Shown here one piece after another: positions 1 through 64,000 of a stretch of DNA of 64,000 nt. The position numbers were made by a program, and so were the translations under genes. The notes below the pieces were generated by a model. The model did not search any database and was not told the DNA's origin. It was given only the letters and a program-made list of their open reading frames with translations. The first letter of the stretch is position 1. Every line of letters starts with the position of its first letter. The stretch is from Hymenobacter pini (GTDB lineage Bacteria; Bacteroidota; Bacteroidia; Cytophagales; Hymenobacteraceae): the NCBI RefSeq assembly GCF_020421205.1, contig NZ_JAIZZH010000004.1, forward strand, positions 248,001 through 312,000, given 5' to 3'.

Positions 1-52
1 CCGTTTTTTATTTGAGTAGCAGCCGTTAGCCACACCTCTGCAAAGGAGCCAT

Positions 53-60
53 TACTTTTG
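53..60 (+). promoter_or_regulatory. -7 promoter element TACTTTTG
   Basis: The sequence matches the Bacteroidota TAnnTTTG element exactly. It overlaps a possible TTG start at 58, so transcription would begin near 65-68 and that TTG could not be used. This favours the GTG start at 97 for the following gene. I see no convincing -33 TTG at 17-23 bases upstream. Confidence 0.45.
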
Positions 61-96
61 AGCGTATCCGTTGCCCACGCTCCTAGCTGCTCATCC

Positions 97-1170
97 GTGA
101 AGTATTCGCTTCTTTTTCTACTCTGCCTGCTGGCCGCTATAAGTAGCCCGGCGAAACCCACTCCGACGCGTGACCAATTGCTGGCGCTCATGCAAAAAGT
201 CAACGTGCCGGGCATGCAGCTGGTGTACACGAAAGGGCGTAGTGTTACGTCGTATGCCCTGGGTGTGCGGCAGGCTGGGTCGGAGCCGACCGTAACGGAA
301 GCCACGATTTTCGAGGCGGCTTCACTGGGCAAAGCCGTGCAGGCCTACCTCACGCTTCGCCTCGTGGATCAGGGCGTACTCACCCTCGATAAGCCCTTGC
401 TCAGCTACGCGCCTTATTCTCGCCTGCAGGGCGCCGCGGGGGCCGACCTCATTACGACCCGCATGGTGCTGGCCCACACCAGCGGCCTGCCCAACTGGGC
501 CGCCAACCCGCTCAGTCCCGAATGGACTACTAGCCCGCTCCGTCTGAAGTACGCCCCTGACAGCTGCTGGAATTACTCCGGTGAAGGTTACGTACTGCTG
601 CAGAAAACGCTGGAGCAGCTCACGGGGCAGTCGTTTGAGGCGCTGGCCCAGCGGGAAGTATTTCAGCCGTTGCGCATGACGCACAGTAGCTTTACGTGGC
701 ACCCGCAGTGGGCTGCTAATGTAGCGTCAGGTCATGATGGTAGCGGTAAGCCTTTTCCCATTAACCAATTTTCAGTTGGCTACGGGGCGTTCAGCCTACT
801 GAGTACCGCCCAGGATTACAGCCGTTTTCTGCAAGCCCTCATGACGGGCCGGGGGCTACGGCCGACCACCGCTCAATTGCTTCGCACCGCGGCCAGCCCA
901 GCCCTGCGCTGCGGCCATGCCGCTACTACGGCGGATGGGTTTGTTGATTGGGCCTGCGGAGTGGGCTTAGCTACCACCTCCCGCGGGCTGGCGCAGTGGC
1001 AGTGGGGTGATAATGGCAATTTCAAAGGCCTGTACTTCACCTTGCCCGATAGCCGGGAAAGCTTGGTGTTTCTCACCAATAGCTCCAACGGTCCGAAAAT
1101 GGCCCCCGAGCTGCTCCAACAGTTCTTCGGGCCCGGCGAATACCGGGCTTTGCAGTGGCTGGAAGAATAG
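97..1170 (+). CDS. Beta-lactamase-family serine hydrolase, secreted
   Basis: This is a 357-residue serine hydrolase of the class C beta-lactamase / DD-peptidase-like fold. The SxxK nucleophile motif is S76-L-G-K79, the second motif is Y160-S-G162, and the third is a W-G-D-N-G block near residue 303 in place of the usual KTG or HxG. The GTG start at 97 gives a clean signal peptide beginning MKYSLLFLLCLL. A TTG at 58 behind an AAAGGAG would add 13 residues, but it overlaps a promoter-like element. YSG instead of YAN suggests an esterase or peptidase rather than a true beta-lactamase. The substrate is unknown. It appears monocistronic. Confidence 0.85.
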   Translation: MKYSLLFLLCLLAAISSPAKPTPTRDQLLALMQKVNVPGMQLVYTKGRSVTSYALGVRQAGSEPTVTEATIFEAASLGKAVQAYLTLRLVDQGVLTLDKPLLSYAPYSRLQGAAGADLITTRMVLAHTSGLPNWAANPLSPEWTTSPLRLKYAPDSCWNYSGEGYVLLQKTLEQLTGQSFEALAQREVFQPLRMTHSSFTWHPQWAANVASGHDGSGKPFPINQFSVGYGAFSLLSTAQDYSRFLQALMTGRGLRPTTAQLLRTAASPALRCGHAATTADGFVDWACGVGLATTSRGLAQWQWGDNGNFKGLYFTLPDSRESLVFLTNSSNGPKMAPELLQQFFGPGEYRALQWLEE

Positions 1171-1208
1171 ATTGACAGAACAGACGATAGGTTGAGGACT
1201 TGCGCGGG

Positions 1209-1216
1209 TACCTTTG
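1209..1216 (+). promoter_or_regulatory. -7 promoter element TACCTTTG
   Basis: This is an exact TAnnTTTG match 56 bases before the ATG at 1272. A TTG at 1192-1194 is only 14 bases upstream, so the -33 half is weak. Its position argues for the ATG at 1272 over a GTG at 1218. Confidence 0.45.
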
Positions 1217-1271
1217 AGTGGCTCATACCCGTATAGCTGTTGCGCCAGCGTATTCCTGGCGTCCTTCCGCT

Positions 1272-1700
1272 ATGCAACAACCTCCCCACACCACCACGCT
1301 CCAAAACGTAGCCCGCTGCCTGCTGGGCACTTTCATGGTAGTAGCCGGCACTGGCCACCTGACGTTCGCCCGGCAAGAATTTCAGGCTCAGGTACCCGAT
1401 TTTGTACCGCTGGATAAAGACACGACCGTGCTAGCCTCGGGCGTAGTAGAAATTGGCTTAGGACTGGCGTTGTTGGCGTTAAAAGGTCAGAACCGGGTGC
1501 GAATGGGCATTGGGCTGGCGGCTTTTTATGCTGCGGTATTTCCCGGCAATATCCACCAGTACACCCACCATATTTCCGCCTTCGGCCTCGACACCGACGC
1601 CAAACGATTTGCGCGCTTATTTTTCCAACCTGTCCTGATAGGCTGGGCCCTGTGGAGCACGGGGGCGCTGCAAACCTTCGCCCAGCCGAAAAAACGCTAA
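1272..1700 (+). CDS. DoxX-like small membrane protein
   Basis: This 142-residue protein has about four hydrophobic segments: near residues 12-30, 52-70, 75-92 and 115-135. The LLGTFMVVAGTGHL opening of helix 1 and the overall size resemble DoxX/DoxD-type inner-membrane proteins. An upstream GTG at 1218 would add 18 poorly hydrophobic residues close to the promoter element, so the ATG is preferred. A DinB-like gene follows 15 bases after the stop and is probably co-transcribed. No catalytic residues stand out, and the physiological role is unknown. Confidence 0.7.
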   Translation: MQQPPHTTTLQNVARCLLGTFMVVAGTGHLTFARQEFQAQVPDFVPLDKDTTVLASGVVEIGLGLALLALKGQNRVRMGIGLAAFYAAVFPGNIHQYTHHISAFGLDTDAKRFARLFFQPVLIGWALWSTGALQTFAQPKKR

Positions 1701-1715
1701 GCCTTTTCCGTAAGT

Positions 1716-2198
1716 ATGGATGCGTCAACAAAAGCGGGCATCGTACAGGAGCTCACCAGCTTGCTCACCCAGGGTAATGCCCACGTGACGTTTGCGGAAG
1801 CCTGCGCCGGCCTGACCCCTGCCCAGTGGAATCAGCGCGTTTCGAGCGTGCCCTACACCATCTGGCAGATTGTGGAGCACGTGCGCATTGCGCAGTGGGA
1901 TATTGTGGAGTTTTCGCTTGGTGCCACGCATACGTCGCCGGACTGGCCCACGGGGTACTGGCCGGCGCCAGATTCCGGTGCAGATGAGGCTACCTGGCAA
2001 CTGACATTGGACCAGATTACTGCCGACCACCACCGTTTCATTGTGTTGTTACAGCGGCCTGATACCAATCTGTTGGCGCGCATTCCGCACGGCACTGGCC
2101 AAACTATCCTGCGCGAAGCCATGCTCATTGCCGACCACACGGCTTACCACACCGGCGAAATTATTTTGCTGCGGCGTTTGCTCCATGCGTGGAAATAG
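1716..2198 (+). CDS. DinB-family protein
   Basis: This 160-residue four-helix protein belongs to the DinB/YfiT superfamily, whose members bind a divalent metal through three histidines and often act as thiol-dependent transferases. The visible ligand candidates are H55 in the EHVRIAQWD segment and H141/H145 in DHTAYHTGEI, the usual spacing for the family. It starts with ATG 15 bases after the DoxX-like gene. In bacillithiol-producing bacteria DinB proteins include bacillithiol transferases. The bacillithiol-linked YpdA gene lies immediately downstream, so such a role is possible but unproven. Confidence 0.8.
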   Translation: MDASTKAGIVQELTSLLTQGNAHVTFAEACAGLTPAQWNQRVSSVPYTIWQIVEHVRIAQWDIVEFSLGATHTSPDWPTGYWPAPDSGADEATWQLTLDQITADHHRFIVLLQRPDTNLLARIPHGTGQTILREAMLIADHTAYHTGEIILLRRLLHAWK

Positions 2199-2263
2199 CC
2201 CCTTACTAAGCATTCTGCCAACCCACGTTAAACTACTCCCCCCTCTGCCGGTAGTACAGGCCT

Positions 2264-3280
2264 ATGACAACCGATTCTGCATTTGACGTGGTAGTAGTGG
2301 GGGCCGGGCCGGTGGGGCTGGCCTGCGGGCTGGAAGTGCGCCGTCGGGGCCTCTCGGTAGTAGTGGTGGACAAGGGTGCGCTGGTAAACTCCCTGCTGGG
2401 CTACCCTACCAACATGGAGTTCTTTTCTACGCCTGAGCTGCTGGAAATTGGCGGCTACCCCATGACCACCCTGCACTACAAGCCCCTGCGCGAAGACGCC
2501 CTCGATTATTACCGCCGGGTAGCCTTTGCCGAGCAACTGCCCCTGCGACTCTACGAGCGGGTTACCAGCCTTGAGGGCGAACAGGAAAACTACACCGTAG
2601 TCACTGACAAGGGCCGTATCCGTTGCCGCTACGTAGTTGTAGCCACTGGCTTTTACGACGTGCCCAATTATCTGCAGGTGCCTGGCGAAGAGCTTCCCCA
2701 TGTAACGCACTACTATAAAGAGCCCTACGCCCACGCCGACCAGGATGTGGTTATCATTGGGGCCAAAAACTCCGCCGCCAAAGCCGCCCTACAGCTGTTG
2801 CGGGCCGGAGTCCGCGTAACCATGGTAATTCGGGGTTCCGAAATCAGCCAGTCGGTGAAGTACTGGATTCGGCCTGACTTAGTAAACCGCATCAAGGAAG
2901 GTCGTATTCGAGCCTTTTTCAGTACCGCTGTTGAGCGAATTACGCCTACTTCGGTGGAGGTGCGCACACCTCAAGGCCTGCAAATGCTACCGGCACAACA
3001 CGTCTACGCCCTCACTGGCTACCATCCCGATTTTTCGTTTCTAGCGGCGCTGGGCATTACCTGCGAAGCCGACGCCGCTCAAACCCCCACCCACCACGCC
3101 GAAACCCTGGAAACCAACCGCCCCGGCCTGTACTTGGCCGGCACCGTGTGCGGCGGCCTCAACACCAGCCGCTGGTTTATCGAAAATGGCCGCTACCACG
3201 CCCAACTCATTGCCGCCCGCCTGGCCGGCGAAAGTCGCCCCGAGCTACCCGCCGTGGTGCAGCCCGTACAGTTCTCCTGA
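2264..3280 (+). CDS. ypdA: YpdA-family bacillithiol disulfide reductase (putative)
   Basis: This 338-residue flavoprotein of the thioredoxin-reductase type is expected to reduce bacillithiol disulfide with NADPH. The FAD-binding GAGPVG lies at residues 13-18, a second nucleotide-binding motif GAKNSA at 166-171, and the ATG motif after the first FAD domain is at about 126. Near the C-terminus YALTGYHPDF and GLYLAGTVCGG complete the fold. There is no CxxC redox pair, as expected for YpdA rather than TrxB. The residue equivalent to the redox-active cysteine of Firmicutes enzymes (GGGPCG) is Val17, and the nearest cysteine is Cys21. Confidence 0.85.
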   Translation: MTTDSAFDVVVVGAGPVGLACGLEVRRRGLSVVVVDKGALVNSLLGYPTNMEFFSTPELLEIGGYPMTTLHYKPLREDALDYYRRVAFAEQLPLRLYERVTSLEGEQENYTVVTDKGRIRCRYVVVATGFYDVPNYLQVPGEELPHVTHYYKEPYAHADQDVVIIGAKNSAAKAALQLLRAGVRVTMVIRGSEISQSVKYWIRPDLVNRIKEGRIRAFFSTAVERITPTSVEVRTPQGLQMLPAQHVYALTGYHPDFSFLAALGITCEADAAQTPTHHAETLETNRPGLYLAGTVCGGLNTSRWFIENGRYHAQLIAARLAGESRPELPAVVQPVQFS

Positions 3281-3305
3281 TATCCTAATTGCCATTCGGG
3301 CAAAT

Positions 3306-3340
3306 AAAAAGCCTCCCCTGCTGAGCAAGGGAGGCTTTTT
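3306..3340. terminator. Bidirectional terminator after ypdA
   Basis: A seven-base G+C stem (GCCTCCC/GGGAGGC) is extended by A5/T5 on the outer sides and an inner TGC/GCA pair. It serves the converging ypdA and lipase genes. Confidence 0.85.
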
Positions 3341-3360
3341 GTATACTACGTAACTACTAC

Positions 3361-4806
3361 TTACTGCGGGAAACGGACGCCGCGGTAGTTGTTGGGGTTC
3401 ACCGTTGGTATGGTAGCGCCGTACTTAGCATTGATAGCACGAATCATCTCGTTAGCCACTACAGCATAGCCGCGGGGCGTGGGGTGCACACCATCCAGCG
3501 AGAACAAGTTGCCCGAGATAAACGAAGCCGTGTTGTTCACACCATTGGTTACGAAACCTTGGTTAGCCACTTGGCTAAAGAAGGTGTTGGCATCGAAAAC
3601 AGCCAGTCCTTTCTCGTTGGCTTTAGCCACAATAGCGCTGTTGAAGGCCGTGGTAGCCGTTTTCACGTTGGCCTGCTCCGCATCATCTAGTACCAGTGTG
3701 CTGGGAATAGGGTTACCGGCCGAAACGCCGAATGCCTGAGTGGTATCAACACCCTGAATAGCCAGGAAAACACCCAGGGTAACTACAGCCGGCAACGACG
3801 GCTTAGCTTGGTTATATACGTCGCGCCAGGCTTTGCCATTGTTAGGACGGCCTACCAACGGCAAGTACGGTGAAGCCGTGAGCGTGAACAGTTGGTTGCC
3901 GCTGGCTCCGGTAGCATCCCGGATAGCCGTGGTAGCAATTGTTTTGCGGGTAGCTGGGGTACCAAGCGTAGTGGAGAAGGGGCCCGTAGTTATTACAACA
4001 CCTGCTACGTTGGCCGCCGTGAGCGTAGCCCGGAAGGCCGGCCCAACGGTGGTGAAGAAGGGAATGTTGGTTACGTCAGGAATGGTAGCCACAATACCCT
4101 TGGCCCCATTAGCCGTCAGCACGTTAACAATGCGGTTGTTTTTGAGCGTAAACGTGTCGGTGCGGGTGATAGTAGAGCCTGCGCCACCGCTGGTAGCATA
4201 GCCCAGCACGTCGTTGTTGCCCAACCAGTTGGAGAAGAACGTAGCCGTAGCGGCCTCCGCCTTCACGCGCTGGAAGTAGGTTTGCGTAGGCGTAGTAGTA
4301 GGCGTAATTCGCTCGAAGTAAGGGTTACCCTGCGTGCTGCCGTAGCCCGGCGTCTGGATGTCCGATAGGCGAATACCGGGCACGCCCAGGTTGTCCACGC
4401 GGCCGTCGTAGCGGGTGTAAAGCGTGGGGTTGAGGCCGCGGATAGCCAAGCTGGTGGTTACGTTGGCCGTAGTGGGCGAACCGGTGGCAGTAAAGCCCGT
4501 CAGGCGCAGGTAGCCCGAGCCATTCTCTTGGGCTTCCGTGAATAGGGGCTGGTTGAACTCGCCGCCGCCTACTACCATGAACTGCTGAGCCAGAATGCTG
4601 GGGTAAGAGTTCAGTTGGCCTTCGCGGTAGAGGCCACCGTCGGAGAAGCCAGCCGTGAGGGAGTTGCCCACGGCAATGTAGCGGGAGAAATCGGCCGAGC
4701 CTTTGCTGGCGTCATAGTCGCCTTCCAGGTCGGGCTGGCAGGCCGTGAGGCCCAGGCCGAGCAGAGCGGCGGCCGGGGCAAGCTTACGAAACAGGGACGT
4801 ATGCAT
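3361..4806 (-). CDS. SGNH/GDSL-type hydrolase lipoprotein
   Basis: This 481-residue lipoprotein has its lipobox cysteine at C23 (LGLTAC). Catalytic blocks of an SGNH esterase are present: block I G47-N-S-L50 with nucleophile S49, block III LGNNDVLG near residue 195, and block V D438-G-V-H441. Asn replaces the Asp of the classical GDSL motif, which to my knowledge is common in this Bacteroidota group. It is the second gene of an operon, 21 bases after the FadL-type porin. This pairing suggests that lipid or fatty ester is hydrolysed outside the outer membrane and the product is taken up by the porin. The exact substrate is unknown. Confidence 0.85.
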   Translation of the reverse strand: MHTSLFRKLAPAAALLGLGLTACQPDLEGDYDASKGSADFSRYIAVGNSLTAGFSDGGLYREGQLNSYPSILAQQFMVVGGGEFNQPLFTEAQENGSGYLRLTGFTATGSPTTANVTTSLAIRGLNPTLYTRYDGRVDNLGVPGIRLSDIQTPGYGSTQGNPYFERITPTTTPTQTYFQRVKAEAATATFFSNWLGNNDVLGYATSGGAGSTITRTDTFTLKNNRIVNVLTANGAKGIVATIPDVTNIPFFTTVGPAFRATLTAANVAGVVITTGPFSTTLGTPATRKTIATTAIRDATGASGNQLFTLTASPYLPLVGRPNNGKAWRDVYNQAKPSLPAVVTLGVFLAIQGVDTTQAFGVSAGNPIPSTLVLDDAEQANVKTATTAFNSAIVAKANEKGLAVFDANTFFSQVANQGFVTNGVNNTASFISGNLFSLDGVHPTPRGYAVVANEMIRAINAKYGATIPTVNPNNYRGVRFPQ

Positions 4807-4827
4807 GAGTCAGAAAGCGAAACGCGG

Positions 4828-6075
4828 TTAGAAAGCGTAATTCAGGCCGATGCCGGGAATTACAATGTTGGTTTTATAAGTACCGGCAATGCGGTCGGTA
4901 GTACCGCTGCTGATCAGCTGTGCCTGCGTTTCCGTACGCTTCTGAATGCGCACAAACTGGCTGGAAAGGTCCACGCTGAATTTGCCGAAAGCGTAGGTAG
5001 CCCCCAGCGTTCCGCTAATCCGGTCGTTGTCGGGCGTTTCCGGCGTTACGTAGCCGTCTTTCACGGGCGTCTGATCATAGGAGCCACCGGCGCGTACTGT
5101 CAGGCCTTCGGTGAGCTTGTACTGACCGCCTAAACGGAACGTGAGGGCATCCTGGTAGAAGCGTTTGGACTCGCTGGTGGTAGAACCATTGATTTGCTGG
5201 TCAAAGTCGAAGCGCAGCACGCGGTACTTGCTCCACTGAGCCAAGTTCACGTCGAAACCAATGGTCAGCTTTTCGTTCGGCATGATGCCCAAACCCACGC
5301 TGGTAGTAGCAATGAGGGGCAGCGTGGCGCCAAACTTGGTAGCCTGGAAGCGCGAAGTGAAGCTCGACGGAATACCGCTGAACGTTACGTCGCCGTTTTC
5401 CACCACCGCGTCGATTTTGGAGCGGTAGTTAATGCCCAACGAGAGTTTTTCGGAGGGCTTGAAGAAGATACCGGCGTTAAAGCCGATTTTGCGTTTGGCT
5501 TTGCCGTCCAGCTCGATGTGGCCGTACGAATCGGGCAGCGCGATATCCCGTTGCAGGTTTACGGCACCGTAGGCCAATACCACCAGGCCCGCCCCAACGC
5601 TCAGCTGGTCGGTAATGGCGTAGCTCACGGTGGGCTGCACGAAGATGGACTTCAGGTCGATGTCGGTGAGGGCGGTGCGGCCTTCCCAACCTTCGGCGTA
5701 CTGCAGCTTGCTACCGAAGGGCGTATACACGGCAATACCCGCCCGGAACTTGCCCTCCGCCGGCCCAAAGCCTGCGTAGAAGTTCAGGGGCGTGGTAATG
5801 GTGTTGCGCAGTTCGCGCTGCTGGTTGCTGCCCTCGGCCCGGAACGCGTTGCGGGCCATGGTGGCGTTTATGCCTACCTGCACGCCACGGTCCTTCACCA
5901 TGGCCAGGGCGCCGGGGTTGTAGAACATGGCCGCTTGGTCCAGCGACAATCCTACGCCTACGCCACCCATGCCATTATTCTTCTGCCCGGCCAGCGTTAC
6001 CTGGTAGCCGCCCGCCGAAGCAGCTGTGCCTGAGAGCAGCGCCCCTCCCACGAGGAGTAGAGATTTTACATTCAT
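4828..6075 (-). CDS. OmpP1/FadL-family outer membrane transporter
   Basis: This 415-residue beta-barrel has a signal peptide of about 21 residues ending ASA. The N-terminal GGYQVTLAGQKNNGMGG and the following FYNPGALAM segment are the hallmark N-terminal hatch of FadL/TodX proteins. The rest alternates amphipathic strands and ends in an aromatic residue (NYAF), as outer-membrane barrels do. The family imports long-chain fatty acids or hydrophobic compounds. It is the first gene of the operon with the SGNH lipase, and a minus-strand promoter element lies about 80 bases upstream. Confidence 0.9.
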   Translation of the reverse strand: MNVKSLLLVGGALLSGTAASAGGYQVTLAGQKNNGMGGVGVGLSLDQAAMFYNPGALAMVKDRGVQVGINATMARNAFRAEGSNQQRELRNTITTPLNFYAGFGPAEGKFRAGIAVYTPFGSKLQYAEGWEGRTALTDIDLKSIFVQPTVSYAITDQLSVGAGLVVLAYGAVNLQRDIALPDSYGHIELDGKAKRKIGFNAGIFFKPSEKLSLGINYRSKIDAVVENGDVTFSGIPSSFTSRFQATKFGATLPLIATTSVGLGIMPNEKLTIGFDVNLAQWSKYRVLRFDFDQQINGSTTSESKRFYQDALTFRLGGQYKLTEGLTVRAGGSYDQTPVKDGYVTPETPDNDRISGTLGATYAFGKFSVDLSSQFVRIQKRTETQAQLISSGTTDRIAGTYKTNIVIPGIGLNYAF

Positions 6076-6156
6076 ACAAAAAAGGGGTGAGTGAGAATTT
6101 GTGGGTTATTGCCCTAAATGTAGGGAAAATGCTGTGTTTTTATTCGGCACGCCGAG

Positions 6157-6164
6157 CAAATTTA
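6157..6164 (-). promoter_or_regulatory. -7 promoter element TAAATTTG for the fadL-lipase operon
   Basis: This is an exact TAnnTTTG match read on the minus strand, giving a leader of roughly 75 bases. No -33 TTG is visible at the expected distance. Confidence 0.4.
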
Positions 6165-6243
6165 TCCGGCGCTGCTGCTGAGGTTGGTGAGTACTTCCTC
6201 CGCGTGAAAATCCGGCGAATATGCACGTTTCCGGCCTATTGTG

Positions 6244-7065
6244 CTAGCCCTCGGTTTCGGTAGGCACTTGCCGGGAATGCAAATCCAGCAACTGCCCCGC
6301 CACTAGCAGATGCACCTGAAAGTTTTGCCCGCTTACCGGCTCGCCCCGCCCAATCTGGCCCAGGTTGCTGGCCGTGAGGTGGCGGCCGTCCACTACCATC
6401 ACTACGCCGTCGCCGAATACTTCGGCGTAGCGGCCCTGCCGGATGATTACGCCGGTTTCTTCGGCCAGCCCGATGCCCAGGCACATGGGGTGCGCCAACA
6501 GGGCGTGGGCCAGCCGGCCAAACCGGCCCCGCTCCACAAAATGCTGGTCAATAATGAGGCGGGGCAGCAGCCCCAGTCCAGTGCTGGTGAGCATGCCGCC
6601 CTTGCGCAAAGCGCGCCAGCCGTAGCCCTGCACAATCATCAACTCGGGCATTACGGCTGCCCCGGCCGAGGTACCGGCAATAATAAAGTCGGGCTCCTGC
6701 TGATACCGCTCTAGCAGCACCCGCAGAAACTCGGTACCGTGCAAAAAATCGGTGATACGCTCCTGGTCGCCGCCGCTGAAAAACACTAGGCCGGCTTTGC
6801 GCAGGCGGCGCAGGGAGTCGGGCGCATCGGCGGAGTGGTGCTCACTGATGCGCAAGTGCCGGGCCCCGGCGCAGCCCAGCTCACGCAGGGCCCGCTCGTA
6901 GGCCCGGGCCGAGCGGGTATCGTCGCGGGAGGCCACGGTGATGATTTCCACGGGCAGGCCGGGCTGCGGCAGCATGTCGCAGAGCAGGGCTAGCAGGGCA
7001 TCATCGTCGCCGCCGCCAAGGGCAACCAGCGTGCCGAGCGGCTGAACAGTAGATAAATGGGGCAT
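6244..7065 (-). CDS. cphB: Cyanophycinase (peptidase S51 family)
   Basis: This 273-residue serine peptidase is expected to cleave cyanophycin (multi-L-arginyl-poly-L-aspartate) into beta-Asp-Arg dipeptides in the cytoplasm. Visible features are ALGGGDDD at the N-terminus, FFSGGDQERI, the nucleophile elbow AGTSAGAAVM with S133, and GIGLAEETG. An in-frame ATG at 7329 would add 88 residues, but a promoter-like TACATTTG at 7089-7096 lies inside that extension, and family length (about 270) supports 7065. No cyanophycin synthetase gene is in the window. It diverges from mgtE. Confidence 0.85.
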   Translation of the reverse strand: MPHLSTVQPLGTLVALGGGDDDALLALLCDMLPQPGLPVEIITVASRDDTRSARAYERALRELGCAGARHLRISEHHSADAPDSLRRLRKAGLVFFSGGDQERITDFLHGTEFLRVLLERYQQEPDFIIAGTSAGAAVMPELMIVQGYGWRALRKGGMLTSTGLGLLPRLIIDQHFVERGRFGRLAHALLAHPMCLGIGLAEETGVIIRQGRYAEVFGDGVVMVVDGRHLTASNLGQIGRGEPVSGQNFQVHLLVAGQLLDLHSRQVPTETEG

Positions 7066-7088
7066 AGGGGAGCGGAAAGGAAGGAGGC

Positions 7089-7096
7089 CAAATGTA
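7089..7096 (-). promoter_or_regulatory. -7 promoter element TACATTTG for cyanophycinase
   Basis: This is an exact TAnnTTTG match on the minus strand 24 bases upstream of the chosen start. It implies a leader of only about 15-20 bases. The 262-base gap between this gene and mgtE holds both divergent promoters and nothing else recognisable. Confidence 0.5.
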
Positions 7097-7253
7097 CGGG
7101 GCCACCGCAATTCGGTGACGAAACGGGACTTTTTCCCGCTGGCGGGGCCGGCTTTTCGGCCGGGTTGCCAGCCGTACGGTTCGGTTTCCCGTACATGCCC
7201 CTGTGCCCGGCAGAAAGTTGTGGAGTACGCACGGTTTCCGCCGTTGAAAACCC

Positions 7254-7261
7254 TACTTTTG
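7254..7261 (+). promoter_or_regulatory. -7 promoter element TACTTTTG for mgtE
   Basis: This is an exact TAnnTTTG match about 67 bases before the mgtE ATG. Transcription would start near 7268. It supports the ATG at 7328 over in-frame starts further upstream. Confidence 0.5.
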
Positions 7262-7327
7262 CGCGCCGGTTTTTGCCGCCTCACCAATTCCCGTTTGCCT
7301 AGCGAAAAAACACCCCTCTTGCAGTTC

Positions 7328-8707
7328 ATGAATCAGCACCCGACTACCGACCACATCACGTCCCTGATTCAGGAGGGCGAGTTTTTTAAACTCAAGGAGG
7401 CGCTCAAGTCGTTTGAGCCGAACGAAGTAGTAGAACTGCTGGAGCAGGAAGAGGAACGGGAGCAGCTCATCATCTTCCGGCTGCTGCCCCTGAAGCTGGC
7501 TACGGAGGTATTCGAGTACCTCGACCTCGATATTCAGAAGCACTTTCTGGCCAACCTCTCCCAGGATAAAATTACCGACATCCTCAACGAGATGTCGCCC
7601 GACGACCGAACGGCGCTGCTGGAGTTCCTGCCCGATGAGCTGGTGCGGGAGCTTATTCAGACCCTCTCGGAGCCGGAACGCAAGGTTACGCTGGAGCTGC
7701 TGGGCTATCCCGAGTACTCGGTGGGCCGTCTGATGACACCCGACTACATTGCCATCCGGGAAAACTGGACGGTGCAGCAGGTGCTGGACTACATCCGGCG
7801 GCACGGCGGGCAGTCGGAAACGCTGAGCATGCTGTACGTGACTGACGAGCGGGGCGTACTCATCGACGACATTCGCATCCGGGAGTTCCTGCTGGCCGAC
7901 CCGCAAAAGCGCGTACACGAGCTGATGGACCGCCGCTTTGTGCAGCTCAACACTATGCAGGACCAGGAGGAAGCCATTGAGGTATTCCGCCGCAACGACC
8001 GGGTGGCCCTGCCCGTGGTGAACGACGAAGGCGTGCTGTTCGGCATCGTTACCATCGACGACATTCTGGACATCCGGGAGGAAGAAGATACCGAGGATAT
8101 TCAGAAGCTGGGGGGCTCCGAGGCCCTCGACGAGCCGTACCTGACGATTCCGCTGCAGCGCATGGTGCAGAAGCGGGCCGGCTGGCTGGTGGTGCTGTTT
8201 CTGGGCGAGCTGCTGACGGCGTCGGCCATGCAGTTTTTCGAAGGTGAGCTGCAGCGGGCCATTATTTTGGTGCAGTTTATTCCGCTCATTATCAGCTCGG
8301 GCGGCAACAGCGGCTCCCAGGCTACGTCGCTCATCATCCGGGCTATGAGTCTGGGCGAGTTTACGCTGAGTGACTGGTGGCTGGTGATGCGCCGCGAAAT
8401 CCTGTCGGGCCTGATGCTGGGGCTGATTCTGGGGGCCGTCGGATTTGCCCGTATTGCGGTGTGGCAGGCCGTAACGCCCATTTACGGGCCGCACTGGGTG
8501 CTTATCGGCCTTACGGTGGCGTTTGCGCTGCTGGGTATTGTGCTGTGGGGGTCCCTGGCGGGCTCCATGCTGCCGCTGCTCCTCAAGCGTCTCGGCCTCG
8601 ACCCCGCCACGTCTTCCGCCCCGTTTGTGGCCACGCTGGTTGACGTTACCGGGTTGATTATTTATTTTTCAGTAGCGCTAGTATTCCTGAGCGGCACGTT
8701 GCTGTAG
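7328..8707 (+). CDS. mgtE: MgtE magnesium transporter
   Basis: This 459-residue Mg2+ channel/transporter has three parts in order: an N-terminal superhelical domain (about 1-140, with repeated LLEFLPDELV-like helices), two CBS domains (about 145-265, including GRLMTPDY and VALPVVNDEG), and a membrane domain of about five helices from residue 290. The segment PLIISSGGNSGSQATSLIIRA is the pore-lining signature of the family. The ATG at 7328 follows the promoter element, and the next residues (MNQHPTTDH) begin the typical N-domain. Mg2+ binding to the CBS/N domains is known to gate the channel. Confidence 0.95.
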   Translation: MNQHPTTDHITSLIQEGEFFKLKEALKSFEPNEVVELLEQEEEREQLIIFRLLPLKLATEVFEYLDLDIQKHFLANLSQDKITDILNEMSPDDRTALLEFLPDELVRELIQTLSEPERKVTLELLGYPEYSVGRLMTPDYIAIRENWTVQQVLDYIRRHGGQSETLSMLYVTDERGVLIDDIRIREFLLADPQKRVHELMDRRFVQLNTMQDQEEAIEVFRRNDRVALPVVNDEGVLFGIVTIDDILDIREEEDTEDIQKLGGSEALDEPYLTIPLQRMVQKRAGWLVVLFLGELLTASAMQFFEGELQRAIILVQFIPLIISSGGNSGSQATSLIIRAMSLGEFTLSDWWLVMRREILSGLMLGLILGAVGFARIAVWQAVTPIYGPHWVLIGLTVAFALLGIVLWGSLAGSMLPLLLKRLGLDPATSSAPFVATLVDVTGLIIYFSVALVFLSGTLL

Positions 8708-8750
8708 CAGGTTGGAATACCCAATACAATTTCTGAATACGTCTGGAACG

Positions 8751-8776
8751 TCATTCCTCGGCTCCGCTCGGAATGA
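8751..8776. repeat. Hairpin TCATTCC...GGAATGA after mgtE
   Basis: Seven-base arms at 8751-8757 and 8770-8776 enclose TCGGCTCCGCTC, itself partly self-complementary (CGAG/CTCG). It looks like a dispersed palindromic element and may also act as the mgtE terminator. No T-tract follows. Confidence 0.45.
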
Positions 8777-8814
8777 TCGGTCAATTAGCTTGCCCACAAC
8801 CTACCCGAACTATC

Positions 8815-9522
8815 ATGGTGCAGCGCGTTCTGTTGGGGGTTGCCATTCTGCTGGCTTTCAGCAGCTGCGCCCGATTCGCCCAGCTCAGCCAGCTGCCCGA
8901 CGGGTACTACCGGGTGCGGGCAGTGAGCAACGACACGCTGCGTCAGCAGTTGCGCCAAACTGCGCCAACCTACTACTATGTGCAGCAACGGGCCGATACG
9001 CTGCTGTTCACCCCACCGGCTACCTCGGCCGCCATTCCCGCCTCGTGGTTGTACCGGCTGCGCGGCCCTGAGGAAGTGCGGCTGCTGCACCGCAGCTTCG
9101 ACCTGGATATTTTCTCGATTCCGTTTAAAGCCCTGCCCCCACGCAGCGGGTTTCCGGTGCAGTTGAATACCAACTTCAACGCGGCGTTGTACGTGGGCCG
9201 GCGGCTGGACTTTTACCGGCTGCGCAACCGGCGGCTCACGCCGTTTCAGCCCCGGCCGTTCATTCGCAGCAATGGGTTTGGCTACGGGTTATTCGGGGGC
9301 CTGGGCTCCAGCATCATCACCGCCGACGTAACCCGCCAACACGCTCTTACCGATTACGAGGGCTTCACGCTACACGGCGGAGCCGCCGCCATCTACGACG
9401 CCCGCCTGCTCAATATCGGCTTGGCCGTGGGCGTCGACCACCTGCTGGGCCCTGACGGTTCCTACTGGACCTACCAGAACCGCCCCTGGGTGGGCGTATT
9501 GTTTGGCCTGGATTTGAATTAG
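8815..9522 (+). CDS. Lipoprotein of unknown function
   Basis: This 235-residue protein starts MVQRVLLGVAILLAFSSC, a signal peptide with lipobox cysteine C18. An upstream ATG at 8773 would put 14 polar residues before the hydrophobic core and is less likely. After a polar N-terminal third, the C-terminal half is rich in glycine and aromatic residues (for example GFGYGLFGGLGSS). This suggests a small beta-rich or barrel-like domain. I do not recognise the family. The stop codon TAG lies at the edge of a repeat with an AGTGCTTAGTTAG pattern. Confidence 0.7.
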   Translation: MVQRVLLGVAILLAFSSCARFAQLSQLPDGYYRVRAVSNDTLRQQLRQTAPTYYYVQQRADTLLFTPPATSAAIPASWLYRLRGPEEVRLLHRSFDLDIFSIPFKALPPRSGFPVQLNTNFNAALYVGRRLDFYRLRNRRLTPFQPRPFIRSNGFGYGLFGGLGSSIITADVTRQHALTDYEGFTLHGGAAAIYDARLLNIGLAVGVDHLLGPDGSYWTYQNRPWVGVLFGLDLN

Positions 9523-9592
9523 TGCTTAGTTAGTAGTACTTGGTGATTAGTTTACAAGCACGACCTAGGCACTGCCAACCAAGCACTGAAAC
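9520..9592. repeat. Short imperfect tandem/inverted repeat between convergent genes
   Basis: The left part reads AGTGCTTAGTTAGTAGTAC and the right part, on the other strand, reads CAGTGCTTGGTTGGCAGTGC. The same AGTGCTT(A/G)GTT words therefore face each other across a short loop. It supplies the TAG stop of the upstream gene and ends at the TAG of arfB, and may act as a bidirectional terminator. Confidence 0.5.
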
Positions 9593-10000
9593 CTAATAGT
9601 CCACCCGGCCGCGGTTGGCTTTTTTGTCGCCCTGCTTTTTCTTGGATTCCAGGCGCTGACGCACAGCCCCGGCGCTGGGTTTGGTGGCGCGCCGGGCTTT
9701 GGGCTTGTGCAGGGCTTTCCGCAGCGTGTCGTGGAATTTGCGCAGGGCGGTTTCCTTGTTGCGCAGCTGGCTCCGGTCTTCCTGGGCGGCAATCAGGAGG
9801 TCGCCTTCCGCGGTGAGTTTGGCGGCGAGCTTCTGCAGCAGCGTCTGTTTCTGCTCGTCGGTGAGTAGCTGAGAGTCGGCCACGCGGAAACGCAGCTCCA
9901 CGCGGCTTTCCACCTTGTTCACGTTCTGGCCGCCCGGCCCGCTGCTGCGGCTGGTCTGGAAACGAAGTTCGGGCAGGAAGGCGTCGGCGGTGGGGAGCAT
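9593..10000 (-). CDS. arfB: Alternative ribosome-rescue factor ArfB / peptidyl-tRNA hydrolase
   Basis: This 135-residue class I release-factor-like protein has the peptidyl-hydrolysing GGQ motif at residues 23-25 (SSGPGGQNVNKV) and a basic lysine/arginine-rich C-terminal tail (about 100-135). That tail inserts in the empty mRNA channel of stalled ribosomes in ArfB/YaeJ. The open frame extends upstream to 10597, but that part is the opposite frame of the next gene plus a repeat element. The ATG at 10000 gives the standard family length. A large palindromic repeat lies immediately upstream. Confidence 0.9.
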   Translation of the reverse strand: MLPTADAFLPELRFQTSRSSGPGGQNVNKVESRVELRFRVADSQLLTDEQKQTLLQKLAAKLTAEGDLLIAAQEDRSQLRNKETALRKFHDTLRKALHKPKARRATKPSAGAVRQRLESKKKQGDKKANRGRVDY

Positions 10001-10011
10001 GGGGAGCAGGT

Positions 10012-10144
10012 TGTAGCGCGAAGCCTTTGCTTCGCGTCTTGCTATTTCGCGTCTTGCTATACGGTGATTGTGGTTCTGACGGCGCGGGGGCACCCGTGCC
10101 AAACCATTGTGCAACGATACGCGAAGCAAAGGCTTCGCGCTACA
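10012..10144. repeat. TAGCGCG palindromic element, paired copy
   Basis: Arms at 10012-10037 and 10119-10144 are perfect 26-base inverted copies. Each arm is itself a hairpin (GCGAAGC-CTTT-GCTTCGC). Inside the left edge a 15-base unit beginning TTCGCGTCTT is repeated in tandem (10031-10045, 10046-10060). At the right edge TCGCGCTACA is repeated in tandem (10135-10144, 10145-10154). The second of these carries the stop codon of the neighbouring minus-strand gene. No coding content. Confidence 0.85.
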
Positions 10145-10149
10145 TCGCG

Positions 10150-10587
10150 CTACAAAACCCGCCACAGCAGCCAGCCCAGCAAACCCGTGCGCAGGGTCCA
10201 TGCCAGGGTGCGGGGCCAGTTGGTGCGCACCAGCCCATCGATGGCCACGTAGTTGTAGCCGTGGGCGCTCAGGCGGTTGTGAAACGGCACCGACAGGCCG
10301 AACGTGCCGGCCCAAGCCACCAGTACCAGCAGCAGCTGGCCCCAGCGGGCCGCCCCCCACCAGGCCGGAGCCTGCCAGGCCAGCCACCCGGCCAGTGCCA
10401 GCTCCAGCAGCATCGGCCCCATCACCACCCAGCTGATGCGGTTGGCATGTTGCCGGTGAAACACGGGAAATTTGTCGGCCGCTACGTGGGCAAAACCGGG
10501 GTAGTGCACCAGCTGCACCGTCCAGATTAACCCGGTGAGGTAAGCGGCCAGGGCGAAGTTGAGCAGGAGCAGGTGCGGAAGTTTCAT
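10150..10587 (-). CDS. Four-helix integral membrane protein, unnamed family
   Basis: This 145-residue protein has hydrophobic segments at about 5-28, 50-70, 80-98 and 125-143. A polar conserved-looking stretch VQLVHYPGFAHV follows helix 1, and FHNRLSAHG lies between helices 3 and 4. Histidines in both could bind metal or haem, but this is only a guess. I have an impression of a widespread uncharacterised family with a Q-x-x-HYP motif and cannot name it. Its TAG stop codon is the TAG of a TAGCGCG repeat, so the C-terminus may have been reset by the repeat. Confidence 0.75.
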   Translation of the reverse strand: MKLPHLLLLNFALAAYLTGLIWTVQLVHYPGFAHVAADKFPVFHRQHANRISWVVMGPMLLELALAGWLAWQAPAWWGAARWGQLLLVLVAWAGTFGLSVPFHNRLSAHGYNYVAIDGLVRTNWPRTLAWTLRTGLLGWLLWRVL

Positions 10588-10628
10588 GGGCAGGCAACGG
10601 GCCGGGCAGCGGCCGTGTCTATGGCGCT

Positions 10629-10654
10629 ACGCGAAACAACCGATTCGCGCTACA
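10629..10654. repeat. TAGCGCG palindromic element, third copy
   Basis: It matches the right arm of the 10012-10144 element at 22 of 26 positions. The outer ACGCGAA and TTCGCGCTACA are kept and the centre is changed. It lies between the membrane protein and the M13 peptidase. Confidence 0.75.
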
Positions 10655-10741
10655 TTCGTCCCGGCCGGGCGGCCCGCGGGGGCAGCTTTGCCGCCGGGCG
10701 GGTGCCGTAGCCGGTTTTTGTTGCTTATTTCCTTCCCTCCC

Positions 10742-12799
10742 ATGACCCTCTCCCCTGCCCTGCGCCCCTGGCTGCTGGCGGCCCCGCTGCTGGGCCTCGT
10801 ATTCACGGCCTGCCAGCCCGGCGGCAACACCGCCGCCACCGGCCCCGACCTCATCCAGGCCAACCTGGATACCACCGTGCGCCCCGGCGACGACTTCTAT
10901 CGGTACTCCAACGGTACGTGGTTCAAGAACCACCCCATTCCGGCTTCCGAAAGCAACTGGGGCATTGGCAAGGAAGTGCAGAACGAGGTATATGCCCGCC
11001 TGCGCAAGCTGAATGAGGACGCCGCCAAGGCCAGCGCCGCCGCCGGCTCGGTGCAGCAGAAAATCGGCGACTTCTGGGCCACGGGCATGGACAGCGTAAC
11101 CATCAACAAACAGGGCGTAGCGCCGCTGAAAGCCGAGCTGGATCGGCTGCAGGCCATGGCGTCGGTAGAGGATGTGCAGGCCGCCATTGCCCGCCTGCAG
11201 CCCCTGGGCGTGAATGCGCTGGTGGGCTACTACGTGGGTCAGGATGCCAAAAACAGCGACAAGATGGCCCTGCAGCTGTGGCAGGCCGGCCTGGGCCTGC
11301 CCAACCGGGACTACTACTTCAACAAGGATGCCCGCACCAAGAACATCCGCCAGGAGTACGATAAGCACTTGGTGAAGATGTTCGGGCTGCTGGGCCAGGA
11401 TGCGGCTACGGCCCAGGCCAGCGCCCAGCGCGTGGTGCAGCTAGAAACCAAGCTGGCCGCCGCCTCGCGCAAGCTGGAAGCCCTGCGCGACCCGTACGCC
11501 AACTACAACAAGATGGCCGTATCGGGCCTGGATAAGCTCACGCCCGGCATCAGCTGGAAGCCCTGGCTGGCCCAGATGCAGCTCAGCAAGGTGGACACGG
11601 TGATTGTGGGCCAGCCCGAGTTTTACCGGGAAGCCGGCCGCCTGCTCACCTCCGCCCCGCTGGCCGACTGGAAAGCCTACCTGCAGTGGCAGCTGGTGCA
11701 CGCCTACGCCGGCACCCTCAGCCAGGACTTCGACAACGAAAACTTCCGCTTCTACGGCACCGTGCTGCAGGGCGCCAAGGAGCAGCGCCCCCGCTGGAAA
11801 CGGGTGCTCGACGCCGAGGAAAACGCCATGGGTGAGGCCCTGGGTCAGCTGTTCGTGAAGGAGTACTTCACCCCTGAAACCAAGAAACGCTACGAAGACC
11901 TGACCGAAAACGTGGTGGCCTCCTTCCGGGAGCACATCAACGCCCTGGACTGGATGAGCGACTCCACCAAACAGAAGGCCCTAGTGAAGCTGGGCAAAAT
12001 CACCCGCAAGGTGGGCTACCCCGATAAGTGGAAAGACTACACGTCGCTGCAGATTGACCGGAGCTCCTACGCCCAGAACGTGATGCACGCCAACGAGTGG
12101 CAGTACCGCTACAACCTCAACAAGCTGGGCAAGCCCGTAGACCGTACCGAATGGAGCATGACGCCCCAGACGTACAATGCCTACTACAACCCCTCGAACA
12201 ACGAAATTGTGCTGCCCGCCGCCATTTTCGCCATTCCGGGCCTGGTAGATGCCAACGCCGACGACGCCATCATCTACGGCTACGCCGGGGCCAGCACCAT
12301 CGGCCACGAGCTCACCCACGGCTTCGACGACGAGGGCAGCCAGTTCGACGACCGGGGCAACCTGCGCAACTGGTGGACCAAGCAGGACCGCCGGCAATTC
12401 CAGCAGCGCGTGAACGGCATCGTGCGCCAGTTCAACGGCTACACCGTGCTGGATTCTTTGCACATCAACGGCAAGGCCACGGCCGGCGAAAACATTGCCG
12501 ACCTGGGCGGCATCGTCATTGCGCTGGATGCCTTCAAGAAAACCGACCAGTACAAGAAGGGCGAGAAGATTGGCGGCCTCACGCCGCTGCAGCGCTACTT
12601 TCTGGGCTACGCCCTGGGCTGGCAGATTCACCAGCGCGACGAGCAGCTGGCCCAGCGCATCATGACGGACGTGCACTCGCCGGCCCAGTTCCGCATCAAC
12701 GGCCCCTTCGCCGACGTGCCCGAGTTCTACGAGGCGTTCAACGTGAAGCCCGGCCAGAAGCTCTACTTGCCCGATTCGGCCCGGGTGAAAATCTGGTAA
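10742..12799 (+). CDS. M13-family zinc metallopeptidase lipoprotein (neprilysin/PepO-like)
   Basis: This 685-residue endopeptidase has lipobox VFTAC with the cysteine near residue 21. M13 landmarks are NAYYNPSNNEIVLPAAI, the zinc site H522-E-L-T-H526, and GENIADLGG with E583 as third ligand. The chain ends in VKIW, like other bacterial members. Length is typical of M13 proteins (about 650-700). The frame is open from 10559, but the ATG at 10742 begins a proper signal peptide. It probably cleaves peptides on the periplasmic or outer-surface side. A weak promoter-like CAGCTTTG lies at 10683-10690. A strong terminator follows. Confidence 0.92.
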   Translation: MTLSPALRPWLLAAPLLGLVFTACQPGGNTAATGPDLIQANLDTTVRPGDDFYRYSNGTWFKNHPIPASESNWGIGKEVQNEVYARLRKLNEDAAKASAAAGSVQQKIGDFWATGMDSVTINKQGVAPLKAELDRLQAMASVEDVQAAIARLQPLGVNALVGYYVGQDAKNSDKMALQLWQAGLGLPNRDYYFNKDARTKNIRQEYDKHLVKMFGLLGQDAATAQASAQRVVQLETKLAAASRKLEALRDPYANYNKMAVSGLDKLTPGISWKPWLAQMQLSKVDTVIVGQPEFYREAGRLLTSAPLADWKAYLQWQLVHAYAGTLSQDFDNENFRFYGTVLQGAKEQRPRWKRVLDAEENAMGEALGQLFVKEYFTPETKKRYEDLTENVVASFREHINALDWMSDSTKQKALVKLGKITRKVGYPDKWKDYTSLQIDRSSYAQNVMHANEWQYRYNLNKLGKPVDRTEWSMTPQTYNAYYNPSNNEIVLPAAIFAIPGLVDANADDAIIYGYAGASTIGHELTHGFDDEGSQFDDRGNLRNWWTKQDRRQFQQRVNGIVRQFNGYTVLDSLHINGKATAGENIADLGGIVIALDAFKKTDQYKKGEKIGGLTPLQRYFLGYALGWQIHQRDEQLAQRIMTDVHSPAQFRINGPFADVPEFYEAFNVKPGQKLYLPDSARVKIW

Positions 12800-12816
12800 A
12801 CGGAGCCCACCGAAAA

Positions 12817-12857
12817 CAAAAACGGCTTTCTGCATCTTGCAGGAAGCCGTTTTTTTA
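12817..12857. terminator. Bidirectional terminator
   Basis: Stem AACGGCTT/AAGCCGTT continues through an internal mismatch to TGCA/TGCA, with A-rich and T-rich flanks (T7 on the plus strand). It lies between the converging M13 peptidase and NTF2-like genes. Confidence 0.85.
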
Positions 12858-13325
12858 TTGCTTCGGGCGAGCCATGAACTGCTCCAGTCCCTGGCGGGCA
12901 GTTTTGCGCACTTTCTGCTGCAGAAAGCCCGACCAGCCCAGCAGCCAGCCCATGGGCCCCAGCGCCTGCCTCGACCAGCGCCAAAAGCTGAAGTTGTCGT
13001 GATGGGTGCGGATGAGGCCGTCCTGGAACGTGAAGTGCGCCTGCACGTGGTTGTGCACTTTACGGCGGGTTTTGCTGAAAGTGTAGTGCGCATCCCAGGT
13101 GGCGCGGCCCGTGTGCTCGTCGGCCCACACATCGTTGTAGGCCAGGCGCAGGTCGCCGCCCCGCTCGCAGAGCATGCGCCACATCTGCCCGATTTCGGCC
13201 CCCTTCAGCTGAAATGCCGCATCCTCGAACGTGGCGTCGGGGTGGTAGCAGGCGGCCATAGCGGCGTGGTCGCGGCGCTGGAGGGCCTGGTAAAAACGGT
13301 TGAGCAGATGCTGATGCGGGTGCAT
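12855..13325 (-). CDS. NTF2-like / SnoaL-like protein
   Basis: This 156-residue cytoplasmic protein has the alpha+beta cone fold of the NTF2-like superfamily. It has an N-terminal helix (HQHLLNRFYQALQRRD), the A-A-C-Y-H-P-D-A-T-F-E-D strand typical of SnoaL-like members, and W-D-A-H-Y-T-F plus V-H-N-H-V-Q-A-H-F-T-F strands. The last 35 residues form an extra basic amphipathic tail. Members range from isomerases to binding proteins, so no activity can be assigned. It converges on the M13 peptidase, and its TAA stop lies in the shared terminator. Confidence 0.8.
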   Translation of the reverse strand: MHPHQHLLNRFYQALQRRDHAAMAACYHPDATFEDAAFQLKGAEIGQMWRMLCERGGDLRLAYNDVWADEHTGRATWDAHYTFSKTRRKVHNHVQAHFTFQDGLIRTHHDNFSFWRWSRQALGPMGWLLGWSGFLQQKVRKTARQGLEQFMARPKQ

Positions 13326-13445
13326 AACGACAGAAAAGCGGGCTACGAGGTACGAAAGCTACCGAAAAAGCCCGGGGCAAGCGGCCGTTTTCTTCATAAG
13401 AAGCACACGCCCCCGTCGGAGCTTTGCCGGAAAGTACCCTTCCCG

Positions 13446-14837
13446 ATGCTGATTTTCTCCTCCCGAAACGCGGTGGTACTCCTGACGGCACTGGGCGCCG
13501 GCACCGCGCAGGCCCAAACCGTGCCCCGCCGCTCGGCCACGCCACTGCCCACCGCCCCCGCGCCCCCCGCCGACACTCACCACGCCGCCCCACCCGATTC
13601 GGTGCGCCGCTCGCCGTGGAGCCTGCATTTTCAGCAGACGCTGGTAACGCAGTGGCACCCGTCGTTCCGGGCCCCGTACGCCGCCGACTACAGCCTGGCC
13701 CAGCGCGAAAAGGCTAAGACTTCGCTCACCAGCACATTTTTTCTGGGCCGGCGGCTGTGGCGCGGCGGCAGCTTCTTCTTCAACCCCGAGCTGGCCGGCG
13801 GCAGCGGGCTAAGTCAGGCCCGCGGTATTGCCGGCTTCCCCAACGGCGAAACCTTCCGCATCGGCGACGCGGCCCCGCACCTGTACGTGGCCCGGGCTTT
13901 CTGGCGGCAGGTGTGGGGGCTGGGCTCCGCTACGCAGGTGGTGGATGATGCCCCGAATCAATTGGGGGGCCCCGGCCCGGCCCGGTTTCTGGCCCTGAAC
14001 CTGGGCAAACTGAGCCTGGCCGATTTCTTCGACCAGAACAGCTACAGCCACGACCCGCGCAGCCAGTTTCTGAACTGGGCCCTGATGAGCAACGGCGGCT
14101 GGGACTACCCCGCCAACACCCGGGGCTACACCGTGGCGGCCGTGCTGGAGTATGTGACGCCCCTGGGAGCCGTGCGGGCGTCGTCGGCGCTGGTGCCCAC
14201 CTACGCCAACGGCCCCACCATCGATTTTCACTACGGCAAGGCGCATTCTGAAACTCTGGAGCTGACGCGCACTTATCACCTGGGCAGCCAGACGGGCACG
14301 GTGCGGGCCCTGGGCTTCCGCACGGTGGCGGGCATGGGCGACTACCGCACCGCCGCCCGCCGGCCCGACCTTGACCTGACGGCCACCCGCCAGCCAGGCC
14401 GCACCAAAACCGGCTTCGGGCTGAATGTGGAGCAAACTCTGACGCCGGAAGTGGGCCTGTTTGCCCGCCTGAGCTACAACGACGGCCGCCGCGAAACCTG
14501 GGCTTTCACCGAAATTGACCACTCCGTGAGCCTGGGGGCCGTGAGTACCGGCACCCGCTGGCACCGCCCCGCCGACCGGCTGGGGCTGGCCGTGGTGGCC
14601 AACGGCCTGTCGGAGCCGCACCGGGATTTTCTGGCGGCCGGGGGCCACGGCTTCATGATTGGCGACGGGCAGCTGAACTACGCCCCGGAAATGGCCGCGG
14701 AGGCTTACTATAGCTTTAACCTACCCCGGCAGCACGCCACGCTCAGCCCCGATTATCAGGTGATCGTCAACCCCGGCTACAACCACGACCGGGGCCCGGT
14801 ACAGGTGCTGGGCGGCCGGGTGCACGTGGCATTCTGA
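13446..14837 (+). CDS. OprB-type carbohydrate porin
   Basis: This 463-residue outer-membrane barrel has a signal peptide ending AQA at about residue 23 and a proline/alanine-rich linker at 24-55. The barrel follows, with the OprB hallmark S-L-A-D-F-F-D-Q-N-S-Y and DPRSQFLNWALM-NGGWDYPAN near residues 192-224. The last residue is phenylalanine, as required for barrel assembly. The ATG at 13446 is chosen because the frame upstream is only the antisense of the NTF2-like gene. OprB porins pass sugars and other small solutes. No sugar catabolic genes adjoin it. Confidence 0.85.
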   Translation: MLIFSSRNAVVLLTALGAGTAQAQTVPRRSATPLPTAPAPPADTHHAAPPDSVRRSPWSLHFQQTLVTQWHPSFRAPYAADYSLAQREKAKTSLTSTFFLGRRLWRGGSFFFNPELAGGSGLSQARGIAGFPNGETFRIGDAAPHLYVARAFWRQVWGLGSATQVVDDAPNQLGGPGPARFLALNLGKLSLADFFDQNSYSHDPRSQFLNWALMSNGGWDYPANTRGYTVAAVLEYVTPLGAVRASSALVPTYANGPTIDFHYGKAHSETLELTRTYHLGSQTGTVRALGFRTVAGMGDYRTAARRPDLDLTATRQPGRTKTGFGLNVEQTLTPEVGLFARLSYNDGRRETWAFTEIDHSVSLGAVSTGTRWHRPADRLGLAVVANGLSEPHRDFLAAGGHGFMIGDGQLNYAPEMAAEAYYSFNLPRQHATLSPDYQVIVNPGYNHDRGPVQVLGGRVHVAF

Positions 14838-14950
14838 CTCCTGAGCAGGGCAACACTTAGGCAGCAATTATTTTCCAAACCACCAGGCAACGGTTCAGAT
14901 GGCGCATCCATCTATATTTCCGGATGTTCCACTCTAACTCATTGCCTTGT

Positions 14951-15658
14951 ATGAAAACGCTCCGGTTTCTGTTGCCCGTTATACTGCTGGCCTTGGTCGT
15001 ACTATCGGCCTTCCGCCCGGCCGACTCCCGCGAAGTTCGCACCGTTGGGGCCTTTACGGCCGTGAGTTTGGGTGGCTCCATGAAGGTGATAGTGCAGCAG
15101 GGAAGCCCGCAAAAAGTGGAGGTAGAAGGCTCAGCCGAAGACCTAGCCCACCTGGAAACCGTGGTGAGCAACAGCAAGCTGCGCATCAATGCCAAGAAGG
15201 AAAGCGGCATGAGCTGGTACAACTTCAAAGGCCCCGTAACGGTGTACGTGACCGTGCCTACCATCAAAGCCCTCTCCGTTAGTGGCTCGGGCAGCATGAA
15301 AGCCGCTGACCCCATCAAAGCCGCTGATCTGGATTTATCCGTGAGCGGCTCGGGCAGCCTCATCCTGAGCAGCGTTACGGCCGACAAAATCAACTCGTCG
15401 CTGGCTGGCTCTGGCTCCATTCAGGCGGCGGGCGTGGCCCCTACGCAGCAAGTTAGCGTGAGCGGCTCGGGCAGCCTGCAGGCCCCCAAGCTGCAAAGCA
15501 AAACCTGCAACATCAGCATCAGCGGCTCGGGCGGTTGCCGCGTACAGGCTACGCAGCTGCTAGAAGCCAGCATAGTAGGCTCGGGCGACGTGTACGTAAC
15601 CGGTAACCCGCAGGTAAAGAGCTCAGTAATAGGCAGTGGCCGCGTGCACCGCGAGTAG
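14951..15658 (+). CDS. Head-GIN-domain (DUF2807) secreted protein
   Basis: This 235-residue protein has a signal peptide (MKTLRFLLPVILLALVVLS) and then a right-handed beta-helix-like domain built from repeated S-V-S-G-S-G-S-(L/M) turns. At least six GSGS/GSGD/GSGG repeats lie between about residues 110 and 230. This is the head-GIN domain, frequent in Bacteroidota exported proteins and thought to mediate surface adhesion or scaffolding. An ATG 27 bases upstream is possible, but the chosen one starts with MK before the hydrophobic core. It ends at a strong terminator shared with the PA14 protein. Confidence 0.88.
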   Translation: MKTLRFLLPVILLALVVLSAFRPADSREVRTVGAFTAVSLGGSMKVIVQQGSPQKVEVEGSAEDLAHLETVVSNSKLRINAKKESGMSWYNFKGPVTVYVTVPTIKALSVSGSGSMKAADPIKAADLDLSVSGSGSLILSSVTADKINSSLAGSGSIQAAGVAPTQQVSVSGSGSLQAPKLQSKTCNISISGSGGCRVQATQLLEASIVGSGDVYVTGNPQVKSSVIGSGRVHRE

Positions 15659-15681
15659 CGGTTTGCTTACCTTATCAAAAC

Positions 15682-15735
15682 CAGCTTCCCCCTTCTCAGC
15701 AAACAAGCCGCTGGGAAGGGGGAAGCTGATTTTTA
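15682..15735. terminator. Bidirectional terminator, 19-bp stem
   Basis: Arms at 15682-15700 and 15710-15728 pair over 19 bases with a single G-T wobble, around a nine-base loop. T5 follows on the plus strand and A4 precedes on the other side. It separates the converging DUF2807 and PA14 genes. Confidence 0.9.
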
Positions 15736-15748
15736 GTCTCTAGCCTGG

Positions 15749-18634
15749 CTACTCGCGCACCAGCCGTTGGGTAAGCACGCCGCTGGCCGAGGTAATGCGG
15801 CACAGGTACACGCCCAGCGGCAGCGTGGTGAGGTCCAGGGCTACATCCTGGGTGGTAGCGGCGGCCAACTGGCGGCGCAGCACTACCCCGCCGCGCACGT
15901 CCAGCAGTTCCAGCGTGGCCGGGCTGGCGGCCGGTAGCTCCAGCCGCACCGTTACTGCCTCATGGCTGGGGTTGGGCGCCAGCATGGCCCGCGCGCCGGC
16001 TGCGGCTTTGCTCACCACCGATACCACTGAAGAATAGCTGGTGGTACCATCCGTATCCACTTGGCGCAGGCGGTAGTACGCAACGCCCGACAGCGGAGCC
16101 GCATCCAGGTAAGAATACCGCTGCTGGTGCTGCGTAGTGCCGGCGGCGGCTACTTTTCCCACGGCCTCAAACACGCGGCCATTGGCGGAGCGCTCCAGCA
16201 CAAAATAGGCACTATTGAGTTCCTGCGCCGTTTCCCAGCTAGCCAGTACGCCCGCATTTTGTGCTACCACCCCAAACCGCGTGAGGGTGACGGGTAGTGG
16301 CGCGTTGGAGGCTGTGGTGCACAGGCCACTGGCGGGCACCAGCTGCTGGGCCACGCCCGCGTCGGCGCTGGCGTATTCCAGCCGCAGCACGTTGCCGCTC
16401 ACGTATTCGCCGTACAGGACCAGCATATCGTGCAGGCCGGCCGAGAGTTGCACGGTGGCGCTTACCGTGGCCACCGAGTGCTGCCCACCGTTCTGGATGG
16501 TAGCAGAAGCTACCGTGGGCGTGGTGGCCAGCGCCGCGTTATCCAGCCACAGATACGCCGCATCATCGGAGGTGAGGTAGAAGGTGTAGGTGCCAGCCGT
16601 GGCAATGTTGATGCGCCCCCGGAACCGGGCGCTAAATTCGTCGGGGTCTTGGGCGGTACCGCTGGCCGCCCCGCTCAGGTTGCCCCAGCTCTGGGTGCTG
16701 GAGAAGTTCAGCACTTGCACGTTGCGGCCTTGTGCCGGAGTAACAGTATTGAAAAACTCAATGTCGTCGTTGAAAAAGCCCGGGAAGAACTCCGCGTACA
16801 GGCCCGAGGAGGCAGCCACATCGCCCCCATCGAGGCCGGAACAACCGGCGGGGGGCCGGGCAATAACCTGCACGGTCAGCGCATCGGCAAATACTTTGCT
16901 GCCCCCGGCATTGCGGGCCGCCACGTCCAGCTCATAGCTGTTTTCGGGCACTGAGTTACTCACCGATATTTGCCCCGTGGTGGAGTTGATAGCAATACCG
17001 GCCGGCAGGGTGCTGGCGTTGGCCAGGGTGTAGAGCGTTACCGGTGAGGCGCTAGATACGGCCGGCATGGCGGAGGCCGCCGAGGTATTCACCACCACCC
17101 GCATGCCGCCAGGCGAGTACGACAACGCTGCCACCAAGGGTATAGCCGGCTGCACCGAGCCGCAGAATAGAGCACTGGGCACTACCTGCCGGGCAATACC
17201 CAGGCTGGGGCTTTCGTACTCGAGCTGCAGGGCGTTAGCGAGGTTATTATCACCGTACAATAGCAGGAAGTTGTGCAGCCCGGCGCTAAGCGTTACGGTT
17301 ACGGCTACCGTGGTAGCGGGGTGAAAGCCCCCATTATCAATAGTGGCATCGGTCCGCACGGCGGGCGTTGCCAGGGCCGGGTTATCCAGCCACAGGTAAG
17401 CGGCGTCGTCGGCGGTGAGGTAGAAGGTGTAGGTGCCGGCCGTGGCAATGTTCAGGCTGCCCCGCAGCCGCAGGCTAAATCCATCGGGGTTTTGCAGGGT
17501 GCCGCCGGCCACGCCCAGCAAATTCCCGAAGCTTTCTGTAGTGGCAAAATTGACAACCGGCTCGGTGCGGGTAAGGCCCGGTGTAGCGTTGGTGAAAAAA
17601 GCGGGATTGTCGTTGAAATACCCCGTGAAGTACTCCGCGTACAGACCGGCCGTGGCCGGTTCGCCCCCGGCATCATTGCCCCCGCAACCGGCTGGTAACG
17701 GTGCGGTTACCTGAAACCGAAATACGTTGCGGAAGGAGCTGGTACCATTGGCATTGCTCACGGCCACATCTATATCGTATGTACCCTGGGGCACAGTAGC
17801 ATCTGCCGTGAGCACGCCCGAAGCGGCATCGATAGTAATGCCGGCGGGCAGGCTCCCGGTAGAAGTATCCAGCGCAAAGTTGGTAACGGCGTACCCGCCG
17901 TCGTTTACCGTGGGCACACCCGAGCTGCGCGTGCTCCCCTCGGCCAACGCCCGCGCAATCGGGCTGTAGACAATGCTTTTGGGCGCGGGCGGCTGGGGCA
18001 ATACTGCCGTGCACAATACACTGCTTGGCACTGGCTGCCGGGCAATGCCGGGCCCTTCGTATTCCCACACCATCGTGTTGTCGCAGCAGTCGTCCCCGTA
18101 CAAAATCAGCACGTTGTGCCGGCCTGCGGGCAGCATGAGTGTTACCGAGCGGGTAACGGGTACGTGCGTGCCACCATTGTCGATAAGGGCGGTAGCAATA
18201 GTTGGGGGTGTTGCCAAGGCCGGGTTATCCAGCCACAGGTAGGCAGCGTCGTCGGCGGTGAGGTAGAAGGTGTAGGTGCCGGCCGTGGCAATGTTCAGGC
18301 TGCCCCGCAGCCGCAGGCTGAACCGGTCGGGGTTCTGGGCTGTGCCATCGGACAGAGGCAGCAAGTCGCCGAAGCTGTCGGTGGTGGCAAAATTCACGTT
18401 AGCCTCGGTGCGAGTGAGGCCTACGGGGTGGTTATTGTCGGAGAAGAACCCTGGGTCATCGTTGAAATAGCCCCGATAATACTCCGCGTACAAGCCACTG
18501 GCGGCTGGCTGGCCACCAGGGTCGGAGCCGTTGCAGTCGGTAGTCTGGGCAATAGCTATGTAAGGAAGCACTGCTGCTATTACCATCATCCAAACAACTC
18601 CGAGCAAATTTGGCAAAGTGACGAGTTTTTTCAT
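15749..18634 (-). CDS. Triple-PA14-domain protein with T9SS sorting domain
   Basis: This 961-residue exported protein is built from a signal peptide (cleaved near AIAQ) and three modules of about 282 residues. Each module is a PA14 domain (conserved GLYAEY/F, F-N-D-D/N, GTYTFYLT-DDAAYLWLDN) joined to an Ig-like (He_PIG) domain with the S-LPAGI-I-G-L pattern. A fibronectin-like segment and a type A T9SS C-terminal domain (LAPNPS at about 885, L-P-L-G-V-Y-L, final RLVRE) complete it. PA14 domains bind carbohydrate, so a cell-surface glycan-binding role is likely. Modules 1 and 2 are nearly identical in DNA over about 100 bases, suggesting recent internal duplication or conversion. Confidence 0.9.
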   Translation of the reverse strand: MKKLVTLPNLLGVVWMMVIAAVLPYIAIAQTTDCNGSDPGGQPAASGLYAEYYRGYFNDDPGFFSDNNHPVGLTRTEANVNFATTDSFGDLLPLSDGTAQNPDRFSLRLRGSLNIATAGTYTFYLTADDAAYLWLDNPALATPPTIATALIDNGGTHVPVTRSVTLMLPAGRHNVLILYGDDCCDNTMVWEYEGPGIARQPVPSSVLCTAVLPQPPAPKSIVYSPIARALAEGSTRSSGVPTVNDGGYAVTNFALDTSTGSLPAGITIDAASGVLTADATVPQGTYDIDVAVSNANGTSSFRNVFRFQVTAPLPAGCGGNDAGGEPATAGLYAEYFTGYFNDNPAFFTNATPGLTRTEPVVNFATTESFGNLLGVAGGTLQNPDGFSLRLRGSLNIATAGTYTFYLTADDAAYLWLDNPALATPAVRTDATIDNGGFHPATTVAVTVTLSAGLHNFLLLYGDNNLANALQLEYESPSLGIARQVVPSALFCGSVQPAIPLVAALSYSPGGMRVVVNTSAASAMPAVSSASPVTLYTLANASTLPAGIAINSTTGQISVSNSVPENSYELDVAARNAGGSKVFADALTVQVIARPPAGCSGLDGGDVAASSGLYAEFFPGFFNDDIEFFNTVTPAQGRNVQVLNFSSTQSWGNLSGAASGTAQDPDEFSARFRGRINIATAGTYTFYLTSDDAAYLWLDNAALATTPTVASATIQNGGQHSVATVSATVQLSAGLHDMLVLYGEYVSGNVLRLEYASADAGVAQQLVPASGLCTTASNAPLPVTLTRFGVVAQNAGVLASWETAQELNSAYFVLERSANGRVFEAVGKVAAAGTTQHQQRYSYLDAAPLSGVAYYRLRQVDTDGTTSYSSVVSVVSKAAAGARAMLAPNPSHEAVTVRLELPAASPATLELLDVRGGVVLRRQLAAATTQDVALDLTTLPLGVYLCRITSASGVLTQRLVRE
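17376..18319. repeat. Internal DNA repeats of the PA14 gene
   Basis: About 100 bases near 17376-17476 and 18218-18319 differ at only two positions. They encode the GTYTFYLTADDAAYLWLDNPALAT core of PA14 modules 2 and 1. The third module (about 16531-16630) is clearly diverged. Spacing is close to 842-849 bases. Confidence 0.75.
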
Positions 18635-18678
18635 CTTAGGATGATTTTATGTAATAAAGCCAATACAATTCTTACTAC

Positions 18679-18708
18679 TAAAGGTAATCAGTTTTCCAAT
18701 ATTTGCAA
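18679..18708 (-). promoter_or_regulatory. Bacteroidota promoter TTG-N19-TACCTTTA
   Basis: On the minus strand a TTG at 18708-18706 is followed after exactly 19 bases by TACCTTTA (18686-18679), one base off TAnnTTTG. The predicted transcript starts about 40 bases before the PA14 gene ATG at 18634. The surroundings (18640-18760) are markedly A+T-rich. This is the best two-part promoter in the window. Confidence 0.65.
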
Positions 18709-18849
18709 CTTTATTATTTTTTATTGCATTAAATAAACAAGGCAGATTTGCTTATTCCGAGCCGCTTGCAATCAGTATGCGTGAGTTGACCGGCCACAAG
18801 CAGCCTGTTATCCTACTACAGTTACAATACCGCCAGTAAGTACAGCTAC

Positions 18850-18902
18850 GCCAAAGCCCTCCGGCCGGGGCCACATAGGCGCACCAGCCGGAGGGCTTTG
18901 GC
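18850..18902. terminator. Strong hairpin, 16-bp perfect stem
   Basis: Arms 18850-18865 and 18887-18902 are perfect complements (GCCAAAGCCCTCCGGC) around a 21-base loop, 25 bases beyond the stop of the minus-strand gene at 18927. No T-run follows on either strand, so it could be an RNA-stabilising or processing hairpin rather than a canonical terminator. The rest of the 292-base gap holds only the PA14 promoter. Confidence 0.6.
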
Positions 18903-18926
18903 ATACATGACGGGTTACCGCCGCCG

Positions 18927-19499
18927 CTAAAAATCGAACAGGCCCTTGCGTTTGCCGCCCGAGGACTTACTCTTGGTTTTGCTCTTCTTCTTATCTCCCC
19001 CAAACAGCCCGTCGAACATGCCGGACTTGTCTTTGATAAGCACGTACCGCACCGAAAATGCCGCTGGAAACCGGGCCCAATCGGCGGAGTTGATTTCGAC
19101 GGTGGGCTTGAAATCAAAGCTGAGCACCAGAGGTACGAAGGCCACTTTGTACTCAACCCCGGCCAACGCATCAAAGCCCCCGAAACCGCCGGTGTCCTTA
19201 TTTTTTCCGAGGTGCCCGCCAGCACCAAAGTAGTAGTTGAGGCTGGGCCCCAGAATACCGAAATGCCGCTCGGCCAGTACCGTACCGCTTACCTCCCGGC
19301 TGGAAACCAACGCCAAGCCTTCCAGGGTAGTTTTCTCAAACACCTTTTGCTGCACAGTAAGGCCGAAGTTGTTTTTGCCCAGGCGCAGGCCCGCGGCGGT
19401 GCGGTATTTCTGGGCTTGTGCTGGCGTAGCCAGCCACGCCCCGCCCCCTAGTAAAGCCAATGCTAGGCCCCCAGCGCGGAGCAACTTAGTACACGTCAT
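18927..19499 (-). CDS. Secreted protein of unknown function, possible barrel
   Basis: This 190-residue protein has a signal peptide ending AQAQ at about residue 30. The mature part has alternating strands: A-G-L-R-L-G-K-N-N-F-G-L-T-V, G-P-S-L-N-Y-Y-F-G-A-G, and V-E-Y-K-V-A-F-V-P-L-V-L-S-F-D-F-K-P. This resembles small outer-membrane beta-barrels in which F-D-F-K-P faces the end of the barrel. The tail (about 168-190) is unusual: a lysine/serine-rich stretch KKKSKTKSKSSGGKRKG before a final LFDF. The ATG at 19499 is preferred over one at 19565 because it directly precedes the hydrophobic core. I do not recognise a named family. Confidence 0.7.
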   Translation of the reverse strand: MTCTKLLRAGGLALALLGGGAWLATPAQAQKYRTAAGLRLGKNNFGLTVQQKVFEKTTLEGLALVSSREVSGTVLAERHFGILGPSLNYYFGAGGHLGKNKDTGGFGGFDALAGVEYKVAFVPLVLSFDFKPTVEINSADWARFPAAFSVRYVLIKDKSGMFDGLFGGDKKKSKTKSKSSGGKRKGLFDF

Positions 19500-19659
19500 A
19501 ATCTTGTTAGTTGGGCCCTGAACCCGGCTCCGTACGCCGCGTTGAACGAATTGCGGAAGGTGCAAAGTACGCCCTCCGGCGAATATAGCCGGCTGCTTAC
19601 CCCAAACCCCGTACCTTGCCGCCCTATTTCTGCTCCCGACTTACCCTTTTTCCGGCACC

Positions 19660-20607
19660 GTGTACATTCACCACGTGGCGGCGTATTTGCCCGCCAACAT
19701 CATCACCAACGAACACTTTACTCGCCTGAACGGACTTTCGCACGAGTGGATTATTGAACGCACCGGTATCCGGGCCCGCCGCAAAGCCGGGCCCGGCGAA
19801 AATACCAACACCATGGCGCTGGAAGCTACCCGGCGTGCCCTGGCCGAGGGCCCGGCTTTTCCAGTAGCCGACATTGACCTGATTGTGGGCGGCACCTACA
19901 CCCCCCACGACACCATTTACACCGTAGCCCACGCCGTACAGCGTGAGCTAAACGTATCGGATATTCCGGTGGTGAGCATTTCCTCAGCCTGCTCCTCGCT
20001 GCTGAATGCCGTGGAGATTGTGGAGGGTTATTTTGCGCTGGGCAAAGCCCGGCGGGCCTTGGTGGTGGTGAGCGAGCATAACACTGCTTACAACAACGAG
20101 CAGGACACTATAGCCGGCCACCTCTGGGGCGACGGCGCGGCGGTGCTGCTCATTTCAAAAGACCGGATTTCAGACCAGGACCTTTCCGTGCAGGCTATTC
20201 GCACGGGCGGGGCCGGCAACGTGGGTAAAGCCGACCAGTCGGTAACGCTGAAGCCGGTGGAGCGGGGCATTGTGATGCCTTTCGGGAAAGACGTATTTAT
20301 GCACGCCTGCACCTACATGACGCGCGTAACCCAGCAAATTCTGGAGCAGAACAGCCTCGGGGTGGATGATGTCACCTACCTGATTCCGCACCAGGCCAAC
20401 CTGCGCATTACCAAAAACGTGCTGCAGCAGCTTGGGCTTCCTGAAGAGCGGGGCGTATCCAATATCGAAGAACTGGGCAACACGGGTTGCGCCGGGGCGG
20501 CCATTGCGCTGGCTACCATCTGGCCACAGCTGCAGCCCGGCAACCACGTGGTGGTTACGGTTTTTGGCGGCGGCTACTCCTACGGCGCTATGCTTTTGCA
20601 ACGCTAG
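19660..20607 (+). CDS. 3-oxoacyl-ACP synthase III (KAS III family)
   Basis: This 315-residue condensing enzyme has the KAS III catalytic triad: C111 in SSACSSLLNA, H244 in IPHQANLRI, and N274 in ELGNTGCAG. It would condense an acyl-CoA primer with malonyl-ACP. The start is GTG, with a promoter-like TACCTTGC at 19612-19619. No acyl carrier protein or other fab genes adjoin it. It could therefore be a second FabH-like enzyme for specialised lipids rather than the housekeeping copy. The mature C-terminus has the G-G-G-Y-S-Y-G-A motif of the fold. Confidence 0.9.
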   Translation: MYIHHVAAYLPANIITNEHFTRLNGLSHEWIIERTGIRARRKAGPGENTNTMALEATRRALAEGPAFPVADIDLIVGGTYTPHDTIYTVAHAVQRELNVSDIPVVSISSACSSLLNAVEIVEGYFALGKARRALVVVSEHNTAYNNEQDTIAGHLWGDGAAVLLISKDRISDQDLSVQAIRTGGAGNVGKADQSVTLKPVERGIVMPFGKDVFMHACTYMTRVTQQILEQNSLGVDDVTYLIPHQANLRITKNVLQQLGLPEERGVSNIEELGNTGCAGAAIALATIWPQLQPGNHVVVTVFGGGYSYGAMLLQR

Positions 20608-20621
20608 GCACTTCTTTGAAG

Positions 20622-20680
20622 AACCGCTCAGCCCGTCAGTCTCTCACGTAAACTTAGAGAGACTGACGGGCTGAGCGGTT
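20622..20680. terminator. Bidirectional terminator with 24-bp perfect stem
   Basis: Arms 20622-20645 and 20657-20680 are perfect complements with an 11-base loop. The stem sits between the converging KAS III and metalloprotease genes, and its end touches the metalloprotease stop codon. The flanks are only mildly T/A-rich. Confidence 0.85.
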
Positions 20681-22779
20681 TACTCCAACACTACAAAAGG
20701 CGTGGTACCGTCGCGGCCGGCGCTGTCCGTCCAGCGCAGCAGGTAGTAGCCGGCGCGCAGCGTGGGTGGCAGCACCTGCAGCGTATTCAGGCCTGGCAGA
20801 TAACTCAGCTGGGAACCGCCCAGGTAGCGGCCCACCGCATCGTAGAACCGGACTACCAGCGTGCCGTTGGTGGCGCCGCCCACGTATTGCAGCCCAAACG
20901 GCTCGCCCGTACGAATGGGGTTTGGGAAGAGGCGTAAGGAGTTGGCCGCCGACGCGTCATCGGTTACGCCCACCGGCACCGTCACATCCGAGGACCCATC
21001 CGGCCGGCGCAGGCGCAGGCGGTAGTAGCTCATACCACTGAGCGGTTGCGCATCCGTAGCCCGGTATTGGTTGCCCGTTACGCCAGCCGCCACCGTGGCC
21101 ACCGTTTGCCAGCCCGCGGTGGTATCGGCGGGGGCTCTTTCCACGGCAAAGCCGCTGAGGTAACATTCGTCGCGGGTGGTCCACTGCACCGTTACGCCGG
21201 AGCTAGGCTGCAGGCTGGCGCTTTGGCTGGTGAGCGGAGCGGGTAGCATGGGAGCCCGCCCACACGCTCCGGCCCGGAAGCTTTTAGAGCGCAGCACATA
21301 GCGGCCACCGGCAATGTCGCTGTTGGCGGCCAGGGTGCGGCTGCGCTGCCCACGCGCAATGGCGTAGTGCATAACCGCCGTGGGCAGAATCAGGTGGGAA
21401 AGCTGTTGAGCGTGGCCCAGCTCGTGCACCGCCACCGATTCAAAATCAATTTGCGTTACGGATGGCGAAGCCGTGCCGAACTGCCAGTTGGTAGCATCAT
21501 CAAACTGCGTGTCAATTTCCTGCACGAAGAAAAATACGGCCCCACCGGCCTGGTAGCAGCCCCGATAGTAGCTGGTGGTGCGGCCCAGCACCCCGGTGGG
21601 CAGCTGCCCGGTACCATCGAAGCCCACGGAGTTTTCCCCATCCTCGCTCACCCCCGATTTGGTGCGCGTGGCACCCAGCGTCCAGTTTACGCCGGTTTGG
21701 CACCGCCAGGTAGCCAGGGCCCGCTGCCACGATGCCGCGGCGGCTGCGTTGGCCGCAAAGTCCGGGTCGAAGCGGAACGTCATTCCCCCTGCCCCGTCAT
21801 CGTTGCGGTGCGCGGGTACGGCCCGCTGGTTGGTGTTGGTATCAAGCACGTTGGTGGCGGCATATACTATCGTCACAACGCCGGGGCTCACGGCCTGTAC
21901 CTGGTCGGAGGAGGTAACGCGCACGGTACCCGTGCCGGCCGGGTTGCGGCTGGCACTTAATGAGGGCACCCGCACCTGAATCCGGGTATCCGTCCAGCTT
22001 ACGTAGTCATCGTCATTGACTTTGGTGTAGGTAGCGCCCCCGTCGTCGGCGTTGCGGAACTCCACGCTGCCGTTGCCCCGGACAGTCCCAAAACCCGAAC
22101 CGTTGATGGTGAGCACCGTGCTGGTGCCTGCCGTAACGCTGGAGGGAGCCAGCGTAGTAATAAGGGGTGCCGCCCCTTTGGCCAGTGCTGGCTGCTGCAC
22201 GCGCCGGAGGGCAGCCAGCAGCGCCGGGTTAGGCTGCACGTCGCGCGGCGTACTGCGGGCCACTGTGGTGTAAAAGCCGGTATCTGTGAGTTGGTAGTGG
22301 CGGAAGGGCTCCGCGGCGGTGGCATCGGAGAGGTTGTAACGAATGAAGCCCTGCTCACTGCCGTATGCCTGCCAGCCGCTGCCCACGGGTACTCCGGCAA
22401 AGGCTGTCGGCTCCAGAAAAAACAAACCCTGCTCGCCGGGGGCCAGCGTGAGCGTGTTGGTAAGAGTTTGGCGCTCCAGGCCCAATGTACCGCCTTCGGT
22501 TATCAGCGTCAGCGTAGCCTGCTCCAGCCCTTTCAGCTGCCGAAATACCCGCAGCTGGTGCCGGGTAAAAATCCGGCCGTTTTGGCCCCGGAAGCTTACC
22601 GCGTCCAGCACCTCCGCCTCCACAATGCGCGTGGCCCGGCTGGCGCGGACCTGCGCATCAAGCGGCAGCAGCAGGCAATGAGTTTCAGGGGCTTCAGGTA
22701 GTATCTGTGCCTGCCCAGGCTGGGCGGTCAGCCAGCAGCACAGCAGCACGGGTAGCCAACGAGTAAAGTTTGACTGCAT
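20680..22779 (-). CDS. Secreted matrixin-like zinc metalloprotease with IPT/TIG and T9SS domains
   Basis: This 699-residue exported protein has a signal peptide (QPGQAQ), then a beta-rich N-terminal region, an IPT/TIG domain (about 200-290, P-S-S-V-T-A-G-T and G-S-G-F-G), and a metzincin-type catalytic site H452-E-L-G-H456-x5-H462 followed by the Met-turn AVMHY. A fibronectin-like segment and a T9SS type A sorting domain (LFPNPI, T-L-R-A-G-Y-Y) follow. The zinc site and Met-turn place it among matrixin-like M10/M57 metalloproteases. It is expected to be secreted or surface-anchored through T9SS. The ATG at 22779 directly precedes the signal peptide. Substrate unknown. Confidence 0.88.
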   Translation of the reverse strand: MQSNFTRWLPVLLCCWLTAQPGQAQILPEAPETHCLLLPLDAQVRASRATRIVEAEVLDAVSFRGQNGRIFTRHQLRVFRQLKGLEQATLTLITEGGTLGLERQTLTNTLTLAPGEQGLFFLEPTAFAGVPVGSGWQAYGSEQGFIRYNLSDATAAEPFRHYQLTDTGFYTTVARSTPRDVQPNPALLAALRRVQQPALAKGAAPLITTLAPSSVTAGTSTVLTINGSGFGTVRGNGSVEFRNADDGGATYTKVNDDDYVSWTDTRIQVRVPSLSASRNPAGTGTVRVTSSDQVQAVSPGVVTIVYAATNVLDTNTNQRAVPAHRNDDGAGGMTFRFDPDFAANAAAAASWQRALATWRCQTGVNWTLGATRTKSGVSEDGENSVGFDGTGQLPTGVLGRTTSYYRGCYQAGGAVFFFVQEIDTQFDDATNWQFGTASPSVTQIDFESVAVHELGHAQQLSHLILPTAVMHYAIARGQRSRTLAANSDIAGGRYVLRSKSFRAGACGRAPMLPAPLTSQSASLQPSSGVTVQWTTRDECYLSGFAVERAPADTTAGWQTVATVAAGVTGNQYRATDAQPLSGMSYYRLRLRRPDGSSDVTVPVGVTDDASAANSLRLFPNPIRTGEPFGLQYVGGATNGTLVVRFYDAVGRYLGGSQLSYLPGLNTLQVLPPTLRAGYYLLRWTDSAGRDGTTPFVVLE

Positions 22780-22943
22780 AAAAAAGAGAATACGCCAACG
22801 GAGGCCGGTAGTAAGGTACTCCATTTGAGTGGTTCTGGTTAGCGCAGCGGGCGGGCTTTTCTCGGAATCTACCCAAGGTCTGCAACCAGCGGAAGCTCCA
22901 CGGTATCTACCAGACTGATTATTTACTCCATTCTCTGCTTATT

Positions 22944-23612
22944 ATGCGCAATACATTCTTAGGAGCGGCGGTACTATCTGCTCTGTTTTTTCCGCTAGCA
23001 GGTCAATCAGCACAAGCCCAAACTCCCGATTCGGCGGCTACGCGGGCTGCGGTGAGCCAGTCTGCTGGCTCAGGCACTTTGCTCCGGCTCGGTACTGGCC
23101 TTACCCGGGGCCTGTACACTGATTACTGGGGGCTGTCGGCGCCGCTCAGCCTTGGGGTTGAGCACCATCTCACCCCCCAGCTTAGCGTGTACGCTAACGG
23201 GTTTGCCGGCTTTCGGATAGGGCAGCGCAATTACTTCGAGGGGTCCCGCGTACCGCTTATTGGCACGTACGGTTTTGATGCCGGTGTCCGCTACTATTAC
23301 AACCAGGTTAAACGCCGGCAGCAGGGCAAGGAAGTTGGACCTTTTGTGGGCAATTATTTAGCTCTGCAGACCACTACCACCTTCAATACTGTGTTTACCA
23401 GCCCCTACCAATGCTCTATGCTGATGCTTACCTGGGGCATGCAGCGCCGGCTGGGCCGGTATGGCTGGCTGGATGCGTACGTGGGTGGTGGCATTGGCCG
23501 GGAGCCGGGTCGTTCCTATCCTACACCTACGGGCACGGGCTACAACAATCCACGCTGGAGCTTCCGGCCCGAAGTGGGAATTAAATTCAGTCTCGGGCAA
23601 GTGGTGAAGTAG
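22944..23612 (+). CDS. Outer-membrane beta-barrel protein, unknown function
   Basis: This 222-residue protein has a signal peptide ending SAQAQ near residue 26. The mature part alternates hydrophobic and polar residues with many aromatic and glycine positions (L-R-L-G-T-G-L-T-R-G-L-Y, Y-G-F-D-A-G-V-R-Y-Y-Y, F-R-P-E-V-G-I-K-F-S-L). This pattern fits an eight-stranded outer-membrane barrel. There is no further motif. An imperfect hairpin follows the stop. It diverges from the metalloprotease gene, and the 164 bases between them show no clear promoter. Confidence 0.72.
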   Translation: MRNTFLGAAVLSALFFPLAGQSAQAQTPDSAATRAAVSQSAGSGTLLRLGTGLTRGLYTDYWGLSAPLSLGVEHHLTPQLSVYANGFAGFRIGQRNYFEGSRVPLIGTYGFDAGVRYYYNQVKRRQQGKEVGPFVGNYLALQTTTTFNTVFTSPYQCSMLMLTWGMQRRLGRYGWLDAYVGGGIGREPGRSYPTPTGTGYNNPRWSFRPEVGIKFSLGQVVK

Positions 23613-23617
23613 TAAGA

Positions 23618-23679
23618 TTGTGCAGGGTGAAGTTGTGAGCGTTCTGCCAGTCGGAACCGTACAATTTTACCCTGCACAA
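23618..23679. terminator. Imperfect hairpin between convergent genes
   Basis: Arms 23618-23636 and 23661-23679 pair over 19 bases with two G-T wobbles (core TTGTGCAGGGT/ACCCTGCACAA) around a 24-base loop. It lies between the barrel gene and the DUF72 gene. No T-run. Confidence 0.6.
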
Positions 23680-23695
23680 CCTCACTAGTTCACTT

Positions 23696-24610
23696 TTAAA
23701 ACAAGCTGCCCTGCACGGCCTGCGGAATCACGCGGGGCGGTTGCACTTGCATTCCGGTCAGCTCGTGCAGGCGGCGCAGGAAATGCTCGGCCCAGATAGG
23801 GGAATGCAGAATGTCCTTCTGGTGAATGAACACGTAGGCCGTATGCAGCCCGGCTTCCAGCCAGCTGGCCAGGCGGACGGCCCAGTCATCGGCCCGGCGG
23901 AAGTCGGAGTCTACCAGGGCGTGTCCGTTGATGCGCAGAAACGCCACGGGCGTGGTCAGACGCAGGTGCAGCACGTCGCGGCGGCCGGCCACGTCGCTCA
24001 ACACCAGCGGCTTGCCCAGCGCCTCCAGCATAGCCGACACAGAAGTAAGCAGGCCTTTATCCGAAAACCAGGCCGGGTGGCGCAGCTCCACGGCCAGGGG
24101 TACATAGCTGGGAAAATCGAGCAGATAGCGCTCCAACCGGGGCAGATGCTCGGGGCCGAAAGTGGGCGGCAGTTGCAGAAACGCGTGGCCCAGCGTGGGT
24201 CCCAGCCCCTCGATAGCTCGGCAGAAGCTTTGCGTCAGGTCATCGGCGTTGTACAGAGCCCGGTCGTGGCTGATTACCTGGGGCAGCTTGGGGCAGAAGC
24301 GGAAGGTATCGGGCACGGCCGTGCGCCACTTGCGCACCGTGGGCGCATCCGGAATGCGGTAGTGCGTGGTATTCAGTTCAATGCTGTTGAACTGCCGGGC
24401 GTAGTAGTGCAGGTAGTCCGCATCCCGGATGCCCTGCGGGAAGTAGCTGCCCAGCCACGCCTTATTGGTCCAGATGGGACAACCCACGTACACGGCCGGC
24501 GGAGCGGGCTGCGTGGGCAGGGCGCGGGCCAGCACCCGGGCCGTTTCGGGGTGGTCGGGCGGGAGACGAAAATCAACGTAGCGCAGGTCAGAAAGGCGGC
24601 CAAAATCCAT
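23696..24610 (-). CDS. DUF72-family protein
   Basis: This 304-residue cytoplasmic protein belongs to the DUF72/YecE family, TIM-barrel proteins of unknown activity. Visible hallmarks are Y-V-G-C-P-I-W at about residue 42, F-N-S-I-E-L-N-T-T-H-Y-R, F-C-P-K-L-P, L-Q-L-P-P-T-F, V-E-L-R-H-P-A-W-F and the C-terminal Y-V-F-I-H-Q. The frame is open upstream to 24715. The ATG at 24610 is chosen because a promoter-like TACCTTCG at 24621-24614 ends only three bases before it, which would make the transcript nearly leaderless. Confidence 0.85.
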   Translation of the reverse strand: MDFGRLSDLRYVDFRLPPDHPETARVLARALPTQPAPPAVYVGCPIWTNKAWLGSYFPQGIRDADYLHYYARQFNSIELNTTHYRIPDAPTVRKWRTAVPDTFRFCPKLPQVISHDRALYNADDLTQSFCRAIEGLGPTLGHAFLQLPPTFGPEHLPRLERYLLDFPSYVPLAVELRHPAWFSDKGLLTSVSAMLEALGKPLVLSDVAGRRDVLHLRLTTPVAFLRINGHALVDSDFRRADDWAVRLASWLEAGLHTAYVFIHQKDILHSPIWAEHFLRRLHELTGMQVQPPRVIPQAVQGSLF

Positions 24611-24960
24611 ACCCGAAGGTACGAGAAAAGGCCGGGGGCGGCTGCGTGAAAACCAGCCCTCTACAGGAGAAGGTTTTCGCGCACACGTCTTAGCATATTT
24701 CCGGGATTTTTGCAACCTAGCCCAGGAGTGGTATCGACCTTCAATGACAAAATTTTTTTAGCAGCGGATATTCTAATTTCCAAACTGTCTTACCCAACGT
24801 CTAAAAAGAGTGCAAAATCTATCTTAATCAAACACAAAACCGCTTTTTACGGGTTTCCATCTAATTATTTAAATGCAATATTTCTTCGAAAAGATCAATT
24901 ACTAACAACTGTAGCTACTTTATACGCTGGGTTATTAGTTAGCGGTTTGGAGTCGACTTC
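24611..24960. other. A+T-rich gap between the DUF72 gene and rlpA
   Basis: About 350 bases without a gene I can support. From about 24740 to 24960 the sequence is far more A+T-rich than the surroundings. A 95-codon frame crosses it (24710-24997) but uses A+T-rich codons unlike every neighbour and overlaps the rlpA start. The only signal I trust is the rlpA promoter at its right end. Confidence 0.6.
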
Positions 24961-24968
24961 TAGATTTG
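24961..24968 (+). promoter_or_regulatory. -7 promoter element TAGATTTG for rlpA
   Basis: This is an exact TAnnTTTG match 25 bases before the rlpA ATG, implying a leader of about 20 bases. A TTTG at 24946-24949 is too close to be a -33 box. Confidence 0.5.
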
Positions 24969-24993
24969 TCCAACTCACCAACCAAGAGACTAC

Positions 24994-25812
24994 ATGAAGT
25001 TGACTCTACGACTGCATCTCTCGGGCTTGATGATGGGCCTGCTCCTCGTGTTGCTTACGGCCTTCTCGGCCTCAGCTCGCGCCCGGCGGGTAAGTGAAGA
25101 TGAAAAAGCCCCGGCGGCCGCCACCAAAAAGGCCGCTACCATGCGGGGCCGCGCCTCCTGGTACGGCCGAGAGCATCAGGGTCACCGCACCAGCAACGGG
25201 GAGCGGTTTGACCGCAACAAGTACACCTGCGCCCACAAAACCCTACCTTTTGGCACCAAGCTGCGGGTTTCCAACCCCGAGACCGGCAAATCGGTGGTGG
25301 TGCGCGTAACCGACCGGGGTCCGTTCCGCCACCAGCGCATTCTGGACTTGTCGGAAATTGCCGCCCGCCCCTTGGGCATTGTTACCCACGGTGCCGTATC
25401 GGTAGTGGCGCAGGTAGTGGACGCCGAAACCCCGCTGGGCCCCACGGATGCTCCCGAGAACCTAGCCCTGCTGGCCGCCGATTCTACCATTACGGCCGAT
25501 ATTCACACCAACATCGTGGCCGGCGAAACGGAAGCGACTGACGTAGCCCTTACGCCTGAGCCCGCCGCCACCTACGTAATTCAGGCCGGCACCTTCGGCG
25601 ACCCGCGCAACGCCCGCGCCGTGATGGACAAGATTCAAAGCGTGGAGCCCAAGCTGCTGGTGACTACCGTGGCGACTACCACCGCCGAGGGCCGGTCCCT
25701 GAACCGCGTAGTAGTGGGTCGCTTTGCCACCCAGGCCGAGGCCGATGAAGTTCGCCAGCGGCTGGCCCGCGTGGGCGTGGCCGGCCTGGTAAGGCAGGGT
25801 GAGAACCTGTAA
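24994..25812 (+). CDS. rlpA: RlpA-like septal protein with SPOR domain
   Basis: This 272-residue exported protein has a signal peptide (about 1-29), then a double-psi beta-barrel RlpA domain at about 50-125. Its core includes R-A-S-W-Y-G, F-D-R-N-K-Y-T-C-A-H-K-T-L-P-F-G-T, V-R-V-T-D-R-G-P-F and R-I-L-D-L-S. A SPOR peptidoglycan-binding domain lies at about 190-268 (Y-V-I-Q-A-G-T-F to the GRFATQAEA repeat). RlpA proteins of this architecture bind denuded glycan strands at the septum, and some are lytic transglycosylases. A terminator follows, so it is monocistronic. Confidence 0.9.
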   Translation: MKLTLRLHLSGLMMGLLLVLLTAFSASARARRVSEDEKAPAAATKKAATMRGRASWYGREHQGHRTSNGERFDRNKYTCAHKTLPFGTKLRVSNPETGKSVVVRVTDRGPFRHQRILDLSEIAARPLGIVTHGAVSVVAQVVDAETPLGPTDAPENLALLAADSTITADIHTNIVAGETEATDVALTPEPAATYVIQAGTFGDPRNARAVMDKIQSVEPKLLVTTVATTTAEGRSLNRVVVGRFATQAEADEVRQRLARVGVAGLVRQGENL

Positions 25813-25852
25813 ACACGAGTTCCGTCAGATTTTTCACTATACTAAACGCTTG

Positions 25853-25886
25853 AAAGAGCACTTCCTGTCTGCAGGAAGTGCTCTTT
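25853..25886 (+). terminator. Rho-independent terminator of rlpA
   Basis: A 15-bp perfect stem (AAAGAGCACTTCCTG with its complement) around the loop TCTG, ending in TTTTATA. Confidence 0.9.
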
Positions 25887-26071
25887 TATATTCTTAAGGG
25901 CAAGTTGAGTCGTTTGTATGGCATCCTCCCAGGTGCCTTTCCGTCTGGCAAAACGCGCCTGACGCGTGTTTACGGCTTGATAACATGCCTGAGCCCGTAA
26001 ATTGAGGTGGCCCGTTCTGCCAGAAACCGAAGCATTTACTACCTTCCGCTCCCCGCGAAACTGGTTGGCAA

Positions 26072-28567
26072 ATGCTTCGATTTCTTCCAGGCACCCTGGT
26101 GCTCCTTGTTACCCTTACACTTACCTGGGTTCTGAACACCAAGCAGGGCGACGTGCCGCCCGTAGCCCGGCTGCTGAGCCCATACCGGGGCTTCTGGCAG
26201 AATGGCGAAACCCCGGCCGATTTCCCGGAGCAGCAAACCCTGCACCTTACCGGTTTGCGCCAGCCCGTGCGGGTGCGGTTTGATGACCGGCGGGTACCGC
26301 ACATCTTCGCTCTTAACGACCATGACCTGTATTATGCCCAGGGCTACCTCACGGCCCGGGACCGGCTCTGGCAGATGGAGTTTATGACCCGGGTGGCGGC
26401 CGGCCGCATTTCGGAGGTGGTGGGCCCCCGGGCCCTGGAGTACGACCGGTTTCAGCGGCGCATGGGCCTGCCGTATGGGGCGCAGAACTCGCTGCAGTCT
26501 ATGCTGAAAAACGACACCACGCGGCTGGTGCTGGAGTCGTACTCGGCGGGGGTGAATGCCTACATCAGCAGCCTTTCGCCGCGGGAATACCCGTTTGAGT
26601 ACAAGCTGCTCGAATACGCTCCCGAGCCCTGGCAGCCCCTTAAATGCGCCCTGCTGCTGAAGCTGATGGCCTGGGATTTGAGCGGCCGCTCCGACGATTT
26701 GCGCCTGAGCAACATCCTGAGCAAGTATGGACCGAAGGTGGTGAAGGACTTGTTTCCGGATTACCCCTTCCGCGAAGACCCAATTGTGCCGGTGGGTACG
26801 CCGCTGGATTTCAAGCCGCTGCCAGTGCCGGCCACACCCCCTTCGTTTACGGCGGCCTTATCGGACAAAGTGCCGCAGCGGGAGCCGGATGCCGAGCTGG
26901 GTTCCAACAACTTCGCCGTGGCGGGCAGCCGCTCGGCCTCGGGCCTGCCGCTACTGGCCAACGACCCCCACCTGCAGCTGAACCTGCCCAGCATCTGGTA
27001 CCAGGTGCAACTGCACGCGCCCGGCCAGAACGTGTACGGCGTAACCATTCCGGGCGCACCGGCCGTTATTATCGGGTTCAACGAGGACGTGGCCTGGGGC
27101 GTAACCAACGTGGGCGGCGACGTGCTGGACTGGTACCAGCTTAAATTCCGCGACAACACCAAGCGCGAGTACTGGCACGACGGCCGCTGGAAACCGGTGC
27201 GCCGGGTGGTGGAGCGCATTGTAGTGCGCGGCCTTCCCGACCGCCTCGACACAGTAATCTACACCCACCACGGCCCCGTGGTGTACGACCACGACGAGAA
27301 ACCCTTCAATGCCCAAACGCCCACCCAGCACGCCATGCGCTGGACGGCTCACGAGGGCGCCGACGAGGTGCTGGCCTTCGTGAAGCTCAACCACGCCCGT
27401 AATTATCAGGATTACGACCGGGCTTTGCGCACCTACGGCTCCCCGGCCCAGAACTTCATCTTCGCCAGCAACCAGAACGACATTGCCATCCGGCCCAACG
27501 GCCGCTACCCGCTGAAGTGGCCGGAGCAGGGCAAGTTTATTCTGGACGGCTCCGACCCGCGCCACGACTGGCAGGGCTGGATTCCGATGACGCAGACGCC
27601 GCGGGTGCAGAACCCGGCCCGGGGCTTCGTGTCGTCGGCCAACCAGCACTCCGCCGGGCCCGACTACCCCTACTACATTGGGTGGGACTATGCGCCCTGG
27701 GACCGGGGGCACCGCATCAACCAGCAGCTGGCCAAGATGCACCGCGCCACCGCCGACACCTTGCGCGAGCTGCAGAACGACAACCTCGGCATCAACGCCC
27801 AAACCATGCTCCCAGGCATGTTGAGCCTGATGCGCGGCAACAAGGTGACGGATCAGTTGTATAGCCCGGTTCCGCCTGATAAGCCAGAATATAAGGCGCT
27901 GGAGGTGTTAGGAAAATGGGATTACCACTACACTACCGATGCCGTGGCGGCCACCATCTTCGAGCTGTGGTACCAGGACTTGGTGAAGCGCCTCTGGGAG
28001 GATGATTTCAGCAAGCTGGCTACCGGCCTGGAAATGCGCTACCCCTCCCGCGACCGGACCAACCACCTGTTACAGCAGGAGTATGGCGACGCATTCCAGG
28101 GATTTAAAGGTGCCAGCCCCTGGATAGACGACCGGCGCACCCCCAAGAAGGAAAACGTGCACGACCTGCTGGCGGCTTCCTTGCATTTCGCCGTAGATTC
28201 GCTGACCCGCAAGTTCGGGCCGCTGGGGCCGAAGTGGGGCTGGGCCAACCAGAAAAGCACCGATATCAACCACCTGGCCCAGCTGCCGGGCTTCGGGCAC
28301 CAGGATATTGTGTGCGCCGGCAGCCCCGGCACCGTGAATGCCACCGGTCCGCGCAACGGCCCTTCCTGGCGCATGGTGGTAGCGCTGGGGCCGCAGGTGC
28401 AGGCCTACGGCATCTTCCCCGGCGGACAGAGCGGCAACCCGGCCTCCCGGTACTATGATGATATGCTGGAAAGCTGGCGCGTGGGCAAGCTGGATGAGCT
28501 GGTATTTCTACGCGCCGCCGACGAAAACCACCCCCGCCTGCAGGCTGCCTGGCGGCTGGAAAAGTAA
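26072..28567 (+). CDS. Penicillin-acylase-family (Ntn) amidohydrolase
   Basis: This 831-residue protein of the penicillin G acylase / AHL acylase / PvdQ group begins with one hydrophobic export segment (about 4-21). These enzymes self-cleave before a serine that becomes the catalytic N-terminus. Here it is S278 in AELGSNNFAVAG. Downstream features P-L-L-A-N-D-P-H-L, W-G-V-T-N-V-G-G-D and F-V-S-S-A-N-Q are family landmarks. The chain would split into an alpha part of about 255 residues and a beta part of about 550. Substrate (penicillin, acyl-homoserine lactone or another amide) cannot be told from sequence. It is probably periplasmic. Confidence 0.9.
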   Translation: MLRFLPGTLVLLVTLTLTWVLNTKQGDVPPVARLLSPYRGFWQNGETPADFPEQQTLHLTGLRQPVRVRFDDRRVPHIFALNDHDLYYAQGYLTARDRLWQMEFMTRVAAGRISEVVGPRALEYDRFQRRMGLPYGAQNSLQSMLKNDTTRLVLESYSAGVNAYISSLSPREYPFEYKLLEYAPEPWQPLKCALLLKLMAWDLSGRSDDLRLSNILSKYGPKVVKDLFPDYPFREDPIVPVGTPLDFKPLPVPATPPSFTAALSDKVPQREPDAELGSNNFAVAGSRSASGLPLLANDPHLQLNLPSIWYQVQLHAPGQNVYGVTIPGAPAVIIGFNEDVAWGVTNVGGDVLDWYQLKFRDNTKREYWHDGRWKPVRRVVERIVVRGLPDRLDTVIYTHHGPVVYDHDEKPFNAQTPTQHAMRWTAHEGADEVLAFVKLNHARNYQDYDRALRTYGSPAQNFIFASNQNDIAIRPNGRYPLKWPEQGKFILDGSDPRHDWQGWIPMTQTPRVQNPARGFVSSANQHSAGPDYPYYIGWDYAPWDRGHRINQQLAKMHRATADTLRELQNDNLGINAQTMLPGMLSLMRGNKVTDQLYSPVPPDKPEYKALEVLGKWDYHYTTDAVAATIFELWYQDLVKRLWEDDFSKLATGLEMRYPSRDRTNHLLQQEYGDAFQGFKGASPWIDDRRTPKKENVHDLLAASLHFAVDSLTRKFGPLGPKWGWANQKSTDINHLAQLPGFGHQDIVCAGSPGTVNATGPRNGPSWRMVVALGPQVQAYGIFPGGQSGNPASRYYDDMLESWRVGKLDELVFLRAADENHPRLQAAWRLEK

Positions 28568-28642
28568 GTGTCGGCAGTACCCGTTTCGTGCGTATCTTGC
28601 TCAACTGCCCTTATCCTGCCTTCGCCTTTATCTGTTTCAGAA

Positions 28643-30214
28643 ATGTCTTTATCGCGCAGCCGCTTCGCGTGGCATCGGGTAGTACTGGCCGCTTGCCTCA
28701 CGGGAGCAACCGTGCCGACAGTGCAGGCCCAGCAAACCACTAAAAAGCCCGTTGCCGTTGCCAAGTCAGCACCCGCTGCGCGCGTGTACAGCCTATACGA
28801 AGTCCAGACGCGGCCCGAGTACGTGGAAGGCGAGTACGCGCTCCGGCAGTACCTGCGAAACCAGCTGCGCCGGCCCGCTGCCGTGAAAGCCGGTAGGGAG
28901 CGGGGCGTGGTAACGGTGAACTTCGTAGTGCAGCCGGATGGCCGACTCACCAATGCCTTTATTGCCCGCGGCCTCAGCGTCGCCAGCAACGCCGAGGCGT
29001 TGCGCCTGGTGCAGGCCATGCCCCGCTGGCGCCCCGCCCGCTACCAGGATAAGCCCGTACCCGTGCAGTACCAAATTTCCGTACCGTTTGAGCCGCCGGT
29101 TCAAGCGGTGCCTGACTTGTCAGGCTTGCAGGGCGAGGGGAAGGTGGTGGAAGAGGTAGTGGAGAACAAGGTGTACACCTACGTGGAGCAGATGCCGGTA
29201 TTTCCGGGCGGGCAGGAGTATTTGGTGAAGTACGTGCAGGCCAGCCTACGTTACCCGGCGGCGGCCGTGGCCAACAAGGTAGAGGGCCGGGTATTTGTGC
29301 GGTTTGTGGTGCAGCCCACAGGCCAGGTAGACAACGTAGAGGTTATAAAAGGCCTGGGTGCCGGTTGCGACGAAGAGGCGGCGCGCGTCATCAAAGCTCT
29401 ACCCACCTTCGAGCCCGGCAAGCAGAACGGCCGTCTGGTTGCTGTGCAACACACGCTGCCCGTTATGTTCAGCCTGGATAGTACCCCGGGCGCCCCGGGC
29501 GTAGCCATTCCGCCCTTGCCCACGCTACCTAAGCCCGAGGATAAAGTCTACACCTATGTGGAGCAAATGCCGACGCTGGCAGGCACCACTGAAGCAACCA
29601 TTGCCTCGGCCCTACAGGCGGCCGTAGTGCTGCCCGCAGAGGTAGTGAAAGGCGACACGGAAGGCCGCGTATACCTGAGCTTCGTGGTAAATCGGGACGG
29701 CCGAACTGACGAAGCCAAGGTACTGCGGGGGCTGTGCACCGCCTGTGATGCCGCTGCCCTGGCGGCCGTAGCTAAACTACCCCGCCTGGAACCCGGCCGG
29801 CAAAACGGCAAGCCGGTGCGGGTACAGCTGACCCACACGGTACAACTGTTCGGCCCCAACCATGTATTCGAGCCCCGCGAGGCGGTGACTCAGGCCAGCT
29901 TCAACGGGGGCGGTGTAGCCCTGCGGCAGTATTTCACCGAGAAGCTAAAAGAGCCCAAAGTGCTGGCCCAAGAAAACCTACGCGGGGCCGTGGAGGTACG
30001 ATTCGTGGTGCAGGCCGACGGTAAGATTGGCGCGGCCGAAGTGGTACGCCCCTTCTGCCGCAGCTGCGACGAAGAAGCCTTACGCTTGGTGCGCGCCATG
30101 CCCACCTGGGCCCCCGCCCGCGACGCTTCCGGTCAGCCCATTGCCGTACGCCAAGCCGTGCTCATTCCCATGCCCGCCCCCGAGTTGCCCCGCAAAGTCG
30201 GCATCGACAACTAA
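28643..30214 (+). CDS. Secreted protein with four tandem TonB C-terminal domains
   Basis: This 523-residue protein has a signal peptide ending VQAQ at about residue 30 and then four copies of the TonB C-terminal domain, starting near residues 60, 175, 295 and 405. Each copy carries the F-V-V-(Q/N)-x-D-G-x strand and a (C)xxCD-(E/A)-A-x-R/L-V-x-x-(L/M)-P helix. The last three copies have a cysteine before the DEEA/DAAA segment, two of them as CxxC. There is no membrane anchor after the signal peptide, so it is not a normal ExbB/D-coupled TonB. It may bind TonB boxes or peptidoglycan in the periplasm. Confidence 0.82.
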   Translation: MSLSRSRFAWHRVVLAACLTGATVPTVQAQQTTKKPVAVAKSAPAARVYSLYEVQTRPEYVEGEYALRQYLRNQLRRPAAVKAGRERGVVTVNFVVQPDGRLTNAFIARGLSVASNAEALRLVQAMPRWRPARYQDKPVPVQYQISVPFEPPVQAVPDLSGLQGEGKVVEEVVENKVYTYVEQMPVFPGGQEYLVKYVQASLRYPAAAVANKVEGRVFVRFVVQPTGQVDNVEVIKGLGAGCDEEAARVIKALPTFEPGKQNGRLVAVQHTLPVMFSLDSTPGAPGVAIPPLPTLPKPEDKVYTYVEQMPTLAGTTEATIASALQAAVVLPAEVVKGDTEGRVYLSFVVNRDGRTDEAKVLRGLCTACDAAALAAVAKLPRLEPGRQNGKPVRVQLTHTVQLFGPNHVFEPREAVTQASFNGGGVALRQYFTEKLKEPKVLAQENLRGAVEVRFVVQADGKIGAAEVVRPFCRSCDEEALRLVRAMPTWAPARDASGQPIAVRQAVLIPMPAPELPRKVGIDN

Positions 30215-30235
30215 CGAATCTCCATGCTGCTTCCA

Positions 30236-30610
30236 ATGAAAAAAACTGTCCTCTTACTGCTCCTTATATGCGTTGGTAGCGCGTTGCTGCAACTGGTGTT
30301 TCCCTGGTGGAGCGTGGTGCCGCTGTGCCTAGCGCTGGTGGCGTGGTTTCGGGTTTCGGGCGGAGGTGCTTTCCTAGCGGGTTTACTAGGCGTGGGACTC
30401 AGTTGGTGGCTGCCGGCCGCTTGGCTGAATACCCACGGGGCAAACTTATTGGCCGCGCGCGTAGCTACGCTGCTGCCGCTGGGCGGGCAGTCGTGGCTCC
30501 TAGTACTGCTCAGCGGTGTATTGGCCGGATTGGTAGGCGGCTTGGCAGCGCTGAGCGGAGCCTTAGTACGCCGGGCCGCTGCGCCACGCAACGCTGCACC
30601 AACTGCATAG
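30236..30610 (+). CDS. Small integral membrane protein, unknown function
   Basis: This 124-residue protein has about four hydrophobic segments (5-22, 27-45, 50-68, 88-110) and a short basic C-terminus. Start choice is between ATG 30224 and ATG 30236. The latter gives MKKTVLLLLL and is preferred. It follows the four-TonB-domain gene by 21 bases and ends at a strong terminator, so the two are likely one transcript. I see no diagnostic motif. Confidence 0.7.
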   Translation: MKKTVLLLLLICVGSALLQLVFPWWSVVPLCLALVAWFRVSGGGAFLAGLLGVGLSWWLPAAWLNTHGANLLAARVATLLPLGGQSWLLVLLSGVLAGLVGGLAALSGALVRRAAAPRNAAPTA

Positions 30611-30627
30611 CTGTTCACATCCACCTT

Positions 30628-30667
30628 CACAAAAAGGCCCGTCTGGAACCAGACGGGCCTTTTTGTG
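30628..30667. terminator. Bidirectional terminator, 19-bp stem
   Basis: Arms 30628-30646 and 30649-30667 (CACAAAAAGGCCCGTCTGG and complement) meet almost directly, so the real loop is the central GGAACC. It separates the converging membrane protein and hydrolase genes. Confidence 0.92.
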
Positions 30668-30687
30668 AATACAGGAATCTACCTGTA

Positions 30688-31971
30688 CTAATACTGAGAG
30701 ATGAACGCAAAGGCCTGCAGCGTGTAGGTGGCTACCGAGCTGAAGTGGTTGCCACCCTGGATAGGCCGGAGCGTTGCCTGCGTGGCTCCTTGGGCGCGCA
30801 TGGCGTTGTAGGCATCCTGGGAGTTGAAGTACGGCACGTAATCGTCGGCGGTACCGTGGAACAGGGCTATGGGCGCCTTGGGCTTCCAGTCGAAGATGTC
30901 GTTATCGGTAAGGGAGGCGGTGAGGGCCGCATCGGAATCGGTTAGCACAGCCTGCCGGAAAGTAGGGGCAAACAGCGCACTAGCCTGGGTGGGCACTTCA
31001 CTGAACGGATTAGCCTGCAGACGGGTGGCGTAGGGTTCTTGGTAGTAGTAGCTGTTGGGCCGGCCTAGCTTATACACGCGGTTATAGGTATCCAGCACCC
31101 ACACGTAGGTGCTCAGAAAGTTGAGCGGCTGCGTGGAATTCATAATGTACTTGGCAAACGCCGACTTATGATAGGCTCCCGCCCCCGGCGCGCTGGCCGT
31201 CACGGGCAGTTCCGCAGGGTATTTCTCCTCCAGGTACTTATGCAATGCCATCGTGGCGTAGCCGCCTTCGGAGTAGCCCAACAGGAAATTCTTCTGGTTC
31301 ACGCTGATACTCTCCTTTTTGCAGAACTCCCGGGCCGCCCGCAACATATCAGCCGAGGCCGAGGCCAACGACGACGCGTGCTCATAGGGATGCGGCAGGG
31401 CTTTACTGGCCCCATAGCCAATGTAATCGGGGGCCGACACCACGTAGCCCGTAGATGCCAGCACCGATACCGCCGACCATAACTCACTGCTCTGGCTGTA
31501 ATACGACGGCGCCCTACTCTCATCATCGGGGCGAATGGTGCCGTGCTGATAGCTGATAACCGGCAGGGCTGTGGTGCTTACCGGCACTAGCAGCGCCCCG
31601 GAGGCCGTTACTGTTTGGCCATCGGTGTTGCGGGTAGTGTAGGTGAGGCGGTACACTTTCACGGAGTAGCGCGCCAGAGAACCTACCAGCGGAACATCCT
31701 GCACCCGCGCCGCCAACTGGGCCGGCGTGTATTCGCCCAGCAGGGTGCTGCCCGTGAGTATCGTGGCCGGCACGGTCTTGTCGGGCGTGGTAACCGGTGC
31801 GGGGTCGGAGGAGGCGGAGCTCTGGCAGCCAGCCCCCAGTAGTACAGTCGTTATCAGGCCTAGCAGGCCTAGTTTGGGCGTGGGCGCCAGGCGGCGCAAC
31901 CGGGAAGGTAGTAGCACAAGCAGTTGATTAGCTGAATCCTGAATCTGCCTGTACAACAGGTCAAGCCGCAT
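30688..31971 (-). CDS. Alpha/beta-hydrolase lipoprotein (secretory lipase / S9-like)
   Basis: This 427-residue alpha/beta hydrolase has a nucleophile elbow GYSEGG near residue 235, an acid in GTADDYVPY near 370 and a catalytic histidine in QGGNHFSS near 410. The Q-H-G-T stretch at about 142 would form the oxyanion hole. A lipobox (VLLGAGC) puts the anchored cysteine at about residue 48. The leader of 47 residues is long, so a later start may be used. An internal hydrophobic run begins near residue 33. Related proteins include secreted lipases and esterases. It diverges from the BlaI-like regulator. Confidence 0.82.
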   Translation of the reverse strand: MRLDLLYRQIQDSANQLLVLLPSRLRRLAPTPKLGLLGLITTVLLGAGCQSSASSDPAPVTTPDKTVPATILTGSTLLGEYTPAQLAARVQDVPLVGSLARYSVKVYRLTYTTRNTDGQTVTASGALLVPVSTTALPVISYQHGTIRPDDESRAPSYYSQSSELWSAVSVLASTGYVVSAPDYIGYGASKALPHPYEHASSLASASADMLRAAREFCKKESISVNQKNFLLGYSEGGYATMALHKYLEEKYPAELPVTASAPGAGAYHKSAFAKYIMNSTQPLNFLSTYVWVLDTYNRVYKLGRPNSYYYQEPYATRLQANPFSEVPTQASALFAPTFRQAVLTDSDAALTASLTDNDIFDWKPKAPIALFHGTADDYVPYFNSQDAYNAMRAQGATQATLRPIQGGNHFSSVATYTLQAFAFISQY

Positions 31972-32026
31972 TCCTTGTTCCGAAAACGGTAATAGTTCTG
32001 TACCGTAAAAATATTTCAGCTAAAAA

Positions 32027-32060
32027 ATTAGTTGATTGACTAATAAATTAGTTATACTTG
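32027..32060 (+). promoter_or_regulatory. Operator/promoter of the BlaI-BlaR-like pair
   Basis: Three half-sites lie within 26 bases: ATTAGT at 32027-32032, its inverse ACTAAT at 32039-32044, and ATTAGT again at 32047-32052. The first and third are part of a nine-base direct repeat (AAATTAGTT) exactly 20 bases apart, about two helical turns. They overlap a promoter TTG(32032-32034)-N18-TATACTTG(32053-32060), so a bound repressor would block it. The hydrolase gene reads away in the other direction and could share control. Confidence 0.6.
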
Positions 32061-32083
32061 TTTACGACTTCACCCAAATAGCA

Positions 32084-32506
32084 ATGGCCGACAACAATTT
32101 TCCGGAGCTGACCCGGGCCGAGGAACAGGTTATGCAGGTATTATGGCAACGCGGACCTTCGTTTGTGAAGGACGTGGTGCCGGAGCTACCGCCACCTGCC
32201 CCCGCTACCACCACGGTATCTACCATTATCCGCATCCTGGAGCAGAAGGGATTTGTGGGGCACGAAGCTTTTGGGCGCACCCATCGCTACCACGCTCTGG
32301 TGGCCCAGGATGAGTACCGGCGCTTCTCGTTGCGCAAGCTGCTGGGTGGCTACTTCGGGGGCTCGTTCACTCGCCTAGTTTCCTTTTTCGCGCAGGAAGA
32401 AAACCTGAATGCGGCCCAGCTTGACGAGCTGATGCGCCACGCCCAGGCCTCCACCCCTACCCCACCCGCCGATGAGCCCGACCCTACTACCGAGCACTAC
32501 GCCTGA
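32084..32506 (+). CDS. BlaI/MecI/CopY-family transcriptional repressor
   Basis: This 140-residue winged-helix repressor has the BlaI pattern: L-T-R-A-E-E-Q-V-M-Q-V-L-W at the start, the recognition-helix region T-V-S-T-I-I-R-I-L-E-Q-K-G-F at about 42-57 and G-R-T-H-R-Y-H in the wing, followed by a dimerisation helix region. The ATG at 32084 gives family-standard length. One at 32036 would lie inside the promoter. It overlaps the next gene by 35 bases. Family members are inactivated when the partner sensor protease is triggered. The dyad sites upstream are its likely operator. Confidence 0.9.
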   Translation: MADNNFPELTRAEEQVMQVLWQRGPSFVKDVVPELPPPAPATTTVSTIIRILEQKGFVGHEAFGRTHRYHALVAQDEYRRFSLRKLLGGYFGGSFTRLVSFFAQEENLNAAQLDELMRHAQASTPTPPADEPDPTTEHYA

Positions 32507-33803
32507 GTTGCTGGGCTGGATGCTCCAAAGCGCCCTCTGCCTGGGAGCCTGTTGGCTCCTGTACCGGTGTGCGCTACAACAGGAGCAGTTTTTCCACTAC
32601 AACCGTCGCTTCCTGCAGTTCACACCCTGGCTGGCGCTGCTGCTGCCACGGCTAGTAAGCGCGGGTTTAGAATACTGGCCCACCGAGCCCTCTTCGGGTG
32701 AAGCCGGGGCGGTATCGAGCGGCGGACTGCTACCCGGCCCCACGGTGCAGGCGGTGGGCAGTGTCCTGTACAGTCTGCCCCAGTGGCTGCCGCTGCTGTA
32801 CCTGGGCGGCGTGCTGCTGATGCTGGCGCTGCTGGCCAGCCGGGTGCTGCGCCTGTGGCTGCGCACCCGGCACCTGCCGCGGGAAATTCGCAACGGCTAC
32901 GTGCTAGTGCGCACCGGCGGGCAGTTGCCCACCAGCTCCTTCGGGCGCTGGATTCTCTGGGATGAAACCATACCTCTCACCCCGGCCGAGGCCCAGGCCG
33001 TGCTGGCCCACGAAATAGCCCACGTGCAGCAGGGCCACACCGCCGAGAAACTACGCCTGGAGCTGGTGCGGGCGCTGCTGTGGCCGGTGCCATTTGTGCA
33101 CCTGTTTCCGCGGGCCCTGGCGCAAGTGCAGGAGTTTATGGCCGACTCGGCGGCGTTACGGCTGGCTTCGCCGGTTACGGCCTCGCCTACGGCGTATGCC
33201 AGTCTGCTGGCCCGCCTGGCCCTGCGTTCCTACCAACCCGATTTACCGCTTACTCAATCTTTCACCCAATCTCTCACCCTTACCCGTATCCGTATGCTTA
33301 CTCAATCCTCCACCGCCCGCCGCTGGAAACAGTGGCTGCTCCTGCCCCTGGGCACGGCCCTACTGGCCGGGGTGGCCGCCTGCGAACAAGCCGGCGAGTT
33401 GCCTCCCCCCCCGCCGACCACCGTGGCCGAGGCTGCCTTGGCTCCGCCTCCCCCGCCCCCACCGGCTCTCTACGAAGGCGATGCGCAAACGCCTCCCGGC
33501 TACCCCGGCGGCATGACCCAACTATTGGCCGATGTGATGAAGCGGGTAAAATACCCCGCCGCCGCTAAGCAGGCCAAAGTAGCCGGGGCCGTTTTCGTGC
33601 GGTTTGTCGTGAATGACAAAGGGCTCATTCAGGATGCGGAAGTAATGAAAGCCCCCAGCGGGCCCGAAGCCGCCGTGGAGGCCTTGAAATCAGAAGCTCT
33701 GATGGCCGTGAAAACGCTGCCCGGCCGCTGGACTCCGTGCCAGCGCGACGGTAAGGCCGTAGCCGCTCGCTACACTATTCCTATCACTTTCGCGCTGAAA
33801 TAA
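32472..33803 (+). CDS. BlaR1/MecR1-type M56 metallopeptidase fused to a TonB C-terminal domain
   Basis: This 443-residue membrane protein has about four membrane segments (about 12-30, 45-62, 95-130, 293-312). The zinc protease site H180-E-I-A-H184 with downstream E221-F-M-A-D is the M56 signature. After the last membrane segment comes a proline-rich linker (repeated P runs at about 315-340) and a TonB C-terminal domain (about 355-443, P-G-G-M-T-Q-L and F-V-R-F-V-V-N-D-K-G). Unlike BlaR1 it has no penicillin-binding sensor domain, so the signal is something else, perhaps read through the periplasmic TonB domain. It is translationally coupled to the BlaI gene. Confidence 0.9.
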   Translation: MSPTLLPSTTPELLGWMLQSALCLGACWLLYRCALQQEQFFHYNRRFLQFTPWLALLLPRLVSAGLEYWPTEPSSGEAGAVSSGGLLPGPTVQAVGSVLYSLPQWLPLLYLGGVLLMLALLASRVLRLWLRTRHLPREIRNGYVLVRTGGQLPTSSFGRWILWDETIPLTPAEAQAVLAHEIAHVQQGHTAEKLRLELVRALLWPVPFVHLFPRALAQVQEFMADSAALRLASPVTASPTAYASLLARLALRSYQPDLPLTQSFTQSLTLTRIRMLTQSSTARRWKQWLLLPLGTALLAGVAACEQAGELPPPPPTTVAEAALAPPPPPPPALYEGDAQTPPGYPGGMTQLLADVMKRVKYPAAAKQAKVAGAVFVRFVVNDKGLIQDAEVMKAPSGPEAAVEALKSEALMAVKTLPGRWTPCQRDGKAVAARYTIPITFALK

Positions 33804-33825
33804 CTATTCGCACTATCCACTACTC

Positions 33826-33863
33826 AAACCGCTGCGCACCGTTGGGTGGGCAGCGGTTTTGCG
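33826..33863 (+). terminator. Terminator of the BlaI-M56 operon
   Basis: A ten-base stem AAACCGCTGC/GCAGCGGTTT (33826-33835, 33850-33859) with a 14-base loop and a short T-run. Confidence 0.8.
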
Positions 33864-33949
33864 TTTCGGGCCGTATATTGGTTCTCACTGTTCGGCTTAC
33901 CTGGGCAGTGCAGGCAGTGGCAGTGGTCGATTTTCGGCCCGGTGGTGCA

Positions 33950-34963
33950 ATGAGTGACGTAATGCAGCAGATAGTACCAATATCTTCCGTGAAGTGGCTG
34001 GGCCCGCTTGGGGTCAGCCTGAGTATGCTGGCGAGTTGGGCCCTGACTGGGTGCGACGCCACTCCCGGCAAAGCTCCCAGCAAACCCCTGACGGCCGCCG
34101 AACAACTCCGCCGCAAGCGGTTGCTAGTGCACCGCGACTCTCTGCGGGCCGACAGTATCGCGCAGGCCGGGGGGCAACTCCCGGGTGCCGTACTGCCCGA
34201 TAACCGCATTGTGGCCTTCTACGGCAACCCACTGCACAAGAGCATGGGTATTCTGGGCCAGTACCCCAAAGATGAGATGCTGCGCCGCCTGCGGGTGCAA
34301 ACAACCGAGTGGCAGCAGGCCGATAGCCTGCCCGTGCTGCCCGCCCTGCACATGACGGCCGTTATTGCCCAGCGAGATTCCGGGGCCGACGGTAAATACC
34401 GTCTGCCCTTGCCCGACAGTACCATCCGGCGCGTAATTCGCTGGGGGCAGGAGCACAAGACGCTAGTGTTTCTGGATGTGCAGGTGGGACTGTCTGATTT
34501 GCAGCACGAACTGCCCCCGCTGGCCCGCTACCTGCGCCTGCCCTTTGTGCACTTGGGCATTGATCCGGAGTTTTCCATGAAATCGGGCCGGCGGCCGGGC
34601 ACGGAGGTGGGCGAGTTTGATGCCGCCGACATCAACTACGCCCGCCGCTTTCTGGCCCGGCTGGTGAGTGAAAACCAGCTGCCGCCCAAGGTGCTGGTGG
34701 TGCACCGCTTCCGGCAGGATATGGTCACGAACTACCAGAACATTGAGTTGGACCCCCGCGTGCAGATTGTAATGCACATGGACGGTTGGGGCACGCCCAG
34801 CATCAAGCGCAGCTCCTACCGCAAGTTTATCAAGAAGGAGCCCGTGGAGTACGCCGGTTTCAAACTGTTCTTCCGCAACGACCAGCGCCCCGGCTCCCGG
34901 CTCATGAAGCCCCGTGAGGTGGTCAGTCTCTCACCCACGCCATTGTACGTGCAGTACCAGTGA
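33950..34963 (+). CDS. Lipoprotein, first of two tandem paralogues, probable TIM-barrel
   Basis: This 337-residue protein has a signal peptide and lipobox (SWALTGC, cysteine near residue 35). I do not know a named family. Eight evenly spaced strand-like segments suggest a beta/alpha barrel: R-I-V-A-F-Y-G-N, A-L-H-M-T-A-V, T-L-V-F-L-D-V-Q, V-H-L-G-I-D-P-E-F, V-L-V-V-H-R-F, Q-I-V-M-H-M-D-G, F-K-L-F-F and P-L-Y-V-Q-Y-Q. Acidic and histidine residues sit at the strand ends, as in TIM-barrel hydrolases. Start choice is between ATG 33950 and 33962. The paralogue follows after 143 bases. Confidence 0.7.
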   Translation: MSDVMQQIVPISSVKWLGPLGVSLSMLASWALTGCDATPGKAPSKPLTAAEQLRRKRLLVHRDSLRADSIAQAGGQLPGAVLPDNRIVAFYGNPLHKSMGILGQYPKDEMLRRLRVQTTEWQQADSLPVLPALHMTAVIAQRDSGADGKYRLPLPDSTIRRVIRWGQEHKTLVFLDVQVGLSDLQHELPPLARYLRLPFVHLGIDPEFSMKSGRRPGTEVGEFDAADINYARRFLARLVSENQLPPKVLVVHRFRQDMVTNYQNIELDPRVQIVMHMDGWGTPSIKRSSYRKFIKKEPVEYAGFKLFFRNDQRPGSRLMKPREVVSLSPTPLYVQYQ

Positions 34964-35026
34964 GGGCTTAAACCGATGAGTGCCGGCAGTTGCGCTGGCT
35001 AGCACTAAAGCTCGACTGTAGCTTAC

Positions 35027-35050
35027 AATTTCGCTAATTCACTATTTCAC
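35027..35050 (-). repeat. Octamer repeat GTGAAATA-GTGAATTA-GCGAAATT
   Basis: Three imperfect eight-base units on the minus strand, of the same GTGAATGA type that recurs around the efflux operon (37845-37876, 38288-38339, 39947-39978). It lies between the tandem lipoprotein genes. Confidence 0.55.
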
Positions 35051-35106
35051 CTCTGGGAAACCCGTAACTTCGCTGCGTTTCCCCGACTTCAATTCATTTC
35101 CACTCA

Positions 35107-36144
35107 GTGTCTTATTTCCGGACCCTTACCCGCCTGACGGCCCCCGCGCTGGCCTCCCTGGGCCTCGCCTTTACCCTCACTACCCTGCCCGGCTGCGGCT
35201 CCCGTTCCGGCACCGATTCGGAAAACCCCACGGCTGTGGCTGATACCACCAAGCCTGCTGTGGTTGACACGCTGAAGCTGAAAATGGAAGCCATGCGCCG
35301 CGACTCGCTCAAGGCCGACTCCATTGCTCGCAAAAATGGGCAACTGCCGGGCGCCATCCTGCCGGGCCACCGCATTGTGGCGTTCTATGGCAACATCCGC
35401 TCGAAGGGCATGGGTATTCTGGGCCGGGAACCGAAGGAGCAGATGTTCCGCAAGTTTGCTGGCGTATTGAAGGAATGGCAAGCTGCCGACCCCTCTATTC
35501 CGGTGCAGGCCGCGCTGCACAACGTGACCATCACGGCCCAGGGCACCCCTGGCAAGGACGGTAAGTGGCGCCTGATGAACTCCAAAGCCACCATCGAAGA
35601 GGTTATTTCGTGGGCCCGGGAGCACAATTGCATTTTGTTTCTGGATGTGCAGCCCGGCCACAGCACCCTGCAAGTGGAGGTGCCCAAGCTGGAGCAGTAC
35701 CTGAAGCAGCCCGATATTCACCTGGGCATTGACCCCGAATTCTCGCTGGCTACCATGCCCGGCGTTCGGCCCAACCAGCGCATCGGTACCCTCGATGCCA
35801 AGGATGTGAACTGGACCATCAATTACCTGTCGCGCCTGGTGAGTGAAAACAAGCTTCCGCCTAAAGTGCTGACGGTACACCGCTTCACGCGGAAGATGAT
35901 TACCAACTACAAAAACATCAAGCTCGACCCCCGCGTGCAAGTGGTCATGCACATGGACGGTCACGGCAACCCCGTCCTGAAAAAGGACTCGTACCGTGAC
36001 TACATCCAGGCTGAGCCGGTGCAGTACACGGGCTTCAAGCTGTTCTACGAGTACGATGGCCGTCCCGCTCCCCACCACATCATGACACCCAAGGAGGTTC
36101 TAACGGAGCTGACACCCAAGCCGCTGTACATTCAGTACCAGTAG
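35107..36144 (+). CDS. Lipoprotein, second of two tandem paralogues, probable TIM-barrel
   Basis: This 345-residue protein starts at GTG and has lipobox TTLPGC (cysteine near residue 30) followed by a spacer of about 35 polar residues. From N-G-Q-L-P-G-A-I-L-P onward it aligns end to end with the previous protein. It keeps A-F-Y-G-N, M-G-I-L-G, F-L-D-V-Q-x-G, G-I-D-P-E-F-S, L-V-S-E-N-x-L-P-P-K-V-L, V-H-R-F, D-P-R-V-Q and M-H-M-D-G. Invariant D, D/E, H and D at successive strand ends are candidate catalytic residues. A strong terminator follows. Function unknown; a surface glycoside- or ester-hydrolase-like role is a guess. Confidence 0.75.
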   Translation: MSYFRTLTRLTAPALASLGLAFTLTTLPGCGSRSGTDSENPTAVADTTKPAVVDTLKLKMEAMRRDSLKADSIARKNGQLPGAILPGHRIVAFYGNIRSKGMGILGREPKEQMFRKFAGVLKEWQAADPSIPVQAALHNVTITAQGTPGKDGKWRLMNSKATIEEVISWAREHNCILFLDVQPGHSTLQVEVPKLEQYLKQPDIHLGIDPEFSLATMPGVRPNQRIGTLDAKDVNWTINYLSRLVSENKLPPKVLTVHRFTRKMITNYKNIKLDPRVQVVMHMDGHGNPVLKKDSYRDYIQAEPVQYTGFKLFYEYDGRPAPHHIMTPKEVLTELTPKPLYIQYQ

Positions 36145-36197
36145 TAGGTAGGGATAATAGGTAGGCGTTTTCTACCTCCAAACCTGCTCTCCATAAA

Positions 36198-36242
36198 CAA
36201 TAAAAAAGCCCCGACCGGAATCCGGTTGGGGCTTTTTTATTG
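36198..36242. terminator. Bidirectional terminator
   Basis: A long stem in which CAATAAAAAAGCCCC pairs with GGGGCTTTTTTATTG, extended inward by ACCGG/CCGGT with one bulge. It lies between the converging lipoprotein and efflux permease genes. Confidence 0.92.
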
Positions 36243-36269
36243 ACCAAGACTTCTAAACTCACACCGAAT

Positions 36270-37841
36270 TTAGTGTGCGGCGTTCAGGTCCACCTTCTCG
36301 CCCGGTTTAGGGCGCTGCACCAGCAGAATCAGGGGCAGGCAGAGAAGGAAGAAGGTACCAATCATCAGGAACGTTTGAGCGTAGGTGACAATGGAAGTCT
36401 GCTTCATAATCATGCCGCTGAGAGCGGCGAAAGCCTGCTGCTGGGCATCAATAAAGCTGGCACCTTTGCTCATGAAGCTGGCCGTGAGACCCTGCAGGCG
36501 CTGCTGGGTTTCAGGGTCGTAGAGCGAGACATTGGTGGCAATGCCTACCCGGTTCTGGGCAATGGAGCGCTCCAGGTAGGTACCCACCAAAGCCACCCCG
36601 AAAGAACCACCCAGCTGACGAATCATACCGGTGAGGCCGGCGGCCTGGCCCGCATCCTTCCCGCTGATGCCGCTCAGCGACATGGTAGTGATGGGCAGGA
36701 ACAACAGCGCCAATCCGAAACCACGCAGAATCAGCGGCCAGAAAAAGTCACTTTCACCGGCGGTGGGCGAAATCTGGGTACTCATCCAGTAAGAGAAGAT
36801 GAAGAAGATGGTAAAGCCCACCGGCAGGATGTACTTCTGCGGGATACCGCCCTGAATCATCTTACCTACCACTGGCATCATAAAGCCCGAAAGCAATGCT
36901 CCTGGTAGCAAGAGGTAACCGGTTTGCTCGGCCGTAAAGCCCAGAATCCGCTGGCAGAAAATGGGGAATACGAACACTGAGGCAAACAGCCCGAAGCCCA
37001 GAATGAACGACAGGAACGCCCCAATAGCCAGGTTTCGGCTGCGCGTGAGCACCCGCAAGTCCACAATGGGTTGCTTGGCCGTGAGTTCGCGCCAGATAAA
37101 GCCCACCATGCCCACCACAGCCATCAGGGTGAAGAAGTTAATGTACAGGCTCTCAAACCAGTCTTCGGTTTCGCCCTGCTCCAGTACCAGCTGCAACGAG
37201 CCCACGCCCAGAATCAGCAGGAAAATACCAGCCCAGTCAATTTCGCGCAAAGGCCGCGGAATGGCATTTTTGATGCGCTCCGGGTCCCGAATGAACAGCA
37301 CGGTGAAGATGCTGGCCAGAATACCTACCGGCACGTTCACGTAGAAAATCCAGGGCCAGTCGTAGTTATCCACAATGAAGCCACCCAGCGTAGGGCCAAT
37401 GGTGGGGCCGATAATTACGCCCATCCCGAACAGGGCCTGCCCCAGGGGGAGCTGCTTGGGCGGGAAGGTATCAATAAGAATAGCTTGGGAAGTGGCCATT
37501 AGAGCGCCACCGCCAATACCTTGCACAAAGCGAAATGCCACCAGTTCCCAAATATTGGTACTCTGTCCGCACAGCATCGACGCAATGGTGAACAGAATTA
37601 CCGAGAACAGATAGTAATTCTTACGGCCGAACTGCTCGGCCAGGAAGCCCGTCATCGGAATGACGATTACGTTGGCAATGCCATAGGAGGCCACCACCCA
37701 GCTTACTTCCTGCTGCGTGGCCGAGAGGTTACCCATCATCTGGGTAAGGGCCACGTTTACAATGCTGGTATCAATGAGTTCCAGCAAGCAGCACATCACC
37801 ACCGTAATGACGATGATCCACTTGGTAAATCCGGTTTCCAT
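36270..37841 (-). CDS. DHA2-family multidrug efflux permease (EmrB/QacA type)
   Basis: This 523-residue MFS drug:H+ antiporter has about 14 membrane helices. DHA2 landmarks are the opening D-T-S-I-V-N-V-A-L of helix 1, Y-G-I-A-N-V in the second helix, A-E-Q-F-G-R-K in loop 2-3, and motif C I-G-P-T-I-G-P-T-L-G-G in helix 5. It would work with the HlyD-type adaptor and TolC channel encoded upstream on the same strand to expel drugs or toxic compounds across both membranes. A 489-base gap with an opposite-strand gene separates it from the adaptor. The start is preceded by an octamer repeat. Confidence 0.92.
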   Translation of the reverse strand: METGFTKWIIVITVVMCCLLELIDTSIVNVALTQMMGNLSATQQEVSWVVASYGIANVIVIPMTGFLAEQFGRKNYYLFSVILFTIASMLCGQSTNIWELVAFRFVQGIGGGALMATSQAILIDTFPPKQLPLGQALFGMGVIIGPTIGPTLGGFIVDNYDWPWIFYVNVPVGILASIFTVLFIRDPERIKNAIPRPLREIDWAGIFLLILGVGSLQLVLEQGETEDWFESLYINFFTLMAVVGMVGFIWRELTAKQPIVDLRVLTRSRNLAIGAFLSFILGFGLFASVFVFPIFCQRILGFTAEQTGYLLLPGALLSGFMMPVVGKMIQGGIPQKYILPVGFTIFFIFSYWMSTQISPTAGESDFFWPLILRGFGLALLFLPITTMSLSGISGKDAGQAAGLTGMIRQLGGSFGVALVGTYLERSIAQNRVGIATNVSLYDPETQQRLQGLTASFMSKGASFIDAQQQAFAALSGMIMKQTSIVTYAQTFLMIGTFFLLCLPLILLVQRPKPGEKVDLNAAH

Positions 37842-37844
37842 GCG

Positions 37845-37876
37845 GTGAATGAGTAAATGAGTGATTGAGTGAAGTA
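37845..37876 (+). repeat. Octamer repeat, four units of GTGAATGA type
   Basis: Exact eight-base register: GTGAATGA, GTAAATGA, GTGATTGA, GTGAAGTA. It occupies the leader between the permease start and the four-helix-bundle gene. Confidence 0.75.
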
Positions 37877-37911
37877 TTTTCAGAACTTCCTTTTCACCTC
37901 ATATAAGTAAT

Positions 37912-38295
37912 ATGGACAATGTGAGTAAAGCCGATTTTAACCAGGAATTTCGTTCCCGTACTAAAGCCGCTTCATTGCGAATTATCCGGTTGTATCAGCA
38001 ACTACCTCATACAGGCGAGTCCCAGGTAATTGGCAAGCAATTGCTACGCTCTGCCACATCTGTGGCCGCAAATTATCGGGCTGCTTGTCGAGGGCGTTCA
38101 GGTGCCGAATGGTATGCCAAAGTTTCCATCTGCGTTGAAGAAGCCGATGAAACACAGTTTTGGCTGGAGCTGCTCGGCGACGCTGGAATTATTTCCAAGA
38201 CCCGCTTAAAAAGTCTGGAAGGAGAGTATCTTCAGATTGTTTCTGTGCTAGCCACAGCTCGGAAATCGTATGACCGGCGTAAGAATGGCGAATGA
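37912..38295 (+). CDS. Four-helix-bundle protein (TIGR02436 / S23-IVS-like)
   Basis: This 127-residue small helical protein resembles those encoded in 23S rRNA intervening sequences and scattered in Bacteroidota genomes. Recognisable segments are F-R-S-R-T-K-A-A-S-L-R-I-I, K-Q-L-L-R-S-A-T-S-V-A-A-N-Y-R-A-A, R-G-R-S-G-A-E-W-Y-A-K and E-E-A-D-E-T-Q-F-W-L-E-L-L. Function is unknown. It reads against the efflux operon, between adaptor and permease, and is bounded on both sides by octamer repeats. Its TGA stop is part of a GCGAATGA unit. This looks like an insertion into the operon. Confidence 0.88.
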   Translation: MDNVSKADFNQEFRSRTKAASLRIIRLYQQLPHTGESQVIGKQLLRSATSVAANYRAACRGRSGAEWYAKVSICVEEADETQFWLELLGDAGIISKTRLKSLEGEYLQIVSVLATARKSYDRRKNGE

Positions 38296-38339
38296 GTGAA
38301 GCTCTTTCACTTCACTCACCCACTCATTCACTATTTCAC
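38288..38339. repeat. Octamer repeat, both strands
   Basis: On the plus strand are GCGAATGA and GTGAAGCT. On the minus strand are GTGAAATA, GTGAATGA, GTGGGTGA and GTGAAGTG in exact eight-base register. The two parts can pair (GAATGAGTGAA with TTCACTCA/CTCATTC). The repeat supplies the TGA stop of the four-helix-bundle gene and the TAG stop of the adaptor gene. Confidence 0.75.
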
Positions 38340-39437
38340 CTTCACCGTGGCCGTTACGCTCATACCGGCGCGCAGGGGGTGCTCGGGGTCTGCTTTGTCG
38401 AGTACCACTTTCACGGGTACGCGCTGGGTTACTTTCACGAAGTTGCCGGAGGCGTTGTCGGGGGGCAGCAGGGCAAAACGGGCGCCGGTTGCGGCCGACA
38501 GTGACTCAATGTGGCCCTTGAACTCCTCGTTGGGGTAGGCATCTACTTCCACTTCCACCGGCTGGCCCACTTTCATGTTTTCCAGCTGGGTTTCTTTGAA
38601 GTTGGCAATAATCCAAGTATCGCCGCTGGCTACCAAGCCCATCAGTTGCTGGTTGGGGCTTACCAGCTGGCCGGGCTGCACATTTTTCTTGCTCACTACC
38701 CCGTTGGTGGGCGCCACAATGGTGGTATAGCTCAGTTGCAGCTTGGCGTTGTCGAGGTCAGCCTGGCGCTGTTTCACCACGGCTTCGGCCACGGCTACCT
38801 GCTGCTGAGCGGCGGCTACCTGCTGCTGGGCCACACGCACCTGCTGTTGGGCCGTAGCCCGCTGGGCGGTAGTCGATTTCAGGTTGGCCTGCACGGCATC
38901 GTACTCGCTTTGCGGGATGATGTCCTCTTTGCGCAGAAACTGGCTGCGTTTCAGGTCTTTTTCGAGGCGGGAGCGGGTAGCGTCGCTGACGCCAATGGCC
39001 GTTTGGGCCGAGCTGACATTGGCCGAAGCCGTACCCACGGCGGCGCGGGCCGCTACTACATTGGCCTGGGCAGCAGCCAGGGCAGCTTCCGCGGCATTCA
39101 CGCGCTGCTGGTAGTCGGCGGGGTCTACGGTCAGCAGCACGTCACCTTTTTTCACGGGCTGGTTGTCCTGCACCTTTACTTCCATTACCGGACCCGAAAC
39201 CCGGGGCAGAATGGGGTATACGTCGCCTTCTACCTGGGCGTCGTCGGTTTCTTCGTGGGTCTGGCCAAACTGGTAACGCTGCCAGCCGAAGTAGCCGCCT
39301 ACCAGCAGTACCAGCGCCAGAATAACGAAAATAATCGGGCGCTTCGAGCGGCCCTCGGGCTGCTCGTCCACTACCGGCTCGTAAGCCGCAGATTGCGTGG
39401 GAGCCACAGCCGGATCATGTTGAACGGGAGTTGCCAT
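38331..39437 (-). CDS. HlyD/EmrA-family membrane fusion adaptor
   Basis: This 368-residue periplasmic adaptor has a proline/glutamate-rich cytoplasmic N-terminus (about 1-32), one membrane anchor (about 33-52, F-V-I-L-A-L-V-L-L-V-G-G), a split lipoyl/barrel domain (G-D-V-Y-P-I-L-P-R-V-S-G-P-V) and a long alanine/glutamine-rich coiled-coil hairpin (about 110-235). The return lipoyl strand V-A-P-T-N-G-V-V and a beta-barrel end the protein. EmrA proteins connect a DHA2 permease to TolC. It lies between uspA and the permease on the minus strand. Its TAG stop comes from an octamer repeat. Confidence 0.92.
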   Translation of the reverse strand: MATPVQHDPAVAPTQSAAYEPVVDEQPEGRSKRPIIFVILALVLLVGGYFGWQRYQFGQTHEETDDAQVEGDVYPILPRVSGPVMEVKVQDNQPVKKGDVLLTVDPADYQQRVNAAEAALAAAQANVVAARAAVGTASANVSSAQTAIGVSDATRSRLEKDLKRSQFLRKEDIIPQSEYDAVQANLKSTTAQRATAQQQVRVAQQQVAAAQQQVAVAEAVVKQRQADLDNAKLQLSYTTIVAPTNGVVSKKNVQPGQLVSPNQQLMGLVASGDTWIIANFKETQLENMKVGQPVEVEVDAYPNEEFKGHIESLSAATGARFALLPPDNASGNFVKVTQRVPVKVVLDKADPEHPLRAGMSVTATVKVK

Positions 39438-39525
39438 AAGGAGTACTTGGTTGTTCGTTGCTTGAGAGTTGAAGAAGTTGGCGGCCGTGTCAGGAACCCA
39501 GCCACCAGACTTGGGGAATTGCAGT

Positions 39526-39942
39526 TTATGCCGACTGGCGGTACGCCTGCTGGCAGCCGGGCTTCACCAGCAGCGTAACGCAGGGCGCGGTGCGCACTAC
39601 GGTTTCGGCGGTGCTGCCCATCAGAAAGCGCGTGAGGCCCGTTTGGCCGTGCGCGCCAATAACAATGATTTCGGCGGGATGACGCCGGGCTTCTTCTACG
39701 ATTTCGTGGGCAGCATCACCGGAAATCAACGCGGTAGTTACTTGTGCCCCAGCGGCCAGCGCCGCCTCCCGATGCCGGGCCATTTGTTGAGCCAGTACCA
39801 CGTCATTAACCGATGCACCAGATTCCAGCTCCAATACGTGCAGCAACCGGAGTTCGGCTCCCGTACCTGCCGCCAGCGCGGCTGAGTACGTCACCAACGC
39901 CTGGGTAGCCGCCGAGAAATCAATTGGACACAGGATGGTCAT
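39526..39942 (-). CDS. Universal stress protein A family protein
   Basis: This 138-residue single UspA domain begins M-T-I-L-C-P-I-D-F-S. The ATP-binding motif G-x2-G-x9-G-S/T is intact as G-A-H-G-Q-T-G with G-S-T-A-E near residues 108-124, so it is of the ATP-binding type. The ATG at 39942 is preferred over 40020 because it starts directly at the first strand of the fold. It lies between tolC (97-base gap) and the adaptor (88-base gap) on the same strand. A stress-protein gene inside an efflux operon suggests co-induction with the pump. Confidence 0.9.
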   Translation of the reverse strand: MTILCPIDFSAATQALVTYSAALAAGTGAELRLLHVLELESGASVNDVVLAQQMARHREAALAAGAQVTTALISGDAAHEIVEEARRHPAEIIVIGAHGQTGLTRFLMGSTAETVVRTAPCVTLLVKPGCQQAYRQSA

Positions 39943-39946
39943 ATGA

Positions 39947-39978
39947 GTGAACTGGTGAATGAGTAACTGAGCGAGTGA
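39947..39978 (+). repeat. Octamer repeat upstream of uspA
   Basis: Four units in exact eight-base register: GTGAACTG, GTGAATGA, GTAACTGA, GCGAGTGA. About 35 bases away (about 40013-40032) the opposite strand reads GAGAAACT-GAGTGAAT, so the region can fold. Confidence 0.7.
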
Positions 39979-40039
39979 GTTATATGGAGGAGAGTCAAGA
40001 ATCAGGAAAACCCGATTCACTCAGTTTCTCATGCACCGC

Positions 40040-41374
40040 TTACCAAATCTGCTCGCCGGTGGCGCGGCGGAGCTGGTACTGGCCGAGAGTGTAGTTGTAG
40101 ATGGATTGCAGGCGCGACAGGCGGGACTGGGCCAATTGGGTTTCAGCATCTAGCACATCGAGGTTGGAGCCTACACCGTAGCGGTAGCGGGCCTTAGCCC
40201 GGGTTAAGGCATCGGTGGCCTGCGAAATCTGCACCTGCGAGTTGTCGTAGCGGGCCGTGCTGGTTTGCATGTTGTTTACGGCCTGCAGCACATCGGCGCG
40301 CACTTGCTCCTGGGTATCCTGGGTACGGGCCTGGGCCCCTTTGATGGCTGATTGAGCCGTGGCGCGCTGGTACTTGTTCCGGTCCCCATCGTAGATAGGG
40401 ATGCTGAGCTGGGCGCCAGCTACCGTGTTAAAGCGGAACCGCTCCAGATTAGGTACGATATAACCGTTTTTGCCGCCGGCCTGGGCTACCAGGTTCAGGG
40501 TGGGCTTGTTACCTACTTCAGCTACCCGTAACTGGGCCGCCGCCGATTCTTCGGCATCCTTTGCCAGCTTTACCTCGGGACGATTGGTGGCGGCGCGGGC
40601 CAGGGCGTCCTGCACATCCACGCTCTGGGGGCTGTACTCGAACCGGCCCCGTACGGGCGTTACTTCATTTTCGGGGCGATGCAGCAGACGGGCCAGTTGA
40701 ATCTCCTGGTTGCGCAGCTGGTTCTGCAGGTCGATGCGGCGGTCCTGAGCCTGGGCGATACGCACCTGGGTAGTCGTTACGTCGAAGTTGGTGCTTACAC
40801 CCCCTTCTACCCGCTTCTCCATCTCGCGCTGGTGCTGCTTGAGAGAGGCAATCTGAGCGTCCTGCACCCGAATAGCTTCGCGGGCAAACAGGATGCTGTA
40901 GTAGCTCTGGGCGGCGGCGTACGCCAGGTCGCGGCGGGTTACGTTAATCTGGTCGGCAGCGGTAAGCGCGCGGGTTTTGGCCGCGTTGATGGCCGCGTTG
41001 GCCCGGCCAAAATCCAGCACCGTGTAGCGGGCCGTTACGTGCGTATCGTAATTGTTGGCCGGAGCCAGCTGGAAGGTAGCGTCGCCCAGCGGAATCTTCA
41101 CCACGGGGTCAATGCGCGTGTAGCTGGCCGTACCATCTACCACCGGCTTCAGGTAGGTGCGGGTTTCGTCGAGGCGGCTCTGGGCCTGGTTTACTTCTTC
41201 CTGCAGTGCGTTGATGGCCGGGTTGGCATCCAGCACCGAGCGAACAGTTGTTTCCAGCGACAGGGAGTCGCCGGCAGTAGCAGCGGCAATGGGCACCTGC
41301 GCGTGGGCCGCGCTGCCCACCAGCAACCCAAGAGTTGCCAGTAGCGGCGCAGTATGTTGAGGTCGGAAAAGCAT
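40040..41374 (-). CDS. TolC-family outer membrane efflux protein
   Basis: This 444-residue outer-membrane channel has a signal peptide ending AHAQ at about residue 26. The two OEP repeats, each a long alpha-helical hairpin with barrel strands, are visible: D-A-N-P-A-I-N-A-L-Q-E-E-V near 50 and T-N-R-P-E-V-K-L-A-K-D near 265. L-S-I-P-I-Y-D-G-D and the closing Y-R-Y-G-V-G-S-N-L-D-V-L-D are typical of TolC-like proteins. It is the first gene of the minus-strand operon with uspA, adaptor and permease. Its promoter region is shared with the divergent enhancer-binding regulator. Confidence 0.92.
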   Translation of the reverse strand: MLFRPQHTAPLLATLGLLVGSAAHAQVPIAAATAGDSLSLETTVRSVLDANPAINALQEEVNQAQSRLDETRTYLKPVVDGTASYTRIDPVVKIPLGDATFQLAPANNYDTHVTARYTVLDFGRANAAINAAKTRALTAADQINVTRRDLAYAAAQSYYSILFAREAIRVQDAQIASLKQHQREMEKRVEGGVSTNFDVTTTQVRIAQAQDRRIDLQNQLRNQEIQLARLLHRPENEVTPVRGRFEYSPQSVDVQDALARAATNRPEVKLAKDAEESAAAQLRVAEVGNKPTLNLVAQAGGKNGYIVPNLERFRFNTVAGAQLSIPIYDGDRNKYQRATAQSAIKGAQARTQDTQEQVRADVLQAVNNMQTSTARYDNSQVQISQATDALTRAKARYRYGVGSNLDVLDAETQLAQSRLSRLQSIYNYTLGQYQLRRATGEQIW

Positions 41375-41405
41375 ATCTAAAACAGCTTATGAATGTCCGC
41401 CTTTT

Positions 41406-41421
41406 ACCTAACCACGTGCCA
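41406..41421 (-). promoter_or_regulatory. Possible sigma-54 promoter of the tolC operon
   Basis: On the minus strand the -24 box TGGCACG is perfect. At the correct spacing the -12 box is TAGG instead of TTGC, keeping T and G. The transcript would start roughly 20 bases before the tolC ATG. The divergent gene encodes a sigma-54 activator, which makes this attractive, but the imperfect -12 box is a real weakness. Confidence 0.4.
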
Positions 41422-41470
41422 ACCCGTTAAAATTCTTTTAATCTGATTCAAAAACCTTCTTTATACACTG

Positions 41471-41500
41471 CAAAGGCAGATTATTTTTTTCACAAGGCAA
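41471..41500 (-). promoter_or_regulatory. Alternative housekeeping-type promoter TTG-N19-TGCCTTTG
   Basis: On the minus strand TTG (41500-41498) is followed after 19 bases by TGCCTTTG (41478-41471), one base off TAnnTTTG. It would give a leader of about 90 bases for tolC. It may coexist with, or stand instead of, the sigma-54-like site. Confidence 0.45.
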
Positions 41501-41515
41501 TTATTGCACTTTCAC

Positions 41516-41523
41516 TATACTTG
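41516..41523 (+). promoter_or_regulatory. -7-like element TATACTTG for the enhancer-binding protein gene
   Basis: One base off TAnnTTTG. A transcript starting near 41530 would carry both 21-base direct repeats in its leader, compatible with autoregulation. Confidence 0.4.
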
Positions 41524-41527
41524 CTTT

Positions 41528-41579
41528 TATTCCTGATATTTGAGAAAATTCTATTTTCTATTCCTGATATTTAAGAAAA
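41528..41579. repeat. Two 21-base direct repeats, 31-bp period (possible activator sites)
   Basis: Copies at 41528-41548 and 41559-41579 (core TATTCCTGATATTT, then AAGAAAA or GAGAAAA) differ at one base and are spaced 31 bp, close to three helical turns. Each is weakly dyad (TTC...GAA). They lie 150-205 bases upstream of tolC and just before the activator gene. Confidence 0.7.
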
Positions 41580-41623
41580 ACAGAGTATTGCCTGTTATCC
41601 TATTCCTCTACCTGTTTTGCCGT

Positions 41624-43720
41624 ATGCCAGACCAAGACGACTCTCTGCTACTGTACCTAAACGATGCTATTGCGACTACCCGCAACAAGGAAGACCTGTT
41701 CCGAAGCGTTACCAGCAAGCTGCGGCTGATTTTTCCGTTTGATGCCATCACCATCCTGACGTTGGATGCGGAACACCAGTACCGCCGGGTATTTCTGCGC
41801 GACTACTTGGGTGAAGTGCTCCTGCCCGACCAGCTTGGGCGTAAATCGCCCGGCCGCACGCCCATTGAGGGCACGCCCGTGGAGCAGTTTGTGCGCCAGC
41901 CCCATCTGCACCAGTATGATCTGCAGGAGCTACTCACGCAGTACCCCGAGTACCAGCCGTTTGAGGCCTTGCTTGACAGGGGCATGCGGTACTTTATCGT
42001 GGTGCCGCTGCGCACTGGAGGGCACCTGATGGGGTTGCTGTCGTTGGTAGCGCGGCGGCGGCCCAACTTTTCAGTTAACGACGTTGACCTGCTGGAAAAG
42101 ATTGGGAGCCTGGTAGCCGTAGCCGTAACCAATACGCTGGCGTTTGAGGATATTGCCCGTCGAGAACAGGAAAAATCCATGCAGTTGGCGCTCAACAACG
42201 CGTTGCTCAGCATTAAGGAGCGGGGCGAGCTGTTCCGGGCCATTGCCACCGAAATCAGCCGCGTGGTGCCCTGCGACTACTTTGGGGTACGGGTGCGCAA
42301 ACCTAATTCGCCGGTGCGGGCGCTGGCCGAGTTCAACCGCCAGCCCGATGGCAGCTTTGCCCCCATGGATGAGCACCGCCACGATGCGCTGCCCGAGTGG
42401 GCCTCCAACCAAGAAGCGGCGCTGAAGCTGTTTGCCGCCCCAGGCGTGTACGTAGGCGAGGAGTTCAAGGAGCTGACTCGGCGCTTTGAGTTGCTGCGCT
42501 TTATTCATCAGGAACGCGGCACCCAGTCGCTGCTATGTGCCCCCCTGAAAACCGGTGACGAACCCACGGCGGCCCTTATTCTATCCAGCCGGCAGCCGTT
42601 TGCCTTCACTGATGAAAACCTGGAGCTGATTCAGACTCTGGTGCCACAAATCCGACTGGCTATTCAGAACGTGCTGGCCTTCGAGCAGATTGACGCCCTG
42701 CGCACTCAGCTGGAGCAGGAGCGAACCTACCTTATCGACGAAATCAACACCACCGCCGCCGCCCGCCTCGACGACTTTGTGGGCGGCAGCGCCGTGATGC
42801 AGCAGGTATATACTCGCCTGGCCCAGGTAGCCCCCACCGATACCACTGTGCTGATAACCGGCGAAACCGGCACCGGCAAGGAGCTGGTGGCCCGGGCCCT
42901 GCACAACCTGTCGCCCCGTAAGGAGCGGGCCCTCATCAAAATCAACTGCGCGGCCCTGCCCGCTCAACTAATCGAGAGTGAGTTATTCGGCCACGAGAAG
43001 GGCGCTTTCACCGGGGCCCACGACCGGCGCATTGGCAAGTTTGAGCTGGCCGACGGCGGCACCATTTTCCTGGATGAGGTGGGCGAGTTGCCGCTGGATT
43101 TGCAGGCCAAGCTGCTGCGGGTGCTGCAAGAAAAGGAGTTTGAGCGCATTGGTGGCCGCCGCGTCATCAGCACCGATGTGCGGGTAATTACGGCTACCAA
43201 CCGGGTACTGGAGGAAGAAGTAGCCGCCGGCCGCTTCCGAGCCGATTTATACTACCGCCTCAACGTGTTTCCTATCCGGCTGCCGGCGTTGCGGGAGCGG
43301 CCCGAGGATGTGGAGCCGCTGATGCGCTACTTCCTGGAGCGCTTCACCAAGCAGATGGGCAAGCCCGTGCGCGGCCTGCGCGAACGGGATTTGCGGGCCC
43401 TGCAGCAGTACGGATGGCCCGGCAACGTGCGCGAGCTGGAGCACGTGGTGGAGCAGGCCGTTATTGTGAGCCAGGGGCCGTTTCTGGAGTTTCAGGGGTT
43501 TGCCGCCGCGGCTCAGGCAGCCCCCGCGCCTACGGAGGCGGGCGGCCCCGTGAAAACGCTGCGTGAGCAGGAGCGGGACCATATTCTGCTGGCTCTGCGG
43601 CGCACCGGTGGCCGCGTGAGCGGCCCCAACGGCGCCGCCCTGCTACTCGATATCAACCCCAAAACGCTGGAAGCCCGCATGAAAAAGCTGGGTATTCAGC
43701 GCACCATTACGGCGGGGTAG
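41624..43720 (+). CDS. Sigma-54-dependent enhancer-binding regulator with GAF domains
   Basis: This 698-residue regulator has two N-terminal GAF-like sensor domains (about 10-180 and 195-365), a short coiled linker, and an AAA+ domain (about 390-625) with Walker A G413-E-T-G-T-G-K-E420 and the sigma-54-contacting GAFTGA loop at 460-465. Walker B F-L-D484-E485 and [10 protein letters not shown] are also present. A Fis-type helix-turn-helix closes the protein (about 640-695). The intact GAFTGA shows it can activate sigma-54 promoters. The ATG at 41624 is chosen because earlier in-frame codons fall in A+T-rich leader. It diverges from the efflux operon and is its likely regulator. Confidence 0.92.
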
Positions 43721-43813
43721 CAGCGGACATTTCTATTGAATGCTCCGTTGCTTGTTACCCGTTGTGCTTTAGGGCTCGTATACCAAGGCTGTTCACTTTT
43801 ATCCCAAACACCC

Positions 43814-43939
43814 ATGGCCCAAACGACCAGCACCCCCAAGCATACTGACCCCACCACCAAGCGCGACGAGAAAAAGAACGAGGAAACCAAAACCGACAAG
43901 CCCGACGGCAAGCAGAAAACCACGCAGAAAGGCTCCTGA
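43814..43939 (+). CDS. Small charged protein, 41 residues (uncertain)
   Basis: A short frame encodes a threonine/lysine/aspartate-rich, probably unstructured protein (MAQTTSTPKHTDP...). It has no hydrophobic segment and no motif I recognise. Support for its reality is the ATG start, the ordinary codon use and the textbook terminator 25 bases after the stop. Against it, that terminator could serve the upstream regulator gene, whose stop is about 240 bases away. Confidence 0.4.
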   Translation: MAQTTSTPKHTDPTTKRDEKKNEETKTDKPDGKQKTTQKGS

Positions 43940-43963
43940 TCAGCCTTCCGCCAACTCACAGCA

Positions 43964-43996
43964 GCCGGGCCGACAGTGCGTCGGCCCGGCTTTTTT
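43964..43996 (+). terminator. Rho-independent terminator
   Basis: An 11-bp perfect stem GCCGGGCCGAC/GTCGGCCCGGC, loop AGTGC, then T6. Confidence 0.93.
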
Positions 43997-44017
43997 GGGC
44001 CAATGCCGCGGGACCTT

Positions 44018-44052
44018 TTTGGCAGGATTCGGCTGTTTTGCCCGTACTTTAG
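44018..44052 (+). promoter_or_regulatory. Promoter TTTG-N23-TACTTTAG of mcrBC
   Basis: TTTG at 44018-44021, a 23-base spacer, and TACTTTAG at 44045-44052 (one base off TAnnTTTG). The mcrB ATG at 44059 lies where transcription would begin, so the mRNA may be leaderless. Confidence 0.45.
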
Positions 44053-44058
44053 AACTGC

Positions 44059-45366
44059 ATGCTCACTCCTCCGCCCGCGCCGCCCCACCTCACCCGCGAA
44101 CAAGTACTGCAAGCCCTGCGTCAGCTTGACCGGGAAGGGCCGCGCATGCCCCTGAGCACCGTGTATGATTTGGTGTACCGGGGCAAGCGGTACGCGCCCC
44201 GGGCGGTGGCCCAGCTGGCGTACCGCCTGGCGTTGGGGCAGCCAGAGGCGGCCTGGCCCCTGCCGGCCGGGGCCCCTACCAACCGCGTGCTGGAGCAGCT
44301 CAGCTTCACTATTGCCACCAAGCGTCCCACCCTAGAAAACTCGGCGGTGCTGGATGGTGACGTAGCGGCCCAGGAGCAGATGCAGGAACTCTACACCGGC
44401 CCGGCCCGGGAGCCGGTAGTAGTAAAAAGCCGTAAACACTCAGCCGCGCAGGTGCAGGAGCCTATTCCGGCTTATGAGCCGACTGCTCCGGCCATGCCTT
44501 ACACCCAGGCCGATGCGCTGCGGGAGCTGTTCATGAGTGAGGCGGAGCTAACGGCGGCGCAGGCGGCCCTGCACCGCCGCCGCAACGTGCTGTTGCAGGG
44601 CCCGCCCGGCACCGGCAAAACGTTTCTGGCCCGGCGGCTGGCCTGGCTGGAGCTGGGGGCCACGGATGCGAGCCGGGTGGAGTTAGTGCAGTTTCACCCC
44701 AGCTATAGCTACGAGGATTTTGTGCAGGGCTTCCGGCCTGATGGAGCCGGGGCGTTTCAGCTGCAGGATGGCATTATGGTCTCGTTCTGCCAGCGCGCCG
44801 CCCAGGACCCCGGTCGGCCGTATTTTCTGCTGATTGACGAGCTGAACCGGGGCCACGTAGCCCGTATTTTCGGGGAGTTGCTGCTGCTGCTGGAAGCCGA
44901 CAAGCGCGGGCCGGCCCACGCCGTGCGCCTGCCCTATGCCCCGGCGGGTAGCCCGCCGTTCTTCGTGCCCGACAACGTGTACGTCATCGGCACCATGAAC
45001 CTGGCCGACCGGAGCCTGACTCCCCTAGATTATGCCCTGCGCCGACGCTTTGCCTTCGTGTCGCTACACCCGGAGTTTGGCTTGCCGCTACAGCAGTTTC
45101 TGGCGGCGGCTGAGGTTCCGGCACCCGTCATTCAGCAGTTGACTTCGCGCCTTATTCAGCTCAACCAAACCATTGCCGAAGACCCCGATTTAGGCCCTGA
45201 TTTCTGCATTGGGCATAGCTACTTCTGCCAGCCGCCAACGAACCCGGCCGAAGCCACCGACTGGCTGCAGCTGATTCTGGAGCAGGAAATTGCGCCCTTG
45301 CTGGATGAGTACTGGCTGGACCAGCCTGCCAAAGCAGCCCAGCAGAGAAAACGGCTGCTGGCCTGA
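44059..45366 (+). CDS. mcrB: McrB-like AAA+ GTPase of a type IV restriction system
   Basis: This 435-residue McrB homologue has a small N-terminal domain (about 8-65) containing T-V-Y-D-L-V-Y-R-G-K-R-Y-A-P-R, resembling the head domain of ScoMcrA-like proteins. A variable linker follows, then the AAA+ motor: Walker A GPPGTGKT at 181-188, Walker B L-L-I-D260-E261-L-N-R-G, the McrB signature M-N-L-A-D-R-S near 313, and R-R-R-F. It should bind modified DNA and use GTP to drive translocation and activate the McrC nuclease encoded 13 bases downstream. The N-terminal domain is not an E. coli McrB DNA-binding domain, so the recognised modification may differ. Confidence 0.9.
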   Translation: MLTPPPAPPHLTREQVLQALRQLDREGPRMPLSTVYDLVYRGKRYAPRAVAQLAYRLALGQPEAAWPLPAGAPTNRVLEQLSFTIATKRPTLENSAVLDGDVAAQEQMQELYTGPAREPVVVKSRKHSAAQVQEPIPAYEPTAPAMPYTQADALRELFMSEAELTAAQAALHRRRNVLLQGPPGTGKTFLARRLAWLELGATDASRVELVQFHPSYSYEDFVQGFRPDGAGAFQLQDGIMVSFCQRAAQDPGRPYFLLIDELNRGHVARIFGELLLLLEADKRGPAHAVRLPYAPAGSPPFFVPDNVYVIGTMNLADRSLTPLDYALRRRFAFVSLHPEFGLPLQQFLAAAEVPAPVIQQLTSRLIQLNQTIAEDPDLGPDFCIGHSYFCQPPTNPAEATDWLQLILEQEIAPLLDEYWLDQPAKAAQQRKRLLA

Positions 45367-45379
45367 ACCAGGCACCCGT

Positions 45380-46411
45380 ATGATTCCCGTTCAAAACCTC
45401 TACTACCTGCTCTGTTACGCCTGGAACCGTCTTCCGGAGCCAAGCGAACTGCAGAGTGTGAGCGAGCAGGAGTTCCACCGCCCCCTGGAGCTGCTCACCT
45501 ACGTGCTGTTGCAAGCCACCCTCCGTCAGTTGCGCCGGGGCCTGCCGGCAGCGTACTCCGAGAACACCGCTGAGCTACCCGAGTTGCGGGGCCGGGTATT
45601 GCTCACGCCTACGCTGCGTCAGGATTTGCTGCGGCGGGGCCGGGCCGTGTGCACGTTTGATGAGCTGGATACCAACACCCTGCTGGCCAGCCTGCTGCTG
45701 GGCACCCTGCAACGCCTGGGCCGCACTGCCAGTCTGCCTACCACGCTCCGCCACGAGGTACGGGCCTTGGTGCGGCAATTTCCGGCGGCCGTGGTACCGC
45801 AGCTGCCCACGCGCGCCGGGCTGCTGGCTGCCCGGCGGCAGCGCCCAGCCGGGGCCTGGGCTTTTCTGCTGAACGTGTGTGAACTGGTGCAGGCCAGTGC
45901 CCTACCCGAGCCGGACGCCGCCGGCCCCACCCGCTTCCGTGACTTCCGCCGCGACGAAGTGCTGATGGCCCGCTTGTTTGAGCAGTTTGTGCGCAACTTC
46001 TACCGGCTGGAGCAGCGCCGCTACCGGGTGCTCAGCGAAACCATTCAATGGCAGGCCCACGCGGAAGACGAGGCCGGCTTAGCGCTGTTGCCCGCCATGA
46101 TTACGGATACCACGCTGGAAAGCCCGGATCGGAAAATTATTCTGGATACCAAGTACTACGCCTCGGCGCTGCGCCAGCGCTACAATCAGCAAAAGCTGAT
46201 TGCGCCACACTTGTACCAGCTGTACGCCTACCTGCAAAACCAAACTGCACCTCCGGGGCAGCAGCTGGAGGGCATTTTGCTCTACCCCGCCGCCACGCAG
46301 GCTGTGAATATGCGCTACACACTCGGCGGCCACCCCGTGCGCATCGTCACCATCGACCTGGCTCAACCCTGGCCCCAGATTGCTGCTGATTTGCTGACGC
46401 TGGTTCAGTAG
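45380..46411 (+). CDS. mcrC: McrC-like nuclease subunit of a type IV restriction system
   Basis: This 343-residue McrC family protein begins M-I-P-V-Q-N-L-Y-Y-L-L-C-Y-A-W, the typical N-terminal segment. The PD-(D/E)xK nuclease residues are visible: D243 in A-M-I-T-D-T-T-L, and D256-T-K258 in I-I-L-D-T-K-Y-Y. In McrBC the subunit binds the AAA+ ring and cuts modified DNA. The ATG at 45380 is chosen since the earlier frame lies inside mcrB. Its TAG stop codon is the start of a TAGCGCG palindromic element, the second such case in the window. Confidence 0.9.
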   Translation: MIPVQNLYYLLCYAWNRLPEPSELQSVSEQEFHRPLELLTYVLLQATLRQLRRGLPAAYSENTAELPELRGRVLLTPTLRQDLLRRGRAVCTFDELDTNTLLASLLLGTLQRLGRTASLPTTLRHEVRALVRQFPAAVVPQLPTRAGLLAARRQRPAGAWAFLLNVCELVQASALPEPDAAGPTRFRDFRRDEVLMARLFEQFVRNFYRLEQRRYRVLSETIQWQAHAEDEAGLALLPAMITDTTLESPDRKIILDTKYYASALRQRYNQQKLIAPHLYQLYAYLQNQTAPPGQQLEGILLYPAATQAVNMRYTLGGHPVRIVTIDLAQPWPQIAADLLTLVQ

Positions 46412-46496
46412 CGCGCAGCTTCGCTTCGCGCACGAACGGAGCGAGTACCGAGCGTGTAGTGCTTACGCTCCGGGAACTCGCCTGCAACTCGTGCGC
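46409..46496. repeat. TAGCGCG-type element with nested hairpins after mcrC
   Basis: It begins TAGCGCGCAGCTTCGC, a variant of the element at 10012. Nested arms follow: GCGCACGA/TCGTGCGC (46428-46435, 46489-46496), GCGAGT/ACTCGC (46441-46446, 46476-46481) and GAGCGT/ACGCTC (46450-46455, 46465-46470). It could fold as a branched hairpin and end the mcrBC transcript. No gene is seen up to the tldD start. Confidence 0.7.
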
Positions 46497-46524
46497 AAGG
46501 CGGAGCTAGGTACTGCTCACAGTC

Positions 46525-46541
46525 ATTACAAAATTTGTAAT
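46525..46541. promoter_or_regulatory. 17-bp perfect palindrome upstream of tldD1 (possible operator)
   Basis: ATTACAAA-A-TTTGTAAT: two perfect eight-base half-sites around one base, with a core of TTACA-N5-TGTAA type used by several winged-helix repressors. It is an A+T-rich spot in a G+C-rich gap, 128 bases before the tldD1 start. Confidence 0.5.
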
Positions 46542-46668
46542 AATTACCGGGCTAGGAGCGGAGAGATGCAGCCCCAATACGGCTTTTTTGTCCGTAGGTT
46601 GCAATTGCAGCGGCTTCTGGCTAACATTCCTGCAAATTCCTCCTCCACTCACCAAAATCCTCATTTCC

Positions 46669-48321
46669 TTGAACAGACGCGACTTTGTAGGCCTGACGGG
46701 CCTGGCGGCTGGCGCCCTGTGGCTACCAACGGTGCCCGCCCTCGGCGGCTCTCTGGTTGACCCCGCCCGCCTGCTGGAGCCCGGCCTCGACCCCGCCGTG
46801 AAAAAACGCCTGGCCGACGCGGCCCTGAACGCCGCCAAGTCGGTGGGGGCTACTTACGCCGATGTGCGCATTGGTCGTTACCTCAACCAAAGCGTGTTTA
46901 CCCGCGAAAAGCAGGTGCAGAACATTGCCAGCGGGGAGAGTTTCGGGGCGGGTATCCGGGTAATTGCCAATGGCACCTGGGGCTTTGCCTCTACCAACCA
47001 GGTAACGGAGGCCGGCATGGCCAAAGCCGCCCAGCTGGCCGTGCAGATTGCTAAGGCCAACGCCAAAGTGCAGAAGGAGCCCGTGAAACTGGCTCCCCAG
47101 CAGGGCTACGGCGAGGTTTCCTGGAAGACACCCATTCAGGTAAACGCCTTCGAAGTACCGGTGAAGGACAAAGTGGACCTGCTGCTGGCCGCCAACGCCA
47201 AGGCCCTGGAAAACGGCGCGTCCTTCGTGAATTCGGCCCTGTTCCAGATCAACGAGCAGAAGTACTTCGCCAGCACCGACGGCTCCTATATCGACCAGGA
47301 CATTCACCGCATCTGGCCCAACTTCTCGGTAACGGCCATCGACCGGGCTTCGGGCAAGTTCCGCACCCGGGAGGCCCTCAGCTCGCCCATGGGTATGGGC
47401 TACGAGTACCTGCAGCCCAAAGCCCAGGACAAAATTGCCGGTCCGGCCGGCACTGGCTTGGTAGGCTACAAGTACAGCTACGATATCCTGGAAGACGCTG
47501 CCCTGGCCGCCAAACAAGCCAAGGAAAAACTCACGGCCAAGAGCGTAGTACCCGGCAAATACGACCTGGTACTGGACCCCAACCACCTGGGCCTGACCAT
47601 CCACGAAAGCATCGGCCACGCCACCGAGCTGGACCGCGTGCTGGGCTACGAGGCCAACTACGCCGGCACCAGCTTCGCTACGCTGGAGTGGAAAGCCAAG
47701 AATCAGCCTTACGGCTCCAAGCTGGTGAACATTGTGGCCGATAAAACCCAGCCCGGCTCTCTGGGTGCGGTGGGCTTTGATGATGAAGGCGTAAAAACCG
47801 GCCAGTGGGACATCATCAAGGATGGCAAGCTGGTGGACTATCAGAAAATCCGGGACCAGGCGCACATTGTGGGCCAGAACAAGTCAGACGGGTGCTGCTA
47901 CTCCCAGTCGTGGCAGGATGTGCAGTTTCAGCGCATGGCCAACATCAGCCTGCAGCCCGGCAAGGAAAAGCTGAGCGTGGACCAGATGATTTCGGGCGTG
48001 GACAAGGGCATTTACATTGCCGGACGCGGCTCGTTTAGCATCGACCAGCAGCGATACAACTCCCAGTTTGGCGGCACGGTGTTCTACGCCATTGAGAAAG
48101 GTAAAATTGCCGGTATCCTCGAAGACGTAGCCTACCAGACCAACACGGTAGAGTTCTGGAATTCGTGCGCGGCCATCTGCGACCAGTCAGATTACCGCTT
48201 GTTCGGCTCTTTCTTCGATGGCAAAGGCCAGCCCAGCCAGGTATCGGCCGTAAGCCACGGCTCGGCGCACACCCGCTTCAACTCGGTGAACGTCATCAAC
48301 ACGGCCCGCAAAATCGGCTAG
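46669..48321 (+). CDS. tldD: TldD-family metalloprotease 1, Tat-like signal
   Basis: This 550-residue TldD subunit has the active site H312-E-S-I-G-H317 (HExxxH) and, near the C-terminus, S-C-A-A-V/I-C-D that could supply the cysteine zinc ligand. TldD/TldE heterodimers degrade unfolded or modified peptides. TTG at 46669 is chosen because it gives M-N-R-R-D-F-V-G-L-T-G-L-A-A-G-A-L-W, the same N-terminus and exact length as the second copy. This stretch looks like a twin-arginine export signal. It is followed after 48 bases by tldE1. The 257-base gap before it holds a palindromic element and an operator-like site. Confidence 0.9.
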   Translation: MNRRDFVGLTGLAAGALWLPTVPALGGSLVDPARLLEPGLDPAVKKRLADAALNAAKSVGATYADVRIGRYLNQSVFTREKQVQNIASGESFGAGIRVIANGTWGFASTNQVTEAGMAKAAQLAVQIAKANAKVQKEPVKLAPQQGYGEVSWKTPIQVNAFEVPVKDKVDLLLAANAKALENGASFVNSALFQINEQKYFASTDGSYIDQDIHRIWPNFSVTAIDRASGKFRTREALSSPMGMGYEYLQPKAQDKIAGPAGTGLVGYKYSYDILEDAALAAKQAKEKLTAKSVVPGKYDLVLDPNHLGLTIHESIGHATELDRVLGYEANYAGTSFATLEWKAKNQPYGSKLVNIVADKTQPGSLGAVGFDDEGVKTGQWDIIKDGKLVDYQKIRDQAHIVGQNKSDGCCYSQSWQDVQFQRMANISLQPGKEKLSVDQMISGVDKGIYIAGRGSFSIDQQRYNSQFGGTVFYAIEKGKIAGILEDVAYQTNTVEFWNSCAAICDQSDYRLFGSFFDGKGQPSQVSAVSHGSAHTRFNSVNVINTARKIG

Positions 48322-48369
48322 GCAGTTGTCAGGCCTCCTTCTTCCCTAGATATCAGCACTTCAACTTAT

Positions 48370-49704
48370 ATGGCCATTCTTTCCCAATCCGAAGCTGAGG
48401 GCATCCTGCAAAAGGTGATGAGCTTCAGCAAAGCCGACGAGTGCGAAGCCACGCTCAGCGGCCAGACGGGCGGCAACGTGCGCTCAGCCCGCAATGCCAT
48501 CAGCACCAGCGGCGCAGTAGACAACGTGAACCTGACGGTGGAAGCCCGCTTCGGCAAACGCTCGGGCGTGGCTACCTGCAACCAGTTCGACGATGCCACG
48601 CTGCGGAGCTGCGTGCAGCGGGCCGAGGAAATTGCCCGCCTCGCCCCGGAAAGCCCCGAGTACATGCCCCTGCTGGGCCCCCAGAAGTACCTGCCCAGCA
48701 CCAATAGCTTCGCCAAAGCCACTGCCGACATCACGCCCGACTACCGGGCCACGCAGGTGGGGGCCAGCATGAAGCTCTGCGACGAGAAAAAGCTGACCTC
48801 GGCGGCCTTCCTCAACGACGGGGCCGGTTTCGTAGCCAAGCGCAACAACAAGGGCCTGGAAGCCTACCAGCAAACTTCGGGGCTGGATTTCAGTATCACG
48901 GTGCGCACGCCCGACGGTACCGGCTCGGGATACGCCACGGCCGACTACACCGACGCCGGCAAGTTTGACGCCCGCCGCCTCACCCAGATTGCCGCCGACA
49001 AAGCCACCGGCTCGCGCAACGCCCAGGCCCTGGAACCCGGCAAGTACACCGTTATTCTGGAGCCCGCCGCTCTGGTAGCCAACTCCGACGCCTCCTTGAT
49101 GGCGGCCCTGATGGGGGCCCTCGATGCCCGCTCGGCCGATGAAGGCCGCTCGTTCCTGAGCAAGAAGGGTGGTGGCAACCGCAAGGGAGAGAAGATGTTC
49201 GATGAGCGGGTAACCATCTACTCCGACCCCACCCACCCCGAGCTGGGCGACCTGACCTTCTCCGGTGACGGCCGCCCCCAGCAGAAAATCACCTGGATTG
49301 AGAAGGGCGTGGTGAAAAACCTGTACACCTCGCGCTACTGGGCCCAGAAAGCCGGCATTCCGGACATTCCGCGCCCCGGCGGCTGGATTATGGAAGGCGG
49401 CACCCAAAGCACCGCCGACCTCATTAAAGGCACCCAGCGCGGCATTCTGGTTACGCGCCTGTGGTACATCCGCCCCGTCGACCCGCAGACGCTGCTTTAC
49501 ACGGGCCTGACCCGGGACGGAACGTTCTACATCGAAAACGGCAAAATCAAGCACCCGGTGAAGAACTTCCGCTTCAACGAGTCGCCCGTGATTATGCTCA
49601 ACAACCTGGAAGCCATTGGCAAACCGGTGCGCGTGAACGGCAACCTCGTGCCCCCACTCAAAATTCGGGACTTCACCTTCACCTCCCTTTCCGACGCGGT
49701 GTAA
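48370..49704 (+). CDS. tldE: TldE/PmbA-family protein 1
   Basis: This 444-residue partner subunit has the same overall fold as TldD but no HExxxH, as expected for TldE/PmbA. Recognisable parts are E-A-R-F-G-K-R-S-G-V-A-T, D-G-T-G-S-G-Y-A near residue 180, F-L-S-K-K-G-G-G-N-R-K-G-E-K-M-F-D and L-T-R-D-G-T-F-Y-I-E-N-G. It starts with a plain ATG and has no signal peptide, unlike its TldD partner. In the E. coli system TldE completes the active site chamber. The end of the gene is followed by a TAGCGC hairpin with a T-run. Confidence 0.9.
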   Translation: MAILSQSEAEGILQKVMSFSKADECEATLSGQTGGNVRSARNAISTSGAVDNVNLTVEARFGKRSGVATCNQFDDATLRSCVQRAEEIARLAPESPEYMPLLGPQKYLPSTNSFAKATADITPDYRATQVGASMKLCDEKKLTSAAFLNDGAGFVAKRNNKGLEAYQQTSGLDFSITVRTPDGTGSGYATADYTDAGKFDARRLTQIAADKATGSRNAQALEPGKYTVILEPAALVANSDASLMAALMGALDARSADEGRSFLSKKGGGNRKGEKMFDERVTIYSDPTHPELGDLTFSGDGRPQQKITWIEKGVVKNLYTSRYWAQKAGIPDIPRPGGWIMEGGTQSTADLIKGTQRGILVTRLWYIRPVDPQTLLYTGLTRDGTFYIENGKIKHPVKNFRFNESPVIMLNNLEAIGKPVRVNGNLVPPLKIRDFTFTSLSDAV

Positions 49705-49708
49705 GCTG

Positions 49709-49746
49709 GTAGCGCGGGGCCGCAGGGCTCTGCGCTACACTTTTTT
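49709..49746 (+). terminator. TAGCGC hairpin with T-run after tldE1
   Basis: GTAGCGC (49709-49715) pairs with GCGCTAC (49732-49738) and a G/C-rich inner stem, followed by T8. It is a member of the TAGCGCG element family that has the form of a true rho-independent terminator. The downstream tldD2 start is only about 40 bases further. Confidence 0.75.
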
Positions 49747-49787
49747 TACTTCTGGTTTTTCTCTCCTGAATTTCAACTTCTACCCTT

Positions 49788-51440
49788 GTGAATAGACGTG
49801 ATTTTGTGGGCGTAACCGGCCTGGCTGCCGGTGCCCTGTGGCTACCCTCCCTGCCCAGCTTTGGCGGTGATATTGTGGACCCGATGCGTTTGCTGGAGCC
49901 CGGCCTTGACGTAGCCCAGAAAAAACGCTTGTCTGACGTGGCCCTGAACGCCGCCAAGTCGGCGGGGGCCACCTACGCCGATGTGCGCATTGGTCGTTAC
50001 CTCAATCAGGGAGTGTTCACGCGCGAGAAGCAGGTGCAGAACATCGTTAGCTCCGAGAGCTTCGGGGCGGGTATCCGGGTAATTGCCAACGGCACCTGGG
50101 GCTTCGCCTCTACCAACCAGGTAACGGAAGCTGGTCTGGCCAAAGCCGCCCAGCTGGCCGTGCAGATTGCCAAGGCCAACTCCAAGGTGCAGAAGGAGCA
50201 AGTGAAACTGGCCCCGCAGAAAGGCTACGGTGAGGTTTCCTGGAAAGCCCCTATCAAGCAGAACGCCTTCGAGGTACCCATCAAGGACAAGGTAGACCTG
50301 CTGTTGGCCACGAATGCCAAGGCGCTGGAAAATGGTGCCTCGTTTGTGAATTCGGTGCTCTTCCAGGTGAATGAGCAGAAGTACTTTGCCAGCACCGACG
50401 GCTCTTACATCGACCAGGACATCCACCGCATCTTCCCCACGTTTGGCGTAACGGTGGTAGACCGGGCTTCGGGCAAGTTCCGCAGCCGGCAGGCGCTCAG
50501 CTCGCCCATGGGCATGGGTTACGAGTACCTCACGCCTCGGGCCGAGGATAAAGTGGCCGGCCCTCAGGGCTCGGGCGTTATCGGCTATAAATACAGCTAC
50601 GATATGCTGGAAGACGCCGCCCTGGCCGCCCGCCAGGCCAAGGAAAAGCTTACCTGCAAGAGCGTGGTACCCGGCAAGTACGACCTGGTGCTGGACCCCC
50701 ACCACCTGGGTCTAACCATTCACGAATCGGTGGGGCACCCGCTGGAGCTGGACCGCGTGCTGGGCTACGAGGCCAACTACGCCGGTACCTCGTTCGCCAC
50801 GCTGGAGTGGAAAGCCAAGGGCCAGCCCTACGGCTCCAAGCAGGTAAATATCGTGGCCGATAAGTTGCAGCCCGGCTCCCTGGGCGCGGTGGGCTACGAC
50901 GACGAAGGCGTGAAAACCAAGGAGTGGAACCTCATCAAGGACGGTATTCTGGTGGACTACGAGAAGATTCGGGACCAGGCGCACATTGTGGGTCAGCAGG
51001 AATCGGACGGGTGCTGCTATTCTCAGTCGTGGCAGGATGTGCAGTTCCAGCGCATGCCCAACGTAAGCCTGAAGCCCGGCGCGGCCAAGCTCAGCGTGGA
51101 CGATATGGTGAAGAACGTGGAGAAAGGCATATACATTGCCGGCAACGGCTCCTTCTCCATCGACCAGCAGCGCTACAACTCCCAGTTTGGCGGCCAGGTG
51201 TTCTACGCCATCGAAAAAGGCAAAATCACGGGCATGCTCGAGGACGTGGCGTACCAGACCAATACCCTGGAGTTCTGGAACTCCTGCGCGGCCGTGTGCG
51301 ACCAGTCGGACTACCGGTTCGCGGGCTTCTTCAACGACGGCAAAGGCCAGCCCAGCCAGTCGTCGGCCGTGAGCCACGGCTCCAGCACCACCCGTTTCAA
51401 CTCGGTAAACGTCATCAACACGGCCCGCAAAATCGGCTAG
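49788..51440 (+). CDS. tldD: TldD-family metalloprotease 2, Tat-like signal
   Basis: This 550-residue protein is closely related to the first TldD along its whole length. It starts at GTG and begins M-N-R-R-D-F-V-G-V-T-G-L-A-A-G-A-L-W-L-P-S-L-P, a Tat-like signal with RRDF, hydrophobic core and following proline. Zinc site H312-E-S-V-G-H317. The 25 residues after the signal are well conserved between copies, so the mature enzymes start alike. It is paired with tldE2 after a 122-base gap that contains a nonamer repeat. The close similarity of both modules indicates tandem duplication. Confidence 0.9.
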   Translation: MNRRDFVGVTGLAAGALWLPSLPSFGGDIVDPMRLLEPGLDVAQKKRLSDVALNAAKSAGATYADVRIGRYLNQGVFTREKQVQNIVSSESFGAGIRVIANGTWGFASTNQVTEAGLAKAAQLAVQIAKANSKVQKEQVKLAPQKGYGEVSWKAPIKQNAFEVPIKDKVDLLLATNAKALENGASFVNSVLFQVNEQKYFASTDGSYIDQDIHRIFPTFGVTVVDRASGKFRSRQALSSPMGMGYEYLTPRAEDKVAGPQGSGVIGYKYSYDMLEDAALAARQAKEKLTCKSVVPGKYDLVLDPHHLGLTIHESVGHPLELDRVLGYEANYAGTSFATLEWKAKGQPYGSKQVNIVADKLQPGSLGAVGYDDEGVKTKEWNLIKDGILVDYEKIRDQAHIVGQQESDGCCYSQSWQDVQFQRMPNVSLKPGAAKLSVDDMVKNVEKGIYIAGNGSFSIDQQRYNSQFGGQVFYAIEKGKITGMLEDVAYQTNTLEFWNSCAAVCDQSDYRFAGFFNDGKGQPSQSSAVSHGSSTTRFNSVNVINTARKIG

Positions 51441-51444
51441 TGCT

Positions 51445-51558
51445 AATGTGAGAAATGTGCAGAATGTGGCCCCTGTGGGAAAACCCTTCACCTGCGCGGT
51501 AACCTCCCCCTGTCCATTCTGCACATTCTCCACATTCCCTCCACATTCTGCACATTAA
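51445..51558. repeat. Nonamer repeat, inverted arms, between tldD2 and tldE2
   Basis: The left arm is three units in exact register: AATGTGAGA, AATGTGCAG, AATGTGGCC (51445-51471). The right arm on the minus strand is AATGTGCAG, AATGTGGAG(GG), AATGTGGAG, AATGTGCAG (about 51514-51556). The arms can pair into a long imperfect hairpin. It fills almost the whole spacer. Confidence 0.75.
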
Positions 51559-51562
51559 CTAC

Positions 51563-52888
51563 ATGGCTATTCTCTCCAAAGATGAGTCCCAGGCTATTCT
51601 GAAGAAGGTTATCGGGTTCAGCACCGCCGATGAATGTCAGGCCAGCCTGGATGGGCGCACCATTGGCAACGTGCGCTACGCCCGTAACTCGGTAAGCACT
51701 GCCGGGGCCTCCGACAACGTACGCCTGATAGTAGAGTCGCGCTTCGGCAAACGCTCGGGCGTGGCCACCTGCAATGAGTTCGACGACGCGACGCTGCGAC
51801 GCTGCGTGCAGCGGGCCGAGGAAATTGCCCGCCTCGCCCCCGAAGACCCCGAGTACATGCCCCTGCTGGGCCCGCAGCAGTACCTCACGCCCGTGAGCTA
51901 CGCTGCCAGCACCGCCGCCATTACCCCCGACTACCGGGCCCAGGCCGCCGGTGACAGTATTGCCCTGTGCTCGGCCAAGGGCCTCACAGCGGCCGGCTAC
52001 CTCGAAGACGGCGCCTACTTCCAGGCCCTGCGCAACAACAAAGGGCTGGAGGCTTACCAGCAAAGCACCAGCATCGACTTCTCGGTGACGGTGCGCACGC
52101 CCGACGGCACCGGCTCGGGCTACGCCGTGGCCGATTACACCGATGTGAGCAAGTTCAACGCCAAGGCCCTTACGCAAACCGCCGCCGACAAGGCAGCCGG
52201 CTCGCGCAACGCCAAGGCGCTGGAACCCGGCAAGTACACCGTTATTCTGGAACCGGCCGCCCTGGTATCCGACGAGGGGCTGCTCAACAACCTGATGTAC
52301 AGCCTCGGGGCCCGGGAGGCCGACGAGGGCCGCTCCTTCCTGAGCAAAAAAGGCGGCGGCAACCGCATGGGCGAAAAGCTGTTCGACCCGCGCATTACCA
52401 TCTACTCCGACCCGCTGAATGCACAAGCACCCAGCGGCGTGTTTGACGGGGAAGGCATGCCCGTGAAGCGCATGAACTGGGTGGAGAAAGGCGTGGTGAA
52501 AAACCTGTACTACTCCCGCTACTGGGCCCAGAAAACCGGTAAGCAGGCCACCCCATTTCCCGGTAACTTTATTATGGAGGGAGGTACCCAGAGCGTGCAG
52601 GACCTGATCAAGAGCACTGAGAAGGGTATTCTGGTCACGCGCCTGTGGTACATCCGCGACGTGGACCCACAGACGCTGCTGTTCACGGGCCTCACCCGGG
52701 ATGGAACGTTCTACATCGAGAACGGCAAAATCAAGTTCCCTATCAAGAACTTCCGCTTCAACGAGTCACCCGTTATTATGCTCAACAACGTGGAGGCCAT
52801 TGGCAAGCCCGTGCGGCTGGGCGGCAATCTGGTGCCTCCGCTGAAGATTCGGGACTTCACCTTCACCTCCCTTTCCGACGCGGTGTAA
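51563..52888 (+). CDS. tldE: TldE/PmbA-family protein 2
   Basis: This 441-residue TldE homologue closely resembles the first copy, with the same blocks (E-S-R-F-G-K-R-S-G-V-A-T, D-G-T-G-S-G-Y-A, F-L-S-K-K-G-G-G-N-R) and an identical last 20 residues ending S-L-S-D-A-V. No HExxxH and no export signal. It differs most in the segment around residues 280-300. It completes the second tldD-tldE module and is followed by a 16-bp terminator, so the transcript ends before the porin genes. Confidence 0.9.
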   Translation: MAILSKDESQAILKKVIGFSTADECQASLDGRTIGNVRYARNSVSTAGASDNVRLIVESRFGKRSGVATCNEFDDATLRRCVQRAEEIARLAPEDPEYMPLLGPQQYLTPVSYAASTAAITPDYRAQAAGDSIALCSAKGLTAAGYLEDGAYFQALRNNKGLEAYQQSTSIDFSVTVRTPDGTGSGYAVADYTDVSKFNAKALTQTAADKAAGSRNAKALEPGKYTVILEPAALVSDEGLLNNLMYSLGAREADEGRSFLSKKGGGNRMGEKLFDPRITIYSDPLNAQAPSGVFDGEGMPVKRMNWVEKGVVKNLYYSRYWAQKTGKQATPFPGNFIMEGGTQSVQDLIKSTEKGILVTRLWYIRDVDPQTLLFTGLTRDGTFYIENGKIKFPIKNFRFNESPVIMLNNVEAIGKPVRLGGNLVPPLKIRDFTFTSLSDAV

Positions 52889-52900
52889 GGCCTGAAAGAA

Positions 52901-52941
52901 AAAGAAACGCCCCCGTTTGCTGAAGACGGGGGCGTTTCTTT
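52901..52941. terminator. Bidirectional terminator after tldE2
   Basis: A 16-bp perfect stem (AAAGAAACGCCCCCGT and complement, 52901-52916/52926-52941) with a nine-base loop, then TATA. It also ends the converging porin gene. Confidence 0.9.
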
Positions 52942-52956
52942 TATAGCAATGCCCAG

Positions 52957-53562
52957 TTATTTCTTCCCGAACAAATACCCAACAGTCACCTGAGCGCCGC
53001 GGTTGTGGAGTCCACCGATACCCAATTGCCGCCGAAACTGCCGCTCGGCCGGGTCGTCGTTGATGTCGGAGAGGCCGTAGTTCAGGCGGGCATCCAGCAC
53101 CAGGCCGCCTTTAGTTTCCAAGCCTACTCCGCCCACAATGGCCCCGTCTATGGGCTTGTACTGGCCGGTGCCACTGCCCAAGTGTATTCCCAGTTGCGGC
53201 CCCACGTTCACGTACAGCAGTTGCCCGATATACTGGCGTAGCAGTATGGGGACGTTGAAATAATATGTGTCGCGCTTAATGGTTTCGGTGCCGGTGTCCA
53301 GATTAGCGCCCTGTGCGCTGAACAAGCCTTCAATCTGCAGTCCGAAACCTTGTTTGCTGGGGTTCAGCCGCAGCACCGGCCCCAGCACGAGGCCGGCCCG
53401 GGTTTTGGGCGTGGCGTTCAGCACCCCATCGAGGGTGGTGATAGAAACGCCCGCTTTAAAGCCCACGCGGGTACCGGTTACAGCTTGGGCAAACCCAGTG
53501 TGAGCAGTTAGGCTCAGCAGCGCACAGCTACCGACAATCAGTAGTTTTTTTGGAGAATACAT
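52957..53562 (-). CDS. PorT-like outer-membrane beta-barrel protein
   Basis: This 201-residue outer-membrane barrel of the OMP_b-brl_2/PorT type has a signal peptide ending G-F-A-Q (about residue 26). The mature part has G-F-K-A-G-V-S, G-L-Q-I-E-G-L-F-S, Y-Y-F-N-V-P-I-L-L-R and V-N-V-G-P-Q-L-G, the usual strands of the family, and ends in T-V-G-Y-L-F-G-K-K. The ATG at 53562 is preferred; 53577 is possible. A promoter-like TACTTTTC lies at 53597-53590. Its neighbour on the same strand (53712) is a relative. Confidence 0.82.
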   Translation of the reverse strand: MYSPKKLLIVGSCALLSLTAHTGFAQAVTGTRVGFKAGVSITTLDGVLNATPKTRAGLVLGPVLRLNPSKQGFGLQIEGLFSAQGANLDTGTETIKRDTYYFNVPILLRQYIGQLLYVNVGPQLGIHLGSGTGQYKPIDGAIVGGVGLETKGGLVLDARLNYGLSDINDDPAERQFRRQLGIGGLHNRGAQVTVGYLFGKK

Positions 53563-53711
53563 AAGGAGAATGAGCATACAAATACCGCCGAAAAGTACGG
53601 GCATTTGCGCTCCATCCGCTCATTCCCACCATCTTCCGTTACGCAGTTTTTAAGCAAAAAAATTGACAAAAGTCAAGAAGTCAGCTTCCGCAGTACCAGG
53701 GATACTACGCC

Positions 53712-54293
53712 TCAGTCGTCGCCGAACTGATAGGCCACGTAGCCCTGAATCACGCGGTTTTTGAAGCGGGGGTCGTTGAGGCCGCTGATGTCCCGGGTGT
53801 TGTTAATGTCGTTGAGGCCAGCGTTGAAGCGGGCCCCCAGCAGCAGATTTCCCAGCTTGAGTCCGCCACCGGCCGCCACCGTAAAATCGGTGCGCTTGAA
53901 GTTGTAGCTGCTGGGGCCGCCCACCACGTTATCATCCTGCCTCGAGACCATAAAGCCCACTTGCGGCCCGGCTTCCACGAATACCGGCCCCACGGTTAGC
54001 TTGGCCAGCACCGGCAGGTTGAGGTAGTGCAGCTTGGCGTCGTAGTTGCCAATGGCGGTGCGAATGGAACTGCCCTGCAAGGAGTACAGCAGTTCCGGCT
54101 GAATGGATATCGGCCCCAGCACTTTGGCTTCGTACAGAATGCCCGCGTGGTAGTAGGTTTTGTACTTGGTGGAGGTGGAACCCAGGTTTTCACCGTCGAG
54201 CACGGCGGCGTTGATACCGGCCTTTATCCCAAATTGGGCGTGGGCGGCGGCGGCCAGCAGCAGTGCCGGCAGTAGAAGCAACAGGCGTTTCAT
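53712..54293 (-). CDS. PorT-like outer-membrane beta-barrel protein
   Basis: This 193-residue protein has a signal peptide M-K-R-L-L-L-L-L-P-A-L-L-L-A-A-A-A-H-A-Q and a small barrel: F-G-I-K-A-G-I-N at the first strand, I-Q-P-E-L-L-Y-S-L-Q-G-S, L-H-Y-L-N-L-P-V-L-A-K, V-E-A-G-P-Q-V-G-F and L-L-L-G-A-R-F-N-A-G-L-N-D-I. This is the common porin-family barrel of Bacteroidota, with unknown cargo. It lies upstream of the 52957 gene on the same strand, 149 bases apart, and diverges from the DUF4159 gene. Confidence 0.82.
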   Translation of the reverse strand: MKRLLLLLPALLLAAAAHAQFGIKAGINAAVLDGENLGSTSTKYKTYYHAGILYEAKVLGPISIQPELLYSLQGSSIRTAIGNYDAKLHYLNLPVLAKLTVGPVFVEAGPQVGFMVSRQDDNVVGGPSSYNFKRTDFTVAAGGGLKLGNLLLGARFNAGLNDINNTRDISGLNDPRFKNRVIQGYVAYQFGDD

Positions 54294-54498
54294 AGCACAG
54301 GTAGTGAGGTAGTTGTCAAGAAATTTACAGTTCCTTTAACGCCCGGCCACGATGCCGGGGTATGCGGAGCGGGCACAAACTTTGTCGGTTTCGCACGGAA
54401 GGGCAAAATTCCTGTTTCTTCGTAGCTGCCGAGTAAGCCACCTTTCGCGCGTTGCTGGTGTCTTTCGCCTGTCTTTTCCCGCTTATCCGTTGTTGCCT

Positions 54499-55122
54499 AT
54501 GCCCGCTCCTTTCACCTTCGTGCGCCTGCAATACCATTCCGGCGACTGGGATGCGGTGGACGAGCGGATGCCGGCCAACCTGCTGCACTCCCTGGTGCAG
54601 TACACCAAAGTACCGGTGAACCCCAAGGAAAAGGTAGTGGCGCTGGACTCACCGGAGCTGTTTCGGTACCCGTTCTGCTACCTCTCGGGGCACCGGCTGG
54701 TGCAGTTTTCGGCCCAGGAGCGGAAGAATTTTGAGCAGTATGTGCGCGGTGGAGGCTTCGTATTCGTGGACGACTGCAACCACGACATCGACGGGCTGTT
54801 TGCCCGCTCCTTTGAGGAGCAGATGCGCGTGTGCTTTGGGGCCGGGGCGCTGAAAAAGCTGCCGAAGCAGCACCCGATTTACTCGCAGTTTTTTAAGTTT
54901 CCGGACGGCCCGCCCAACACCGGCTTCGAGCTGAACGGCTGGGGCGACGACCTGGTGCACGACTACTTGAAAGGCATCGAAATCAACGGTCGTTTGGCGG
55001 TGCTGTACTCCAACAAAGACTACGGCTGCGAGTGGGACTATGACTTCCGCAACAAGCGTTTTTTAGCCGAAGACAACACTAAATTTGGCGTTAATATTAT
55101 CCTGTATGCCCTCACTGTCTAA
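54499..55122 (+). CDS. DUF4159-domain protein
   Basis: This 207-residue protein consists of one DUF4159 domain: F-V-R-L-Q-Y-H-S-G-D-W-D at the start, P-F-C-Y-L-S-G-H, F-E-Q-Y-V-R-G-G-G-F-V-F-V-D-D-C at about 85-100, H-P-I-Y, and Y-S-N-K-D-Y-G-C-E-W. The family is thought to have a class-I-glutamine-amidotransferase-like fold without known activity. No signal peptide is seen from the ATG at 54499. The frame is open upstream to 54352, but those residues look random. DUF4159 genes often travel with MoxR-DUF58-BatA-type genes, which indeed lie 1.6 kb downstream. Confidence 0.85.
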   Translation: MPAPFTFVRLQYHSGDWDAVDERMPANLLHSLVQYTKVPVNPKEKVVALDSPELFRYPFCYLSGHRLVQFSAQERKNFEQYVRGGGFVFVDDCNHDIDGLFARSFEEQMRVCFGAGALKKLPKQHPIYSQFFKFPDGPPNTGFELNGWGDDLVHDYLKGIEINGRLAVLYSNKDYGCEWDYDFRNKRFLAEDNTKFGVNIILYALTV

Positions 55123-55134
55123 TCTCCTCCTTAC

Positions 55135-55872
55135 ATGTTGAAAGTAGTACTACCCGCTGCCCTGCTCTTCGCTGGTTTAACGTATTCTGCCCAGGCCCAG
55201 GTGCAGGTGAAGTTTGAGTCTCTGCAACCGGCCAAGTTCAGTTACGGACTGCGCGCGGGTGGGCACGTAATGGGGCTGCATCCGCTTGCGTATGACCGCC
55301 TGCACGAAGCTCCCCAGACCGGATTATGGGGCGGTAATGCCGGCTTGACGGCGGAGGTGTCGTGGGGGTGGCTGGCCGTGCAGCCGGCAGTGCTATTCAC
55401 GCAAAAAGGCTTTCGCACCCAGGACTCCTGGACGGAAACGCACAACGGAAAAACGTTGGCACTCAACAGCCTTACCCGCCTGCGCTTAAACTACTTGGAA
55501 GTACCCGTGAACCTGGTAGCTACAGTACACGGTTTTCAACTGCTGGCCGGCCCGTACGTGAGCGTAGGCCTCAACGGCCGCTTCCACGATGAAGCCACCT
55601 TGCCTATGGGCTCGGAGTATGGCCGCGACTATACCACCTACCAGATTTTCCGGGACGAAAAGGTATACTTCTCGGAGAAGGGCCGGAATTACGATGACAT
55701 TGTGGTTAGGCGGGTGGATGCGGGGTTGAACGTGGGGCTCGGCTACCGCTACAAAGGCTGGCAACTGCAGCCCACCTACAGTCGGGGCATCCGCTACACT
55801 GGCTATGGCTACCAGACCAAGAATTGGAACGCTCAGCTGAACCTGACCCGCTTCTTCGGCGCAGGAGCATAG
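55135..55872 (+). CDS. Outer-membrane beta-barrel protein (PorT-like)
   Basis: This 245-residue protein has a signal peptide ending Y-S-A-Q-A-Q near residue 22, then barrel strands Y-G-L-R-A-G-G-H, W-L-A-V-Q-P-A-V-L-F-T-Q-K-G-F, L-R-L-N-Y-L-E-V-P-V-N-L-V and L-N-V-G-L-G-Y-R-Y-K-G-W, as in the porin family. It follows the DUF4159 gene by 12 bases, so both are on one transcript. It converges, with a four-base gap, on the next minus-strand barrel gene. Function unknown. Confidence 0.82.
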   Translation: MLKVVLPAALLFAGLTYSAQAQVQVKFESLQPAKFSYGLRAGGHVMGLHPLAYDRLHEAPQTGLWGGNAGLTAEVSWGWLAVQPAVLFTQKGFRTQDSWTETHNGKTLALNSLTRLRLNYLEVPVNLVATVHGFQLLAGPYVSVGLNGRFHDEATLPMGSEYGRDYTTYQIFRDEKVYFSEKGRNYDDIVVRRVDAGLNVGLGYRYKGWQLQPTYSRGIRYTGYGYQTKNWNAQLNLTRFFGAGA

Positions 55873-55876
55873 CAAC

Positions 55877-56545
55877 TTAGAAGCGGTAGCCCAGGCTGAG
55901 GCGGCCATCGAACACGGCCTTATTTCTTTCCAGGTACGTTTTTTCGTCATAATAGGCTGGCGCAAGGTTGTACTCGGCGGGCGGGGTATCCAGCCGTTTC
56001 CACCACATCACTCCACCCGATACATCCAGCACAAGACGGCCCTTGGCGGCCACCGGAAACTGGGCCCCGAGCAACGTACCTGCTCCACCCAGTTTACGCC
56101 GCTGCTCCTCCAACCAGTATCGGGACTGCTGCCGCACGGCGCGGTAGCTGAGCGTAGGTGCCACGTAGAAGCCTGCCAGCCCGGTTTGCCGACCCTGGTA
56201 GAAATAGTAACGGCCCTGCAGTGCCGCGCCCGTCATTTTTTCGTCGGGCTGGCCGCCGTTCAGCAGCACCTCCACGTTGCCGCTTGTATTCTTGCCTAAC
56301 CGGTGCTCATACCCCAGCAGCACGGGCAGCAGTGTTTGCGGATTATTGTTGAGCATGTTGTAAGCCAGATTCCGCGCCAGCACGCCGCCCACATCCAGGC
56401 GCAGCGCATTTGAGAAACCAGTGCGGGCGTGGGTCACCGTATCGGGGGTGGTTTGGGTTTGGGCTTGAGCTGCAGAGACAAGGCCGGTGCTCAGTAGCAG
56501 CGCGGCGGCGCAGGAGTGAAGAATGCGGGAGGAGTTGCGTATCAT
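55877..56545 (-). CDS. Secreted outer-membrane protein, unknown function
   Basis: This 222-residue protein has a signal peptide ending A-A-Q-A-Q-T near residue 30 (ATG at 56545). The mature chain has L-R-L-D-V-G-G-V-L-A-R-N-L, V-L-L-G-Y-E-H-R-L-G-K, G-A-A-L-Q-G-R-Y-Y-F-Y and ends L-S-L-G-Y-R-F, the aromatic end expected of an outer-membrane barrel. The frame continues upstream to 56665, but that part lacks signal-peptide character. It diverges from moxR. No known family recognised. Confidence 0.75.
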   Translation of the reverse strand: MIRNSSRILHSCAAALLLSTGLVSAAQAQTQTTPDTVTHARTGFSNALRLDVGGVLARNLAYNMLNNNPQTLLPVLLGYEHRLGKNTSGNVEVLLNGGQPDEKMTGAALQGRYYFYQGRQTGLAGFYVAPTLSYRAVRQQSRYWLEEQRRKLGGAGTLLGAQFPVAAKGRLVLDVSGGVMWWKRLDTPPAEYNLAPAYYDEKTYLERNKAVFDGRLSLGYRF

Positions 56546-56724
56546 GGCTCGAAGTAGCAGCTTGCCGGGGCCCGCCGCAAACCACTCGACTACCAAATCA
56601 GACTTTACTATTGCGGGAAAATTTATCAAAAGCAGCCCGCTGTAAGCAGCCTTAGCCCGCTTCATCTGACTTTATTACAAGAGTAGCCTTCCCTGAACTT
56701 TCTGACTTTTCAACGCCGCTTTTT

Positions 56725-57702
56725 GTGACTGAACAAGACGTAACTCGCTTGCTGCAGAAGATACCCCAGCTTAAACAGGAAATCGGGAAGGTGATTGTGG
56801 GCCAGCAGGAGGTGCTGGAAGAAGTATTAGTGGCGTTGCTGGCCGGGGGGCACGCCCTGCTGGAAGGGGTGCCCGGCTTGGCCAAAACCCTGCTGGTACG
56901 CACCCTGGCCCAGGCTACCGACCTACCGTTCCGCCGCATCCAGTTCACCCCCGACCTGATGCCCACTGATATTCTGGGCACTGAAATTCTGGAGGAGGAC
57001 CACGGCACCGGCCGCCGCTCGTTTAAGTTCAACCCCGGCCCCATCTTCGCCAGCCTGGTACTGGCCGACGAAATCAACCGCACGCCGCCTAAAACCCAGG
57101 CGGCGCTGCTGGAAGCCATGCAGGAAGGCCACGTAACCTACGCCGGCCAGGAGCATGCGCTGCCCAAGCCGTTCTTCCTGCTGGCCACCCAAAACCCCAT
57201 TGAGCAGAGCGGCACCTACCCCCTGCCCGAGGCTCAGCTCGACCGGTTTCTGCTGTACGTGCGTATCGGCTACCCCACCGAGCAGGAGGAGCTGGCCGTA
57301 TTGAGCGGCACCACCGGCACCGGCCGCCAGCAGGTGCAGCCCGTGCTGGGCGGCGAGGAAGTACGGCAGCTGCAATTGCTCACCCGGCAGGTCAGCATCA
57401 GCGACGAGTTGCTGAGCCTGGTAAACCGCCTAGTACGGGCCACGCGGCCGGCAACCTCGGAGGTGAAATTCATTCGGGACTACGGCCGCTGGGGTGCGGG
57501 CCCCCGGGCCGGACAAGCCCTGATTTTGTGCGCCAAGGCCCGGGCGCTACTGCACGGTCGCTTCGCCGCCACGCTGGAAGATGTGCACGCCCTAGCCCCC
57601 GCCGTACTGCGCCACCGCGTGCTGCTGAACTTCAACGCCGAAGCCGAAAACCTCACCCCCGATGACGCCGTGCGGGAGCTGCTAAAGGCGGTTCGGATTT
57701 AG
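56725..57702 (+). CDS. MoxR-family AAA+ ATPase
   Basis: This 325-residue AAA+ ATPase of the MoxR group has Walker A G48-V-P-G-L-A-K-T55, Walker B V-L-A-D115-E116-I-N-R-T-P, the pattern P-K-T-Q-A-A-L-L-E-A-M-Q-E-G, sensor 1 A-T-Q-N-P-I-E and G-T-Y-P-L-P-E-A-Q-L-D-R-F, all MoxR hallmarks. The start is GTG. MoxR proteins act with von Willebrand-type partners as chaperones that activate or load metal into target complexes. A DUF58 partner follows after a 72-base repeat-containing spacer. The preceding 179 bases show no clear promoter. Confidence 0.93.
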   Translation: MTEQDVTRLLQKIPQLKQEIGKVIVGQQEVLEEVLVALLAGGHALLEGVPGLAKTLLVRTLAQATDLPFRRIQFTPDLMPTDILGTEILEEDHGTGRRSFKFNPGPIFASLVLADEINRTPPKTQAALLEAMQEGHVTYAGQEHALPKPFFLLATQNPIEQSGTYPLPEAQLDRFLLYVRIGYPTEQEELAVLSGTTGTGRQQVQPVLGGEEVRQLQLLTRQVSISDELLSLVNRLVRATRPATSEVKFIRDYGRWGAGPRAGQALILCAKARALLHGRFAATLEDVHALAPAVLRHRVLLNFNAEAENLTPDDAVRELLKAVRI

Positions 57703-57704
57703 AA

Positions 57705-57764
57705 GTTTCTGGTTGCTGGTTGCTAGTTTTTAGTTGCCAGAAACCAGCAACCAGCAACTAGTAA
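57705..57764. repeat. Heptamer repeat hairpin between moxR and DUF58
   Basis: GGTTGCT is repeated in tandem at 57711-57717 and 57718-57724. The complementary CCAGCAA appears twice at 57744-57750 and 57751-57757. Arms 57711-57728 and 57742-57759 pair over 18 bases with two wobbles. Confidence 0.75.
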
Positions 57765-57774
57765 CTTATTCCTC

Positions 57775-58647
57775 ATGCTCACCCCCGAATACCTGCATGC
57801 CCTACACAACCTGCCGCTGGCGGCCCGTCGTGCGGCCGAGGGCGTACTGCACGGGGCCCACGCCAGTCGGCGCAAAGGGGCAGGCATGGAGTTTAGTCAG
57901 TACCGACCCTACCAGCCCGGCGACGACCTGCGCCGCCTCGACTGGCGCCTGGCGGCCCGCTCGGACCGGTATTACCTGCGCGAGTCGGAAATTGATACCA
58001 GCCTGGTAGTGCACCTGGTGCTGGATGCCACTGCCAGCATGAACCACCAGGACGACAATGGCCTGACTAAGCTGCAGTACGCCCGCTTGCTGTGCGCAGC
58101 CCTGGCCTACGTAGCCACCCAACAGGGCGATGCTGTGGCCCTCACCGTGCTGCACCCCGCTGGCCTGCAACACTTGCCGCCCCGCGCCGATGCCCGCCAG
58201 CTCCCCCGCCTCTACCACCTGCTGGAACACCTGGAAGCTGCCGGCCGCTTCCCCGACGCCGCCACGCTGGCCCCCCTCACAGCCCGCCGCCAGCCCGCCC
58301 TGACGGTGTGCGTAAGTGATTTGTACGAAGAAACCGGTGAGATTGAGCAGTTGCTCACGCGCCTGCGCGCTGCCACCGGCGAGGTGCTGCTCCTGCATCT
58401 GCTGGCCCGCAACGAGCTGGAATTCACCTACCGCGGCGCCGTGACCTTTGAGGACCTGGAAACCGGCCAGCAGCTGCAGCTGGATGCCGCCCAGCAGCGC
58501 CGCTTGTGGCAACAGCAGTTGCAGCAGTGGCTCCGCGAGACGGCCCAGCGCGCCCGCACCCACGGCTTCGACTATCAGCAGCTGACCATTGATGAGCCGC
58601 TGACCCAGGCCCTGCGCGAGTTTCTGCGGCGGCGGGCCCGGGGATGA
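57775..58647 (+). CDS. DUF58-domain (von Willebrand-like) protein
   Basis: This 290-residue cytoplasmic DUF58 protein, the usual partner of MoxR, has H-A-S-R-R-K-G-A-G-M-E-F and Y-Q-P-G-D-D-L-R-R-L-D-W, the DUF58 signature, at about 29-60. A VWA-like domain follows with a MIDAS-type motif D84-A-T-A-S-M89 and T-V-C-V-S-D-L-Y near 178. The motif is D-x-T-x-S rather than D-x-S-x-S, still compatible with metal binding. The C-terminal third is glutamine-rich and helical. It is probably co-transcribed with moxR unless the hairpin in between ends the transcript. Confidence 0.9.
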   Translation: MLTPEYLHALHNLPLAARRAAEGVLHGAHASRRKGAGMEFSQYRPYQPGDDLRRLDWRLAARSDRYYLRESEIDTSLVVHLVLDATASMNHQDDNGLTKLQYARLLCAALAYVATQQGDAVALTVLHPAGLQHLPPRADARQLPRLYHLLEHLEAAGRFPDAATLAPLTARRQPALTVCVSDLYEETGEIEQLLTRLRAATGEVLLLHLLARNELEFTYRGAVTFEDLETGQQLQLDAAQQRRLWQQQLQQWLRETAQRARTHGFDYQQLTIDEPLTQALREFLRRRARG

Positions 58648-58705
58648 GCCGCTTGGGCCCGATAGTTGCGCGAGCCAAGAAGTCCCTTCTATTTCTGGCT
58701 TCTCT

Positions 58706-59386
58706 ATGCGCTACGCTCTACTTCTTGCCGCTCTGTTACTAGCCGCCCCGTTGGCGGGCACTGCCCAAACGGCACCGCCCACTACCTATTACCGGCCCCT
58801 GCCAGTGGTGCCCGTTGATTCCGTGACGCGCCAGATTGTGTATCGGGGTGTGCTGCCCGCGGCCGGCCTGCCCCAGGCCGAAGTGTACGGCCGCGCCCAG
58901 GAGTGGCTGGCCCGGCAGTTTGAGGATTACTCGGCGGTAGTGCAACTGGCCGATGCGGGTCGGGGCGTACTCATCGGGCAGGCCATTGTGCAAGCGGTAG
59001 GCCCGGCTCAGAAAAACCAGGATGCCCGCCGTTTTAACTTGGTATTCCGGTTTCGGCTGCGCGCTCAGCCGGGGGCGTTGTCTTATGAGTTAACCGATAT
59101 CAGTTACCCCAACTATCCCGATACCAACTACAGCCGCACCGACATTCCCGGCCACGCCGCCGATGGGCTGGCGCAGTGGCAGCGGGCCGACGATTTTTCC
59201 CGCATCAGCACCACCGAAGCCCAAAACCGCCGGGTACCAGTGGAGCCAGACCTGCGCGACTATGACCACTATACCTCCGAGGGCAAGCCTAAACCGCGGC
59301 TCCTGCAAGTTTGCCTGGGCATTCAAAGCAGTATGACGGGGCTGGTAGCTTCATTGAGCCAAGAGTTGCGGCAGCCGCTGCCGTAA
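58706..59386 (+). CDS. Secreted DUF4468-domain protein
   Basis: This 226-residue protein has a signal peptide (M-R-Y-A-L-L-L-A-A-L-L-L-A-A-P-L-A-G-T-A) and a DUF4468 domain at about 40-135. It has the pattern I-V-Y-R-G-V-L-P, Y-G-R-A-Q-E-W-L-A-R-Q-F, A-V-V-Q-L-A-D, then F-R-F-R-L and Y-E-L-T-D-I-S-Y-P. The domain is common in Bacteroidota exported proteins with a TBP-like fold and no known function. It is 58 bases downstream of the DUF58 gene on the same strand, an uncommon insertion in a MoxR-DUF58-BatA series. Confidence 0.82.
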   Translation: MRYALLLAALLLAAPLAGTAQTAPPTTYYRPLPVVPVDSVTRQIVYRGVLPAAGLPQAEVYGRAQEWLARQFEDYSAVVQLADAGRGVLIGQAIVQAVGPAQKNQDARRFNLVFRFRLRAQPGALSYELTDISYPNYPDTNYSRTDIPGHAADGLAQWQRADDFSRISTTEAQNRRVPVEPDLRDYDHYTSEGKPKPRLLQVCLGIQSSMTGLVASLSQELRQPLP

Positions 59387-59499
59387 GCAAAACAGTGCCG
59401 ACCGAGGCCAAGTGCCGCAACGCCAGCGGGGAAAGTTGTGTCTGTAGCGTGGCCTGCGTAGGTTGAAGGCCAGACTGTACCTCCAAGCTCCCGCACTGT

Positions 59500-61002
59500 T
59501 TGTTTCCCGTCGTTTTTTCGCACTCCGCCACGGGCTGGCTTACCCTGCTGGGGCTGGCCGTGCCGCTAGCCATTTACCTCTGGAACCGGCGGCCGGGCCG
59601 GGTGGTGCGCGTGGGCAGCGTGCGGTGGCTGGAAGCTGCTGCCAACCGCCGTCTGCGGAGCCTGCGCCCCGAGCAGCTGGGCCTGTTTCTGCTGCGCGTA
59701 GCAGTGGTAGCCCTGTTGGCCGCAGCCGTGGCCGAGCCTGCCCAGTTGCTACCTGTGCCTCCGGCCCGCGGGCAGGTGCTGCTAGCTCCCGGGCTAACTA
59801 GGGCTGAATTAGCGCCGCTGCGGCCGGCCTTGGACTCGTTGCGGCAGCAGGGCTACCAACTCCGGCAGCTCCACGGCCGCCTTCCCCTGGGTGCCCCGTT
59901 GGCCTGGACCAGCCTGGGCTTGGGTGATACCACCACCGCTGCCCGTTTTCAGCCGGATACCGTACCGAGCGCCAACCTCTGGCAGCTTGTAAGGGCGGCC
60001 GCCGACTCAGTGCCGGGTCGGCCGCTAGTGGTAGCGGCCCCGCTTGCTTTATCGTCTTTCACGGGTAGCCGGCCGCCGCTGCCCGCCGCCGTGCGCTGGC
60101 TGCCCGTTCCCCCGCCCGATTCCGTCCGCTGGGTGGTAAGTGCCTGGCAAACCCAGCCTGACAGCCTGGTAGCGCTGGTAGCCACCAGCCAGGAAACCGG
60201 CACCCGCTTTCAGAAAATCCGGCAGGCATGGCCGGCAGCCAACGGCTCTGTGCGCATCGGGGGCGTAGCCGCGCAGTTTGATGCCCAGCAGCAGGCTTTG
60301 CGCCAGGGCGTCCGACGGATACCGCTTTACACCCATGCCCCACGCTGGCACGTGAGTTCCGACGCCGACCACGCTGCTTCGGCGCGGGTATTACTGGCGG
60401 CTTTGCGGGCTGTGGGCAGCGTACTGCCGGTGTCGCCGCGCATCACTAATGGAGCTACTCTGCCACCTGATTCGCTGGATTGGCTGTTCTGGCTACAGAA
60501 TGCGCCGACCCCAGCCCACCTGCCCCGTACGCAGGTGTGGGAAGAAGCCCGCACGGCTACGAGTGTACGCACTGCGTTTCAGCCCGTCGGTACTCCCCGC
60601 CCCATTCCACTACTGCGGCTTGATACCACGCGGTTACGCAACGGCTTTCCGCACTGGCTCACGGCCAGTGGACAGCCGCTGCTTAGCCGCCGGTCCCCTT
60701 CGCACTGGTACCTGCACACCCGCCTGGCAACGGGTTGGAGTGAGCTGGCCGACAGCCCCGCGCTGCCAACCTTACTGCTGACGCTGCTGAATCCTCCAGC
60801 CACCAACCAGCCGGATATCCGTCAGCTACCGGCCTCCCAACTTACTGCACCTCGGCTAGCGGCCGTTTCCGGCGTAGCTCCCACGGCTCCGCGCCGCCCG
60901 CTTGCGCCCTGGCTGGTATTGGCCGCTGGAATTCTGTTTGCCGCCGAGCGGCTGTGGGCCAGTCGCCGGGCCGCTGTTTCACCCTCAACCGCCACTGCCT
61001 GA
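59500..61002 (+). CDS. BatA-domain membrane protein
   Basis: This 500-residue protein begins M-F-P-V-V-F with two hydrophobic segments (about 12-30 and 62-80) flanking W-N-R-R-P-G-R-V-V-R-V-G-S-V-R-W-L. This is the BatA N-terminal domain. A long periplasmic part of about 400 residues follows, and a last membrane segment A-P-W-L-V-L-A-A-G-I-L-F-A-A lies near 475. The start is a TTG, chosen because it gives the standard Bat opening. Its TGA stop overlaps the next ATG by one base (TGATG), implying translational coupling. Related Bat proteins work with MoxR at the inner membrane. Confidence 0.85.
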   Translation: MFPVVFSHSATGWLTLLGLAVPLAIYLWNRRPGRVVRVGSVRWLEAAANRRLRSLRPEQLGLFLLRVAVVALLAAAVAEPAQLLPVPPARGQVLLAPGLTRAELAPLRPALDSLRQQGYQLRQLHGRLPLGAPLAWTSLGLGDTTTAARFQPDTVPSANLWQLVRAAADSVPGRPLVVAAPLALSSFTGSRPPLPAAVRWLPVPPPDSVRWVVSAWQTQPDSLVALVATSQETGTRFQKIRQAWPAANGSVRIGGVAAQFDAQQQALRQGVRRIPLYTHAPRWHVSSDADHAASARVLLAALRAVGSVLPVSPRITNGATLPPDSLDWLFWLQNAPTPAHLPRTQVWEEARTATSVRTAFQPVGTPRPIPLLRLDTTRLRNGFPHWLTASGQPLLSRRSPSHWYLHTRLATGWSELADSPALPTLLLTLLNPPATNQPDIRQLPASQLTAPRLAAVSGVAPTAPRRPLAPWLVLAAGILFAAERLWASRRAAVSPSTATA

Positions 61003-63275
61003 TGCCTGTTCTGGTTGCTTCCCCCATTTCCCCGGCAGTGCCCGTGCAGGCGGCGGCCCGCGCCTGGGCCCTGCGGCGCACGGCCGCGCTGGGCCTACTG
61101 CTGCTGGGCGGGGCTCTGCTGCTGGGCGCCATAGCCAGCAGCTGGCCGGCCGCCCGAGGCGCCGTGTACGTGGCTGGCGGAGTTGGGCTGGTAGCGGCTG
61201 GCTGGTGGCTGTGGCGCATCTGGCAGCAGCCTCTCACTGCTACTGCCCAGCGACTTAACCGCCAACACCCCACTTTGGAGGATAGTACTGCGCTACTACT
61301 CCGCCCCGCTTCCGACCTCAACCTACTGGAACAACTGCAGCAGCAACGGCTGCTCGCGCGCCTGCCGGAACTGGCCGCTGCCGGCCCGCTGCTGCCCATG
61401 CAGTGGCGGCCCTACTGGCTGGCGCTGGCGGGGTTGGCGGGGTTGGCAGCTGGTATCCGGTGGTTCCGGCCGGCGGAGGCCGCAGGCCCGGTAGCGGCAG
61501 CGTCGCCCGTGGCCCTGCGCTTCACCGAAACTCCGGCCCAACCGGCCGCTGCGCCGCGCATCACCCAAACCCGCTTGCAGGTGCAGCCCCCGGCTTACAC
61601 GCGCCGCGCCGCCTTCTCGCCCGCTACTCCTTCCTTCCAGTGCCCCTGGCAAAGCCGCGTGCAGTGGATGGTTACGTTGAGCCGGCCCTCCCAGACGCCG
61701 CCTATCCTGGAGCTGGGTACTCGCCGGATTCCGCTGCGGGCGGTGCCCAATGAGCCCACGCAATTCACCACCGGGCAGGTGCTCACGGCATCGGTGCTAT
61801 ACCGGCTGCGCTTGGGGGCGCAGGTTTCGGATGAATACGCCGTGGAAGTACTGCCCGACCACGCCCCCACCATCCGCCTGATTACGCCCAAAGCCTACAC
61901 GCTGGTGGAGTTTGGCCGGCCACCCCAGGTAGCCATCCAGGCCCAGTTGCGCGACGACTACGGCCTCACCCGCGCCCGGCTGGTAGCCACCGTGGCTCAG
62001 GGACAAGGCGAAGCTGTGAAATTCCGGGAAGTGGTAACGGATTTGAGCACTGCCCTGGCCGGGCAGCCAGCCGCTGCCACTGTGCGGCCCGTGTTGCGCC
62101 TGCCCGCTCTCGGGCTCACCTACGGCGACGAGGTATACTTCTACCTGCAGGCCTGGGACAACCAACAGCACGTCACGCGCTCCGATACTTACTTGGTACA
62201 GTGGGAAGACACCACCGTACAGGAGAGTACCATGGATGTATCGTTGGGGGTGAATACTGCTCCCGCCTACTTCCGCAGCCAGCGTCAGATTATCATTGAC
62301 ACCGAAAAACTACTGGCCGAGCAACGCGGACTGGCCCCGGCTACTTTGCAGGAGCGCTCCAACGCCATTGGCTTCGACCAGAAAGTACTGCGCATGCGCT
62401 ACGGCAAGTTTTTGGGTGAGGAAGCCGACGAAACTATCGGGGCCGCGCCCACGGGTCCGCCCACGGCCGATACTCCGGCTGAAGAACCCGGCCTGGGCTC
62501 GGTAGTGGCCGAAGACCACACCGAAGCCGAAGCCAAACCCGAGCAGCACTCCGCCGACGACGGCCACGACCACCATACCACCCCACCCGCCGGTGCCACC
62601 GACTACGAAACCCGCACCGCCGAGCTGATGGACCCCTACATCCACCACCACGACGACGCCGAAACAGCCGACTTCCTGGAGCCCGCCGTGAAAGCCAAGC
62701 TCCAAGCCGTGCTCAGCCAGATGTGGGAGTCGGAGCTACGCCTGCGCACCGGGCGTCCCCGCGAGGCGCTGCCCTTTGAGTACCGGGCCCTGCGCCTGCT
62801 TAAACAGGTGCAGCAGCAAACCCGGGCCTACGTGAAAAAAGCCGGCTTCACCCCGCCGCCCATGCCCGAGGCCACTACCCGCCTCACCGGCCACCTGGCC
62901 GGCGCGGCCGCCCCCAGCCGCCGCCAGCAGCTACCCGCGCCCAGCCAGCAGCCTGCCGTGCGGGCCGCCCTGGGGGCCTTGGCACAGCTGCGGCAGCACG
63001 CACCAGTTCCGGGAGTTGCGGTTAAGCTGGAGCAGGGCGGGCAGCAGCTGGCCCAGGCCGCATTGCGCCAGCCAAGCACTTACCTCGGCGCCCTGCAGGA
63101 GCTACGGCAACTGACGGCTGCCCTCCGCGCCGGCCAGCCAACGCAACGCTACAATCTGCCGCTGATTGAGCGGGCTTTTACCCGGCTGCTTCCGGCTCCC
63201 CAGCCGGCCCCGGCCCAGCAAATCCGGTCGGGCTCCAAACTTACCCAACGCTATTTCCAGGAACTCAGCCGCTAA
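61002..63275 (+). CDS. DUF4175-type membrane protein with His/Asp-rich segment
   Basis: This 757-residue protein has two membrane segments near residues 26-45 and 55-72 and a third near 135-152, followed by a large periplasmic part. It resembles the DUF4175 family in having V-L-P-D-H-A-P-T-I-R-L-I-T-P and a G-D-E-V-Y-F-Y-L-Q-A-W-D-N strand. Residues about 493-557 are unusually rich in His, Asp and Glu (for example D-G-H-D-H-H and I-H-H-H-D-D), a possible metal-binding insert. The C-terminal third is glutamine/leucine-rich and helical. It shares its start with the BatA stop, so both are coupled. DUF4175 genes are known companions of MoxR-DUF58-BatA genes. Confidence 0.78.
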   Translation: MPVLVASPISPAVPVQAAARAWALRRTAALGLLLLGGALLLGAIASSWPAARGAVYVAGGVGLVAAGWWLWRIWQQPLTATAQRLNRQHPTLEDSTALLLRPASDLNLLEQLQQQRLLARLPELAAAGPLLPMQWRPYWLALAGLAGLAAGIRWFRPAEAAGPVAAASPVALRFTETPAQPAAAPRITQTRLQVQPPAYTRRAAFSPATPSFQCPWQSRVQWMVTLSRPSQTPPILELGTRRIPLRAVPNEPTQFTTGQVLTASVLYRLRLGAQVSDEYAVEVLPDHAPTIRLITPKAYTLVEFGRPPQVAIQAQLRDDYGLTRARLVATVAQGQGEAVKFREVVTDLSTALAGQPAAATVRPVLRLPALGLTYGDEVYFYLQAWDNQQHVTRSDTYLVQWEDTTVQESTMDVSLGVNTAPAYFRSQRQIIIDTEKLLAEQRGLAPATLQERSNAIGFDQKVLRMRYGKFLGEEADETIGAAPTGPPTADTPAEEPGLGSVVAEDHTEAEAKPEQHSADDGHDHHTTPPAGATDYETRTAELMDPYIHHHDDAETADFLEPAVKAKLQAVLSQMWESELRLRTGRPREALPFEYRALRLLKQVQQQTRAYVKKAGFTPPPMPEATTRLTGHLAGAAAPSRRQQLPAPSQQPAVRAALGALAQLRQHAPVPGVAVKLEQGGQQLAQAALRQPSTYLGALQELRQLTAALRAGQPTQRYNLPLIERAFTRLLPAPQPAPAQQIRSGSKLTQRYFQELSR

Positions 63276-63299
63276 GCCCGTTTCTGCCGCCTCCTGCTT

Positions 63300-64000
63300 A
63301 TGCTCTACGCTGTTGCCCTGTGCTCATTACTCCTTGTGCTGCTAACGGTGCTGGCCGTGCGCCGCCCCGATACCCGGCGGCGGGGGCTGCGCGTGGGAGC
63401 CGGCCTGCTAGCCACCATTGGGCTGGGGCTAACGGCGTTTCCGCCCAGTAGCACCACCACCCAACCCGTCGCCTCGGCCGCTATTTTGCTCACCGATGGC
63501 TACTCGCCCGATACCCTGCGGGCGTTACAGCGGCAGTTGGGCAGCCCCGCGGCGGTGTGGCGCTACGCCACTACTGCAGCGGCCGACACACCTACTCTGA
63601 GTACGGCAGCAGCCCTGCAGCAGCAACTACCCGGCATCTCGCAGCTGCACCTGTTGGGGCGGGGCCTACCCGAGGCCGATTTGGCAGTGTTGCCGGAAGT
63701 GCCGCTCCATGTGCACGCCGATGCTCCCGGCCTAGGCTTTACCACGGCCACCTGGCCCCAACAACCGGAACTGGGCCAACCGTGGGCCGTGGAGGGCACC
63801 TTTCTGGCGTCTGAGAAGGGGCCTGTGTGGGTGCGCCTGGTAGCAGCCGGAGCCCCGCGCGACTCCGTGCAGTTACCGGCTGGCCGGGGCTCGTTCCGGC
63901 TACAGTTCACTCCCCGGCTGGCGGGCGTGGCCGTGTACCAGGTGCAGGCTTACCAGGCTGGCCGGCAGTTGGCCCAAGAGGCGGTACCGGTAGAAGTATT
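63300..64000 (+). CDS. Bat-like membrane protein, partial (continues past the window)
   Basis: An ATG 24 bases after the DUF4175 gene opens a frame that stays open to the window end (233 complete codons). It begins M-L-Y-A-V-A-L-C-S-L-L-L-V-L-L-T-V-L, has a second hydrophobic segment near residues 32-46, then a soluble domain starting A-A-I-L-L-T-D-G-Y-S-P with a Rossmann/VWA-like beta-alpha pattern. L-T-D-G could be part of such a fold. It is evidently the next member of the same operon. The product cannot be named without the rest. Confidence 0.75.
   Translation, partial: MLYAVALCSLLLVLLTVLAVRRPDTRRRGLRVGAGLLATIGLGLTAFPPSSTTTQPVASAAILLTDGYSPDTLRALQRQLGSPAAVWRYATTAAADTPTLSTAAALQQQLPGISQLHLLGRGLPEADLAVLPEVPLHVHADAPGLGFTTATWPQQPELGQPWAVEGTFLASEKGPVWVRLVAAGAPRDSVQLPAGRGSFRLQFTPRLAGVAVYQVQAYQAGRQLAQEAVPVEV

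Follow-up and report, generated by a model that had tools for sequence, protein, structure and literature searches.

A family of predicted lipid-anchored TIM-barrel proteins in Hymenobacter pini and its relatives, linked in some lineages to a polysaccharide deacetylase

A tandem pair of lipoprotein genes

The window, a stretch of 64,000 nucleotides from Hymenobacter pini, contains two tandem genes whose products, P0001 and P0002, are paralogues (Table 1). The proteins are 51% identical over 334 aa (BLASTP, E 2e-117) and 57% identical in their core, and they are the only copies of the family in the 5.1 Mb genome. Both carry a signal sequence and a lipobox-like cysteine (LTGC in P0001, LPGC in P0002), which by pattern match marks them as lipoproteins. 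After the linker, both have about 265 conserved residues that run to the stop codon (YVQYQ or YIQYQ). The gap between the genes possibly holds a separate promoter for P0002. Between P0002 and a convergent MFS gene lies a GC-rich palindrome with flanking A/T runs, which probably acts as a two-way terminator; it was read from the sequence by us, and a simple terminator scan made no call there. In scans for promoters and terminators, hits were no more frequent than in shuffled sequence.

Directly upstream of the pair (32036-33803), a gene for a BlaI/MecI-type repressor overlaps one for a BlaR1-like M56/M48 peptidase with a TonB C-terminal domain at its end, and in some other Hymenobacter the family gene likewise follows related genes. 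Elsewhere in the window, a protein of 548 aa in which the TonB C-terminal domain is repeated four times (28568-30214) adjoins a penicillin amidase (26072-28567). A 127-aa protein (37912-38295) has, by eye, the look of a four-helix bundle, and we take it to resemble the type often annotated as 23S rRNA intervening-sequence protein.

Table 1. Features of the tandem pair; protein residues are numbered as in the P0002 model.
Feature	Position in window	DNA strand	Details
Paralogue 1 (P0001)	33950-34963	+	337 aa, ATG start; lipoprotein (lipobox LTGC), linker, predicted TIM-barrel domain from about residue 77 to the C-terminus
Gap between paralogues	34964-35106	none	143 bp
Paralogue 2 (P0002)	35107-36144	+	345 aa, GTG start; lipoprotein (LPGC), linker of about 50 aa, predicted TIM-barrel domain
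Strand 1, RIVAFYGN	35371-35394	+	residues 27-34; R27, Y32, G33 invariant
Strand 3 and C-end, LFLDVQPG	35632-35658	+	D118, Q120 invariant
Strand 4 and C-end, HLGIDPEF	35716-35742	+	D147, E149 invariant; proposed catalytic acids
Strand 5 and C-end, VLTVHRF	35863-35886	+	H196, F198 invariant
Strand 6 and C-end, VVMHMDGHG	35935-35967	+	D222, G223, G225 invariant
Strand 7, GFKLFYE region	36025-36045	+	K249, F251 invariant
Strand 8, YIQYQ, extreme C-terminus	36124-36141	+	Q283, the last residue, invariant
GC-rich palindrome with flanking A/T runs	36200-36240	none	between P0002 and convergent MFS gene; probable two-way terminator

Predicted fold and invariant residues

AlphaFold2 models of the two paralogues, built from input alignments of the window and mostly Hymenobacter sequences, have pLDDT values of 88.2 and 88.3 and a pTM of 0.88. 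Both proteins are modelled as a (beta/alpha)8 barrel of eight alternating strands and helices. In P0002 the strands span residues 27-34, 71-82, 114-119, 142-146, 191-195, 215-222, 245-250 and 279-282, with helices between them. An earlier note on this DNA had described two lipoproteins that share five motifs (AFYGN, FLDVQ, GIDPEF, VHRF and MHMDG) and had proposed an eight-stranded TIM barrel. The genes lie where it had placed them, all five motifs are present in both P0001 and P0002, and the models agree with the proposed fold.

Conservation was assessed in 116 family members of less than 88% identity, in which 24 residues are strictly invariant, far beyond chance: R27, Y32, G33, G41, L43, G44, A82, D118, Q120, D147, E149, G165, L179, K191, H196, F198, D222, G223, G225, K230, K249, F251, P275 and Q283. 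Nine of the 12 invariant polar residues fall within -2 to +3 of the C-terminal end of a strand, a zone that takes up 48 of 265 positions (18% expected; p 1.5e-5), and two of the 12 lie near strand N-ends. The cluster comprises D118 and Q120, D147 and E149, H196, D222, K249 and Q283, together with Y32; the invariant D, D/E, H and D that had been predicted at strand ends thus sit at the C-ends of strands 3, 4, 5 and 6. Judged from the secondary structure of the models, such a cluster points to an active site at the mouth of the barrel. On strand 2, H76 is replaced by Glu in Pantoea and actinobacterial-type members. Since all the invariant active-site residues are present in each paralogue, P0001 and P0002 are probably both active.

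Distribution, history and a linked deacetylase

Pfam and NCBIfam returned no meaningful score for P0001, P0002 or 26 diverse members (best E 0.02-0.2, to unrelated families). PDB sequences gave no match to single-sequence or profile queries, and a PHROGs search gave nothing credible. No paper on the family was found in the open-access literature, subscription papers lying outside the search. The earlier note's inability to name a family is therefore borne out: the family is undescribed in the sources searched, and it is real and well conserved. Full-length matches in Bacteroidota have E <1e-110, and down to the threshold nothing else appears except gene fragments; given this empty range of E-values, the family is sharply bounded. 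A lipobox-like cysteine follows a hydrophobic stretch in 185 of 224 members, by pattern match only.

Members were found in 148 of 150 genomes from the bacterial family to which Hymenobacter pini belongs, in 31/194 genomes sampled across the order, in 9/198 across the class and in 15/247 across the phylum Bacteroidota, in which the distribution is patchy. The genus of G571 has them in 40 of 200 genomes, and the family of G623 in 73 of 197; these samples overlap, and the counts are not additive. In a named genome collection, loci at 67-95% identity were nearly all from Hymenobacter. Altogether the family is seen in at least four phyla, and singly in records of Gemmatimonadota, Pantoea and Actinomycetota. 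Gemmatirosa (50% identity), Pantoea stewartii (43%) and Cnuibacter (32%) each have a single member, on a plasmid record. The Pantoea stewartii copy lies on a conjugative plasmid (L151:1-9484) flanked by IS66 and IS630, a setting that suggests horizontal movement. The Cnuibacter member (L152:5158-6807) is a protein of 549 aa whose N-terminal region, unrecognised by Pfam, resembles cell-wall-binding repeat 2, and the member in record L154 has an N-terminal region of similar appearance. An unverified phage record holds one member (29% identity) that groups with the Cnuibacter copy, and on a viral contig (L155:1-5236) a member sits at the edge of filamentous-phage-like genes (a replication initiator and a minor coat-like protein), where it is probably the host flank of an integrated phage. 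These two records raised the question of a viral origin of the family, which we reject, as both are probably host DNA.

The two paralogues differ in how widely they are kept. The second is near universal in the genus and kept in nearly all relatives, and the first occurs in a minority of genomes, roughly a third. In the tree the first-paralogue and second-paralogue clades are separate and each well supported, and the clade that holds both also includes members of another family of the order. Given separate clades within a mixed-family clade, either the duplication is older than much of Hymenobacter or one of the copies was acquired; the order of branching is not firm (95/39).

More interesting than the tandem pair alone is a gene found beside the barrel gene in relatives. 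A polysaccharide deacetylase gene on the same strand (PF01522, Polysacc_deac_1, E 2.8e-23) adjoins the barrel gene in 24 of 101 loci; it starts 11-29 bp downstream in 20 of them and 131 bp downstream in one, and lies upstream in three. The deacetylase often has a lipobox and keeps the NodB-enzyme motifs TFDD and H-T-W-D-H. In the genus of G571, a deacetylase orthologue (E <1e-50) was found in 33 of 200 genomes; all 33 are among the 40 that carry the barrel gene, and none is among the 160 that lack it (Fisher 3e-31, a value that ignores shared ancestry). The two genes lie side by side in nearly all of these genomes, with one pair split between contigs. The linked unit occurs in Flavobacterium-like genomes, in some of a second family and in one lineage outside the class. 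Most deacetylase-linked members form a single clade in the tree, and because those of L168/L192, L261 and L263 fall in other parts of it, with the two genes in the opposite order, the link has been kept or formed more than once.

At the window locus no deacetylase lies next to the barrel gene, nor does one in any other Hymenobacter or Hymenobacteraceae examined. The neighbours in Hymenobacteraceae vary, without a clear functional link; in Hymenobacter the gene is preceded by the BlaI/M56 pair and followed by an MFS-HlyD efflux unit. In one relative (L179:3154-5148), a GH20 hexosaminidase gene follows a family member by 143 bp on the same strand.

Comparison with known enzymes and a proposed function

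Neither sequence and profile comparison nor fold search gave a clear match between the barrel and a known glycoside-hydrolase family or clan. The earlier note had looked to a match with a glycoside-hydrolase clan for support; the Foldseek hits obtained reach a TM of at most 0.52 and are spread over many barrel families. In the PDB, the first model matched an engineered GH101 core, KDO8P synthases, a GH5 endoglucanase and human OGA (GH84) at TM 0.3-0.45, and the second matched KDO8P synthase, TglHI, GH18 chitinases and a Bacillus endoglucanase at TM up to 0.52. With clear superposition on a family member taken as TM > about 0.5, the values for GH84 (0.39-0.45), GH18 (0.31-0.43) and GH5 (≤0.52) are at the level of generic barrels, and viral structures gave the same weak, generic matches. 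KDO8P synthase, the top fold match, was likewise set aside as generic (TM 0.3-0.4, about 10% identity).

Several known families nevertheless share features with this one. GH84 and GH18 structures are among its weak fold matches, and GH84 is itself present in 1 of 61 genomes. The D-x-E-[FWY] after strand 4 and the M-x-x-D at strand 6 recall GH18, and hhalign sets the strand 4 D-x-E on that of GH18, in register. S-x-G-G at strand 3 is typical of GH18, whereas this family has D-x-Q-x-G. Membership of GH18 was rejected (hhalign 0.2%), only D-x-E-[FWY] being present and not the full D-x-x-D-x-D-x-E.

The closest parallel in organisation is PgaB, in which a deacetylase is fused to a (beta/alpha)8 GH153 hydrolase with D474 as the probable catalytic acid in the barrel (PMC5933820). 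GH153 cuts partly deacetylated PNAG, and to act on polymer made in situ it depends on an active deacetylase domain (PMC5933820). Like the C-terminal domain of PgaB, the family combines a predicted (beta/alpha)8 barrel, an envelope location and an acid at a barrel strand end with coupling to a NodB-type deacetylase, which is an adjacent gene in relatives and a fusion in PgaB. The linked deacetylase matches the deacetylase domain at the N-terminus of E. coli PgaB (hhalign 99.1%, E 4.9e-19), although most NodB-fold enzymes would do so. The family's motif set differs from that of GH153, and no pga synthase or export genes were seen nearby. We do not assign the family to GH153 (hhalign with residues 301-672 of E. 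coli K-12 PgaB, 0.2%, a weak test against a single-sequence target). The barrel is also distinct from the CE4/NodB deacetylases (PF01522) whose gene adjoins it in many Bacteroidota: these are separate proteins, and hhalign between them and the barrel family is null (0.7%).

Since the PgaB logic of a deacetylase plus a barrel here appears to be divided between two proteins, we propose that the family consists of lipid-anchored barrel enzymes which cleave or trim an amino-sugar polysaccharide of the envelope, like a split PgaB, a reading we consider somewhat probable. The barrel would bind a sugar polymer across its mouth and cleave or trim it by acid-base catalysis, with the strand 4 D-x-E pair (D147/E149) and D118 or D222 as candidate catalytic acids. 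In the two-gene unit, the PgaB-like deacetylase, often itself a lipoprotein, would deacetylate and the barrel protein would cut; where the genes are linked, the likely substrate would be a partly deacetylated N-acetylhexosamine polymer, either an exopolysaccharide or peptidoglycan. Hymenobacter itself retains the barrel, often with a second copy, without the linked deacetylase. Of the earlier suggestion of surface hydrolases of a polysaccharide or polyester, the polysaccharide half thus gains independent support from the linked deacetylase, and no evidence supports the polyester half.

The chief alternative among substrates, and a sub-case of the proposed function, is peptidoglycan, though we think it unlikely; the barrel would then be a wall glycosidase or lytic enzyme that works together with a peptidoglycan deacetylase. 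CE4 deacetylases include peptidoglycan deacetylases (PMC5855634), and the CWB2-like N-terminal region of some actinobacterial members recalls the peptidoglycan hydrolase Cwp19, which has CWB2 domains and a GHL10 TIM barrel that also lies at the cell surface (PMC5765458). However, this resemblance to CWB2 was seen by eye and has no match in Pfam, and the Bacteroidota loci have no conserved cell-wall gene neighbours. The family differs from GHL10 in that none of 26 members matches any Pfam GHL family.

Less probable again is that the barrel binds a polysaccharide or handles its export, with weak or no catalysis. The C-terminal domain of PgaB was first regarded as PNAG-binding and critical for export, and only later shown to be a hydrolase (PMC5933820), and a lipid anchor and deacetylase linkage suit binding as well as cleavage, so that such roles fit the same facts as the proposed hydrolase. 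That nine polar residues at the mouth, including four acids, a His and a Lys, are invariant in at least four phyla speaks more for catalysis than for binding alone. A TIM-barrel enzyme with a non-sugar substrate (a lyase, phosphodiesterase or metal-dependent isomerase-like enzyme, or one acting on polyester) seems similarly improbable: the fold matches include KDO8P synthase, isocitrate lyase, glycerophosphodiesterase and TglHI, the H-or-E swap on strand 2 and the set of E, H and D could bind metal, and a secretory lipase is encoded nearby (30688-31971), but these matches have TM near 0.4 and rmsd of 6-11 A, as any barrel gives, the lipase was seen as a neighbour in Hymenobacter only, and the sole neighbour linked across lineages is a carbohydrate enzyme.

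The proposed envelope polysaccharide hydrolase could, more tentatively, represent a new glycoside-hydrolase family or clan with a site made up of D-x-Q, D-x-E, H, D, K and Q, which together with the deacetylase would be a PgaB-like module split over two proteins, widespread and serving an envelope polysaccharide of Bacteroidota that has so far gone unrecognised; we hold this stronger claim to be possible rather than probable. What had been a pair of hypothetical proteins becomes a defined family of predicted envelope TIM-barrel proteins, with a specific partner open to testing and named residues as targets for mutation. Should its members prove to be glycosidases, Flavobacterium and Hymenobacter would be expected to have a matrix or wall polysaccharide that has not been studied, and the family would add a possible class of biofilm-degrading enzymes.
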